Assembly (NCBI RefSeq): GCF_947623445.1
Contig: NC_135242.1
Span: forward strand, 15,562,001-15,626,000
DNA from: Clavelina lepadiformis
Taxonomy: Eukaryota; Chordata; Ascidiacea; Aplousobranchia; Clavelinidae
Length of the DNA stretch: 64,000 nucleotides
Direction of reading: 5' to 3'
Shown in pieces: positions 1 through 64,000 of this stretch (position 1 is the stretch's first letter; each line of letters starts with the position of its first letter). The translations under genes were made by a program, and so were the position numbers. The notes under the pieces are model-generated. The model made no database searches and had not been told where the DNA came from. It saw nothing but the letters and a program-made list of their open reading frames with translations.

Positions 1-3000
1 TGTGAAGAATCAAAGGTTAAGAAGTCTGATTTACAGTTTTATTTGACAAGATATCAAACAACCTTACAGACAATGGGAATTGGCAAAAGAAACGAGTGTA
101 GCGAGGCTGAAGCTCGGCGATATGTGCAACAAGTTAGAACCTTAACAAGCGGTCTGGAAGATATAAAGTATCCCACAAAAATTTATCAGACTTTATGCCA
201 ACAAATTTCAGGTGAAGGACATGACAGCACCAGGTATGCCTACCTGGCAACGCTAAACAACTTTTTGCAGTTTATGCAGATTGAATTCGGAGACATCCAG
301 AAAACTGAAATCGAGAAGCTTTCAAAATATGTCAACCAATGGTTGCAGAGGCAAAGACAGAAAAAAGAAAAACGAGAACGTTTTGTTAAGGACAATTCAA
401 TCAAAAAACTAAGAAAACATTCTTTCCCTGGACAAAAAATTAAAGCATATGAAAGAGCCACTGAAAAAGAAGCAGCTGCCATCCGATGTAAGACACTGGG
501 CTCATTGACCAAACAAGAAATAACTTTCGTTTGTGGCGATATCTTTGCCAGAATAATTTGTAGGCTTGGTTGTAGGTCTTCCACAATAACTGGAATAAAA
601 CGAAAAGAAGTGGAGGACCATGAGGTCATGGATTCTGGTTTTTATTCCATTTTGGTAGCTGACCAGAAAGAAAAAACGAGGCATGCTTGTCTCGTACTAT
701 CACCAGAGGAGTTTGAAGATGTCAAGAAAACATCTGACCATGTATGGTCATTTTTACAAGCACTACCAACTCTTAATGATCGTGTGTTTCCCAGTTTATC
801 TGGCAGCAATTTGAAAGGAAGAATGTCTTCAGCCGCCTTTAACACAATATACAAGAAAATTAGCAGAAAATGCTTTAAAACTCCGGTCAATGTAACTGAA
901 ACAAGAAAATTAATAACCAGAGAAATCAGTGGTAAGCCACGACAAATAAAGGAAGCAATTGCTAGGGCTGAAGGACACACTCTTGGCGTTGCAGATACAT
1001 TTTATGATGTCACACACCCTTCTGAAATTGTGCAAACCGCTCGAATATATCTGGAGGAGATCGCAAGTAAGAAAAATACTAACAATATTGTTTAGTGTCA
1101 TATCTCTTGTATCAGTTTTGTGTTTTATTGATGCATTGATAATGAAAATTGTTAATCCGTGATTACATTTTTTGAAGCATAGTTAAATTTACTTTACTTT
1201 TAGTGAAAACGGTTTCTGAAAGTGGTGTAAAATCTAACACAGGTATGTAGGTGTCTTATTTACCAAAATTCTTAATCGAAATTTTATATCATATTTTTTA
1301 TAAAAGATGATTGCTTCATAAAGTTGTAGGAAATTTTCTATAAATAAAATTTCTAATAGCACTAAACCTGACTGATATGCGATCAAGCGGTTGTCAAATA
1401 GATAACATTTTACTGAAGACTGTGAAATGAATAATGGAGGTAATATTTCCAAGTATTAAATGGTTTAAAAAATGTATTCACTTTTGAAACAGGTGCAGTC
1501 GCTGGCAGTCAGACACAAAAAGCAGCAGGTTTTTCACAAGTTTATTAGTATGCTCATTAAGATAAAATGGTATTTTTTGTTCGATGAGTGTTATAGTAGC
1601 CTATATGCCTGTTATGGTTTATCATCTTTAGCAAAGTTTTTATTTTTGTTTTGCAGAGCCAGTTCCCAACGTGACTGACAAAAGCGATTGTCAAATAGGT
1701 AGAGATCTCACAGAAGATGGTGAAATGAATAGTAGGTGTGATATTTCTAAATATTAAATGGTTTAAATACTCACTTTTTGAACAGGTGCAGTCACTGGCA
1801 GTCAGACACAAGAAGCAGCAGGTTTGTCACAAGTTTATTAGTATGCACATTTAGATAAACTGGTATTTTTTGTTCGATCAGTTTTATAGTAGCTTATATG
1901 CCTGTTATGGTTTATCATCTTTAGCAAAGTTTTTATTTTTGTTTTGCAGAGCCAGTTCCCAACGTGACTGACAAAAGCGATTGTCAAATAGGTAGAGATC
2001 TCACAGAAGATGGTGAAATGAATAGTAGGTGTAATATTTCTAAATATTAAATGGTTTAAATACTCACTTTTTAAACAGGTGCAGTCACTGGCAGTCAGAC
2101 ACAAGAACCAGCAGGTTTGTCACAAATTTATTAGTATGCACATTAAGATAAAATGGTATTTTTTGTTCGATCAGTGTTATAGTAGCTTATATGCCTGTTA
2201 TGGTTTATCACCTTTAGCAAAGTTTTTATTTTTGTTTTGCAGAGCCAGTTCCCAACGTGACTGACAAAAGCGATTGTCAAATAGGTAGAGATCTCACAGA
2301 AGATGGTGAAATGAATAGTAGGTGTAATATTTCTAAATATTAAATGGTTTAAATACTCACTTTTAAAACAGGTGCAGTCACTGGCAGTCAGACACAAGAA
2401 GCAGCAGGTTTGTCACAAGTTTATTAGTATGCACATTTAGATAAACTGGTATTTTTTGTTCGATCAGTTTTATAGTAGCCTACATGCCTGTTATGGTTTA
2501 TCACCTTTAGCAAAGTTTTTATTTTTGTTTTGCAGAGCCAGTTCCCAACGTGACTGACAAAAGCGATTGTCAAATAGGTAGAGATCTCACAGAAGATGGT
2601 GAAATGAATAGTAGGTGTAATATTTCTAAATATTAAATGGTTTAAATACTCACTTTTTAAACAGGTGCAGTCACTGGCAGTCAGACACAAGAACCAGCAG
2701 GTTTGTCACAAATTTATTAGTATGCACATTAAGATAAAATGGTATTTTTTGTTCGATCAGTGTTATAGTAGCTTATATGCCTGTTATGGTTTATCACCTT
2801 TAGCAAAGTTTTTATTTTTGTTTTGCAGAGCCAGTTCCCAACGTGACTGACAAAAGCGATTGTCAAATAGGTAGAGATCTCACAGAAGATGGTGAAATGA
2901 ATAGTAGGTGTAATATTTCTAAATATTAAATGGTTTAAATACTCACTTTTAAAACAGGTGCAGTCACTGGCAGTCAGACACAAGAAGCAGCAGGTTTGTC

Positions 3001-4615
3001 ACAAGTTTATTAGTATGCACATTTAGATAAACTGGTATTTTTTGTTCGATCAGTTTTATAGTAGCCTACATGCCTGTTATGGTTTATCACCTTTAGCAAA
3101 GTTTTTATTTTTGTTTTGCAGAGCCAGTTCCCAACGTGACTGACAAAAGCGATTGTCAAATAGGTAGAGATCTCACAGAAGATGGTGAAATGAATAGTAG
3201 GTGTAATATTTCTAAATATTAAATGGTTTAAATACTCACTTTTTAAACAGGTGCAGTCACTGGCAGTCAGACACAAGAACCAGCAGGTTTGTCACAAATT
3301 TATTAGTATGCACATTAAGATAAAATGGTATTTTTTGTTCGATCAGTGTTATAGTAGCTTATATGCCTGTTATGGTTTATCACCTTTAGCAAAGTTTTTA
3401 TTTTTGTTTTGCAGAGCCAGTTCCCAACGTGACTGACAAAAGCGATTGTCAAATAGGTAGAGATCTCACAGAAGATGGTGAAATGAATAGTAGGTGTAAT
3501 ATTTCTAAATATTAAATGGTTTAAATACTCACTTTTAAAACAGGTGCAGTCACTGGCAGTCAGACACAAGAAGCAGCAGGTTTGTCACAAGTTTATTAGT
3601 ATGCACATTTAGATAAACTGGTATTTTTTGTTCGATCAGTTTTATAGTAGCCTATATGCCTGTTATGGTTTATCACCTTTAGCAAAGTTTTTCTTTTTCT
3701 TTTGCAGAGCCAGTTCCCAACGTGACTGACAAAAGCGATTGTCAAATAGGTAGAGATCTCACAGAAGATGGTGATAAATATTAAATTGTTTAAATTAATA
3801 TACTCTTTTACTTTTTCAACAGGTGCAGTCACTGGCAGACAGGCACAAGAAGAATCAGGTTTGTTAAAAACTGAATTAGTAAATACGTAAGGATACATGT
3901 ATAGGTAGGTGTGTGTTAAGTTAGTGAATATTGCTTGTTGTTCTGGAAAAGTCTGTTTTGTTTATGTTTTCATCGGTTCAAACAAAAAATCCTTCTGTTT
4001 CTTAGGCCCAACGATAGGTGTTGCTATCTCTTTTTCTGAAGGTATCGTATCTACGTGATTATTGGTTATTCGTAGTTATGCTTTCTTACTGAAATTAAAA
4101 CATTAACCGAAGTTGGTCTTTCATTCCGTAGCAACGTGCCTAAAATTTGTTTTGTTATATCTAAATAGCTAACGTCATAAGAGTGAAATTCACCTATGAC
4201 CGAATTATCCTGGACATCTTCAGGCCTGCTGACATCAGATTTGCTTCGGGAGGTGATGTTCAGTCGCTTGCTGACATAAAAATGGGCGAAAAATGTCTAG
4301 CTCGGTGGCCTCCAGACAAACAGTTTTATTTAGCTACAAGAGTTGACCCATCCTTCTGTAAGTTAGTATGGATTTAGTTGAAGTTTCAATCTACCATTAA
4401 GCTTTTACTACCTGTTTGTTTGCGAAAAAAATAGCGTCATTTAGTACAAACAAACTTAGGAAGTGCGTGTTATTTTTTTAGGTACGCCCAAGAAACGAAG
4501 AGAAGGAACTTATTACTCAGATTCCGACACTTCTCCTCAAAAAAAAGTACAATTGCCAGTGACAGCCAAAAGAAGAAGAAAGAAAATTACATTTACCAAC
4601 TTTGAATACGCTTGA
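1..4615 (+). CDS. Tyrosine-recombinase-domain protein with a mini-exon repeat array and Tudor-like C-terminal part (5' end outside the window)
   Basis: Partial at the left edge; the frame is open from base 1. Exons read: 1-1066, 1204-1242, nine 36-nt and eight 42-nt mini-exons between 1493 and 3858, 4006-4041, 4169-4357, 4482-4615. Every intron is phase 1, and the joined sequence (2124 nt, 707 residues in the window) has no stop. Counting from base 43, exon 1 resembles the catalytic half of Crypton-like tyrosine recombinases: Arg178 (GCRSSTITG), Lys209/211, Arg288, His312 (GHTLGVAD) and Tyr321 (TFYD). The first His of the usual HxxR box is Thr285. The mini-exons encode a 26-residue repeat. 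Exon 4169-4357 (GEKCLARWPPDKQFYLAT) looks Tudor-like. The last exon is very basic (KKRRE, KRRRKK) and ends in TGA; an AATAAA lies at 4863. It may be a domesticated transposon gene, possibly nuclear. Exons could also belong to two genes, but the phases fit one. Confidence 0.62.
1493..3858 (+). repeat. Tandem array of a 293-bp unit, each unit carrying two phase-1 mini-exons
   Basis: Eight units start at 1493, 1786, 2079, 2372, 2665, 2958, 3251 and 3544; spacing is exactly 293 bp until the last (279 bp). Each holds a 36-nt exon (1493-1528, 1786-1821 and so on; a ninth copy at 3823-3858) and a 42-nt exon (1657-1698, 1950-1991, 2243-2284, 2536-2577, 2829-2870, 3122-3163, 3415-3456, 3708-3749). The exons follow a pyrimidine-rich AG and precede gtttgt or gtagag. 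In frame they read AVTGSQTQEAA then EPVPNVTDKSDCQIG. Neighbouring units alternate GAAGCAG and GAACCAG in the 36-nt exon, with matching alternation in the introns, so the true repeat is a 586-bp dimer. A decayed extra 42-nt exon at about 1365-1401 has lost its GT donor. Confidence 0.85.
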
Positions 4616-5085
4616 ACTTGTGTAGTTTGAGTTATTTTTTTACTATCTTCTCTTTTTCATTCATTTTCAAATTTCTGTTTCGCGTTCATTATCTGCAGCA
4701 TTTTTTATATCGTGTTATCTTGATACTTTGCAACTGTATTATATCTTTATTGAAGTATGGAATAATGTGTCATTAGTGGAATGATTTACAATATTGCATT
4801 ACTTTGAGAATTTTTTGTGGGTTTACTTTCCCTGTATAGTGTATATGCATCCACCTAGCTCCAATAAAATATTATTCTGCAAATTTCACATGACAATAAT
4901 TTCTAGTAGATCTTTATCGCCAGCTGCTGGTGGACGAGTTTTAGTTTCAAGGAACAAATTTCCTAACAAAATTTGTTTGCAAACAACTTTTTAAAAAAAA
5001 AAGAGCGTATCAAAATTTGTTACATTAGTTAATCTTCATAAATCTTAATTTTGAAAATTTGTTCCCGCGCGTGTATATGGTTCTG
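4616..5085. other. Intergenic, no gene seen
   Basis: AT-rich sequence after the TGA at 4613-4615. A possible polyadenylation signal AATAAA lies at 4863-4868. No other gene or repeat was recognised. Confidence 0.5.
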
Positions 5086-5086
5086 G

Positions 5087-5142
5087 GTTGAATTGTCCGC
5101 GGGTTGAATCGTCCATTGGTTGAATTGTCCATCGTTGGGATT
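5087..5142. repeat. Three short tandem copies of a GGTTGAAT(T/C)GTCC motif
   Basis: The motif GGTTGAATTGTCC occurs three times with small changes, spaced about 17-20 bases. It resembles subterminal repeat motifs of small DNA transposons. The bounds of any parent element could not be fixed. Confidence 0.5.
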
Positions 5143-5464
5143 TTTCGATTAATTGCATATTTAGAAATTTACCTTTAAAATAAAAAAACAAAGAAATTAT
5201 GCCTTTTACAAGCATATACGGGCCCTTAGTAGATAGTGTCCGCATTAGCGCATTTTTATTTGTAATAACAACCGCCATTAGTTTTTCCCTACCGCGCCAA
5301 TGATGATGAATCGTTGATTTTTACGACTGGCTTTCACAAAGTAGGCTTTGTAGCTTGTTTTATTTACAAAGAATACAGAGTAGTTCTAAAAAAATCTGCT
5401 GGTTTTGTTGCTATGTACTGCTTCTCTATCCTGAGCGGTTTGGACTTTAAAAAGCGGTGGCCAC

Positions 5465-6175
5465 GGTATTCAACCCAAACGGGATTGCACAACGAGATTG
5501 CACCCAACGAAATTGCAATTTTTGCAGCCACATAGAATTGTACTTGTACCCATAAAGGAATTAAAGCGAATAGTGGAATTAATAATATAAGGAATTAATA
5601 TTACGAAATTACACCCAAATGAGATTCCACCCACACGGACTCAGACGCATATTTAGGGTTTTAGTGCCCGGGAACAGCGGGAACATATGCTCCCCCACTT
5701 GTCAAAACAAATGAGAAAAGCGAACACCGAAGGATTGGACTATAATGGCATTCGCTTAATTTCCACATTTATTACCTCGTCGCCGGTCCAATAAGTGCGA
5801 AGCGCAAATTATGAAACGAATTCTAACATTTATTCGTACAATAATAGCTGTACAATTTTATCTAATATTTATGTTTTATTTTTAATTACACAGATTAACA
5901 CGATTTATGAACGATATAGTGTTTATATTATATTTACGCGTGTAACCCACCTGTTAGGCTAAATATGATTTCCGAAATTATTAACCATCCATGGTTCGTA
6001 AGTAACGTATGCCCGTATGAATTACAACTACAGCCCTTGTTTCTTGCAGTCCCAAAGCCCAAACGTGTGCAATGTGGGTGCAATCCTGTGTGGTTACAAT
6101 TCGGTTTAGGTTCAATCCCATCTGGGTACAATCCCGTGTGGTTGCAATTCCTTGTGTGCAATCACTACGGAACCC
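5465..6175. mobile_element. Foldback-type element with subterminal repeats in opposite orientation
   Basis: The left arm (about 5465-5640) repeats ACGAGATTGCACCC-like words. The right arm (about 6060-6175) repeats the reverse complement, GGGTGCAATC-like words such as GGGTACAATCCCGTGTGG. The middle is AT-rich and non-coding. This suits a non-autonomous foldback or MITE-like element. Exact ends and a target duplication were not found. Confidence 0.5.
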
Positions 6176-7229
6176 TACAAAACAAAACCACCCTGTCAGC
6201 GAAGACCTGATTTTAGTAGAAGAACTTGCTTGCCAGTTGCCAAAGGAAATATTTTGTTGCGTTTATGTTTGTGAAAATAAATTTAGTGAGACTTCAGATT
6301 TGTAAGAGAAGGTAAAGGTCATTGGTAACAGAAAAGAAAAAAACAAGGCTAATATACACACACGCGTCCCTGGACAGTCGTGCATAAATCATCAACCAAC
6401 TTTACTGAATGATTAGCTATATACGTACCGGTATATCACCTTTTTATTTCAACAATTGCAAACAACAATAAACCCAGCACAAGCGTATCAAACTACCTTA
6501 AACGCGGCATAGCTTACTTACAGCGAAAACCATTGCCAAACTGCATTAGCACACTAAACAGCTGCAGCTACCATAATATCTGATTAAATACTGTCGCTTA
6601 TTTAAAAAAAAGCTAGAGTTGATGTCGTAAAAAAGAAAACCAAAAAAATCAAACCATCTATTTCGGGTGTTTACGAGAAATGATGGCTTATGTAACTTTT
6701 GCCAGTTCCTGAAATAAAAATGCAACATACATTTCGAAACTCTTTGAACCTTTACCGATTTATACAATGTTTTTACATCATGGCTTTCATTTCAAATATT
6801 TTAAGGCCAAATTTTAAGTTCAGACTTGGCCAAATTTGATTGAAGTTACAACAAAAAACAGCAGTTTTGGGCATTTCTATGTTATAAACGTTAGCTAATC
6901 ACCATAATCATGTTTCTGATTGAAAAAAAATCGTGTGTGTTCGCGAAGTTTTCCTTGATTACAGGCAACACAATATACAGAAATGTGTTTTTGATGAAAA
7001 TGTCTACAAGTTTGAAAGAAACATTCCTTCGTAATTTGTATGCATTTTTACAGTTTCGGAGAGAGAAAGCAAAGTTATCCAAAGCTATTATACATCGTCG
7101 TATTAATTATATCAGTGATAATTAAAAACTCCCCTATATACACTTATTAGCATCACGTGCATATAAAACAATAACAAAAAACGAATATGTTTGACTTGTT
7201 TATAAATCGATAAAAATAGACAGTTGTAA
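6176..7229. other. Intergenic, no gene seen
   Basis: AT-rich sequence between the foldback-type element and the 3' end of the minus-strand EF-hand gene. The short open frames have no recognisable protein and no supporting splice pattern. Confidence 0.5.
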
Positions 7230-10200
7230 TCACTCGGAAATGTCTTTCATTGCTTCCTTCAGTAATTCTTGCAGCTGTTGTTCTACAGGCGACAAAATTG
7301 ATTTATCTTCTTTGTCGTGATCACTTTTTTCGTGGACTGATCCAGTAGGTAGCCCTATCTGTGCTGATGTCTCTTTTTTCCTCAAATCTGACAATAACTC
7401 GTACAGTTCTTCTTCTTCCGCCGACAAAGATGAATTTGATGATGAAGTTTCGATGTTGGTGACATTTCCTGTATCATTTATGTTTGTCAAAATGTCCATT
7501 ACTTCGCTGTCATTTTTACTAGACGGCTTGGACATGCTTTCATTTTTTAGATTTTCAAATAATTCACGAACAACATTTGACAAGATATGCTCACTATTTG
7601 GAGATGTAACTTCTATTGCTGCTGTGGTTTGTAATTGGTTTGCATTGCTACTTGTCATTTCACGAACAAAATCCGTATTTTGGGTTGCTTGAGAACTGAA
7701 CGTGATGCTTTTTGGGGTTATAGCTTCAACCGTTTTTCCAGGCGTTCCAGCAAAAATATTCGTTAAATCATTCAGGCTTTTGATTATGTTCCCTGGAATG
7801 TTTCTCGGTTTTTGAGAACTTAACTGATGTTTCAAGTTCTCAATCAATCCAAGCAAACTTACATTTGCTGGAGCATTTGAGCTGGGAGCTAGAGCACTAA
7901 CATTAACAAACGACGTGGGAAAAAAACTAACTGCGTCGGTCATTGCCTTGCAGAAGGAGTTCCACACCTCATGTTGCTGGCAAGAAAGTTTTGAAAGTTC
8001 AAAGACAGTTTCTGAACATAAAATAAAGAGGAATAAATCACAGCGGCTGTAGAAGTGTTATTGATAAGTTTATATTAATAGTTCCAGGATACCAACCGTA
8101 AGCATTGCTCCTTTCCGAAACCACGTTATCTGGCATGTATTTCTCCAGACTGCCTTGGTCCATCAAACTAGGGTCTGCTTGATTGAAAAAAATTTCAAAC
8201 GATTTGTTGGTTTTCAAAACTTGATCTAGCTCAGCAACCGTCACTAGACCATCTTTATCGGCATCAGCAACAGTAAATACGTAGAATGGTGCTATACCAG
8301 CATCATTACCCAATGTCCTTGTTAAAATATAAGGGTTGAGTGTACCGAAACAGTAGGCCTAATAAAAATAATAATATTATACTAGTATAATATTGTAATA
8401 GTCCTAGTAAATATTCTTATACTCACTGCATACATTTCTAAGTTTAAAAATAGTCATTTACACCAAAACACATAAAGTCACAAATTTCACAGAATCCATA
8501 AAAACAAGTTTTTGAAATTTCGATTTGCTTATTTCAGTTCTTAAATATTTACCGGTTTAGCATTTTCTGATAAGAATTTGCGCAGTTAATATTTTTCTCC
8601 AATTGCATTATTACGTCATTTCTCGTGTCTCGCAATACGAAGCAAGTAAACCGTTTTCCTTTAAGCTCGTTTGAAGATGTAACATTTAGCCACACTTTAT
8701 TTCCAGGCATACCTAAAAAGATTTGTAAAAAATTTTGCAAGTTACAAATACTTCAATTTGTACACTTCTCATTTGCATTTGAATAGGAAATTGATTTCTT
8801 TAAAACTAAATAGGTTTAATTTGTTGTTAATTCGTTAAATTATAATTAATTAGTTAATTTGCTATAATTTACATTACTGTTGCTAGGTTTTTGTTGATTA
8901 ACACTTCATTTATTCAGCCTACGTTGCAGACAAAAGAATCAACTGACCGAATAACAAATTATTAATGGATGTGAAGAAAGTGGTTGTATTTAAAGCATTT
9001 GGGCCCAAGTATGCTTCCAAGTCGTTGATTGGATCTTCCTCTGACGCCTGTATCAGTTTATATCGTGTATTTTCAAAATATTCAAAAGGCTAAAAAGGTT
9101 TTAGCGTAAAGATGACGCTCTATTATAGATGGCTAAATCGTAATATTGCATTCTATTTATTTGTATATAATTAAAAGTTATTTTAAAGAAACTACAGCAA
9201 TGGTATACTAATAATGTTATCAATACTCACAGCTGGATTGTAGAAATTGTAAGTTGACGCAATTTCCTCATTCGTGATTGTATCATCACTATTTTGATCA
9301 ATGGTTGAGAAAACCCCTTTCCATGTATTTACAACAAAACGCTTGGAACTTGTTGCTGCGATGGATGGTCATTTTAAATTATACATAAACATGCCGAATA
9401 ACAAACTACTTAATACTCTCCATACACGGGTTTGTAGGTTTTTAGATTCGGTAATGCGCAGAGTGAAAGTAGTGAAGATGTTTATGTTTACTTTATACAG
9501 TATAAAATCATTTCATGAAGAATATACACATACTTGCAAGCATTGTAAAATTGACCAAAAGATCAGCAACTAAGACACTTTACGCAAAACAGAGCACAAA
9601 GCCTTTGAGCACTCAAATTTAACGTCCTATTTGTGATTCTGTGCACATTGGTATAGGTATAGTACAGTTGGTAGTAAACTTACAGATTGTGTCGAGTTGA
9701 TCCTGTTTCAAGATCTGCGTGCAGTTATATAAACCTGGATACATCAAAGATGCAGATAATGTAACCAGAAACACCTCTTGACACAAAGCAGCAAATATAC
9801 TTATAGACCTATCCGAAGGAGATAAATATACTACTTAGGTGCTAGAAATGTTGCCTTTAAATTATGCTGAAACCAACTTACTTCTCATGATTGATACAAC
9901 AGAGGGGATATTTTTCTCAAAATATTTGCATAAACATGAAGTTGCTTCAAGAAAACTAGCTCCACTTGTCTTCTTAACTCCTACAAAAGGTTTCGTATTA
10001 TGAAAAAAACTTAAATTGTTGTTTTGTAAGGAAGGCTTCTGTGTATACATTGATCGCACAAAACCAACTCATACCAACTCTTCCAATTGTTTTTCCGACG
10101 GCATATTTGAATTCCTGGAAGCTTAGTTCTTGGTCGTTAATCTCGGACTTTGCTGCATTTATCCACGCTTGAAAGTTTTGCAACAGATTGGACATTTCGC

Positions 10201-11192
10201 TTGATGATACTGAGATTGGAAAACAATTAATATATTTTGGTTAGATAAGTAGTGGCTATATTATACACATTGTTAGATAACCGATGTAAGTTATATAAAA
10301 AACATAAATCTCAAAAATGTTGTCAGTAAATAGCCTATATAGTTGACAAAATAACATAGCTCACTTATATCATCGGTGTCCAGCTTCAAAACAATTTCTG
10401 AAGCGCTTAGCTGTTGGTTTTGGTTTAAATCGAGCAAACTAAACAATATTCTCCACACGGCATCAGCAGCTGAAATTCCTTCCGATGCTATATATATACC
10501 AGTGGTTTGAAAAAATTTAAAACTAACCAGCAACCAAGACAATCATTAGCAGGTAAAATAAACACAGTAACAACTTTACGAGTAATTGTCTAATGATTTA
10601 CAATAATGGTTATGTATATGTGTCGTTCATTTCTTAAAATTAAATAGGGACCAGGCTGTGCCATTAAAACATTTAAACGCTTTATTGTAAGACAGGTTAA
10701 CCATACGTGTGGTTGTACACAGCAGTGACTTAATTACGAGCAAACAAAGTCTTGCCTTTAGTATAGACTAAGCTTAATTGGCTTACGTTTTCAAAAGAAA
10801 AATTGTGTACTAGGTATTTCCGGGTAAAACAAAAGGAAGTTACCCTGTCTTGATGATAAATAATTAAGCCACCTCAAACTTTGCTCACCAGGCCTTTTAC
10901 ACTTACCTACAAGCTCGCCGATGCTTGCATCATACTTCTGTTGGCATGCTTGAAAGTCTGAAATAAGAAATAGCCGATAGAGCTATAGTATACAAAAATT
11001 TAATATTTAGCCTTGCGTTATTACAATTAAAATTTGAGGGTTTAAAATTACTTCACAGAATGATTTATTGTTGATATATACAGTATTTTCTTGAACGGAC
11101 ACATGTTTATACATTCATTTACCTTCTGGTGAAAATGCTGCTGACGAGGCCCAGGCAATTAAAGTCAAACAAATCACACATTTAAACACCAT
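7230..11192 (-). CDS. Secreted EF-hand-like protein, 11 exons
   Basis: Exons in transcript order: 11192-11123, 10957-10907, 10487-10365, 10209-10075, 9980-9882, 9830-9684, 9355-9231, 9089-8948, 8712-8553, 8317-8097, 8011-7230. The total of 2055 nt gives 684 residues with intron phases consistent throughout. The N-terminus (MVFKCVICLTLIAWASSAAF) is a signal peptide. EF-hand-like loops are DQNSDDTITNEEI (exon 7) and DADKDGLVTVAEL (exon 10), both near canonical, plus a degenerate DLNQNQQLSASEI (exon 3) and a weak NDQELSFQEF (exon 4). The last exon encodes about 260 residues rich in Ser, Thr, Asn and Glu. A role as an extracellular or secretory calcium binder is inferred. I know no orthologue. 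The exon 10 donor (gttggt) and the exon 6 acceptor are the weakest parts. Confidence 0.72.
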
Positions 11193-13139
11193 TTCTCAAA
11201 GTGTAGCACCGACACTGGGTATATTTAATACCAGTCAAAATGTCTGACACTGTGTACCAGTTCCGGCTTGTAATTAAGTAAACCTTTTCTATATAATTTG
11301 TATTAAAGTTAACTAGCACCTACAAAGAAGACAAATGAATTGTATTGCGATTTGTGTTTACTAGATGTTATAACAAACCTTTTTTTTCAATTTTGCCTTA
11401 ATACAATTTCCTACCGTACCTTTATCCTAACATATCACAAGCTGCGATACACACGATACTAAATTAATAATGTAAAGAAGTAGCTGGCTGAAAGTCTGTA
11501 AAAGGTTTTTAGTTATGATTGCGTTTTGCGCACGAGACAAAATTTCGCTCGAGGCATTACAGAAGATCTGTGTGCAAAACTAGTTTAACCGAGCTATAAC
11601 TGCCAATGCACTCAATAACAACTTACCAAGTATTCCTCTCACAAAGCGTTTTAACACGTATTTCAGTCAGGAAGCGTCTCACTGCCTAGTGCTTTAGCGG
11701 AAAATGCTTTTTCGCTCTGCTTGCTGGATGCTACTGCTATTTCTACCAATATACTCTATCTAATATTTTACTTTTTTTCATCATTTGACGTAATACTTAT
11801 ACTTCATGCTACCCTTTTTCTTTTTTCGTTTTGTTTTTCAGCAATTATATGTATAGCAACTATACATGGTATAGTGATTTGCTGTAATTTCTGTTCGAAA
11901 AACTTTGCGTTTGTCCGACCAATCCCATTCATATGTTAAGTCATGCAATTGTAATCAAATTCACTGCTGAGCTATACGTATTGTTTCTTGCGACATCGTG
12001 CACGTGACAAAAACTATAATACGTCACAACTAAATCTATAGCATTGCAATCTGCGCTGCAACGTTTTAGAATTACAATAGCCAACGAGAGAAAGTTTTGT
12101 TGCAATTTGCGCACACTGCTCAAGTAATACACCTGTTGCTTTTGTTTTCTTTTTTGAGCACCATCGTCGGGATCATGATTGAAAAAGCTTTTCTATTTTT
12201 GACGTTTGTCGTCTTTTAAGTCTAAAAGCATGCAGTCCACGATCAAATAACCTGTATTGAAAACAAATATTGTTAAATTGGGTAATTACTTTGAAACATT
12301 TTCAAAAAGCGAAAATTAATTATTTATTGCTTGATTGTTTTAAACTCTGTTGCTTTGTTCACGACGGTTATGGCAAGTACATCCCAATAAAATATTAATG
12401 AAAAAAAGTTGAAATACGCTTTTGTTCGATGTTCTGAACATATTTTGTCATCATTTTCTGTGCAACTGTGTATTGAGAAAAAATTATAATATCCTAAATA
12501 CGTATAATTCAACACATAAAAGTATGTTTAAAAGATGTAGTACAATATTACGTGCGTTCTTCGTGAAATCAGATATTTGCAATTTATGATCCTGCAGTTA
12601 AAATTAAATTTAAAATCTGGTCTGAAAGTGAGAAAATGGCGAAAAGCAAAACTTATATGCACATTATAGTGACTCCCTGACCCAACACCACACTTGTTAA
12701 TACTGAAAAGATTGAGTTTGTTCCATTATTTATATAGTTTGACTTCATTTACTCAAACATTGGCAAAATAAAGCAAGGAATGTGTTTAGGCAGCCCATGT
12801 GCTGAACGCGTTGTGAACCGCCACAGAAACATCTTTCGCCAATGTAAAAGTATGCAATGGCTCTTTGCTCTCAATACACTGTATACTCCTTTACAGATCG
12901 GAAACCGGTAGCCATTAAATGAATCTCTGGTCAGAAGGATTTATTTTTTCGATAGCAGCACCAAATAATCGAAAGTACTTTACATGGGCGCAGTGCATCG
13001 CCAACATGGAGCTCTGTGCCATTTCACATCACAGCTCCTTGTATTCTTGCTAATTACCTGCCAACGCATTTACTGACTCGATTATCGACTTCGCTTCGTC
13101 TCAACTCACTCAACCCGGGCTCAGCTACAATTTAGCTGT
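11193..13139. other. Intergenic, no gene seen
   Basis: Upstream of the minus-strand EF-hand gene, so its promoter should lie just above 11192. No coding exon, RNA gene or clear repeat was recognised here. Confidence 0.45.
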
Positions 13140-13350
13140 ACATACGCAGGTTGGAAAGTCCCCGTTGCGACCCGAATCCGATGGATGGATACAGTACTCA
13201 AAGATCTGAAGGAAATAGATCTGTCCGTTAATGAGGTTGAAAGTGTATAGCACGAGGACGCGTTAAATGGAGGACTGTCGCGTTTTGATTGGCTCTACGG
13301 ATGGTGACTAACAGGCCACCGTACAAGAGAACTGATGATGATGACGATGA
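13140..13350 (+). pseudogene. Relic of the C-terminal end of a LINE-type reverse transcriptase ORF
   Basis: One forward frame reads RWMDTVLKDLKEIDLSV, a stop, then HEDALNGGLSRFDWL, a stop, then HRTRELMMM. This matches the W-D-x-V-x-K-D-L pattern and the following Asp-Arg-rich stretch common at the end of non-LTR retrotransposon polyproteins. Two in-frame stops make it dead. Confidence 0.5.
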
Positions 13351-13639
13351 ATATCATGGGTCTACTTGTAGTTTTTCAAGTTTTCCCAGAAATTGGGTTC
13401 TGTCAAAAGTTCAGTCTCTGTTCAGTCTTCCAACGAGAACTTTTCTTAAGGTAACTGCAAACAATTTCTTGCTTGGTTTCGAAACCGGTTTCCTCTTCAT
13501 TCATGTAGATTTCTCCTTTCTTGAAGCGCATTTTATTGACACACTATAAACCGATGAAGCTTTTATGAGCATCCCGTCTTACATGAGCAATGGAAACGTA
13601 TAGCCAGGGGGATCGGATTAATTAGAAAATTGAAAAATA

Positions 13640-13955
13640 ATTTTTTCTTTGTAAATTATACCGTACCTGACAAAGTTAACCACGATTAGTAAAGGCGTTT
13701 TCGGTTTCCAATAAGCATAGCTGTTCGAAATGGGATCAGGCAGAGTCAATAAGATCATCCCTGGTTGATTTGATTTAACCCTGATAAAGTAATATTCAAT
13801 TCTACGGCGATTGCAAGAATCGGCGAAAAAGTCTATAAGCGCGAACAACAAACGAAGTTTTTTGGGAAATAACCATAATTACATAGCCTTGTTAATCGAT
13901 TAATTGAGATCAATTTATCCAAAACAAAGTTAAAATCATCTCCCACTATGACAAA
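13640..13955 (-). pseudogene. Relic of a LINE APE-type endonuclease domain
   Basis: The reverse strand reads GDDFNFVLDKLISINRL, then RRRIEYYFIRVKSNQPG and LPDPISNSYAYW. These parallel the GDFN, SRIDYFL and SDHS motifs of LINE endonucleases. The SDHS equivalent is altered and the frame is interrupted, so it is non-functional. It lies opposite in strand to the relic at 13140-13350, so two insertions or an inversion are implied. Confidence 0.45.
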
Positions 13956-14665
13956 TGCGCCGCTTAGTTTAGAGTTTAAACAATTCAAACAAGGTGATCT
14001 AAACACTTGGACTGTAAGAATTTAGGCCATATATACACGTTTGTAATTACAAACCATTTTGTATAAAACTATGCCTTGGAAACTTACGGCCTTGGACAAT
14101 TAGCGACGATTAGCGGTAGTAATATTGTGCACGTTTCCAACTAGGAAACAATTTTATTACATAGTTACATAACAACCTAGTTAGAATTGTTTATACCGTG
14201 CACTAAAAACTTTTACATGAAACAGTTGCATTACAGATAAATAAAGACATACTTTGTAGAATGTATATAATAAATTTGAGTACCTTTTTGCAGAAGAATT
14301 TTTTAAAATCGAAAGATGTTTTTATTTGGCAATTGAATTGAATGGAAGTATCACTTTAAAAACGCAGTAAGCACAATTCACAGGTAATCATTTGCGAACC
14401 AAGCAGGGATTCTTTAGACGTAATTGCTTGAAGCAGTGGCTGTTATCTGAAAACCAGCAAGGCTTGTAGCAAGTATGGCTGGGCACATTTGCTTGCAGCT
14501 CAAGTAGCGTGCAGTAGGTGATTGAACTCTGCAGGCGTTATTATATGTAGTTAGTTATATTTATTTGGATGAATTTGAATGTTACATAATGTGAAGCAAA
14601 ATTTTTTAATTTTGTTTTTTGAGTCACAGGCTAATAACTTGAAATTAGTCGTTGATGGATAATTT
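13956..14665. other. Intergenic, presumed promoter region of the AP-2 gene
   Basis: AT-rich; no coding exon seen. It directly precedes the AP-2 start codon at 14666. Confidence 0.4.
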
Positions 14666-17537
14666 ATGGATAATAATAACAACCATTGTTATGGAGCAGA
14701 TAATCCAACTCAGCCTGCAGACCAAGGACCTATATCGTCTTGCGAAAATTTGCTAATTCCCAACAGAAAATCTCATGACAATGTTGCACTTTTTTCTACG
14801 TGTAATCAAGAAAAAGAATTAGCCTCAAACACTGATGAGATTTCTGCTTCAAACGACTCGTTACCTGATAACATATTATCTACTGCATCTTCGTCAAATG
14901 TTGCCGAATCAGGTTATACAAAAATATTTTATTTCAGCGTAAAACTATAGCTTTTTGATGAAGAAAAAATAGTGTTGTGGAGTTGGGTTAGGATCTATTT
15001 ACACGTTAATAAGCGTGTTATGGGTGTAACTTTTCTACTCGGAAAGTATATTAAACAATGAAAGTGTTTTTATCAAAGAAAATATGCTAAAAACGTTACC
15101 TTTGATGCCGGTGCTAAGCAGTGGAACTTCATTTCCTACCAATTCTTCTACTAGCAATTTCACATCAGTTGGTTGCAAAAACACAGTTGGCGAAACCGAT
15201 CAGTTTGAGGTAAATTTAAATGCAAACATTCACCGTAATTACTAGATAATGTTTGTTGTTCGCACACTATATGCAAGGATAAAGTAAAAAACATATTAAA
15301 AATATGAATATATTTAGAAAAATAATTTTCCGTTTTATAAATACAGCATTTGGCTAAAAAGAGATGCAGAGAAGATGATGCAGATACAGTTTTGTCAGCT
15401 TCATTTCGATCTCCAAAAAAAACAAAGTGGGAAGAATCTACAAATTGCAATCAAGGAAACGATCACAATGCTTTACACTCCTTTCCAAGGAATAAAAAAA
15501 CTAATTGCTTAGTAAATACAACTTTAAAACAAAAAGAATTTGACGGATTACATCAAGAATGTCAGTTACTTGCGCCAACAAGTACATGGCAGCCAACAAA
15601 TCAAAACGATGTTTTTCCGCAAGAATTATCATGGAATTCCGAAAACAAAATGTGGGCTTGCAACAGGTAAACTATTTCACATAAAATCCTCATGGTAGGA
15701 ATAGATCATCGCAATTGGATCTGTTGATTTATGTATAGAAGCCAATTTCGCTGGCCTTATGAAGGTCTTAACAACTACTACTTGAATCAAACGTTGCTGA
15801 TGCCAGCACATCTGCATCAAAACGCTACAGATTCCATTCAACGGTGGGAACCTGACGAAAAAGTGGAAAACTCCCATAAATGTCACAAAGACCACATTGC
15901 TTCCAGTAAAAATGCAACGGCCGATGGAAAAAACACAGATTTTATGAATGGACCTTTCACCAACAATGATAAGTTTGCCTCAACACGTTCTCTTCCTTCC
16001 TCATCAATGCCGGTCCTGCACAACGCTAACAAAAGTGATTTTGCAAGTCAGCATCACGAAGCATTTTGCATGAGATCTGATTTCTGCATGAAATGTGAAA
16101 CATGTCATAAAATGGTGTGTGAAGAATCGCATCCTGCAGAGAGCTCAAACAGTCTTCAATTTGAACACCCACCACTTGCTTATTCCGAATACGGAAAAGC
16201 AACGTCGCTTCGTTCAAGGCAACAAACTCTTTCATATTTTCCAGGTAATGCATTATTCTACGTTTTAAATGTTATATATAGTTATGATATTCAGGTATGT
16301 CTAGAAAAGAATATCTTCCCTGCATTCAAGTAAATACGTGTTTTAGTTGGAAATGACCATAACGCAAGACCCTGTGCTACTCGAGAAACAGATACCTACG
16401 ACAACATAGTTAAAGGACTGCCACGCAATATTTCACCTAATGACGTATTTTGCCTTGTTCCTGGGAGGCTTGGGTAATACACATTTACTTCATTTTAGTT
16501 TCCCTTATTGTTATTTTTGATAGGATTTATAGCAAAATACGCTTATCTACTTCTATTTGTTGCAGAATGCCAAATCAAGGTAAAAAACATAAGGTTTTGG
16601 TGGGAGAGATTGTACGACGAGTTCTTACCCCAGAGAGTCTAAATATATCTTTGCTGGGGCCAATACTTCGCAAAGCGAAATCAAAAAATGGAAGTCAATA
16701 CCTTAGACAGAAACTACATCAGATTGGAGTTGAGCTTCCACAGGGTCGCCGCAAAACGGCGCAGTGTACTTTGTTTACTTCTTTGACGGAAAGTACGTTC
16801 TTTTTATGCTGATAACCTAGTCATAACTAGTCGTGCGAGAGAGGTAACAGCTTGTGAATTACGCGGATAAACACTTTATCCCATAACAGTTATTTTCTTC
16901 TGTTTTATTTTATACAATACTGTAAACTTTTTCAGGACTTATTTAATTGATTTCATTTTTCTTAGGCGAATCGTTTCAATTGGCTGGAGACTTTACTAAA
17001 TTATGCGAAGAAACGTTTCCTTCACATTCATTAGCACGTTACGTTGCACGGCGTGGAGCGACACAACCAAATAAATGGTCCTTTCACACAATACAGAATA
17101 CCATGTAAGTATAAACTGAAGCGGTAATTTGGTCTACTACAAAAACAAACTATTTGTATTTGTATTGGTATGTACGTAACTTATTGCCTGTGAATTAAAG
17201 AAAATGTTTTTAAAACATTTTATTAAACAAATGCCAATTTAAAATAATCAACCGTTTTACTTTTCACAAAAACAAATATGTTCCAAACATTTTCTTAATA
17301 CCAAGTTTGTATTTAAGCAGAAATATGGTCAGGGAATTCACTGAACTGCTTGATCCAAATGTGTTTGAGTGTGAACAAGGTGGAAAGAGCGTCCTGAACT
17401 CGATCTCGACCAAACAACAAATGTACAATTTTGAAACTCTGACACACGGATTTGGGCTTAAAGCTATATCGAGCTCCTTGGCTACATTTCATAATTTTCT
17501 CACCGTCTTAGCTGCGGTAATTAACACGGATGTTTAA
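14666..17537 (+). CDS. TFAP2: AP-2 family transcription factor, 8 exons
   Basis: Exons 14666-14912, 15079-15209, 15347-15666, 15739-16244, 16347-16473, 16566-16792, 16966-17104 and 17321-17537 join to 637 residues with consistent phases. Exons 5-8 carry the basic and helix-span-helix DNA-binding/dimerisation domain: [63 protein letters not shown], then [13 protein letters not shown] and [10 protein letters not shown]. These align with the conserved vertebrate AP-2 stretch from the basic region to the dimerisation helices. The first four exons are Asn/Ser-rich and unlike vertebrate N-termini; I see no clear PY transactivation motif. AP-2 proteins act as nuclear dimers on GC-rich sites, for example in ectoderm. 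The core is clearly diverged, so this may be a fast-evolving paralogue. The exon 2 acceptor is the least certain. Confidence 0.85.
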
Positions 17538-17557
17538 AGTCTTGATGCAACTGGTTG

Positions 17558-17811
17558 TTACAGTCCATTTTTGTCGACTTTTATTGCAGTTTTGTCTTTC
17601 GACTTTTGTGATTTACGTTGCTTGTCGCTTTGTTCCAACTTCTTTTTTGAAATGCTACTTTTCCTACTTGTGTTTGAGCTCCGACGAAGATTTTTCTTCC
17701 CTTCAAGTAATCCCGGTTTTGGATAGTGATAAGATTTCACAAAACTTCTAGGCTTTCCTGAAGAGACGGTGGTGTCGGACAAGCTTACGGTTGACACAGT
17801 TCTTGTACCAT
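17558..17811 (-). CDS. Candidate 3'-terminal exon encoding a basic tail, possibly an alternative end of the ankyrin gene
   Basis: The reverse strand has an acceptor at 17812, then 83 codons and TAA. The peptide is Lys/Ser-rich (KPRSFVKSYHYPKPG, LRRSSNTSRKSSISKKK, KSQKSKDK). It starts in phase 1. The upstream ankyrin exon 18264-18099 contains a possible phase-1 donor (ATTGAAG/gtgcag), so the two could be joined by alternative splicing. It might instead belong to an unseen gene. It ends 20 bases past the AP-2 stop on the other strand. Confidence 0.4.
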
Positions 17812-18098
17812 CTTATATATGTAAAATGTCAAAAAATGTAATAGTTTTCAATTTGATATGAACGTAGGCCTACTGAAATATTTTTGTTCAAACAAAAGAT
17901 GTAATTTTTTGCTTCTGAGATACACTTCTCACGAAATCCAAACTATCCTTTTATACGATAAAAGTAATACAGTAATAGACCAACAGTATATCTTGAAATA
18001 TATATGAGCAATTATTTGGATACGGTATATTCAGACCAGTTTTTTACGGTCAAAATTGTTCTATTTAAAGAAATGTAGGAATTTGTTTGCATAACAGA

Positions 18099-19856
18099 TT
18101 AGACTTTGATAGAAAATCCTGCACCTTCAATTTCTTCAGGTGTTACAAAAACATCGGGTTGGACCCCATTTCTGTAACACCATTCCAAGTCTTCGTCGTC
18201 ATGCTGGTCCACTTCGCTACTTAATTCCGCATTTCTTCGCCAGTTTCGATATTCAGTTTCTGCTCTAATAAATAGTGTCCATGATTTCTTCGCCGGTATT
18301 GAGTGCTATTACAGTATATTTATTATTTCTGAAATTTTTGATGGATTAAACAAACTCTCAATGCATAAGTGTTTAGAATTTAGACAGTGAAATCGGTTCG
18401 AATTTTTACACATTACCAGCCTACAACTAGCGACAAAATTGTTGATGAAAGGAAATATTTTCGTTTACTTACTACTTACATTTTTAAAAATTCAACTGTT
18501 TCCTTGTGTCCGTATATCTCAGCAATACGACAAGGAGTGTCACCAAACAAATCTTTTCTGTTCATTGGAGCATTGTATTGATGTAGCATTCTAGATCAGT
18601 AGAAGGCATATGGATAAACCTAATCTTAGATGACTACACATATGCCCTACTTCCTTGTACATGACAGCCAATTTCGTTCATTGCTGCACAGTAATAAGAA
18701 AAGTTTTACCTTAAAACATGAGTTCTACCCGACTCGGCAGCATAGTGTGCTGGTGTCCATCCGCATTCTGTCCTCACTCCAGGGTGAGCTCCTCTGTCTA
18801 ACAGGCTTTGCAACATGTCGCTTTTTCCTATTAGCAATTGTAGAAACTTATTGCTGGAGACGGTTTTTAAATAGAACCTTTGAACTGTTAGTTTGTAAAA
18901 TAATGTTAGTCACGATGGTCAACAGTTTTTTCTTAAAGTGTTTTCAAACAGGGTGAAAATTATCCTGGTGAATTAAAGCAGGTAGGCCACTGTAGCAAAG
19001 TAAAATACGAACAAGTGATAAATGCAAAACAAATGTAGGAAACTGTGTTGTTGCAATCTTTACCTTATTACAGTTTTAAGTTTAGATGTCAAAAACTGTT
19101 TTTCAAAAAAGCAACTGCATTTTATAGTGAAAGGCTAGAACTAGACAGACAGTTTCAAAAAGCAAACCTATTTTTTACCGTAACAAAACAAACTCAATTA
19201 TATTTTTACAAAGATCAGATATGACGTCATGCCTTCACTTCGTGAGCTTTATTCTGCAAAGTAATGGAACAAACGCGTCACAAAAGAGTAACCTTCTGAC
19301 GTAAAACCTTCAGAGACCTATAATTGTTACGTGGCCAGTTACCCGAAACAACGTAGTTTCCTATTTTAACGAGTAAGTGTACGTTTACCTGTAACGTATA
19401 TGTCATAAGTTAACTACTCACAAGACTGTCTATACTAGAACTCAGCAACTCCCATGCATGTTTTCATTGGCTAAACTTCTGGGTCAAGTTCAGTACGCAA
19501 ACGCATGCCAAATCAAAAGTCTTCTTTTAAGAGATTATTACGTAATAAACCTCATTATGCTAAAAGCTGGCCGGTAGGCGAGGTATGCATTGTGGAAATC
19601 GATATTATGGGTTGCGCATAATAACGGACTGTTAAACAGTTATGATGTCCAGTCTAGTTGTTAATCTTGTAATGGAAATGGATGTTTTCAGCTTACCTTT
19701 GATGCAACACCAATGCAAGGGAGCCCGTCCACCCCAATCTGGGTCTTTGTAATCCAGACGTTCAAATTTTCCGTTGATCAACATTTCTTCAAGGGAATCT
19801 GCATCGCCAACCGCACAAACTTCGTGTAATTCCGAAAGCTTTGTCTCTTGCGTCAT
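18099..19856 (-). CDS. Small ankyrin-repeat protein, 4 exons
   Basis: Exons 19856-19697, 18827-18710, 18590-18480 and 18264-18099 give 184 residues with matching phases. About three ankyrin repeats are visible: LSELHEVCAVGDADSLEEML, then GRAPLHWCCIKGKSDMLQSL, then GWTPAHYAAESGRTHVLRML and FGDTPCRIAEIYGHKETVEF. The tail is acidic then mixed (DQHDDEDLEWCYRNG, VTPEEIEGAGFSIKV). The start at 19856 is the first in-frame ATG. Ankyrin repeats bind partner proteins; the specific role is unknown. See 17558-17811 for a possible alternative C-terminus. Confidence 0.78.
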
Positions 19857-20406
19857 AGTAGCTATGTGAAAGTTTGTATTGCAGTTTTGCAAACTGATCA
19901 ATAACCTCTTTCGTAAGTGTTCATCGTTAACTTTGTAACTACTACAATGCTATCTTTCCAGAAATGACTTCTTTCAAAGACAAACCTGAGTAGGCCTATG
20001 TACTGCTGTGTGTTTCAACGTCCCGAACATAACACAGAGCTATTGCCAACTTTCAACGTCGTAATGATAGCTTTATCGCGAGGCAACAAAACCTCATAAA
20101 CCACACTCCTTTTATTTCTTTGTCAAGCACAATGGAGTATGTTTACTTTGCACTTTAAATTAAGTACGTTGTTGGGGCTAAAATAAAATAAAAATAAGAA
20201 CTAAGACAAGAACTTTATATATATGTCGTTTCGCTGTGAGATTTAATTCTAGCACTTGATTGGTTGAATGGTTGGTATGGCCATACAAAAACTATATAAC
20301 AAACGAAAGCTATTTTAGAAAACGACCCATTCTCTAAAGTTAACTTTGCTTATAGCTTTTGAACGGTTTCGGATCATATTGGGTTACAGTAAGTAAGGTA
20401 CGGTAC
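19857..20406. other. Intergenic, no gene seen
   Basis: Holds the presumed promoter of the minus-strand ankyrin gene. No other feature recognised. Confidence 0.4.
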
Positions 20407-20733
20407 TGTATACATAGGCTTACCATAATTTTGTGGCTTAAAAGCGGGACGCTTTCGACATATGACGTCACAATAACATTTTTATCGAATACAATGAAAT
20501 AAATAACAAAAAAGATCACGAATTCTTCTTCAAGAAGTACCGGTACGCTACACAGCAAAAACAATAATAAGAATATGCTAATGTTCGTGTATGGCTTCTA
20601 TGCGGTATGCCTATGCTGGCTGACTGAATGCCAAACCGGGACGTTTGGCCGACCGATCGGGACGCCGGGACAAGACGTTAAAAAGGGGGACTGTCCCGGC
20701 TAAAACGGGACGTATGGTAAGCCTATGTATACA
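20407..20733. mobile_element. MITE-like element with 21-bp perfect terminal inverted repeats
   Basis: The left end 20407-20427 (TGTATACATAGGCTTACCAT + A) is the exact reverse complement of the right end 20713-20733. Inside, both ends carry GGGAC-rich words and the centre includes CCGGGACAAGAC and a GGCCGACCGATCGG near-palindrome. It has no coding capacity. No clear target duplication was found. Confidence 0.7.
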
Positions 20734-23232
20734 CTAAATCTGTCAAACTGATGAAGTGATGATCTTTCGCTTCCGAAGCGTTGGTATTCTTGGCACAAGG
20801 CGCAAACAAAATAGACTACTTTCACTTCTATTTTGTGTTAACGTGAAACTATTGAAGGTTAAAAGTTATTCCAAACAGAGTACAACACATTGGAAATAAA
20901 CATAAGGTAAAATAAGATAACAAACTGGAAATTTCATACATGTCACATTTAAAGTCAACACAAAAGGCAAATAATTTTGTAAGTAACAACGGAAAAAAGT
21001 TTTTTAACATTGAATTAGCCCAATGCAAGAGTTTTTTTTATAGCTTTCAAGAATGAGACTTACAGTTTCCTAAAAAAGGGGTTCTTAAAAAAATGACTAT
21101 TGTTTTACACAAAACGTGTTAATTGCCAACAGCACAAGTTTGATGTAAGTTGAGATTGTTGGCGGGACAGAGTAATTTTTTTAATTGTCCATACTGTAAT
21201 ACGAAAGCAATAGCACAGTGCAAATTATATTGTATTATTACACCTGTATTCGTTACCCTTGATTAAGCGAACTAAAGCTTGCAAAAGCTTGTGTTGATAA
21301 CTGAAAGTTAACCTTTAAGGTGCTACCAAGCTTTGCTAATTACTTTTATTGTAAATATTTAGGTTAACACGGTTTTGCAATAATGACCTTTAAAGTAAAT
21401 TGTCAAAGTAATAGCCACTTTTTAAACTGAAGTGAAAGTGCGGAAAATTTTCCCATTAATGATAAATGACAATACATTCATTTTAGAATACGTTTGTTTT
21501 CAAAGCCATTGCGTAAACATAAAGAAATATTCCGTTAAATCTGTCAGCAACAATAGTTTCATTGTTGGTTTTGCATTCAAGATAAGAACGTTTTGTGAAA
21601 AGTTAACACTTTTACTAGCAACAGGGGCAAAGGACGTTTTAACATTTAAAACATATCGGCTTTTAATTGTTTTGTTTTAGGAGATTTGATTCTTGTAAGG
21701 TTATGTTGTGTACTGATTCAAGATTCTTTAGGGTTGTGTTTTGAGATGTTTCTAGGCACGTAACAGAATAGGGAAATAATTGCAGAACGTTGGCTTCTAT
21801 AAGGTAAGCCTAAGGTTTGTTTGGATCCTTATTTATGACGTGTTAGTACCGAAAAAAAAATATGCAAAAAATAGCAATTCTGTAATTCTCAGAGCGAATG
21901 TTCCCTAATTAGCTGTGTGATGGTAACCAGTTATCCAGTAATTGATTTTGCAAAGTATCCAGTAAACGGCTGCCTGGCAAGCTGCCAGAACAAGATACCG
22001 GGCTATGGATCTGCAATACATAATTTGTTGCTGTAAAATTGCTACAAGAGCTAAAACGTTTTCATTTAAGTCTTTACTACCAAAATTGAAAGCCTCAGGC
22101 TACAAACGATAAGTTGTATTCTCAGTAAACTTGTCCGATAATTTCGAGGATCGCGCTTCTTATTGTTGTACGGGTCTGTGACATACTTATATAAGGCTGA
22201 CTGAGGTTTCCGCGTAATTACACTGAAAATTCAAATTTCACTTTCAATGAATATAAGTGTAATTGAATTAAACAGTCGGGTACTGAAATTAGGACATAAA
22301 TGTCAATTGCGAAAAAAAACAATTCTGTAGGCTTCAGGCTACATTGTTTTAGACTACAGGTATAGGCAATATTAAAAATAATCTCTAAAACGCAAAAAAT
22401 TCGCAATAGCTGACGGTGAAGTGCAATCTTTGTCATACTACGGTATCTGCTTTTGCACATACATAACCAAACAAAGACTGCAGATTTCACTATTGTCTAC
22501 TCTAAGTGAGAATTATTATCAGCTTAAGTATCATTGAGTTTGTGCAGCTAGGAAGTTTAGGCTGAATTGAGTTAGTTGTCGTGCTAGTTGTCACCAGCAA
22601 GTCGATACCATTACTTTTATCATGGACGTTTTAACCTTTTTATAGGCTGAATAACTTCCTGGTTTAGTATCACAATCTTTCTTCTCCGTCGGAGGACATA
22701 TTTCATACGTCTTAAACTAGGCGGTGATTTGTATTAGTTGTTTCAATATTTTATAGGGTATTGTTTATAACTGTTAACCAGTATCACTGAACAGGAGCAA
22801 GCGTCGTTCATGTCTTGCCTAAGGACATTAGCAGAACAGTGTATCAAACCTTGGCCGCATAACTACGAGGCAGGTGTTCTAACGCTAACTGCTAACGTCA
22901 CCAACCCGACGTATTTTCCTGTAGATTACTGAATAACATCATTAAAGACTGTTTGTTCGTTCGCCTAAACAACGCGGTGATTACGAAAACTAAAATGAAT
23001 GAAGATAACATTGTGGCAAATTTGCCCAAACAAACGAGTTACGAGCATGATTTCAGTTCCGTCCTGCACAAGTAACCTACAAGATTATACGTATCTAATT
23101 GGAAGAGAAAGCTATAAATTTAAATTTAGTTCAAGTTATTTTTACAACCTCTTGTAATAACGTTTTAGGTGATTTATTTAAAGTTTACTTCAATATGCCA
23201 TAGGTTGGTTGCTCGATTGCTTAGATGCATCA
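20734..23232. other. Intergenic with one tRNA-like SINE fragment
   Basis: Apart from the SINE-like piece near 22795-22905, I see only AT-rich sequence. The last part is the presumed promoter of the CUB gene. Confidence 0.4.
22795..22905 (-). repeat. tRNA-derived SINE-like fragment
   Basis: On the reverse strand, GTTAGCGTTAGAACACCTGC resembles a tRNA D-arm/A-box, followed by CTCGTAGTTATGCGG and a B-box-like AGGTTTGATAC. Just after it comes ATGTCCTTAGGCAAGACATG, a motif type seen downstream of the tRNA head in many animal SINEs. It is too diverged to be a working tRNA. Confidence 0.4.
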
Positions 23233-23247
23233 ATGTGTAAAATCGAT

Positions 23248-26200
23248 ATGCAGAGGTTGTTTTTGCCCTTTGTGATAATAAGTTTGCTACTGAAGGCTTG
23301 CATTCAATCCACAACTTCTCAGTCAACATCTAGTAAGTTATAGAGAGAAGTAGATGTGACGTTTATCTACAAAGAGATGATTATGGCATAAAAACAGCAA
23401 AAAAAGTAATTTCACAGCAGTATTTACAGACAAGTTGTTATAGAGTAGTCGTCAATAACGTTCCGATATAGGGGTATCTATACCTTTTTTCAAGTTACTT
23501 GATTTAGTGTCCAGCTTAAAAAAGTCTATTTAATTAAATAATCTTAAATGAAATTCGAATTATAGTAAAATAGTTATGTCATGTACTATGGTGTAAATAT
23601 ACTTCTAGACAAAAATTCATTGGTTTTTATTAGGCCTACAACAAAAGTTTAGTCATCTGTATAAAATTTAGAGCAGTTTCTTTCCACCTCAATCACAGGG
23701 GAGATCTCGAAATAAGTTAACAATCAAAGAATGTTCAATAGATTGTGATTTACCTACTGTGCCTATAGTTCCATGAAATTAAGAAATATATCAATTACTT
23801 TATCTAGGTTGCGAAAGTATTGCAGGAAGAGCACTTATTTCGGGCTACAGGTATTTTACCACACCAAACTACCCCAAGAAGTTCCCTGGACAAACGCAAT
23901 GCAACTGGCGGTAAATGGAGTTTTGTAAATTTTGTTTTTTCATTGGAATGATGAAATATTTGTGACCATTTATACATAAATTTCTTAGAAAGTATGAACA
24001 TTAGGAACATTTTTACTTCGTTTCAGAATTCAAGCCCAGCGTGGATATCGTGTTGAACTCACCTTTCTTTCATTCTATTTGCTCAGTGGGCCTGGAAACG
24101 GATGCGCAATGCAGCACGTTAAGTTTTTGGATTTATATTCGGGAAAGCTTGACGGTCCCTACTGCGGTAACACGCCCCCACCACCTATTATTACTACAGG
24201 TACACTTATATGCCAACTTTCAAGGGATTTAGGATACCTAATCATTTTTTTACAGGAAACCTAATCATTTTTTATAGCGTTAGAACGATTTTGAGATTTG
24301 TTAGGGAAATGGTTTTAATTTGTATGAAAATATCAAACTTTTGCAAATAATAACAATATTTCCATGGTGTGATTTACATGTTATTTAAGTATATGCAATA
24401 ACTATATGCTGTAGCAATAACCAATCACTGTATTGCGTTCAAGCAAAATTTAATTCATATATCCGATTTGTTTCATGTCAAATCTTGCCATAATTGGTTA
24501 ATGGTATAGGTTAACTATTAATAATATATCAATGATATTTAAAAATATTGTTAGCAGAATTAGTAAATGATTGTGGTTATTGATAACTCTTATTTTATTC
24601 ACCTGTTTAATAGACCATTTAATATTCAAACTGAAAACTATTGAATTGCATTATAAGAAAAATTTTATGTGGGTGCAATTTCGCGCCTATAGGAGAAATT
24701 ACTTGGGACACATCATGAATGTTAGAGCACAGTGTATCTTTCAGTAGTGAGTTCATTCTCATAATTTTACAGGACCGTCAATACAAATTATACTTGAGTC
24801 GAATGCGGTTGGAATAACTGCTTATTACAGAGGTTTCCAAGTTCGTTACCGTGCTACAACACAACCTTCGTCCCCAAGATGTAGGACTTACAGTAAACGT
24901 TGTATAAATAAGCTTCAAAATAAAACGTAGACAATATCAAAATAATTACAAACAGTATTATTTATGTTTTTGTGTATGTTATAAAACTACTTTTTACTAA
25001 ATACAGTTCGTGATCTTGCTGGGTTATGGACACGATACCAAGTGGCTGGTGGAGCTCCTGTTCCCACTCAAATTACAACGACTGCATTGACTCGCAGCAG
25101 TGATGACGTCGATGATAACAACAACGCTGCCATTGACGCAGTCAATAACCGCGTTAACAACCAGAATAACAACAATAACAATGGAATAAATAGACAGAAT
25201 AACGGGGAAAGTGAAAACGATGTAACGTATAACGAGTAAGTTTTTATTGCCACTATTTATCGTTTTATTTTTCATACAAAATATGTGTTTCCATTGTGAA
25301 ATATGTTTACACGCAATTAGTATAGATCGTTATTAATTTGTTGCGTTGGATATTACCAGCAGACGCATATAAACAGAAATTCGTGTTTTTTCTGCGTGTA
25401 AGATGGATGCATTTGAACACTCCAGTCCGGAAAATACCGACTCGAATTCGATCCACTTCTAGCACTAGACGTAATACTGGTTCTAAAAAGATTTCACCTA
25501 ATGATAATAATCAAAGAACTCCCCCTAATCGACACAAAGATAGTAAGCTATACATTTATTTACTGGCCATCAGCAAATGCTATTATGGTTCATGTATCAC
25601 AAATTTTAATTTCGTTTTGTTCTATATTTAACAATTTTTCTATAGAGTTTAAGGATGATTCAAACAGTGAGATAAAAGACAAGACAAAAAGACACACGTC
25701 TTTAACAGCCGGCTCTATAGCTGCAATTGTCATTGCGGCGTTAGCACTCTTGGCCATACCAGTTTTATTCATGTACCGTCGAAAGCGGAAAAAGTAAGCT
25801 CATGTTTCAATTAATACGTCGTTTAGGCCAGGCTAATGTTTTACTGTTAACCACAAAATCGCCTTTGTTCTTACAGCGTAATGATAACTTTATTCATTAT
25901 TTGTACTTTGTAACAACTCGAAGCACAGCCAAAAAAATAGCTTTTTGGCCCCAAGGCATATATGAAAACGTCTTTACCCATGCATTAGGGAATACTATTA
26001 AACTCATTATAGGCTTACAACAGCTTTTTTCTGAAACCATATAGGATCACTTTTGAACGAGAAATTATTGTGTCCATCATATATAAACAATCATGAACAA
26101 CTACAAATCACATTTGTCTGCACATTCGTTAATCGTTATGCATGAAATTATTTTTCCAGAAACAAGAGGACGGAAAGTTCATCGCCATCTGTGGATGGAC

Positions 26201-26493
26201 AACCACAAAGACATTTTGACAGAACCCAAAAACTAAGTAACCAACACGAGTCTGAACGATCCAGATCTCCGCCTTATCCACAAAAGAATGGATATTTACC
26301 TGAGACTATTCAGGCGCCAACTTATCAAAACGCAAAAACTTCCCGACAGAGCAGACAGCATTCTCACCACAAAGAAAGTAGACGAGTGCGTCAAAACTCT
26401 AAATCAAGTGATGCGAGTCATCCTACACGTCGCAGCTCCAACTCAAAAAAATCTCGGCATATTTCTCAATCTCGTCAGAAAAACAGGCACTGA
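23248..26493 (+). CDS. Single-pass membrane protein with a CUB-like ectodomain, 8 exons
   Basis: Exons 23248-23332, 23808-23910, 24027-24199, 24773-24880, 25007-25235, 25403-25542, 25646-25793 and 26160-26493 join to 439 residues. A second in-frame ATG at 23233 would add five residues. The signal peptide is LFLPFVIISLLLKACIQS. A CUB-like domain spans exons 2-4: CESIAGR, YFTTPNYPKKFPG, CNWR, FYLLSGPGNGC, FLDLYSGKLDGPYCG and YYRGFQVRYRA. An Asn-rich stalk follows in exon 5 (VNNQNNNNNNGINRQNN). The membrane helix in exon 7 (AGSIAAIVIAALALLAIPVL) is followed by the basic stop-transfer YRRKRKK. The cytoplasmic tail is Ser/Arg/Gln/His-rich with no known domain. A polyadenylation signal lies at 26609-26614. 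CUB domains bind proteins or glycans outside cells; the partner is unknown. Confidence 0.78.
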
Positions 26494-27502
26494 CAGATTT
26501 GTATATTTGCTGACCGCGATGCATTCATTAATATACCATGAAGCCTCAACCCTACCGTAACATACGAGCGCTGCACAGAAGCAAATAGATTTTACAATAA
26601 CAAATGACAATAAAACTATGTACATTGCTGCCTACTGTAGGTTTTAAGGCCCAATAAATTGGGTTTGTGAGAAGGCGTGGAACAATGCTCCCACTCACTA
26701 AATGCACTTGTGGCCTAGTGGGTGGAGCTGGTATAAACTGTGCCCTGGAGCAAAGAATTTAACACTACTGTGCTCACCCTATTTTCACACGTTAATTTTT
26801 TAAAGTGAAATGAAAGGCCGGATCCCACAACCCTGTTCCGCCATCTAAGTTTGACTGTAAATTATTATTATTGTCATCTACAGTATACATTTAGTTCGGA
26901 GGGGTCAGAGCGTAAAGGTCTCAATAATGCGACCTGGGTTAGGTGTCCACCAGCGCTACCATTGTAATACAACGTAGCCTAATCAAGGCATTAAGTGAGG
27001 ATGGTTCCTGTTCAGTAGTCCTGGTGAAGAGTTCCAAATTCGAAAAATAAACAAATAATGTGTTTTTCGAACTTGCACAAAGACAAGCTCGGGAACCGGG
27101 GTTTAAGCGGTGAGGAATCATCACCGAGTTTAAGTCGTGCAAAAACCTTCTTCAGTTCGAAGATAGAGATTCTGACACAGCACTCGCATTTTTGTGTCAA
27201 ACAATCCAACGTTCTTTTTTATTGAACTGTTGCATGGCCAGTTGTGCAAACGCAGTTTTAGAATTAATTAGTTTCAGCCGAAAATAATTTGCTATGACGT
27301 AGCAAAGAGAAATCGCAAAAAGAACAGAACATGTTAGATAAAAAAGTTCGCATTTTAACACAAAATAGTAAAATGCGTAGTTTATTACAGCAGAACAGCA
27401 CGAGGGTAAAGTATAGACTCCAACAGTACGTATAAAACAAATGCAAGATACAAACGCAGTCTGGAAAATAATACATTAAAACTATCCAAGTAACAAAACT
27501 GA
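26494..27502. other. Intergenic between convergent CUB and CFAP52 genes, with a SINE-like repeat
   Basis: Contains the 3' ends of both genes: AATAAA at 26609 for the plus gene and its reverse complement at 27381-27386 for CFAP52. A tRNA-like repeat lies at 26690-26865. Confidence 0.5.
26690..26865 (+). repeat. SINE-like repeat with a tRNA-like A box
   Basis: The stretch GTGGCCTAGTGGGTGGAGC matches a tRNA A-box region, followed by TGCCCTGGAGCAAAG. The right end runs into ATTATTATT repeats. This order suits a tRNA-derived SINE; a B box is not clear. Confidence 0.35.
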
Positions 27503-30500
27503 TCACTCCCTGCATGGGTATTTCCAGAGAAGAATAGCGCCATCAGTACTGACACTAACCGCAAACTGAAGGTTGGGACACATCTTCACACGCGTTATGT
27601 TGCCGCTGTGACCCTCACCGATATCGGTTTCCGTGCCACAATTGTAGTCCCATATCTATAAATGGCGATAAAGCGTGTTCTTATGATATATCCAGCTAAG
27701 CTTGAATTTGAAAGAATAAACAGAACGCTATGGTATTGCGCAAATGTGCAATGTTAATATAGTCCTTCGAAATTCGCCAGTATCTCGTGGCAAAGTATTT
27801 AAATGTTGGTTAAATATGTGGGCTAATAATCTACCTTAACCAATTTGTCATCACCACCGGTGATTAATTGTTTGCCATCAGGAGAAATGTCCATTCCATT
27901 GATGGATCCTGACATTGAGCCATCCACTTCTCGAATTTGACTTCCATCAAATGTATCCCAATAAGCAACTTTGCGGTCGGTACCAGAAGTGATAATCTGC
28001 AAAACATTGATTAATGCTAAATTAAAAGAAAGTATCAAGAGTATTGCATTTTGCTATTTATTAGTAAATTAAGCATGAACTCGTATGTGGAAACGTTATG
28101 CCATGAATTCACTTTATTGAAAGTCACAAAACATATTAAAAATGTGGTTGGTTCAGTACCTGATGGTTTGTAGGATGATAACAGACACATTGAAAAAGTG
28201 TGTTTGCCAGAACCATCTGAAATCGAGTAAATTTAAGCAAGTCCCATATTATGCAAGTTCCGTCGGATGATGCCGTAACGCATTGCTTATTGTCGGACAT
28301 CACCTGTTGAAAACGTAAATCGGTAAGTACTAGGGATGGGCCGATACGAACCCAAACCCGAATAGATTCGCCGAATATCGCCTTTATGGAAGATTCGGGC
28401 GAACACGAATACCAACAATGGCGAACCCGAATACAATATTACTTATAAATTTACTGACTTTCGTCAAAAAATGATGATCTAGTTTCCGGACAATGCTAAA
28501 CTAGAGTCAGCAGTACTTACAATGAAGGTTGTTTTCCTAACAATTTTACTTTTTCGATCGTTTTTAAATACTATTTTTCGAAAGAAAGCGATTTGTTTAT
28601 CGATTTTAGAAGCAAGACTTGACAACTTTGGAGGAAATTTTATTGTTTGGTTCTAATACGAATAGATTCGGGATTCGTTCGTGTCGACCTTCATGATATT
28701 CGGGTTCGCACGAACCCGAATAATTTTCCTCGCGGCACATCCCTAGTAAGTACAGCAACTAAAATATTAGAATTGGGATAGACCGGGAAAAGTTCACCTT
28801 TATGCATGTGACAGTTGACTTGTGTTCCTTCATGGCTTCTTTCAGTTTCTGTGTCAACGGGTTGGTTGAGATGTCCCATACACGCACCTAGCAAATAAGT
28901 TCATAGGATATGTTGGTTAACAGAAGGTGATAGGATAATTCCAAAGAACTGTGTATACAGTACATAATCCAATCCCTACACTGCACTATGCAAAAGACCG
29001 CAGATCCAAAGTTAAAGATTTAGAAAACTTCTGATGTTTCAGAACAATTTTGAGAGTTTGGGTTAATAATTTTGAATAAAATTCTATCACTTGCCAACAA
29101 TTTCTGTTTGGAAATTCTGATTCTTATGATGTGGTTTGGATTATTCCATCATAAGGGTTAAGGTAAGGTATTAAAGGTATCAATTTAAGATCTGTAAACT
29201 AAAGCTAAAGCCAGACGTGAAAGTCACTACCTGCCCTTCTCCACCTCCAGAAATAATTCTTTGACAATCTGATGTCGTAGCAATTGCTGTTACACCAGAG
29301 TTGTGAGCATTATTGATGATATACAAAAGCTTGCCAGATTCAGGCAAAAATGCTCGAATTTTTCCATCATTCCATGCAGTTATGAGCGAATGTCCGTCCT
29401 AAAAAATAGCAATAATCATGACCAGTGCATGAACAAATTTGAAAAGAATTCATCCTACATAAGCCAAACATACTTCCATAAACTCAATCGCATGGCAAAT
29501 CATATTGGGAACAGTAATCCTAAGGCGTTCTCGGGATGTTTGGGTGTGCCAAACTCTGATATCATTTCCAGAACAAGTTGCATACAAAGCAGAGCATCCA
29601 GATGGGAAAGCAATGTCAAGCACAGGTTGATAATGGGCAGACATTATTAATTCTTCTTTGAAATCAGTGAAATTGAATCTGTTAAATAGGTGAGAGTAAA
29701 AAATAGAATTTTAATAAAAGATTACTTTTTGAATTTTTCTAATAAATTAAGCCTTGCTAAAACATTTTGTCATTGTCATAGCAAATGTTTTTTCAAGTTG
29801 GCAAACTAAACATTTTGATACCGGAATATCTGAGACATTTTAGTGCCGACAAAAAACTGATGCCCTTCCCCTCTCAAAGCAACAGATGTTACTGAACCGC
29901 TGACTTTTCTTGGTGGCTTAACCAAAGAATATTTTGCACTTGTGCCTTTCACCAAAGCAACAGTGCCATCTCCGGCCCCAATGAGCAAGTCTCCATTTTT
30001 AAGAATCTAAGCAAAATAACTTAGTTCAAAACATATGTTATGTTGGTATATTATATATTAACAGATTAAAATGATTAAGTAGTATATATTGTAAACAACT
30101 ATTACCCTTATGTCTGCTATTCCTTGACTGAATTTTCCTTTGGTTGGCCCGAAATTGGCAACCAACTTTGTTTTCATGTTAATTTTTAAGATGTCTCCAC
30201 TTGTGGTTCCACAATAGAAAAAATTGTCTTGGTCGTCAACCTGTTAAGCAACAGTACTTTTAAAAGTTATAAAACACCTCTGAGTAAATAAGGTTTGAAG
30301 AAAAGTTGAAAGTAAAAATTGATATGTGATTGCATTGTGTCACCTCAACGCATTTTACTATTCTTTTCAGTTGTCCCATGTTACACTCTGTTGGCCGAAT
30401 CTTGCGGTTTTGTAAATCAAGCTCCCACACTCTCAATGTGCCATCCCCCGCAGTGATAAACACATCATCACTGTTGTTTGCATATTTCACAGTAAATGTT

Positions 30501-31710
30501 GTTCCAGCAGATTGGACTGCAGCAGGTGAACCACAAACCTGTAAAATAAGAAAAATATTTATACACTTTGTTGATCTGGAGTCTGGACAATAGCACAATA
30601 TTTATATGTGAATTGTGAGGAGATAATTTTCAATGTTTAAACTTCAATGTCAGTAAATAACATGTCTTGGCTGGATGAATAATATACATTAGCAAGTCAT
30701 GTAAAGTTTGGAAAAAAAATAATGATGCAAACCACTTACTGCTTGTGCGGTTTTAAGATTCCATGCAACCACTGAACCATCATCTTGGCCACCAAGGGAA
30801 ACAAGATAAAGTTCATTGGGTGAAAAGGCAAGTGCTTCAACTTTAACTTTATGCAAAGTAAGCCGGTAGAGTAAGCTGCGGGCTTTGTAGTCCCAGACAA
30901 TTATATCAGCTTTAAAGCCCATGTGAGTTACCTAGACACAAACAAACATATCAACATAATTTAGCACATTTTGCTGTATACCAATGTATTTCAAACTACT
31001 CTATATTACATTTTTGCAAGTACAATTAAAAACCAAAAAAGTTGCAATTAAAGAAATAAATTCAGGAATCCTACATTTTTATACCAACATGTTTCAGACG
31101 TAAACATTTGTCCCTTTTCAGAGCAAATAAGTAAAAGCAAATGTTTATAAGTAAGGTTACTCTTGTACGGAGTACACATAAATACTTATTCCACCATTAA
31201 CTTTATCATTTATTTGCTTGTATTTACTTTGAAAAGGCAAAAATGTTTACATTTGAAACATGTTAGTATAAATGCTTCATGCATTTGTTGTTTTAATTGC
31301 AATCGTATACTTTTTAAGATTGACTTCATTGATTGACTCTTTATATCTTGTTGTACAATTAGGTAAAAAAATTTTTTACCTGGCCTGAAGCAAGGTATTT
31401 GCCACTTTTGGAAACAGTTAAACAAGATACATTGTTTGTATGTCCTGTCAAGAACTCCTGCGTATTGGTGTTAAGGTTGCGAACAATAACTGTACATCCC
31501 AATGGATAAACCATATGTTCTCTGTTGGTGAAATTACAAAAACATTTGTTAAATATTGCCAAGCACTTTATTAGCAAAACAGGAAAATAATATATAAAAA
31601 GCCTCATGCAATGCAAACCTGTCAGGATGAATTATGAGGCCTCCATTTACATCTCCATTAAAACCAATTGTGGACAATAATTCGAGTTTATTTACATCAT
31701 CAGATCCCAT
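27503..31710 (-). CDS. CFAP52: CFAP52 (WDR16), WD40-repeat cilia/flagella protein, 12 exons
   Basis: Exons in transcript order: 31710-31619, 31521-31380, 30931-30740, 30538-30344, 30240-30106, 30006-29822, 29678-29474, 29398-29231, 28887-28798, 28303-28160, 27996-27835, 27655-27503. They join to 620 residues, the length I recall for human CFAP52, with all phases consistent. The recognisable order is intact: MVYPLGCTV, GHTNNVSCL, MGFKADIIVWDY, VSLGGQDDGSVVAW, GDGTLRVWELDLQNRKI, RPTECNMGQLKRIV, LRGEGHQFFVGT, DIRVWHTQTSRERLRITVPN, GGGEGQVRVWD, VTASSDGTCIIWDL, ITSGTDRKVAYWD, SGSINGMDIS and DGAILLWKYP. These form two WD40 propellers. CFAP52 sits in motile cilia as a microtubule inner protein of the doublets. 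Polyadenylation signal at 27381-27386. Confidence 0.96.
28323..28753. mobile_element. hAT-type MITE with perfect 8-bp target duplication, in a CFAP52 intron
   Basis: The element body is 28331-28745 (415 bp). Its ends are TAGGGATGGGCCG and the reverse complement of CGGCACATCCCTA. It is flanked on both sides by GTAAGTAC (28323-28330 and 28746-28753), an 8-bp duplication typical of hAT transposition. Both subterminal regions carry CGAACCCGAAT-like words in opposite orientation. No open reading frame. Confidence 0.9.
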
Positions 31711-33979
31711 ATTATACTTGATAAATAAACTTTAAGAACAACAAAGTCTAATGTATTACCTAAAAATTCAAATAGAAAACTTCAAAACTATTTTAACTGC
31801 TTCTTTGTTTGGACACAATTTATGATCATATTACAATCTTTTGTATTTAAAATAAAGCCTAGAATGCATGGTGATATGCAATTATGACCATGATGAGAAT
31901 ATATTGTGTTTGAGCAATTTTCTTAGCTCAAAGTTTTACATAATTTTATCAGTAGACTTCAAAAACAAAGATATGTGTACAGCTAACCTCCTGTAAGTTT
32001 TGCTAAAATTATTGTTTGGAAATAGAGAAAATAAACTTATTTTTACACAAAATATCTAAGTTATAAACCTATTTTAAAAAATTAGTTTGGTTTTTTTTCA
32101 TCGATTGACCATTCGTTAGCATAGGTAAAATGTCATATCATTAGTGCATTCAGAGCTGCAGTATGCAATTGCATTTAATCAGTACATAGTAAAGCACCAA
32201 AAGTTGTTTATGACTGGGTCATTATTTAGGCTATCCAAGAGCCTAACAAGTAACAAAATGCAAAGAACATTGACAGTCATTGTGCCTGCATGTGACTTGT
32301 ACTTATACCTTGCCATGGATGTCAAAGAAGTTTATCATACTATCATATCATACAAGTATTCACCATGGTAAGCTGTATAATTTACTGGACTGTTTCTTTT
32401 TAATGCAGCATTCCTACACAAAAAATACAATTTAAAGCTATTTGTCACTGCCTTGCTGGTAGCCTGCACCTTTCAGTAACATAACATTCCTTTGTTTACT
32501 TATTGTTACCACTACATTTAATTAGATTTAATCACAATTAATCTAAAAAATAGGCCTAAATCATCTGAAACTATTAGGACTACAAAATATTTTTTTTTTG
32601 GTTTTTAACACTGCAGCGCAAAAGGGAAAAACTCAAATTATGTTAGCTAATTTGAAGTTACCCCTGATATTAGCTAACTTGGTCTATAAGCTCTCAAATT
32701 CATTTACTCATTTATTCTCTATTATTATAAAATAGGGTAATTTTAACAGACACCGATAAAGTATCTCTATTAGATTTTGTTTTCGTATATTATGGTAGAT
32801 GGTCAATCTCTTTTTGAGACTGAAAAAAGATTAGTTCACTTACCATTCGTTTTAGAACCATTACCGCATTAAAATCCATGACAGTCAGTTCAAATAAAAA
32901 ATAAATTGTTTGTTGTACTCTACTGGAAAGTTTGCTTTCAGTGTACCAGATAAATGCACTAATAATATATAAGCCTAAGTTTGCATCATGCAGTCATGCC
33001 AATGTTATGACACAGATTATGGTGCAAAGCGGCTTTTTCTTCGGCACATCATACAAACTTTCCAGTTGGGTTGTTCCATTTTGGAAAGTATTAAATCAAT
33101 TTTACTACCAAATTTTATTCTACAATTTATCAGAAAACATTTTTCATGTTTTAAACATGACTTTCTTAATGATAGCTGACTTTATTTCAATTCATTTTTT
33201 ACCAAATACGATAGGCCTACATAAAACTGTGAAAGCATTATTGTTACTATATTACAGATTGTGTACATATAACTGATGCAAGACATCGAAAGACCACATA
33301 TACGGTCATTAAGGTCTTTTGCTCTGACCTGAAAAAAAAAACTGCCAGAAACTAAAAAGTGATCATGGTTGGCCTAGGCTAGTGGGCAGTGGGGCAAAAT
33401 ATACCGGTAAATCTGTGACACAATTTATTGCAAAAACGAACTGATAATATTGTGATCATTTCGTGTAAATTCATTGTGTGCAAAGTCTCACCATAGTGCT
33501 TATGCTTGCACAATTCAATGTAAAGCTATCAAGCTAAGTTACAAAGCAGTGAATGCTCAAAATCTTCTGGGTTACAGCCTATGAAAGTTACACCATTCTA
33601 ACAATCTTTGGACGTTCGTATGGATATAGACCATAAGAAAACTTTCACAACTGCAATTCCAACGGACTACCATCGTCACATTCAATATCTTGACAGAAGC
33701 TAATTTGCCTGCAAACTTTGAACTTATGGAATGCTTTATTTTGACCATGCCAGCAAAACCAACTCTGATTTACTCTACCGGACATTTGTGTTACGAGATG
33801 TTTCCATAACAACGTTTCCATGTAACTTTTAAAGGGAAAAAGGCCAGTAAATATAGACATCTTATGTAACCGTAAAATAGCACACCCAAACAAAATCTTG
33901 TTCCCTTATTTGTTTAAAAGTTAGCCTATTGGCAAAACCTAACACCGATAAATGATTACCGATTCACTTCTACAATTTC
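31711..33979. other. Intergenic, no gene seen
   Basis: Upstream of CFAP52, so its promoter is expected just above 31710. The longest open frames are low-complexity, Phe/Leu/Tyr-rich AT translations with no domain or splice support. Confidence 0.4.
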
Positions 33980-34185
33980 GTTCCCATGACCTTGCCCCCA
34001 AGGATGAAAAGGTTGTCCAGTGGTGTGAGAATGAGCATTAGCAGACATTGAGCAGTCACATTGCGCAAAACAAAGCATTTATCACAGTGTCTAATGTGTT
34101 GGCGGTGGCTGGTAAGACTGTGCGTATTTTATCACCACATAAGTGTGCAGTACTCAGCAATGGAGCAGATTAGGGCCTGGGCTGC
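33980..34185 (+). pseudogene. Relic of a hAT transposase C-terminal (dimerisation) region
   Basis: One frame reads HDLAPKDEKVVQWCENEH, stop, QTLSSHIAQNKAFITVSNVL, AVAGKTVRILSPHKCAVL and then a stop. This follows the hATC pattern W-x-E-N, T-L-S-x-x-A, S-x-x-x-F-S-x-A-G and L-S-P-x-x-x-x-x-L. It has two in-frame stops. Confidence 0.45.
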
Positions 34186-34189
34186 TGTA

Positions 34190-35345
34190 CGCAAAGTATC
34201 AGCCCCAGAGCTCAGTCTGAACCATCCAGGTAAAGTATCATAGAGGCGCGAGATGTAGGGTTTGTTGCGTAATGACTCCAAATGTTGACGTCATTTGGCG
34301 GTACGTGAACGTCAAATCCAGACTCGAGATAGGCTACTTGGAGGCAGGAGGGAAAGATACATCTGAAGGATATATATGGGGATATTATGCCGATCGAGTA
34401 GTCGTGCTCTGGCAAACAGTCCCGCTCATTATTCCCTATTTCCGTGCTAAGCACACGACGACCAAATTGCCCGCGTTAGCATAGGCTACTTGCACGACAT
34501 TGTGTTCGGTAGGCCAAGAGTGTAGAACTGTAGATGTTGAAGACAGAAGAAAAAGAGTCAGCACTGACAGAAAGTAAAATCTACCACGAGAATGTCTGTT
34601 TATTTAATGAAAGGCTCTTACAGTGTTTTTATGAAACAGTAGAGTTGAAAATAACATATTGTGTATAATGTCTAGAGCTATGATGAATGATTAAACTATG
34701 ACTACATTTATAAACAAATGAATAAAATATAGCTCATTTGGAGCACTAAATACATATAAGTTATAAATATTTTTGACTTTGAAAACCGCAAAATAACTTA
34801 TACTTGTTTTACGGGGTTGTTTTTCAGATAACTTATACCAAAAGTTTCTTTTTCAGCGGCAAGTAAGTTTTTTGGTTTGTTTGCTGGCAAGGCAAGCCCG
34901 TAGCTGAGGGGTGTGATTACAACTACATCTCGCTAAGTTGTACGAACGTACGTTAGTGACGCAAAATCTTATCAACTAGTGCGATTACAATTACTTCTTT
35001 TCTTGTTCATTAAATTTCTTTTTTCTTCTCGATGAATAACGAGAAACTCAAAGCACTCGCTAAGCATATTACTTTCTTTTCAAAAAATTTTTTTTACCAA
35101 TGGCTGCGTTTTTGGCGATCCGAAACGATATATATTTCCCTTTTTTCTGTTTAACTTTGTTTTTTTCATTCTTATAGACTGTCTAAAAGTGAAACCAAAT
35201 AATGTTATTGAAAACGCAGTTTAACACTTCTTCGCTGTTAACCCTAGTAAGGCATATATGTTTCAATTTATTTATATATAATTAATTTAAGACTAAGCGA
35301 TCTCTTTTTTTCTTTTCCTTCCTGACTTGTGAAGTGATTCATCGG
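34190..35345. other. Intergenic, no gene seen
   Basis: No coding exon or clear repeat recognised beyond AT-rich sequence. Confidence 0.35.
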
Positions 35346-35836
35346 CATAGGTGGGCAGTTCCGCGGTACTTTTCAGTAACGATACCGGTACCGTCGGTGC
35401 TTTTGAGAAAAAGTACCAAATCTTTGTACCGTATTACTTTTTTTAAGAAATTTCAGTCGATCCTGGTACTCGGTACTTTTCACGTGATTATTACAAAATT
35501 TGAACAAGTATGCTTTCAAAAATACATGTTAATTAATCCTTAATACTAATTTTAGCATCTGTTGATCTTTTTTAATCTGGAAATGTCAAGTAAAATGGCA
35601 AACGTTTAAGGTCACCTATGTTTTGACCTGCAGCATCCTTTACCGGGGGCTTAACAGCGGCAAACATTGCATTTGCAGCAGCATCTTTTACACAACAAGT
35701 ACTGGTGATAAGTACCGACAAAGTTCCAAACTACTTTTTTTAAATAGTACCGAATACCGGAACCGTCGGTACATTTTTTGCCAAGTACCGGTACCGTTAC
35801 TGACGGTGCTTTCGAAGTACCGACTGCCCACCTCTG
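35346..35836. mobile_element. hAT-like MITE with diverged ends
   Basis: The left end is CATAGGTGGGCAGT and the right end is ACTGCCCACCTCTG, imperfect inverted repeats. Both subterminal parts are rich in GGTACCG words (GATACCGGTACCGTCGGTGC on the left, AGTACCGGTACCGTTACTGA on the right). The flanks TTCATCGG and CTCATAGG match at six of eight positions, so a worn 8-bp target duplication is likely. Confidence 0.65.
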
Positions 35837-37432
35837 CTCATAGGGACGGGAGTGTCCTATTTCTATGCAACCTTTCAGGTTGCCCTATATAGTCATTGGG
35901 GTACCCCAGGTTACCTACAGGGTTAGGTTCCGGAGTATGGCCATTTGAATACAATAAAACATTTGTTTCATTTTCTGCCTTTTTCGTTTCGCTTGCAAAA
36001 GCCTTGATCTATTGTGATTAACCAAGGAAATTAGCATTTTTGTTACCAGTTATTTGAGAGGAAACGTAAGAGTTTGTACATTTTGATTAGAAAGTTTTTG
36101 TTCAAATAAGTTATGTTCTAAATACATATGTTTTAGAAGATCGCCGTTTTATGCGAGAATTAGTGGCAATACCTTGCATTTATTTATCTTTATCTTAAAG
36201 TATTTGTTGATATAGTGAGAAAAAGCACAATTTTTGTCAACTTCACCGATTGGGGTAGGTGTGCCATATCCCACATTATATACCAATCACAATAACCAAA
36301 AAGTTGTTTTACCTATTTAGGATTAATAAATTCTTAAAAGCACGACGTCTTTAAATATCATGGAAAAGATTTCAAATATTCCCTGGTTTTTATAATAGAA
36401 AATTATAATTAGGTGTATATGCCTATATATAATGGCTGTTTCGAGGGAGTTGGTGAACAACAAGATTTGAAATACAAGTATTTCAATAGTAAGAAACTCC
36501 GCTTAAATTTAATTATTTTCGCTTGTTGAGCATGAACTGTGAGAAGAGTGGCAACTTGAAACAATGCACAGGCTTTCAGAAGTGGTTGTAGAGATGAAGT
36601 GGCAACACGTAAGATTTCAATTCACAAAGCGTTACACGCTCTAAGTAGCCTATGTTACATTCTAACTGTCGCACGAACATTACGCGCAGGTATCCGGACA
36701 GTGCTGTTTCAACTTAGAGTAATGTAGGAATTTTATGCAGCACTCAAACTATCAGAAAAATTTCACATAATTCAGGTGACCGTAATTAAGACAGAGTTCT
36801 GTAAAAATGAAAACGGCAGACACTTTTGCTAAGAAAGTTTAAAACATTCCTTTGAAGTTGGCAATATGCAAGTAGTTTAGTGTTGTATAAATCAATAAGT
36901 GACTTCAGCCTTTTGAAGTCACAACTAAGAAAAATGAATTAAGAGTGAAGTTGCAATAAAAGCATGGTTTATGGCTGCAAATATTTCAATTTGAATACAT
37001 TATAAGCTAAACTATACGCTGTTGTACCTAAAATAACAAATTCGATGTGTTTTTTTCAAAACTTAAGTTTAAGCTAGAAGGCGTCTGAAAGGTCGCTTCT
37101 GTTTTGAATACCTCAGTTAAATTAATGAACACTATTTTAGCTTTAGTTTTTAAGCAGTTGTGAAAAAACCCGAAACAAGGAGTATCAGACTGAAACAAGT
37201 GGAGACAACAATTGCGAATGTGCACAAAAATCATTATTAGTGGATGTGAAGTGCACTCTGTTTATGACTGTTCGTGTTGTCTTGTTAAAGAGGGATCTTC
37301 GAAAATCGATTTTGACGTGTTTTATAATTCCACGGCAGCTATTTGGTTAAAGTAGTCTAGGTGAAATGGGACTTATATAGAGAATGAATAGTAGTTTGTG
37401 TGTAGTACTTACAATCCTGCAAATTCAACAAT
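35837..37432. other. Intergenic, presumed promoter of the 37433 gene
   Basis: AT-rich; I recognise no exon, RNA gene or repeat with definable ends. Confidence 0.35.
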
Positions 37433-40400
37433 ATGTCTGGAACAGATGACTACGGATTCCTCAGTGCTGAACCTAACAGCAGAGAAAAAGTCACAAACGT
37501 ATCTCAATCGGACTTTTGCAATAAATTTGATGTAAAATATTCACTTAAACAGACGGTTGCGATGAAAAATGTTAACCCTGATACTCAGCAAGATTGCACT
37601 CAAACTGCAGAAAAAAAAGTGCCTTGGTGGAAGGTTTTGTTTAAACGCGGAAGAAAAGAAAAGCAACAAAAGAACAAGCTGGAAAGACGAAATTCCGACC
37701 TCAACCTGACAATGAAATCTAAAGTTTTAGAAAGCAAACAATCCCGTAATGGCAAATGCATGAGCATGTTACTACATGATAATATAGAAATGATTGATGA
37801 CGTGAACTTGACCTCAAAAATTAAATCAGAATCAGAAAATCAAATTGCACATTCAAAGGTTTCTTCGAAAATGGGATTAACAAGGTTAGCGACACCCGGT
37901 CATATGAAAGTTGATAAATACGTAGATATTTCAAGTAAAACTACAAAGACCCAAATTTTGGACAATCGAACAGATTGTGAAACGTCGTACAACGACGGAG
38001 AAGCACCGTTAAAACACGCAGAAGATATTATAGAGCCTGGAGAGGAAAAAAACAAGCAAAATAAAAATGAGTTGACCAAGCAGGATAAAAAGAAGCAAAA
38101 ACCAATCAAGCCTTTGCGAAAAAATACAAAGGTAAATATTTTAGCTGGAGATAACAACAAGCAAAATCCACAGTTTAATGCAAAAATGGAAGAAAGCAAC
38201 GAGTTTCAACGCGTTTTAACTCGGTCGAGGTCAATGATTCATTTAAGAACTCCTTTTCGGAAAAAAGATCGTTTACTGAATTGCTCTATAACATCGAAGT
38301 CAAAGAAGAGCCTGTCAAAAGAGGACATTTTAGCTAATACTGCCTATCAGGAGTACAACTTTCCCGACCAAACTTCTAAGCGGCAAGAAAAGGAAGGATT
38401 AATTGATGTTTATGATCGGTATCCAAGAAAAAAAGTAGAACAAAGAAAGGTCCTTATTAATATGTACACAAAGTAAGAACAACATTTTACAATATTCTTA
38501 AAATCACCATTGCCAGTTATGATTCTATAGCAAAACGTTTTATAGGCAAATTGAATTTTCGTTATATCCGATATTAACATCTACTGTAACTTATTATATA
38601 CATCAACATATAACGGTTTCTCGATTATAGGATATTCTGGTTAATTAGTATATATAGTAAAATAAAAAAGCGAGATACAGGATGGCACCCTAGAGTTAAC
38701 TTTTATTTAACTTTCTTTAATTCCACTGCACAAGCTTTCGCAAGCATAAACTTGCTTCATATAGGTGTACTACGAGAAGATCTCTCTCTAAATCTTGCTT
38801 TTTTATTTTACTATAAACTGATTATACTCGGTTAACACGGTTCAGCCATCATCAACTCTGATTAATTAATTATCGTTTATTACGTAGGGAAGAAATACCA
38901 GTTGAAAACGGTGTACCGCAGTGGGACTCCAAATCGTACGAATACGCAACTCAACGGCCTCTTGCACGTCGCATCTATTTCAGCAACAGAAAACAGGGTC
39001 GTCCAACGAAATTTGTCGAATCGTCCTTTCTGGGTGCACACGAAATATCCCCAATATTACCCGTCCGTTGTAAGTTAATCTTTTCAGGTTTGTTTATAGC
39101 AATACGCGGAAAAAAGTCGCACTGCTCTGGCCCGCAAAGTACACCTGATATGCTTTAAAAAGGTTTAATGTTTGCGACCACCAATTTTTCATAATTTATG
39201 TGTGACAAGGTAACACACAAAACAAAGAGAAATCATATTCTACACTTCGGAAAATCGGAGATATGAGTATATTATCTTTGGAAAACGAACCTGGAAACCT
39301 ACAGTTAGGAGAAGCTCATCACAAAGTAGAAGCGCAGGTACATGTACAAAAGGAAACTCAAATGAAATTACCTCTTGTTGAAGCTAAAGAAAAAATCGCT
39401 CAAAAATCAGCATTAACAGAAAACGATCACACCAGGTGCGTAAACTTACATGCTTCAACCGTTAATACTTTCTTGCCTAAATCAATTAAACAATTAAACC
39501 AAACAGATAAAGTAGTAAAAATTAAGTTCGTGTACGACTATATGAGGCCTACTCTTCTCATCATTCGCACTGATGTAAAAAACACATTTAGGCATGTGGC
39601 TGCAGTATATCATTTAATCAGATTTTGTGAATTCTATCCACAGAATAAAGAGCAGCACCGTTTCAGATCTGCTATCAAACGAGGTTGCCACTTCTACTGT
39701 AGAACAAGAGAACAGTATGATGGAAGGTATGTTTATAATTCACAGGCCAACAAAAAATTTTTGGCATGGAAGGTAAGAACGATTTTAGCGTATATCAGGG
39801 GCGCTGAGCTCGAAAATGCCATTAGTTTTTGCAAATTGGCTCTAGTTTTTAAGATATTAGCGAATTTCGATATTTTTTCGTACCTTTTAAATTTGAAGCT
39901 ATAGGTTACATTTTATCTTAAGGAACGGCCTATATTAAATGTTGAAGTAGGCCTAAGTCTATCTGCACTAAAACCACAAGAATGAGCAAAAGCTAAAGAC
40001 ACAATGAGATTAGCTAAATGAAAAAGTGCTGCATAAATCTATTATTTTCCATATATTCAACACAAAATATGCCCCATTTATTCGTATTTTCATCAGATTC
40101 TCCTAAAATATTGCAATTTGTGAGAATAAGCTTCCAATACCACATTAAAACTTGCTTGAAGTGAACAATAAATAGCAGTAATTTGGTAATAACAAACCAA
40201 GTATGCCTAAGCCTACACAAGAAAGACGAAAATTTGTAAAAACAGACGAAATGAACAAGCAATAAATTTTTTTCATTTACCGCGGAGTATTCATAGCAAA
40301 ACACTTTATGAAGAAATAAATCCATCTCAGGATGTGCATTAATGAAGTTCTTAGATGTACTTTAGTTATTTACTCAAATTAGCTTGAAGTCATCTGCAGG

Positions 40401-43400
40401 AATGTCCTCTTATTCGACTTTCGCCTGTAGTCTTGTTCTGGACAGCTTCGCATTAGGCACCAGCAGTAACCTGCCATCATGTGAGTATCCCATCTACCTT
40501 GATATCTCTCTTCCGCTAATTTGATATCTTGATGAAACCTTTCACCTTGTTCCTCACTCATATTTCCGAGGTTTTCAGGGAAGCGATCTAAGTGACTGAA
40601 TAGATAGTGAACTTTTACGGTCATCCTTGATCTAAGAGCTTGAAAATTCGTAAGCATCACTTCTACGAGATCCACATAGTTGCTTGCTTTTGTGTTTTCA
40701 AGAAACCCTTTTACAACTGCAATAAAAGAGTGCCAGGCTGCCTTCTCAACTTCAGTCATATGTGATGGAAAAACTTAATCTTTAATTAATTTTCGTATTT
40801 GTGGCCCATCAAAAAGTCCTGCTTTCAGGTTTTGAATACTAAGACCAGGAAATACTTTGCACAGGTAATCAAAACAAGCACCATCTTTATCTAAGGCCCT
40901 GACAAATTGTTTCATCAAACCCAATTTGATTTGCAATGGGGGTAAAATGATGCGATCACGACTGAAGGTTCATTTACAATGTTTTTATCTCCGTGCACAA
41001 GCTGTTCATGTATGGGCTATTCCTTTTTAATCCAGTGTTGATCAGTGGCCCGAATATCCCAGTAACAAATAAAGCAGGATACTTGGTGTAGCCGCCTTGT
41101 TGTCCTAAGAGAAAGTTGACCATTTTGAAATCAACGCATATCTCCCAGTTATGCTCAGTATAAGAAAGTTTCTTGATGGGACGATCATGGTTATGCTTGA
41201 TGGGAGATGATATAAACTAATCTAATGCCTTATTTACCTCCCAAGCGAAACATTTGTGCCAGACAACTCAACATTTGGGCAAAACTAAATAGCTGCTTCA
41301 CATGGCTTCAGTTTTTACTAACTTATGTTACTCACTAGCATACATTTCTAACTTTTCATGGTATATGTAGGAAGAAGCAATATCTCAAAAACCAGAGCCA
41401 ATTCAGCAAAAGTAATGGCATTTTCGAACTCAGCGTCCCTGATATACCCCTAAATCGATCTAACATATCATGCCTTTTAAAAAAAAATTTTTTTGGCCTG
41501 TGGAATGCAGGAAATTTTTTGAAATCAAAGAAGCTAAAGCATATATGCCATTGAATTATTAATATAGATGAAAACAGCCTGGTTGAAACTGACGAACCTG
41601 ATCTGATGAAGTTTGGTCGTTCGTTTATTCTTACTGGAGTTGTTGACCAAAAGGTAATAAAAACTCAGATCTTGAAAGTTGAAACTAATTTCGTGTTGTA
41701 CGTCCTGTATAAGTCTTAGGTTATTACTTTTCGATCCTATAGAGATAGTCTTTGACCAAAATTTTTTAGACTAAATATAATTTTCTGCAGCTAACAATAA
41801 TTGTAATGAAGTAAATAATTTACTAGATCCAATTGAATTATATGCACATCATCAATGTTGCAGTCATTCTATGTCTTAATAGATGCCAGATGTCATTATC
41901 CAGAAGCACCCTTACCTTGCAATGTCTTTTCCCGTGCGCAATATGGCCCAGTGTTTACGTCATGCTACATTACGAAAACAGTCTCCTTCAAAGGAAGATG
42001 TTTCCGAAAACAAGGCCATTGTTGATTCGCATTCTCCCCAGACTATTGAAGACATTAGCAACCCTGCTTACTGCGAAACTAAAAAGCACTCACTTGGATG
42101 GACTCCCCAGAAAAATTGCTTATATCATTTGTCAAGAAGCAAAAAAAATGAAAGGCAAATCAGAGCTATCGCAGGCTTGATTTTATATTATACTGCATTA
42201 TATAGTGTATTATATTATGCATTATATGTTTTAATGACTTTGATGTATTATTATAATTATTAATGTAATAAGTTATATCATAACTTTCCAAGTTATATTA
42301 TATATTATTACGAGAATAAAGATTATCAGAAAATCATAAATTAGTCACATTACCAATGATTGAAGAACTTCACTTCATTGCAGGTCTAAACTTGAAATGA
42401 TACCGTCCAGCAATAGTACAAGTAATTCAAAAACACACACGCCATGTGGACCACCAAGACGATGTCATAGCGATTCAGATTTGTCTTCTACATTTAGTGT
42501 TACACCAATGAAGTTAAATAAATATTTGTCAGCAGCGATGGAACCAAGTACGTATTTCATCTATAATAGAATATTTACTAAAAAAACAGCACTCCCTACT
42601 TACGAAATAATAGAATAAACAAAATTACGTTCCAAGCTACCCTTGCTATCTCGAATTTGTTTGCAAGTCGACAATGTGTAATTTGTATACATAAAGATTG
42701 CAGAACACAATATAACTATACCAAAGATCCCCATGATACACATTCCACCAAATGGCTATGTTTTCAGGGGTGGCTCAACGTTGTTGGCAGGTGAACGGTC
42801 ATCCCTAGGGAATGTTTGCAGTTGCACTGCATGTTAAGAACGTTTGTAAATCAGGGCATGTCTGTACAGCAGGGGTCGGCAACCTACGGCCCGCCATGCG
42901 AAATCGTCCGGCCCGAGACATATTAATTAGTTATCACAAGAATACGGCCCGCCGTGTCTTATTGAGTTTCAAACTGTAGTGTTAACATTTAGCAATTATA
43001 GTATTAATGAAAATTCCGGCCCGCCAAAGAGTTGTACGCTCGACATTTGGCCCGTGACTAGCAAAAGGTTGCCGACCCCTGATTTAAGGGTAAGATATTC
43101 GCGTTAAAGAAAAGCTGTCCCGGCAGTTACGGCCCGCCAGTATATTTTATTTTATCAAATTGGCCCGCGGCTCAAAAAGGTTGCCGACCCCTGCTGTACA
43201 GTAGAGAAACATTACATATGGCTACCGATTCATGATTGGATATGAATAGTGGTGGGATTCAGCCGGTTCGCACCGGTTCGTGCCAACCGGTTTTTGGAAT
43301 TTTAATGACCTCCGCGAACCGGAGCGATAACAAGCGTATGTATAGGCCTATGCCCTATGTGTATATCAGCCCTGGGTCAATATGGCATGCTACTAGTAAG

Positions 43401-45869
43401 AGAACCAGATGTTAAAATATTTGAATCCCACCACTGGATATGAATGAACATCAGTAGGGTCTGAGCAGTGTCAGGTAAAGAAATGCACACCCACAATATA
43501 AATAACTGAACGGAAAGAAGTTGTGATGTAACAATCTCTCACTACTCAATCTTGAAGTAGGTCTGCATTTCTTTATTAATTTGACTTCACAAGAAATTTA
43601 AAGTATAAGAAAACTAACTTTAAACACTAACTTTAGCTTGATACGTTTTAGATCCATTCAACGGTGGTGGAAGAAAGATATGTAGGTAAGTCGAACAATA
43701 AGCTTGCGAAAAATATTACTTGGGACTCCAGGAGTCATGCTTAAATTGGGTATTGTTAGTGCTGGATGATGTTATCTGTTGCAAGTTATTAAACCTGATT
43801 GAAAACAGAATTTTATGAATTTAAAAGCATAACGTATAGCGGCAACACTAAAAATGACGGTTATGACGCTGACAGTTACGGACAAGGGCGGTAATGGACA
43901 ATGACGGTAATGGATATATTTTCGAACGTAGGTTTTTCCTATGAAATAGTGAAAACCTAAAAGATTTTTGTTGTTTATACTAAAGTTTGACTTTCAAGAT
44001 ACCTCTTGTGATGTGTTATCGAGAAAAGCCGCTATTATAACAACAATGAAATCAATGATTGTGCCATTGTTTATTGTCGCCATTTTCCATTTCAGCACAC
44101 TCATCAGCTAGCGGAGGTCTATTTATTTTTATTACTATTTATTATTAAGTTAATTTACTTTACAGGAGTAGGAGTGCAAGAACCGATCGCCTGCTAACAC
44201 GCATGAAACACAGGATTCAGCGACTGGAGAGACTGAGCGATTTAGCCTTGCAAGATAACACTTCTTTTCTCAACTCTCCTAGTCTCTCTGTTTCATCGGA
44301 AAAGGTATCCATGATAATTTACATTTAAGGTCATAAGTTTATGATAATAGTATGTTGTAGGCTAATGCAATCTTTCCGCTAAACTTCGTCGAAGTGAATG
44401 CTACAAACATAAAAACAAAGTTATAATCGGAAGACCAGTGGGCTATATTTCTATTGCGTTTATCAACCAACCCGTAGACCGTAACAGCGTATTCCATTCT
44501 TCTATTGTAGCTCACAAAGCTAGAAAGTGATAATTTGGATTTATCAGTGAAATATGCTAGCACGGAAAGCATCAGTCGAAAATGTGCAAACGCAAAACCG
44601 CGTTTTGATCTTCAGTCTTTAGCTGAACCATCTCAATCTACTTCGCTGAAGAAATTTAAGCAGTTAATTCATTCCCGCATGGACAAGGTCAATATCATGC
44701 AGACAACAACGCAACAGCATTTTCCGGTCAAATCAAAGACCGAGGCAGAAACCCTTCGGCAGCAGGCTCAAGTGACACTGTATGAAAACCTGTGGCCACC
44801 ATACGAGTCTTACGCAGATAAGGAAAGTACACGAACACATCCGAGTGTTGATCGGACAATTCAAACGAATCCTGGAGAAAATTGTCGGGAAAACACCAGA
44901 GTTACTTTTTCCTCGGCTAACGTAAGACCGATTACCTCTGAGATTGAGTGTGAATCACAACGCAGCAGGCAAGAAGCTCCAATGCAAAAATCCAAAAAAA
45001 TTTACTCAAACGAATCTTTTTGTGCAAAACGCGAAAAGAATACGTTCAGTTGCGCTCTTTCAAGGTCGTCGGTAAAAATCTATCCTAAGTATGTTTTCAG
45101 AGCTTTACAAGATACAGCGGTAAGCAATTCAAATGGAAATAAACCACAAAAACATGCAAAGTCCATTTCGCTTTCTGCAAACGAAATCCAAAGGCCAAAG
45201 CAACATTTACAAACGCAAAAGTGTATCCAAGATGATCTAAAACAGAGCTTCTCAACCAGAGGAAAAAGTACAGACGCTGCTGGATCAACGAGAATACAAA
45301 CAACATTTGGCAGTGAAGATGAAGATTTTTCAACTAATTGCCGCGCTGTTCGTAGTAGTGCAAGCTACTTTTCGACCTCACTACTGCAAAACCAAGCGAA
45401 AATAAAAGACACCATGCTAAAAGAAATGAAACGAATCAGTACACGATATACTTCTTTTGAGTCATGTGACAATTTTCAACACTGTGAGAATAAAGCAACT
45501 CGCTGCCAGATCCACGGAGTGGACGGGGCGTCTAACCAGAACCACTACGAAACTGTTCTTCCGGTGAGAATAGACATTCAAGAAGAAGCCAGAGCTTCAA
45601 ACAGGAGAGGTATGATTCGTAACGTTGACACCGAGGAAGATGGTTACGCTACAATGTCCTCTAATGACAGCACACTGGCACAATATGGCAGTGTGGTATG
45701 GCCTGAACCAAGATCTGCAAACAGAACTAGAAAAAGTGGCCCTAGAGAAAGCAGCATTCAGAAACCTGGTCATAAGAGTCCCATTGAGTACATTATCCCG
45801 CACCAGAACAATATAATAGAAGATACAAATGGGTTTTTGGAATGGGATTGTGACGAAACAGATCTCTAG
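37433..45869 (+). CDS. Large unrecognised protein, 10 exons, 1177 residues
   Basis: Exons 37433-38472, 38888-39069, 39261-39435, 39644-39726, 41568-41653, 41883-42154, 42384-42547, 43652-43685, 44166-44304 and 44511-45869 join to 3534 nt with consistent phases. I do not recognise the family. The first exon is Lys/Ser-rich (VPWWKVLFKRGRKEK, RSRSMIHLRTPFRKKDR). The middle holds hydrophilic stretches such as WDSKSYEYATQRPLARRIYF and PDLMKFGRSFILTGVVDQK. The last exon is long, Ser/Gln-rich and ends with DGYATMSSNDSTLAQYGSV, probably disordered. There is no signal peptide or membrane helix, so it is probably intracellular. The exon 39644-39726 lies in a different frame from a longer misleading open frame. 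The 41883-42154 exon needs a GC donor (AAAG/gcaaat). Polyadenylation signal at 45897-45902. Confidence 0.68.
39777..41470 (-). mobile_element. Decayed DNA transposon with inverted repeats and a remnant ORF
   Basis: The left part 39777-39870 (TATATCAGGGGCGCTGAGCT, GAAAATGCCATTA, TTGGCTCTAG) is repeated in reverse complement at about 41385-41470 with few changes. Between them the reverse strand, about 41210-40379, reads NWEICVDFKMVNFLLGQQGG then YTKYP, RDRIILPPLQIKLGLMKQFV, DGPQIRKLIKD, stop, then NMSEEQGERFHQDIKLAEER and YQGRWDTHMMAGYCWCLMR. I know this protein type as a repetitive, transposon-linked ORF found across animal genomes, without a settled name. At least one stop and one frameshift make it dead. 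It sits in an intron of the plus-strand gene. Confidence 0.7.
42862..43201. mobile_element. hAT-type MITE with perfect 8-bp target duplication
   Basis: The body is 42870-43193 (324 bp). Ends are CAGGGGTCGGCAACC and GGTTGCCGACCCCTG, perfect inverted repeats of a familiar hAT type. CTGTACAG flanks both sides (42862-42869, 43194-43201). A second copy of the right end, ending at 43080, lies inside, and GGCCCGCC words recur, so the element carries an internal partial duplication. It lies in an intron of the 37433-45869 gene. Confidence 0.92.
43238..43445. mobile_element. Short hAT-like MITE with direct flanking repeats
   Basis: The body is 43248-43435 (188 bp) with perfect 14-bp inverted ends AGTGGTGGGATTCA and TGAATCCCACCACT. 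GGATATGAAT flanks both sides (43238-43247, 43436-43445); this is 10 bp, or 8 bp if the first two element bases are counted differently. The inside has GCCGGTTCGCACCGGTTCG repeats. It lies 54 bases beyond the body of the previous element. Confidence 0.88.
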
Positions 45870-46876
45870 AAAGGATCCGCAATACAAGCAGCTTTTAATA
45901 AATCGTTTTTTAGTTATAGCGATTCCTAATTTTTGTATAGTTAGTACATCGATAATATCATATAAGTAATTTGCGTAACTAAATCGCTTTTATTTGTTGG
46001 GTGATAATTTTCAAAAGAAAATATAGGCAATAGAATGTGGAAACTAAGCGGCTGTAAATGTTTTTATCAGTGTCTAAAGTCATAAAAAGCTATAATTGTT
46101 ATTAGCAAACGTTTTACAATTATGTTAGAAGGCATTTAGCAACAACTAAAATTACAGTTCAATTCGCTATGACGAATTTTAATCAAATACAATTTAGGGA
46201 TATTTCTTGTATTTGCTATTCAGCACTGTTTGCTGATAAATGGACCGTTTTTAACAAAACGAAAGGAATCACGTGCACCCAATTCTGCACTGAATTAACA
46301 CTGCAATGATTTTTTTCAAGAAAAATTGTAATAACAACAAATTAACAGTGTTTCACTTTTTTTTAAAAGTAACCTATGCACTTACGTTCGCTTGTAGAAA
46401 AAAATTGAACACCATAGCCAAGTTTTTGTTTTTTCCTTGTTCAATAACCAATTTTGAAACCGTATAAGTAGATGAAACATAGCTGTTTGCACTTTTTTTA
46501 AAACATTTTGTAAAATTTTGAAGTATTTAATTTATACAGTATATGTTAAGATATTTTATTGATAATGATCAAGACCGAAACAAACTCTGTTGAGAAGCCG
46601 TTGGTACACAGTCTGCCTATCACAACTACAGTAGGTTCAGTTATTAGTTAAGAATTTTTTGCTAACAACGGGTAACGTAGACATGTCGTATAACGTTTAT
46701 TTTCTGAGTAATGAATATACCCAATTACGATTTCAAAAGGAAAAAGAAATTAGCAAAATAGAACATGGCAAAATTATAGAAATGTTTACCAAATAGTGAA
46801 CATCCATTAAATTTATAACTCATGTGTTGGTTGCCTGATAGGTCAAATTTCTTGTCATTCAACAAAAAATTTACGT
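45870..46876. other. Intergenic between convergent genes
   Basis: Contains the 3' end of the plus-strand gene (AATAAA at 45897) and, on the minus strand, a possible CYP polyadenylation signal at 46696-46701. Also holds one copy of a dispersed repeat at 46330-46545. Confidence 0.5.
46330..46545 (+). repeat. Dispersed direct repeat, copy 1
   Basis: This stretch matches 49770-49995 over its whole length in the same orientation, for example TTGAACACCATAGCCAAGTT and AGTAGATGAAACATAG against the second copy. The differences are scattered substitutions and small indels. One copy is just 3' of the P450 gene, the other is in one of its introns. Confidence 0.8.
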
Positions 46877-55906
<9,030 letters not shown>

Positions 55907-56519
55907 TGCTAAAGTTATTATTACACACCTAGCAAGAAATAATTATAATATTAATTAACTACCAACCAGGATCTGCCAGCTCTAATCTCTTAACGTAAAA
56001 AGATGAGCAATAAATCTGTAAATGCAATTGTCCTACTATATTGGATCTGTATAGTGCAGTAAGGTAAAGTTGGTTGATGCCTCTGTCCTTGTATCTCAGT
56101 TTAGGGGTCCCTCAAAATACTTTCAGCTTTGGGTTTCCCTCATTTTTCATCATTAATTAAAGGAAACTTAGTGAACTCAAGGATTCCAAAGAATCTACGA
56201 AACCCATCAAACCAAGAGTATCTATAAGGAACCCCTTAACATATACCAGTCCAGCTATGCAGATTTGTCAAATTATCATATAGACAACACTAATTCACAA
56301 AATAAGTAAGTTTGGAATGCAGCACTAAATTTCAAAGTGAGAAATTACAAAACATTTGTAGAAATTGATATTGCACATTCTTTATTAAACCAAAGCATTC
56401 ACCGTCTTATGGGCATTTTATTTCATATTTTTGTTCCTTTGTTTAATTTGGAAATGGTGATCAATGGAAAGGTGAGCAAATAAATTATCATAGAGAGGCT
56501 AATAATTTCTCAATTTTGT
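55907..56519. other. Intergenic, presumed promoter of the P450 gene
   Basis: AT-rich, directly upstream of the P450 ATG at 55906 on the minus strand. No exon recognised. Confidence 0.4.
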
Positions 56520-57790
56520 GATACCCTTGTACCACAGTGGAAAGTGTGGCACCTGAAAACATGAGATTCGTCAACATACACACCTAAATTTTTTACAGTC
56601 ACTTCGATTTACAATAAATGAATATAATACATAAACAAAAGATTGAGGTTTCCATGCACGCCATCATGCCAAAATGTGTGTTTTTACACACACAATTTCT
56701 CATCAAAAACTGACCTGCTTTCTAGTCAGGCCCTTGTGTTAAATATCCGTTTATTACAACCAATTTTGCATGCCCCATTAAAATATTGCCAAGCGCCATA
56801 CTGAGAAACACTAAAATAGCAGTTAATTGTACATTCATAGCAAGCCAATAAATGCCAACAACTTAAAGAAAACCAAAATAGCAGAATAGTCTACAGTTTA
56901 TCCAGACTGCTATGTCTAGATTTTGCTTGTGCACAAAACATTTTCAACCAACATTTTTGACACTTGGGCGTATCCAGAGTGCAGTGTCAGAGTGTAGCAG
57001 AACAGGGCAGTAGCGCAACATGATTATTACTTAGGCCTATGTGCACAGATCTTCAAAACTGCTAATTCTGCACTCACTTTGCAAAGTTAGCAGTCTGGAA
57101 ATTTCGCCTATCAACTAGGCTATGGCCACTTGTTTATTTATATTATTTCTTTTAGAGTTTTTTTGTATTTTATGATTTCATATTTTTATGAACTGTTTTA
57201 AAGTAATAAGCCGTATGGGTAAATGCCTTAGTCAGATTGTGGAAAGTGTGGCAGCTGCACGCACGAGACCCATCACTGAGTATGCCAAACTTTTTTATCT
57301 TCACTTTAATTTATGGTATAATAAGATAATCTTTATTCTCGGACTAAAGACAGTCTTTGCATGATTTAAACCCGGCATTAATCCCTCATTACTCGAGCTT
57401 TGGTTACCGAGCTACAGTAGTCTCTGTGCAAGTTCCGATTATCACACATTTTTTGTCTTTGTTTCTTGATTTTTTATATAGTATTGCCCGAATTTAGAAC
57501 TGTCTGTTAATGCTTCGTTAATGCTTTTCCCATTACAGCAGTATGGTGCCACTAGGTACCGAACACGAAACACAAGCAATATTTGTTGCAAGGTCAGCGC
57601 TCAAATTACTCGGCTACCGAGCCGAATATAATAAGTAAACAAAAAAAGCTGGCGGTTTGAAAGCTAATTTATAATAAAAAAACAAAGAACCGAGGCTTCA
57701 GTGCACGCCATCACGCCAAAATTTGCGTTTTTGCATGCATGAGTTCTTGACGAAAACTGCCGTACTTTCTGTGAAATCCGGCCATCCTAC
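56520..57790. repeat. Diverged direct duplication, second copy interrupted
   Basis: Words in 56520-56725 recur in order in 57230-57320 and 57660-57790: GTGGAAAGTGTGGCA near 56540 and 57239, then GCACGCCATCA-GCCAAAAT near 56655 and 57696. The second copy has about 340 extra bases between the two halves. No coding function seen. Confidence 0.55.
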
Positions 57791-57829
57791 AAACTTTCCA
57801 GCAGCCTGTAAGTAATGTAAATTGAGCAA

Positions 57830-58061
57830 CATACCCATTGCTGTTGACATATCGTGATGGGGCATTTCCCCATTTTCTAAATTGTTTTCTTAACAAAATC
57901 GGGTCAGCAATGATATAAGTGTTCGTGACATGTCTTTTATACTCTTTGGGTACAGTTACTACAGTACCTGCAATCACAGAGACATACACTTTTCTTTTAT
58001 CTCGTCTACCATAATCGGCTGTAATCAGTGACGTATGCAGGATTGTGTTGAGACTGTCCAA
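57830..58061 (-). other. Possible orphan exon or chance open frame
   Basis: The reverse strand is open for 116 codons (58061-57711) reading DYGRRDKRKVYVSVIAGTVV and NTYIIADPILLRKQFRKWGN. An AG precedes 58045 and a GGGTATGT donor-like site lies near 57830. No neighbouring exon in matching phase was found, and I do not recognise the peptide. It overlaps the diverged duplication. Confidence 0.2.
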
Positions 58062-58935
58062 ATTTAAAAACTGCGTCTAAAAACTACACGTTTTTCCACC
58101 ACGCCTTTCCAACTGATTTAAACGCTTCAAAATGAAAGGTATTCTAATATTTATACAATAGCTACCAATTTATGGCAGCTTATACTATATCAAAACGCAG
58201 CCTATTAATACAATATTTTCATATGGGTCATAGATATAGCTGCGTCGTAAATTGGTAACTACTGTATACGTATAAAAATGAGAAAGAATTTTGTTTTTAG
58301 GCGTTCAAAAGTAAACTTCGAGGCAAAAACCCCAAATAGTTTTGCGCTACGTGCATTTTGGGCGAAGTAGATAAACGCAGGAGTTATTTTAGACCCAGCT
58401 TTGTCGTTGCAGAAACTAGGCTTCATGTATAGCTGAGTAGGCCTATATAAAAACAAAAACACAAAAGTGACTAAACTAGATGATAATATGTTCGAAAAAA
58501 AGCAATGTTTATACGACGGGTAACTTTCAACAATTAGTTAATGAAAACAAAAGCAAGAAAAATGTTACCAGCATCATGTTTTGTTGGATTTCTACGTTTT
58601 GTGCCACATGTTGTCAAATTTACAATCAAGCAATGTGCAGTTTACAAACATGCGATGATGCCTCACAATGATATAACGTAATATTTACAGAAAATAATCT
58701 AACCATGTAGATATATAAGTTAAAAATTTACAGGTATATTGTATAGGCTATGTTGGTTCATTATGTTACATGAAATACAATCGGAAGAATAATCATGACC
58801 ATCGCCCATAGTAGCAAAAATCTTTTTATGCGCCTTCTTCGACAAAAATATGCTTTTTGTTTGTGCAAGCTTTTACAGTTGAATCAAAATTCTATTTACA
58901 TGGCACTTGTAAACACAGCCGTGGCAACCTTCTGC
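58062..58935. other. Intergenic, no gene seen
   Basis: AT-rich sequence below the receptor gene's stop codon; its 3' untranslated region should lie here. No canonical polyadenylation signal was noticed close to the stop. Confidence 0.4.
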
Positions 58936-61900
58936 TTAGTTCTTATTTGATGCTTGTACGATGTTAGGAAGTTGAATCTTTATGTCATCAACACGTATAG
59001 AAGCCGCATAGTCCAAGTGAAGATTTTTTTCTGCAAGACTCTGAACCGGCGTGGTATATACTTTTGAAACAGCACTATCTTCGAATGCGCTAAAACTAGC
59101 ATTTGGACATTTGGAGGTCGGCGATGCACTACTGGATATGGACACATCGGCGACGCTTGTTACTGAGAAAGAGGATGCAATACGCACTCTCACTGAAGAC
59201 CAACCCCTTGACCACAGACTGCGCATAAAGCGTGAGTAGAGCAGAGGATTCAACGCGCTGTTTATGGGAAGCAAGCCAATGGCGGTAATGGCGTAAGCAG
59301 CGTCCGGAATTTCATATCCAGCCGCACTTATGAAACTCATGACACATATGGGAACCCAGCATGCGCAGTCAGTGGCGACTAGCAGAGCGATGCGTTTCTG
59401 CATTTCACTGGCACTATTCTTTGACTGTCGCAACTTTTCTTTCCTTTTTCGTTTCTGTGCATCTGCCAGCCTCTTGCGAACCTGTTCTGCTCTGTTGAAA
59501 ACAGATGTCCTTTTACAGGAGATTTCAGGAGATTTTTCGATTTGCTCTGGGTTAGCTGAATTCTCGTCATTTTCTGTTACTGTGACACGTCGCTGCTTAG
59601 CAGGTTTTTGTTGTATGGTAGATTTGTAACTTATTATGGCATAAGCACTAGCAATGTACACGACGGATAAGAAGTTTATCCCTATCACAGTCAAGGTGTA
59701 ACCCCAAATACGGTCTTCCGTGGGCGAGACAAATATCTGTGGCATGCATACACTGTCTGCACTGTAATAACCATAATACTTCCAATCACTGTGATCAGGT
59801 GCAGCGACTTTCAAAAACTCCACCATCTTGTCCCAAGTCGAAAAATCCATGAAGCTTTTCTCCGTTATATTTGTGTTTGTTATGTAAGCAATGCCAGTGA
59901 CAAGATTTACAGCTAGAGTTCGGTTGATATCAGGTGGATGAAACTGTGGAAAAGGCACCCAAGCTGCTTTTATGAAGGGATCTTTGGTCATGGGCAAAAT
60001 CGGAATAACAGCAAAACAAATTGCTACCAACCACGTAACCGAGCAAACTACAATAAGATACCGGAACCTCAATTTATGGCACGAAAATGGTTTAAGCACA
60101 GTATACAGTCTGAGTGTTGTTAAAGCCACTAAGGTATAAACTGAAGTTTGGGACGAAGTGAGCAATATTACACCAAGTATGTTGCACGTGTCGCTCGTAC
60201 GCCATTGCCGATCATAATTCCAATACTGCTCGTTGACGTTATTCTGGCCTTCATATATAGCGGTCATAACTGCCAACCAGAGTAAGTAGATACCCATAAG
60301 TAAATCAGCTGATGCCAAGTTCAGAACAAGAAGTGAATTCCATATTTTAATTAATCTTCGTGTGCCAGTTGCATTACCCAATGGGGCAATTTTTCGACTT
60401 GAATGAACATCGCTGATGGTAGTGATGCCTGAAAGTCTCTTCATAACTCCGTTCGTTAACGTGTCTTTAACAGAAGAACATTTTCTTTTTTGTAAAATAG
60501 CTGAAGCAGTGGCGACTCGGTTTAGTTTAATAAGTTCGGTGATCGTGCTCCATATAACAACGGTGTTGCCGATTAAGGCAGTCACTGCCATAACCCAGAC
60601 TAAAACCTGCAGGATCCAATCCCCTATTAGATTGTAACGCGACGCCACTGAGTTATGGCCACCTGCTAAAGGCCATTCATCACTTCCATCGGAGCAATCA
60701 GCTTGACCATCCATAATTTTCATTTTATCAATATAAAACGGTTCCCTATTTTCACAGTAAAACTTTCCCGGGCATAAGATCTCATCGGATAAGCTGCTGC
60801 ATTGTATCACCCCATCGCAAAGCTCGTCAATGCTCACAGTATCATGGTTTTCTGGCAGCGGCTCCCCAGATTCAAAAAAAATGTCGTCCGTTTTGTTCAA
60901 GTCTCCGAGAATAAACCTTATAATGTACTTCTGTATCGGTGGCGGTTCGCCTCGTCTGTTGTGGCTCATCCAACTTAGAATAACGGATTGATTTTCTGAA
61001 TTTCCAAGATGCTCAAAGTTGGAAAATAACGACGAAGAGCTAAAAGGACCCGAAGAACGAACTACTCTCCTAAGTTCGTGTGGGGCGGACCAAGAACGTA
61101 GTGATGCAAATCTGTTTCTTCTGTTGTTGAAGTTACTCATCTCTTCAATCACACTGCATCGAATTCGAAATTTTGCTAGTGACTGCAGCTTGTTGTCCAA
61201 AATTTTTTCATTCGGAAGAGATGTGCTGTTGTCTGTAACCACCTGCGATTTATTGCCGGTAGCTGTAGTGTCATTGTTAGAGAATTCGAGGTCAACGTCA
61301 GTGCTATCCTCGTTCAAACCACCGCTGTAGGTGTCGTCCGGCTTCATGCCTGTAATTATAACCATTTGAAGAGAGAAATTATATTGGGCGACAGGAAATA
61401 CAAAACTACAGTCTTACGGTGAGATTTTGGCATCCTAAACTGTATTCATCAATTACTGTAAATATACCGTTTGATCAAATTTTCATCTTGACTTGTGACT
61501 ACTACGAATGGTCGGGCACCATCATTAAACAAAGATATTATATGAGCACAAAATACATTGCATAAATATTACGAAACAAGGTGCGGTCCCGGTTATGTAG
61601 CCTACTATCTAAACTACAGTAAGTTTAGTACACGTTTTTGCGAAGAAAATGGTGTTTTTCATATTCGGCCTATATAGTTGCCGTGTGTTGGCACGAAAGA
61701 ATATTTTTGTATAAGCACGCAAAATGCTTAGGATGGTTACCGTTTCAAAGCGTTTTTGCATCATTCTTAGAGGCAGACGTCACAAAGCTTATAGTAACGC
61801 TTACAACTAAACCTTATTAAATAACTATTGATCTAATTTGGTAACAGCAACTAACCTACTCCACAAAAATTTTCATCTTCTCCTTCAGGACAATCCACTT

Positions 61901-62530
61901 TTCCATCGCAAATGTCTTCTTTTTTCACGCAGGTGCAAGTTTGACCCTCCTCTACATTTCGTGGACACTGAAACTGACCGGGTGGGCAAAAATTACACGC
62001 CCTTAGAACTGAAGCGAGTGTGCAATATGGCACACACATGCGATGAGTCAATTCGACTGCTGAATCTTGGTCCAGCAAATCCATTCCCGTACGAAGGCTT
62101 GCCAAAGCATATTGAAGACGAGAATCGTATTTCAGGCGTTTATCGGGGCAAAGAAATTCGTCGGAGAGATCCTTACAGTCAAACTTCCCGTCGCAGATTT
62201 GTTCCCTTGATAGTTTGGCAGCGTCATGGGAATTTAGACATTTAAAGCACGTAGTATTTTTTCCGCATTCGTACTCAATTGCTTCTGTTAAAGCAAAAAA
62301 AGAGCCCATATAGGTAGAATTCAATCATATAATAGCTTTACGCTGTTAATTTTCATAATTAAAATGTCGGGACAAAATCTTTCAACGGAGAGTAAAATAG
62401 CTAATGATGTAGCAGTAACCTATTAACATCCGTATACACATGCATTAAAAAACCAAAAAGACTTACTTCTTCCCATCGAAGTTCGAAAACTCAAGCAGAA
62501 AATAGCTATTTTTAACAACATCTTAAACAT
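58936..62530 (-). CDS. LDLa-repeat seven-transmembrane receptor (LGR/GRL101-like), 3 exons
   Basis: Exons 62530-62467, 62284-61856 and 61349-58936 give 968 residues. The signal peptide is MFKMLLKIAIFCLSF. LDL-receptor class A modules follow: ICDGKFDCKDLSDEFLC, ICDGKVDCPEGEDENFC, a partial LCDGVIQCSSLSDEILC and MDGQADCSDGSDEW. All seven helices are in the last exon: IGNTVVIWS (TM1), LNLASADLLMGIYLLW (TM2), TSVYTLVALTTLRLY (TM3), VTWLVAICFAVIPIL (TM4), TLTVIGINFLSVVYIASAYA (TM5), CACWVPICVMSF (TM6) and INSALNPLLYSRF (TM7, NPxxY). The first intracellular loop is about 75 residues, far longer than usual, and the DRY position reads LRLY. The helices resemble the LGR/relaxin-receptor/GRL101 group, but I see no leucine-rich repeats. 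Ligand unknown. Confidence 0.88.
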
Positions 62531-64000
62531 TTTCTCTGCAGCAATCTGCAAGGTACTAAGGACGTCAGCTCGTTTTACTGGTAGCGACAAAAAATTACGT
62601 TTGAGTGGGCGAAGATTTGTGGCAAATTACAGTTTAAACTTTGCCGCGTGACGGTTTACGGTTATTTATAAATAACCTACGTAAACCACATCTGTAGCCT
62701 AAAGACACAGGGTGTTAGGAATCGTGTGGTAGGTTACTGTGACACCAACAGAAATATAGTACTACCTGTTGAATATAGATCAATATAAGCTTTTAAATTA
62801 GCAAATCTTTTGTAGAAAAAAAATTTTTTGTCTTTAATACCCTTTTCTTTCTAACAGAAGTTCGTCTTCAAGAAAAATAAAACTATTAAATCAAACAAAA
62901 TGAATAATATTTGATCCATTCTGTTCTTCGCCTTATTTTATTCCAAGAAAGAAAAATTTCGACATCGACTTATGGACTGGTGCTGTAAGTCAAAAACTCA
63001 TCTGAGCTACCACCATGAATTTAAAGTTCAGTTTCAGGCCTGGGGCAAAAAGTAACTGTTTTTCTGTGAAGGGAGCGCGGAGACAGCAATCTTGATGTCA
63101 CTAATTTACCAGACCTATAGGCTCGGCCCAGGTCAGGGTTGTTTTCTCCGGTGGTATCACAACAAACAGTTGCGAAGTTTAATCCCAATTCTGCACGCAC
63201 ATTATTGTTATGAAAACAGCAAGGCAGTTTCCAAAGATCACATCAGGGTATTTTCGACGATAGTTGGCGGCATTTTACTGTAATTGTCAATTTGCCTTGT
63301 TTTTACACTAACCAACAAACTAATGTTTATTTCAAGTAGACGCTTAATTGCATAAAATAAGTCATTTCGTTGGAAGTGCTAACGCCTTTACGATGAACTA
63401 TAGATTCAGTTTATCACCAATTAGAAACGATTGATCGTATTTTGAAATAAAAAAAAAAACAAATAAAACCGTTAAAGCAGAAATATGTGATTAAAGGTGT
63501 TATACCTTTTTTTCTTTCCGACACACACATTTTCCCTGCAAAATGACCGCGGGGGTGTGCGTCATAGCTTGGTTACAAGCTAAAGCACGCAAACTGGGTT
63601 AGGTTTTTAACCGACAACATGCTTCAAATCATAGCTAAACTAGCTAAGCTGCAACAATAACGTATCTCCGAGAAATCAAAAAAAACCTAAGGGTCGATTC
63701 AGACAACGAAATATTGACAACTTGAGCGCAGATAAAAGGGAATATAAATTGACTTTAGTTACGGAACTGGAAACGTCGAAACTGTACAACGAATCTATAG
63801 CAAACCTCGATACGAAAATGTAATAGACATACCTTCAAAATTTATCGTTCAGCTAAAGTTTAATTCACTAGTTTAAAGAAAATAACAAATTTTTAAACAT
63901 AAGTTTTATAACAAGTTATTGTATAACGAAGTTCAAATGTTAACAACAACACCTGAAGTCGCAGTTAAAACGCTATTGCAAATAAAAAATGTTACACCAG
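62531..64000. other. Intergenic to the window edge
   Basis: Upstream of the minus-strand receptor gene, so its promoter is expected just above 62530. No exon, RNA gene or repeat with clear ends was recognised. Confidence 0.4.

Follow-up and report, generated by a model that had tools for sequence, protein, structure and literature searches.

Frame-safe mini-exon units in the gene of a probable Crypton-like DNA transposon of the ascidian Clavelina lepadiformis

Results

A tandem array of mini-exons

The window, the 64,000-nucleotide stretch of C. lepadiformis DNA analysed here, begins within an element of 20,966 bp (G000:C3:15546113-15567078), 15.9 kb of which lie to the left of the window. 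Tandem Repeats Finder placed a tandem array at positions 1385-3774 of the window, with a period of 293, 8.1 copies and 96% matches. The original prediction, made from the letters of the DNA, had described this region as 17 mini-exons, nine of 36 nt and eight of 42 nt, with further exons of 39 and 36 nt on either side, all of phase 1 at both ends. A motif search confirmed this exon set: eight 293-bp units contain nine A exons of 36 nt and eight B exons of 42 nt, each preceded by AG and followed by GT, and the two flanking exons share their phase (Table 1). The constant spacing that had also been proposed is exact, at 293, through the units, but fails at the step to the last A exon, which is 279. 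Introns within the array measure 128 and 87 bp, and one spliced unit (36 + 42 nt) encodes 26 residues. When the mini-exons are joined to the exons on both sides, the result is a frame of 796 codons with no stop.

In the window's copy the eight B exons are identical to one another. The A exons follow the order K, E, P, E, P, E, P, E and then a distinct last type, and this alternation makes the array largely a 586-bp higher-order repeat.

Table 1 Features of the element and its insertion site in the window
Feature	Position	Strand	Evidence or comment
3′ part of mobile element	1..5078	+	common ends of four copies and unfilled sites
Exon with tyrosine-recombinase-like domain	1..1066	+	zinc-finger-like motifs at its start, L009:9736; GTAAGA donor at 1067
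39-nt exon MKTVSESGVKSNT, phase 1-1	1204..1242	+	found in gene models P0001, P0002, P0006, P0007, P0008
Mini-exon A1, K type, 36 nt	1493..1528	+	motif search
Mini-exon B1, 42 nt	1657..1698	+	motif search
Frame-safe lengthening of exon B by 21 nt at a second donor (position given for unit 1)	1699..1719	+	used after 2 of 5 B exons of gene model P0007
Mini-exon A2, E type	1786..1821	+	motif search
Mini-exon B2	1950..1991	+	motif search
Mini-exon A3, P type	2079..2114	+	motif search
Mini-exon B3	2243..2284	+	motif search
Mini-exon A4, E type	2372..2407	+	motif search
Mini-exon B4	2536..2577	+	motif search
Mini-exon A5, P type	2665..2700	+	motif search
Mini-exon B5	2829..2870	+	motif search
Mini-exon A6, E type	2958..2993	+	motif search
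Mini-exon B6	3122..3163	+	motif search
Mini-exon A7, P type	3251..3286	+	motif search
Mini-exon B7	3415..3456	+	motif search
Mini-exon A8, E type	3544..3579	+	motif search
Mini-exon B8	3708..3749	+	motif search
Mini-exon A9, last, distinct type, shorter intron upstream	3823..3858	+	motif search
36-nt exon, phase 1-1	4006..4041	+	open frame and gene models
Exon with Tudor-like domain, 189 nt, phase 1-1	4169..4357	+	
Last coding exon, basic tail, TGA stop	4482..4615	+	
Element 3′ terminus (...GTGTATAT, ends at 5078), then target dinucleotide GG at 5079-5080	5062..5080	+	
Flanking 16-bp minisatellite, insertion target of the window's copy	5084..5132	.	

Unit number differs between copies

The window's copy of the element, on C3, has 8 units, whereas the copies on C7 and C2 have 9 and 5. 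Only these three can be counted cleanly, because the C4 and C1 copies, with one or two units, are products of deletion whose breakpoints lie inside the array or close to it; for the same reason we rejected the idea that recent growth of the array explains lower unit numbers in older copies. The C2 copy has a deletion that ends within its first A exon and an altered acceptor at one of the later A exons. The C3 copy differs from the C7 copy at 16 of 11,055 sites and from the C2 copy at 18 of 10,254 sites, and variants private to C3 and to C7 are each repeated across alternate units. Since the counts of 5, 8 and 9 units occur at less than 0.2% divergence elsewhere, with private variants in alternate units, we conclude that change in unit number outpaces the accumulation of point mutations. 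Units have been gained or lost between element copies, as the original prediction allowed.

Summed over six older lineages, which are few and related, exon B has 7 changes at 252 sites, compared with 62 at 806 sites of nearby intron; the exon B count takes in the decayed matches C1_1449, C1_3768 (two) and C1_28149. Divergence of the A exons proceeds at roughly the pace of the introns. As regards function alone, it is about as likely as not that the differences in unit number are neutral drift of a tandem repeat in a linker that is disordered, leaving the element unaffected; this is compatible with the anatomy described above. The drift of the A exons fits this explanation, as do the lack of repeats in a relative from Phallusia and the presence of a 5′ non-coding 203-bp array whose length differs between copies too. 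Against it stand a design that is frame-safe at both the DNA and the RNA level, second donor included, and the slower change of exon B.

Gene models take in the mini-exons

All five Clavelina gene models that we retrieved use mini-exons. Isoforms X12 and X13 of RefSeq LOC143465453 have one unit each, P0008 has three, isoform X3 of LOC143465453 has four, and P0007, which is probably from another assembly than the window's, has five, two of them with exon B extended by 21 nt through a second donor that also keeps the frame. Such gene models typically rest on RNA reads. None of the five contains all 8 or 9 units, and their unit counts need not be those of real mRNAs, because a junction between identical units cannot be assigned to one place from short reads. 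P0008 is the only whole model among the five: in P0001, P0002 and P0006 the zinc-finger-like part is missing together with the first half of the recombinase-like domain, and P0007 is without part of that domain. Together with the differences between element copies, the models support the earlier inference that the mini-exons are spliced into one protein of variable repeat number.

We weighed this against the array being a non-coding intronic satellite with incidental exon-like borders, which transcripts skip and which enters gene models as an annotation artefact. Under a loose splice rule the real unit yields exactly two symmetric open phase-1 exons, and 4.45% of dinucleotide shuffles (n=2000) yield at least two; sequence alone is therefore weak evidence, and since the units were copied from one another, their 17 borders do not count as independent observations. 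The satellite explanation also gains from the A exons, which lack conservation, from decayed copies, some of which have exon B changes and in which the acceptor AG is lost twice, and from the ability of gene-prediction programs to find some open route across a repeat. However, all five models take in mini-exons while choosing different units, the 39-nt, 36-nt, Tudor-like and last exons lie outside the repeat yet have the same phase, and exon B has changed less than nearby intron. We consider the satellite explanation very unlikely and, in its plain form, reject it since the gene models include the mini-exons; examined after the exon prediction, they make the exon pattern firm.

Termini and target sites of the element

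Copies on C3, C7, C2 and C4 have termini identical to the base within unrelated flanks. In all four copies examined at both ends, the junctions are GGGTATGG on the left and TATATGG on the right, and the target is GG; the right end is missing in two C1 copies and altered in a third. Two unfilled places correspond to the C4 insertion and are the same as its joined flanks over 199 bp except for 6 missing bases, and a 75% unfilled place with the same junction corresponds to the C2 insertion. Removal of the C3 element in silico returned its flanks to the 16-bp repeat period, and a genome search found no whole unfilled site for the C7 copy. No clear terminal inverted repeats were seen by eye, and short direct repeats are present at the termini, as in Cryptons. 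The common ends and unfilled sites show mobility. A host gene family, possibly of a domesticated recombinase, spread by segmental duplication is a very unlikely alternative. In its favour, the gene is large, multi-exon and host-like, a C1 fragment is repeated four times about 12.8 kb apart and the relative from Phallusia may itself be a host gene. We reject it on the base-exact ends of four copies in unrelated flanks and the unfilled sites for two of them in the same genome.

Cryptons differ from DIRS and Ngaro elements in having no reverse transcriptase (RT). By eye, no RT-like ORF was found on the sense strand of L009 (at least 70 aa) or of window positions 1-5078 (at least 120 aa). The opposite strand holds a remnant that looked LINE-like by eye. 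Rfam gave 0 matches in the window at gathering scores.

The encoded protein

The gene of the element has some 30 exons, among them repeated small ones of basic/acidic character. The encoded protein has zinc-finger-like motifs and a tyrosine-recombinase-like domain that is very divergent; the linker of 26-residue repeats joins the latter to a Tudor-like domain, which is followed by a basic tail. For one of six family members, the recombinase-like domain matched the XerA profile (E 2.8e-4). Aligned with a profile of 81 XerD-like proteins, the domain gave a collinear alignment with a score of 27.0, reached by none of 60 column shuffles at the same settings (maximum 19.9); a second setting gave 24.4 compared with at most 21.6 in shuffles, and the hhalign probability was only 4.9% or 2.0%, depending on the setting. 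The catalytic motif of tyrosine recombinases is of the R-K-H-R-H-Y type, and its HxxR box usually has His. Positions R, K, R and H of the Clavelina domain align to XerD boxes and are followed by Tyr, and in all five rows that extend to the His position of HxxR, it is occupied by Thr. At E ≤ 0.001 the Clavelina genome gave no match to PF00589 (Phage_integrase), which matched in 14 of 14 control genomes, a Pfam scan gave no match at E ≤ 1 to DUF3504, the domain that goes with CryptonA, PDB sequence searches with the recombinase-like part found nothing and a PHROGs comparison produced nothing useful. In the searches, the 796-aa query and the profile query were scored among the 8000 candidates sharing most words. 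The recombinase assignment, judged from sequence, is remote, and the encoded protein may have recombinase activity. The C7 copy has a stop codon in the recombinase-like exon.

Tudor domains have a beta-barrel fold with an aromatic cage. For the Tudor-like domain, a two-row profile gave 19 PDB matches at E ≤ 10, of which 18 are proteins known for Tudor domains; three of these 18 were below E 0.01, the best at 0.0026. The LBR_tudor profile matched the Phallusia member, cut to the domain (E 3.9e-4), and a Tudor profile search with the Clavelina member alone matched nothing.

Discussion

With a probability of roughly 0.8, we assign the array to the gene of a Crypton-like DNA transposon, 21 kb long, in C. 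lepadiformis, where it forms a unit-wise, frame-safe linker from the recombinase-like to the Tudor-like domain. Each spliced-in unit would add 26 residues to the linker ahead of the Tudor-like domain and basic tail, so that the window's copy could give linkers of about 66 to 248 residues. In the DNA, units would be gained or lost when they recombine or slip against each other, often two (586 bp) at once, and skipping would alter their number again in the RNA, with the frame kept at both levels. The Tudor-like domain may tether the recombinase to chromatin, and the length of the linker may matter for the element. More tentatively, the element could represent a new ascidian lineage of zinc-finger, recombinase and Tudor DNA transposons, in which the length of the tether between recombinase and chromatin reader is evolvable and splice-adjustable, so that one element samples many linker lengths without a frame break.

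The mobile-element context, which the original prediction had no means of seeing, is a larger finding than the anatomy of the array. Near-identical elements that differ in spliced repeat number form a natural series in which an effect of tether length on transposition is testable, and whole exon–intron units have been copied together within the time that it takes for less than 0.2% sequence divergence to arise.

Among the papers listed by a literature search and judged by title, none was on the Clavelina element. A protein of Phallusia mammillata named LOC104265522 (P0005) has the recombinase-like C-terminal part, a linker and the Tudor-like domain in the same order, with 53% and 39% identity, but its linker is 52 residues long and without repeats. 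We regard the Clavelina element as Crypton-like, but as a new variant whose linker is built of exon repeats. As in the Cryptons described in the excerpted text of Kojima and Jurka (2011; PMC3212892), there is a gene of putative tyrosine-recombinase type, no clear terminal inverted repeat, a short TATGG repeat at both ends and deletion derivatives; that text gives the Crypton catalytic motif as R-H-R-Y and the TATGG terminal motif for the majority of CryptonS. In the same excerpts, animal Cryptons (CryptonA/CryptonI) have no C-terminal domain and terminal repeats were not found, whereas the Clavelina element has a Tudor-like C-terminal domain and TATGG ends, which would make it an animal Crypton-like element with two features absent from the animal Cryptons of 2011. 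Zinc-finger-like motifs, the exon-repeat linker, some 30 exons and a length of 21 kb also set it apart from the Cryptons of those excerpts (PMC3212892).

Gypsy-10_Ec32 of Ectocarpus was, to its authors' knowledge in the excerpted report (PMC12477816), the first transposable element reported with a Tudor domain, and the Clavelina element would be a second kind. Both are mobile, with a Tudor or Tudor-like domain at the C terminus, but Gypsy-10_Ec32 is an LTR retrotransposon of a brown alga with an unrelated integrase type. Schistosome micro-exon genes (MEGs), as excerpted from PMC4350168, likewise have series of tiny symmetrical exons, which can be left out by alternative splicing with the frame intact; they encode secreted proteins and are not described there as mobile, whereas the Clavelina exons are near-identical tandem copies. 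Most of the coding sequence of a micro-exon gene lies in tiny symmetrical exons, but the mini-exons here make up 660 of about 3,030 coding nt (about 1,010 codons, from the joined frame of 796 codons and the N-terminal 213 residues of P0008), and the Clavelina gene works like a MEG only within the array. Exons are copied in tandem in tandem exon duplication too; in the excerpted account (PMC9013439) this is linked to mutually exclusive choice, whereas the Clavelina units can add in series.

Mini-exon units are used in gene models

The original prediction of a tandem array of 293-bp units, each with one 36-nt exon (A) and one 42-nt exon (B) encoding 26 residues together, was borne out. The array has 8.1 copies with 96% matches, and a direct search recovered nine mini-exons of 36 nt and eight of 42 nt, every one preceded by AG and followed by GT. 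The long exon, the mini-exons with their flanking 39-nt and 36-nt exons, and two downstream exons join into a single frame of 796 codons with zero internal stops, ending in TGA. As the 17 borders derive from a few by copying, they do not count as 17 independent facts. Among 2000 shuffled units, 4.45% held at least two symmetric open phase-1 exons under a permissive splice rule; read from sequence alone, the exons would leave doubt.

We then used the recombinase-like ORF as a protein query and took the matching gene models named Clavelina lepadiformis, a sea squirt. Gene models of this kind are based on RNA reads. Because the mini-exons are read through as proposed in all five models retrieved (P0001, P0002, P0006, P0007 and P0008), most doubt about the array exons is removed. 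LOC143465453 isoforms X12 and X13 contain one unit each and differ in their choice of first A exon; isoform X3 (P0006) contains four units, P0008 three and P0007 five, two of the P0007 units having a second donor 21 nt further downstream that keeps the frame. P0006 and P0008 represent clusters of 11 and 12 sequences, each on one contig, and their unit counts are those of the representatives. None of the five models has the full set of units, and short reads cannot resolve a choice among several identical units. P0008 is the only whole model; P0001, P0002 and P0006 have neither the zinc-finger-like part nor the first half of the recombinase-like domain, and P0007 lacks part of that domain. We conclude that the predicted feature is true and was read correctly: its units are frame-neutral, were copied as exon–intron blocks and are present in varying numbers (one to five) in models that splice them into protein.

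A Crypton-like element carries the array

The array is part of a Crypton-like mobile element that carries a Tudor-like domain. We found the element ends by comparing the window, together with 20 kb of upstream sequence, against the rest of the genome. Four copies (chromosomes C3, which holds the window, C7, C2 and C4) share a sharply bounded block, surrounded by unrelated DNA, that starts with GGGTATGGTTAGTCC... and finishes with ...GCGTGTATATGG. The left terminus has 17 genome matches with at most two mismatches (reversed control, 0) and the right terminus five; partial copies also lie on C1 and C9. The joined C4 flanks match two unfilled sites in this genome; both are identical to the query across 199 bp apart from 6 missing query bases, which leaves a single GG. 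For the joined C2 flanks, a relative of 75% identity shows the same junction. No unfilled place for the C7 copy was found in the genome using its flanks. The C3 copy is inserted within a 16-bp minisatellite, and removing the element with one GG restores, by hand, the 16-bp period. These data are most simply read as a 20,966-bp element inserted at GG, the mobility of which does not rest on the recombinase assignment.

The first exon of the C3 copy encodes MEEKQCSSKNF. Each of the next nine small exons (60–75 nt) has a length divisible by three and phase 2-2 ends, and seven of them carry versions, identified by eye, of a basic and Ser/Asp-rich motif of about 22 residues. Exon-by-exon repetition thus seems to have arisen twice in the gene, as an old diverged phase 2 set and a young tandem phase 1 set. 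Downstream follow zinc-finger-like C..C..H..H motifs, a 355-residue one-exon domain, the mini-exon linker, a Tudor-like exon and a basic tail.

Coordinates of features in and around the element. Plain numbers are window positions; L009 and L029 are stretches upstream of the window on C3, and L024–L028 are stretches on C1.
Feature	Location	Strand	Remark
Element, C3 copy	C3:15546113-15567078		
First coding exon	L009:2198		
Older phase 2-2 exon repeats	L009:2802-6320		
Flanking 39-nt exon	1204-1242		
Tandem repeat, period 293	1385-3774		
Flanking 36-nt exon	4006-4041		
TGA stop	4613-4615		
16-bp minisatellite (GTTGAATCGTCCGTGG and variants)	5084-5132; L029:3208-4094		both sides of C3 insertion
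203-bp non-coding tandem repeat, ~26 copies	L029:5646-10000 and L009:1-881 (C3:15547646-15552881)		5' part of element, upstream of first coding exon; length varies between copies (from spans)
LINE endonuclease/reverse-transcriptase-like remnant ORFs	L009:6931-8157	minus	within element (by eye)
Element fragment, last mini-exons to Tudor-like exon	C1:2899585-2938044 (L024-L028)		four blocks ~12.8 kb apart
Repeated region at C4 insertion flank	C4:305551-3505340		41 matches (own two flanks counted) over ~3 Mb
Five left-terminus-like sequences (1-2 mismatches)	C8:1114731-1202620		in a 90-kb stretch; may be a group of related or truncated elements
Rhodopsin-type receptor ORF	58936-61413	minus	Pfam 7tm_1, E 6.6e-15; LDL-receptor class A match slightly below cut-off

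The recombinase-like and Tudor-like domains

The 355-residue domain may be a tyrosine recombinase, to which it shows remote similarity. Pfam gave only SAM-like N-terminal hints below the cut-off (E 0.0021 and 0.0037), and PF00589 had no match in the genome. One of six family members, the relative P0003, matched the XerA model over much of its length (E 2.8e-4). Profile alignment with 81 XerD-like sequences was collinear across the GLR/GCR, Lys box, xxxR and GH motifs with a score of 27.0, reached by none of 60 column shuffles at equal settings (maximum 19.9); a second setting gave 24.4 versus at most 21.6 for shuffles, and the probability of the alignment was 4.9% or 2.0% depending on the setting. 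Family rows covering the relevant box keep T-x-x-R; H-x-x-R is the usual box in most tyrosine recombinases. Weak matches likewise suggest the Tudor-like assignment: of 19 PDB matches at E <= 10, 18 are to proteins known for Tudor domains, with only three below E 0.01, and the Clavelina exon alone matched no Pfam model.

Unit number differs between near-identical copies

Unit number varies among nearly identical element copies. Outside both arrays, the C3 copy differs from the C7 copy at 16 of 11,055 aligned sites and by one 8-base gap, and from the C2 copy at 18 of 10,254; B exons number eight in C3, nine in C7 (the first spanning two adjoining sequence stretches) and five in C2. Within C3, the informative sites do not distinguish units 3, 5 and 7, and a private variant is common to units 4 and 6; in C7, with numbering begun after the first unit, a private variant absent from C3 recurs in units 3, 5 and 7. 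Since copy-private variants recur over units, the arrays were re-copied inside each element after separation. A miscount of units in assembly is unlikely, because the genome report (210.1 Mb, 9 chromosomes; PMC10884593) describes a HiFi-based assembly from DNA sheared to 12–20 kb, and such fragments far exceed the 2.4-kb array. Copies with one or two units (C4 and several on C1) were rejected as instances of array change; they are deletion derivatives and were left out of the counts.

Exon B was unchanged relative to the reference unit in 26 of 27 units, with one change in the other, in a set without the first C7 unit and decayed matches. Two older lineages carry one exon B change in 84 sites versus 33 in 406 intron sites (one-sided p 0.011, hand-entered counts). 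Hand-summed over six lineages (C4, the C1 tandem block, C1_3738, C1_1449 with its twin in C1_3768, the second C1_3768 match and C1_28149), which are related by shared history and in several cases decayed, the counts were 7 in 252 versus 62 in 806 for nearby intron; the acceptor AG is gone from one lineage, and four of the exon B changes fall in a single lineage. Including the omitted matches thus weakens but keeps the contrast. Exon A, with 2–3 changes in 36 sites, is conserved no better than introns. These counts lend modest support to selection on exon B and none to selection on exon A.

The repeats may act as a flexible tether joining a DNA-acting domain to a chromatin-reading domain. Where function is concerned, the variation in unit number may just as well reflect neutral drift in a disordered linker; we give this view even odds, and it fits the anatomy set out above.

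Comparison with known systems

Chromatin readers of this type target elements. An Ectocarpus paper (PMC12477816) treats the Tudor domains and chromodomains of Gypsy elements as histone readers. The Clavelina element was not found in the open-licence literature searched, mostly titles and short abstracts. A Phallusia protein (P0005) has the same domain order as the Clavelina gene, but its linker comprises 52 residues without repeats; the Clavelina linker was counted at about 66 residues in the one-unit isoform versus about 248 with all eight units.
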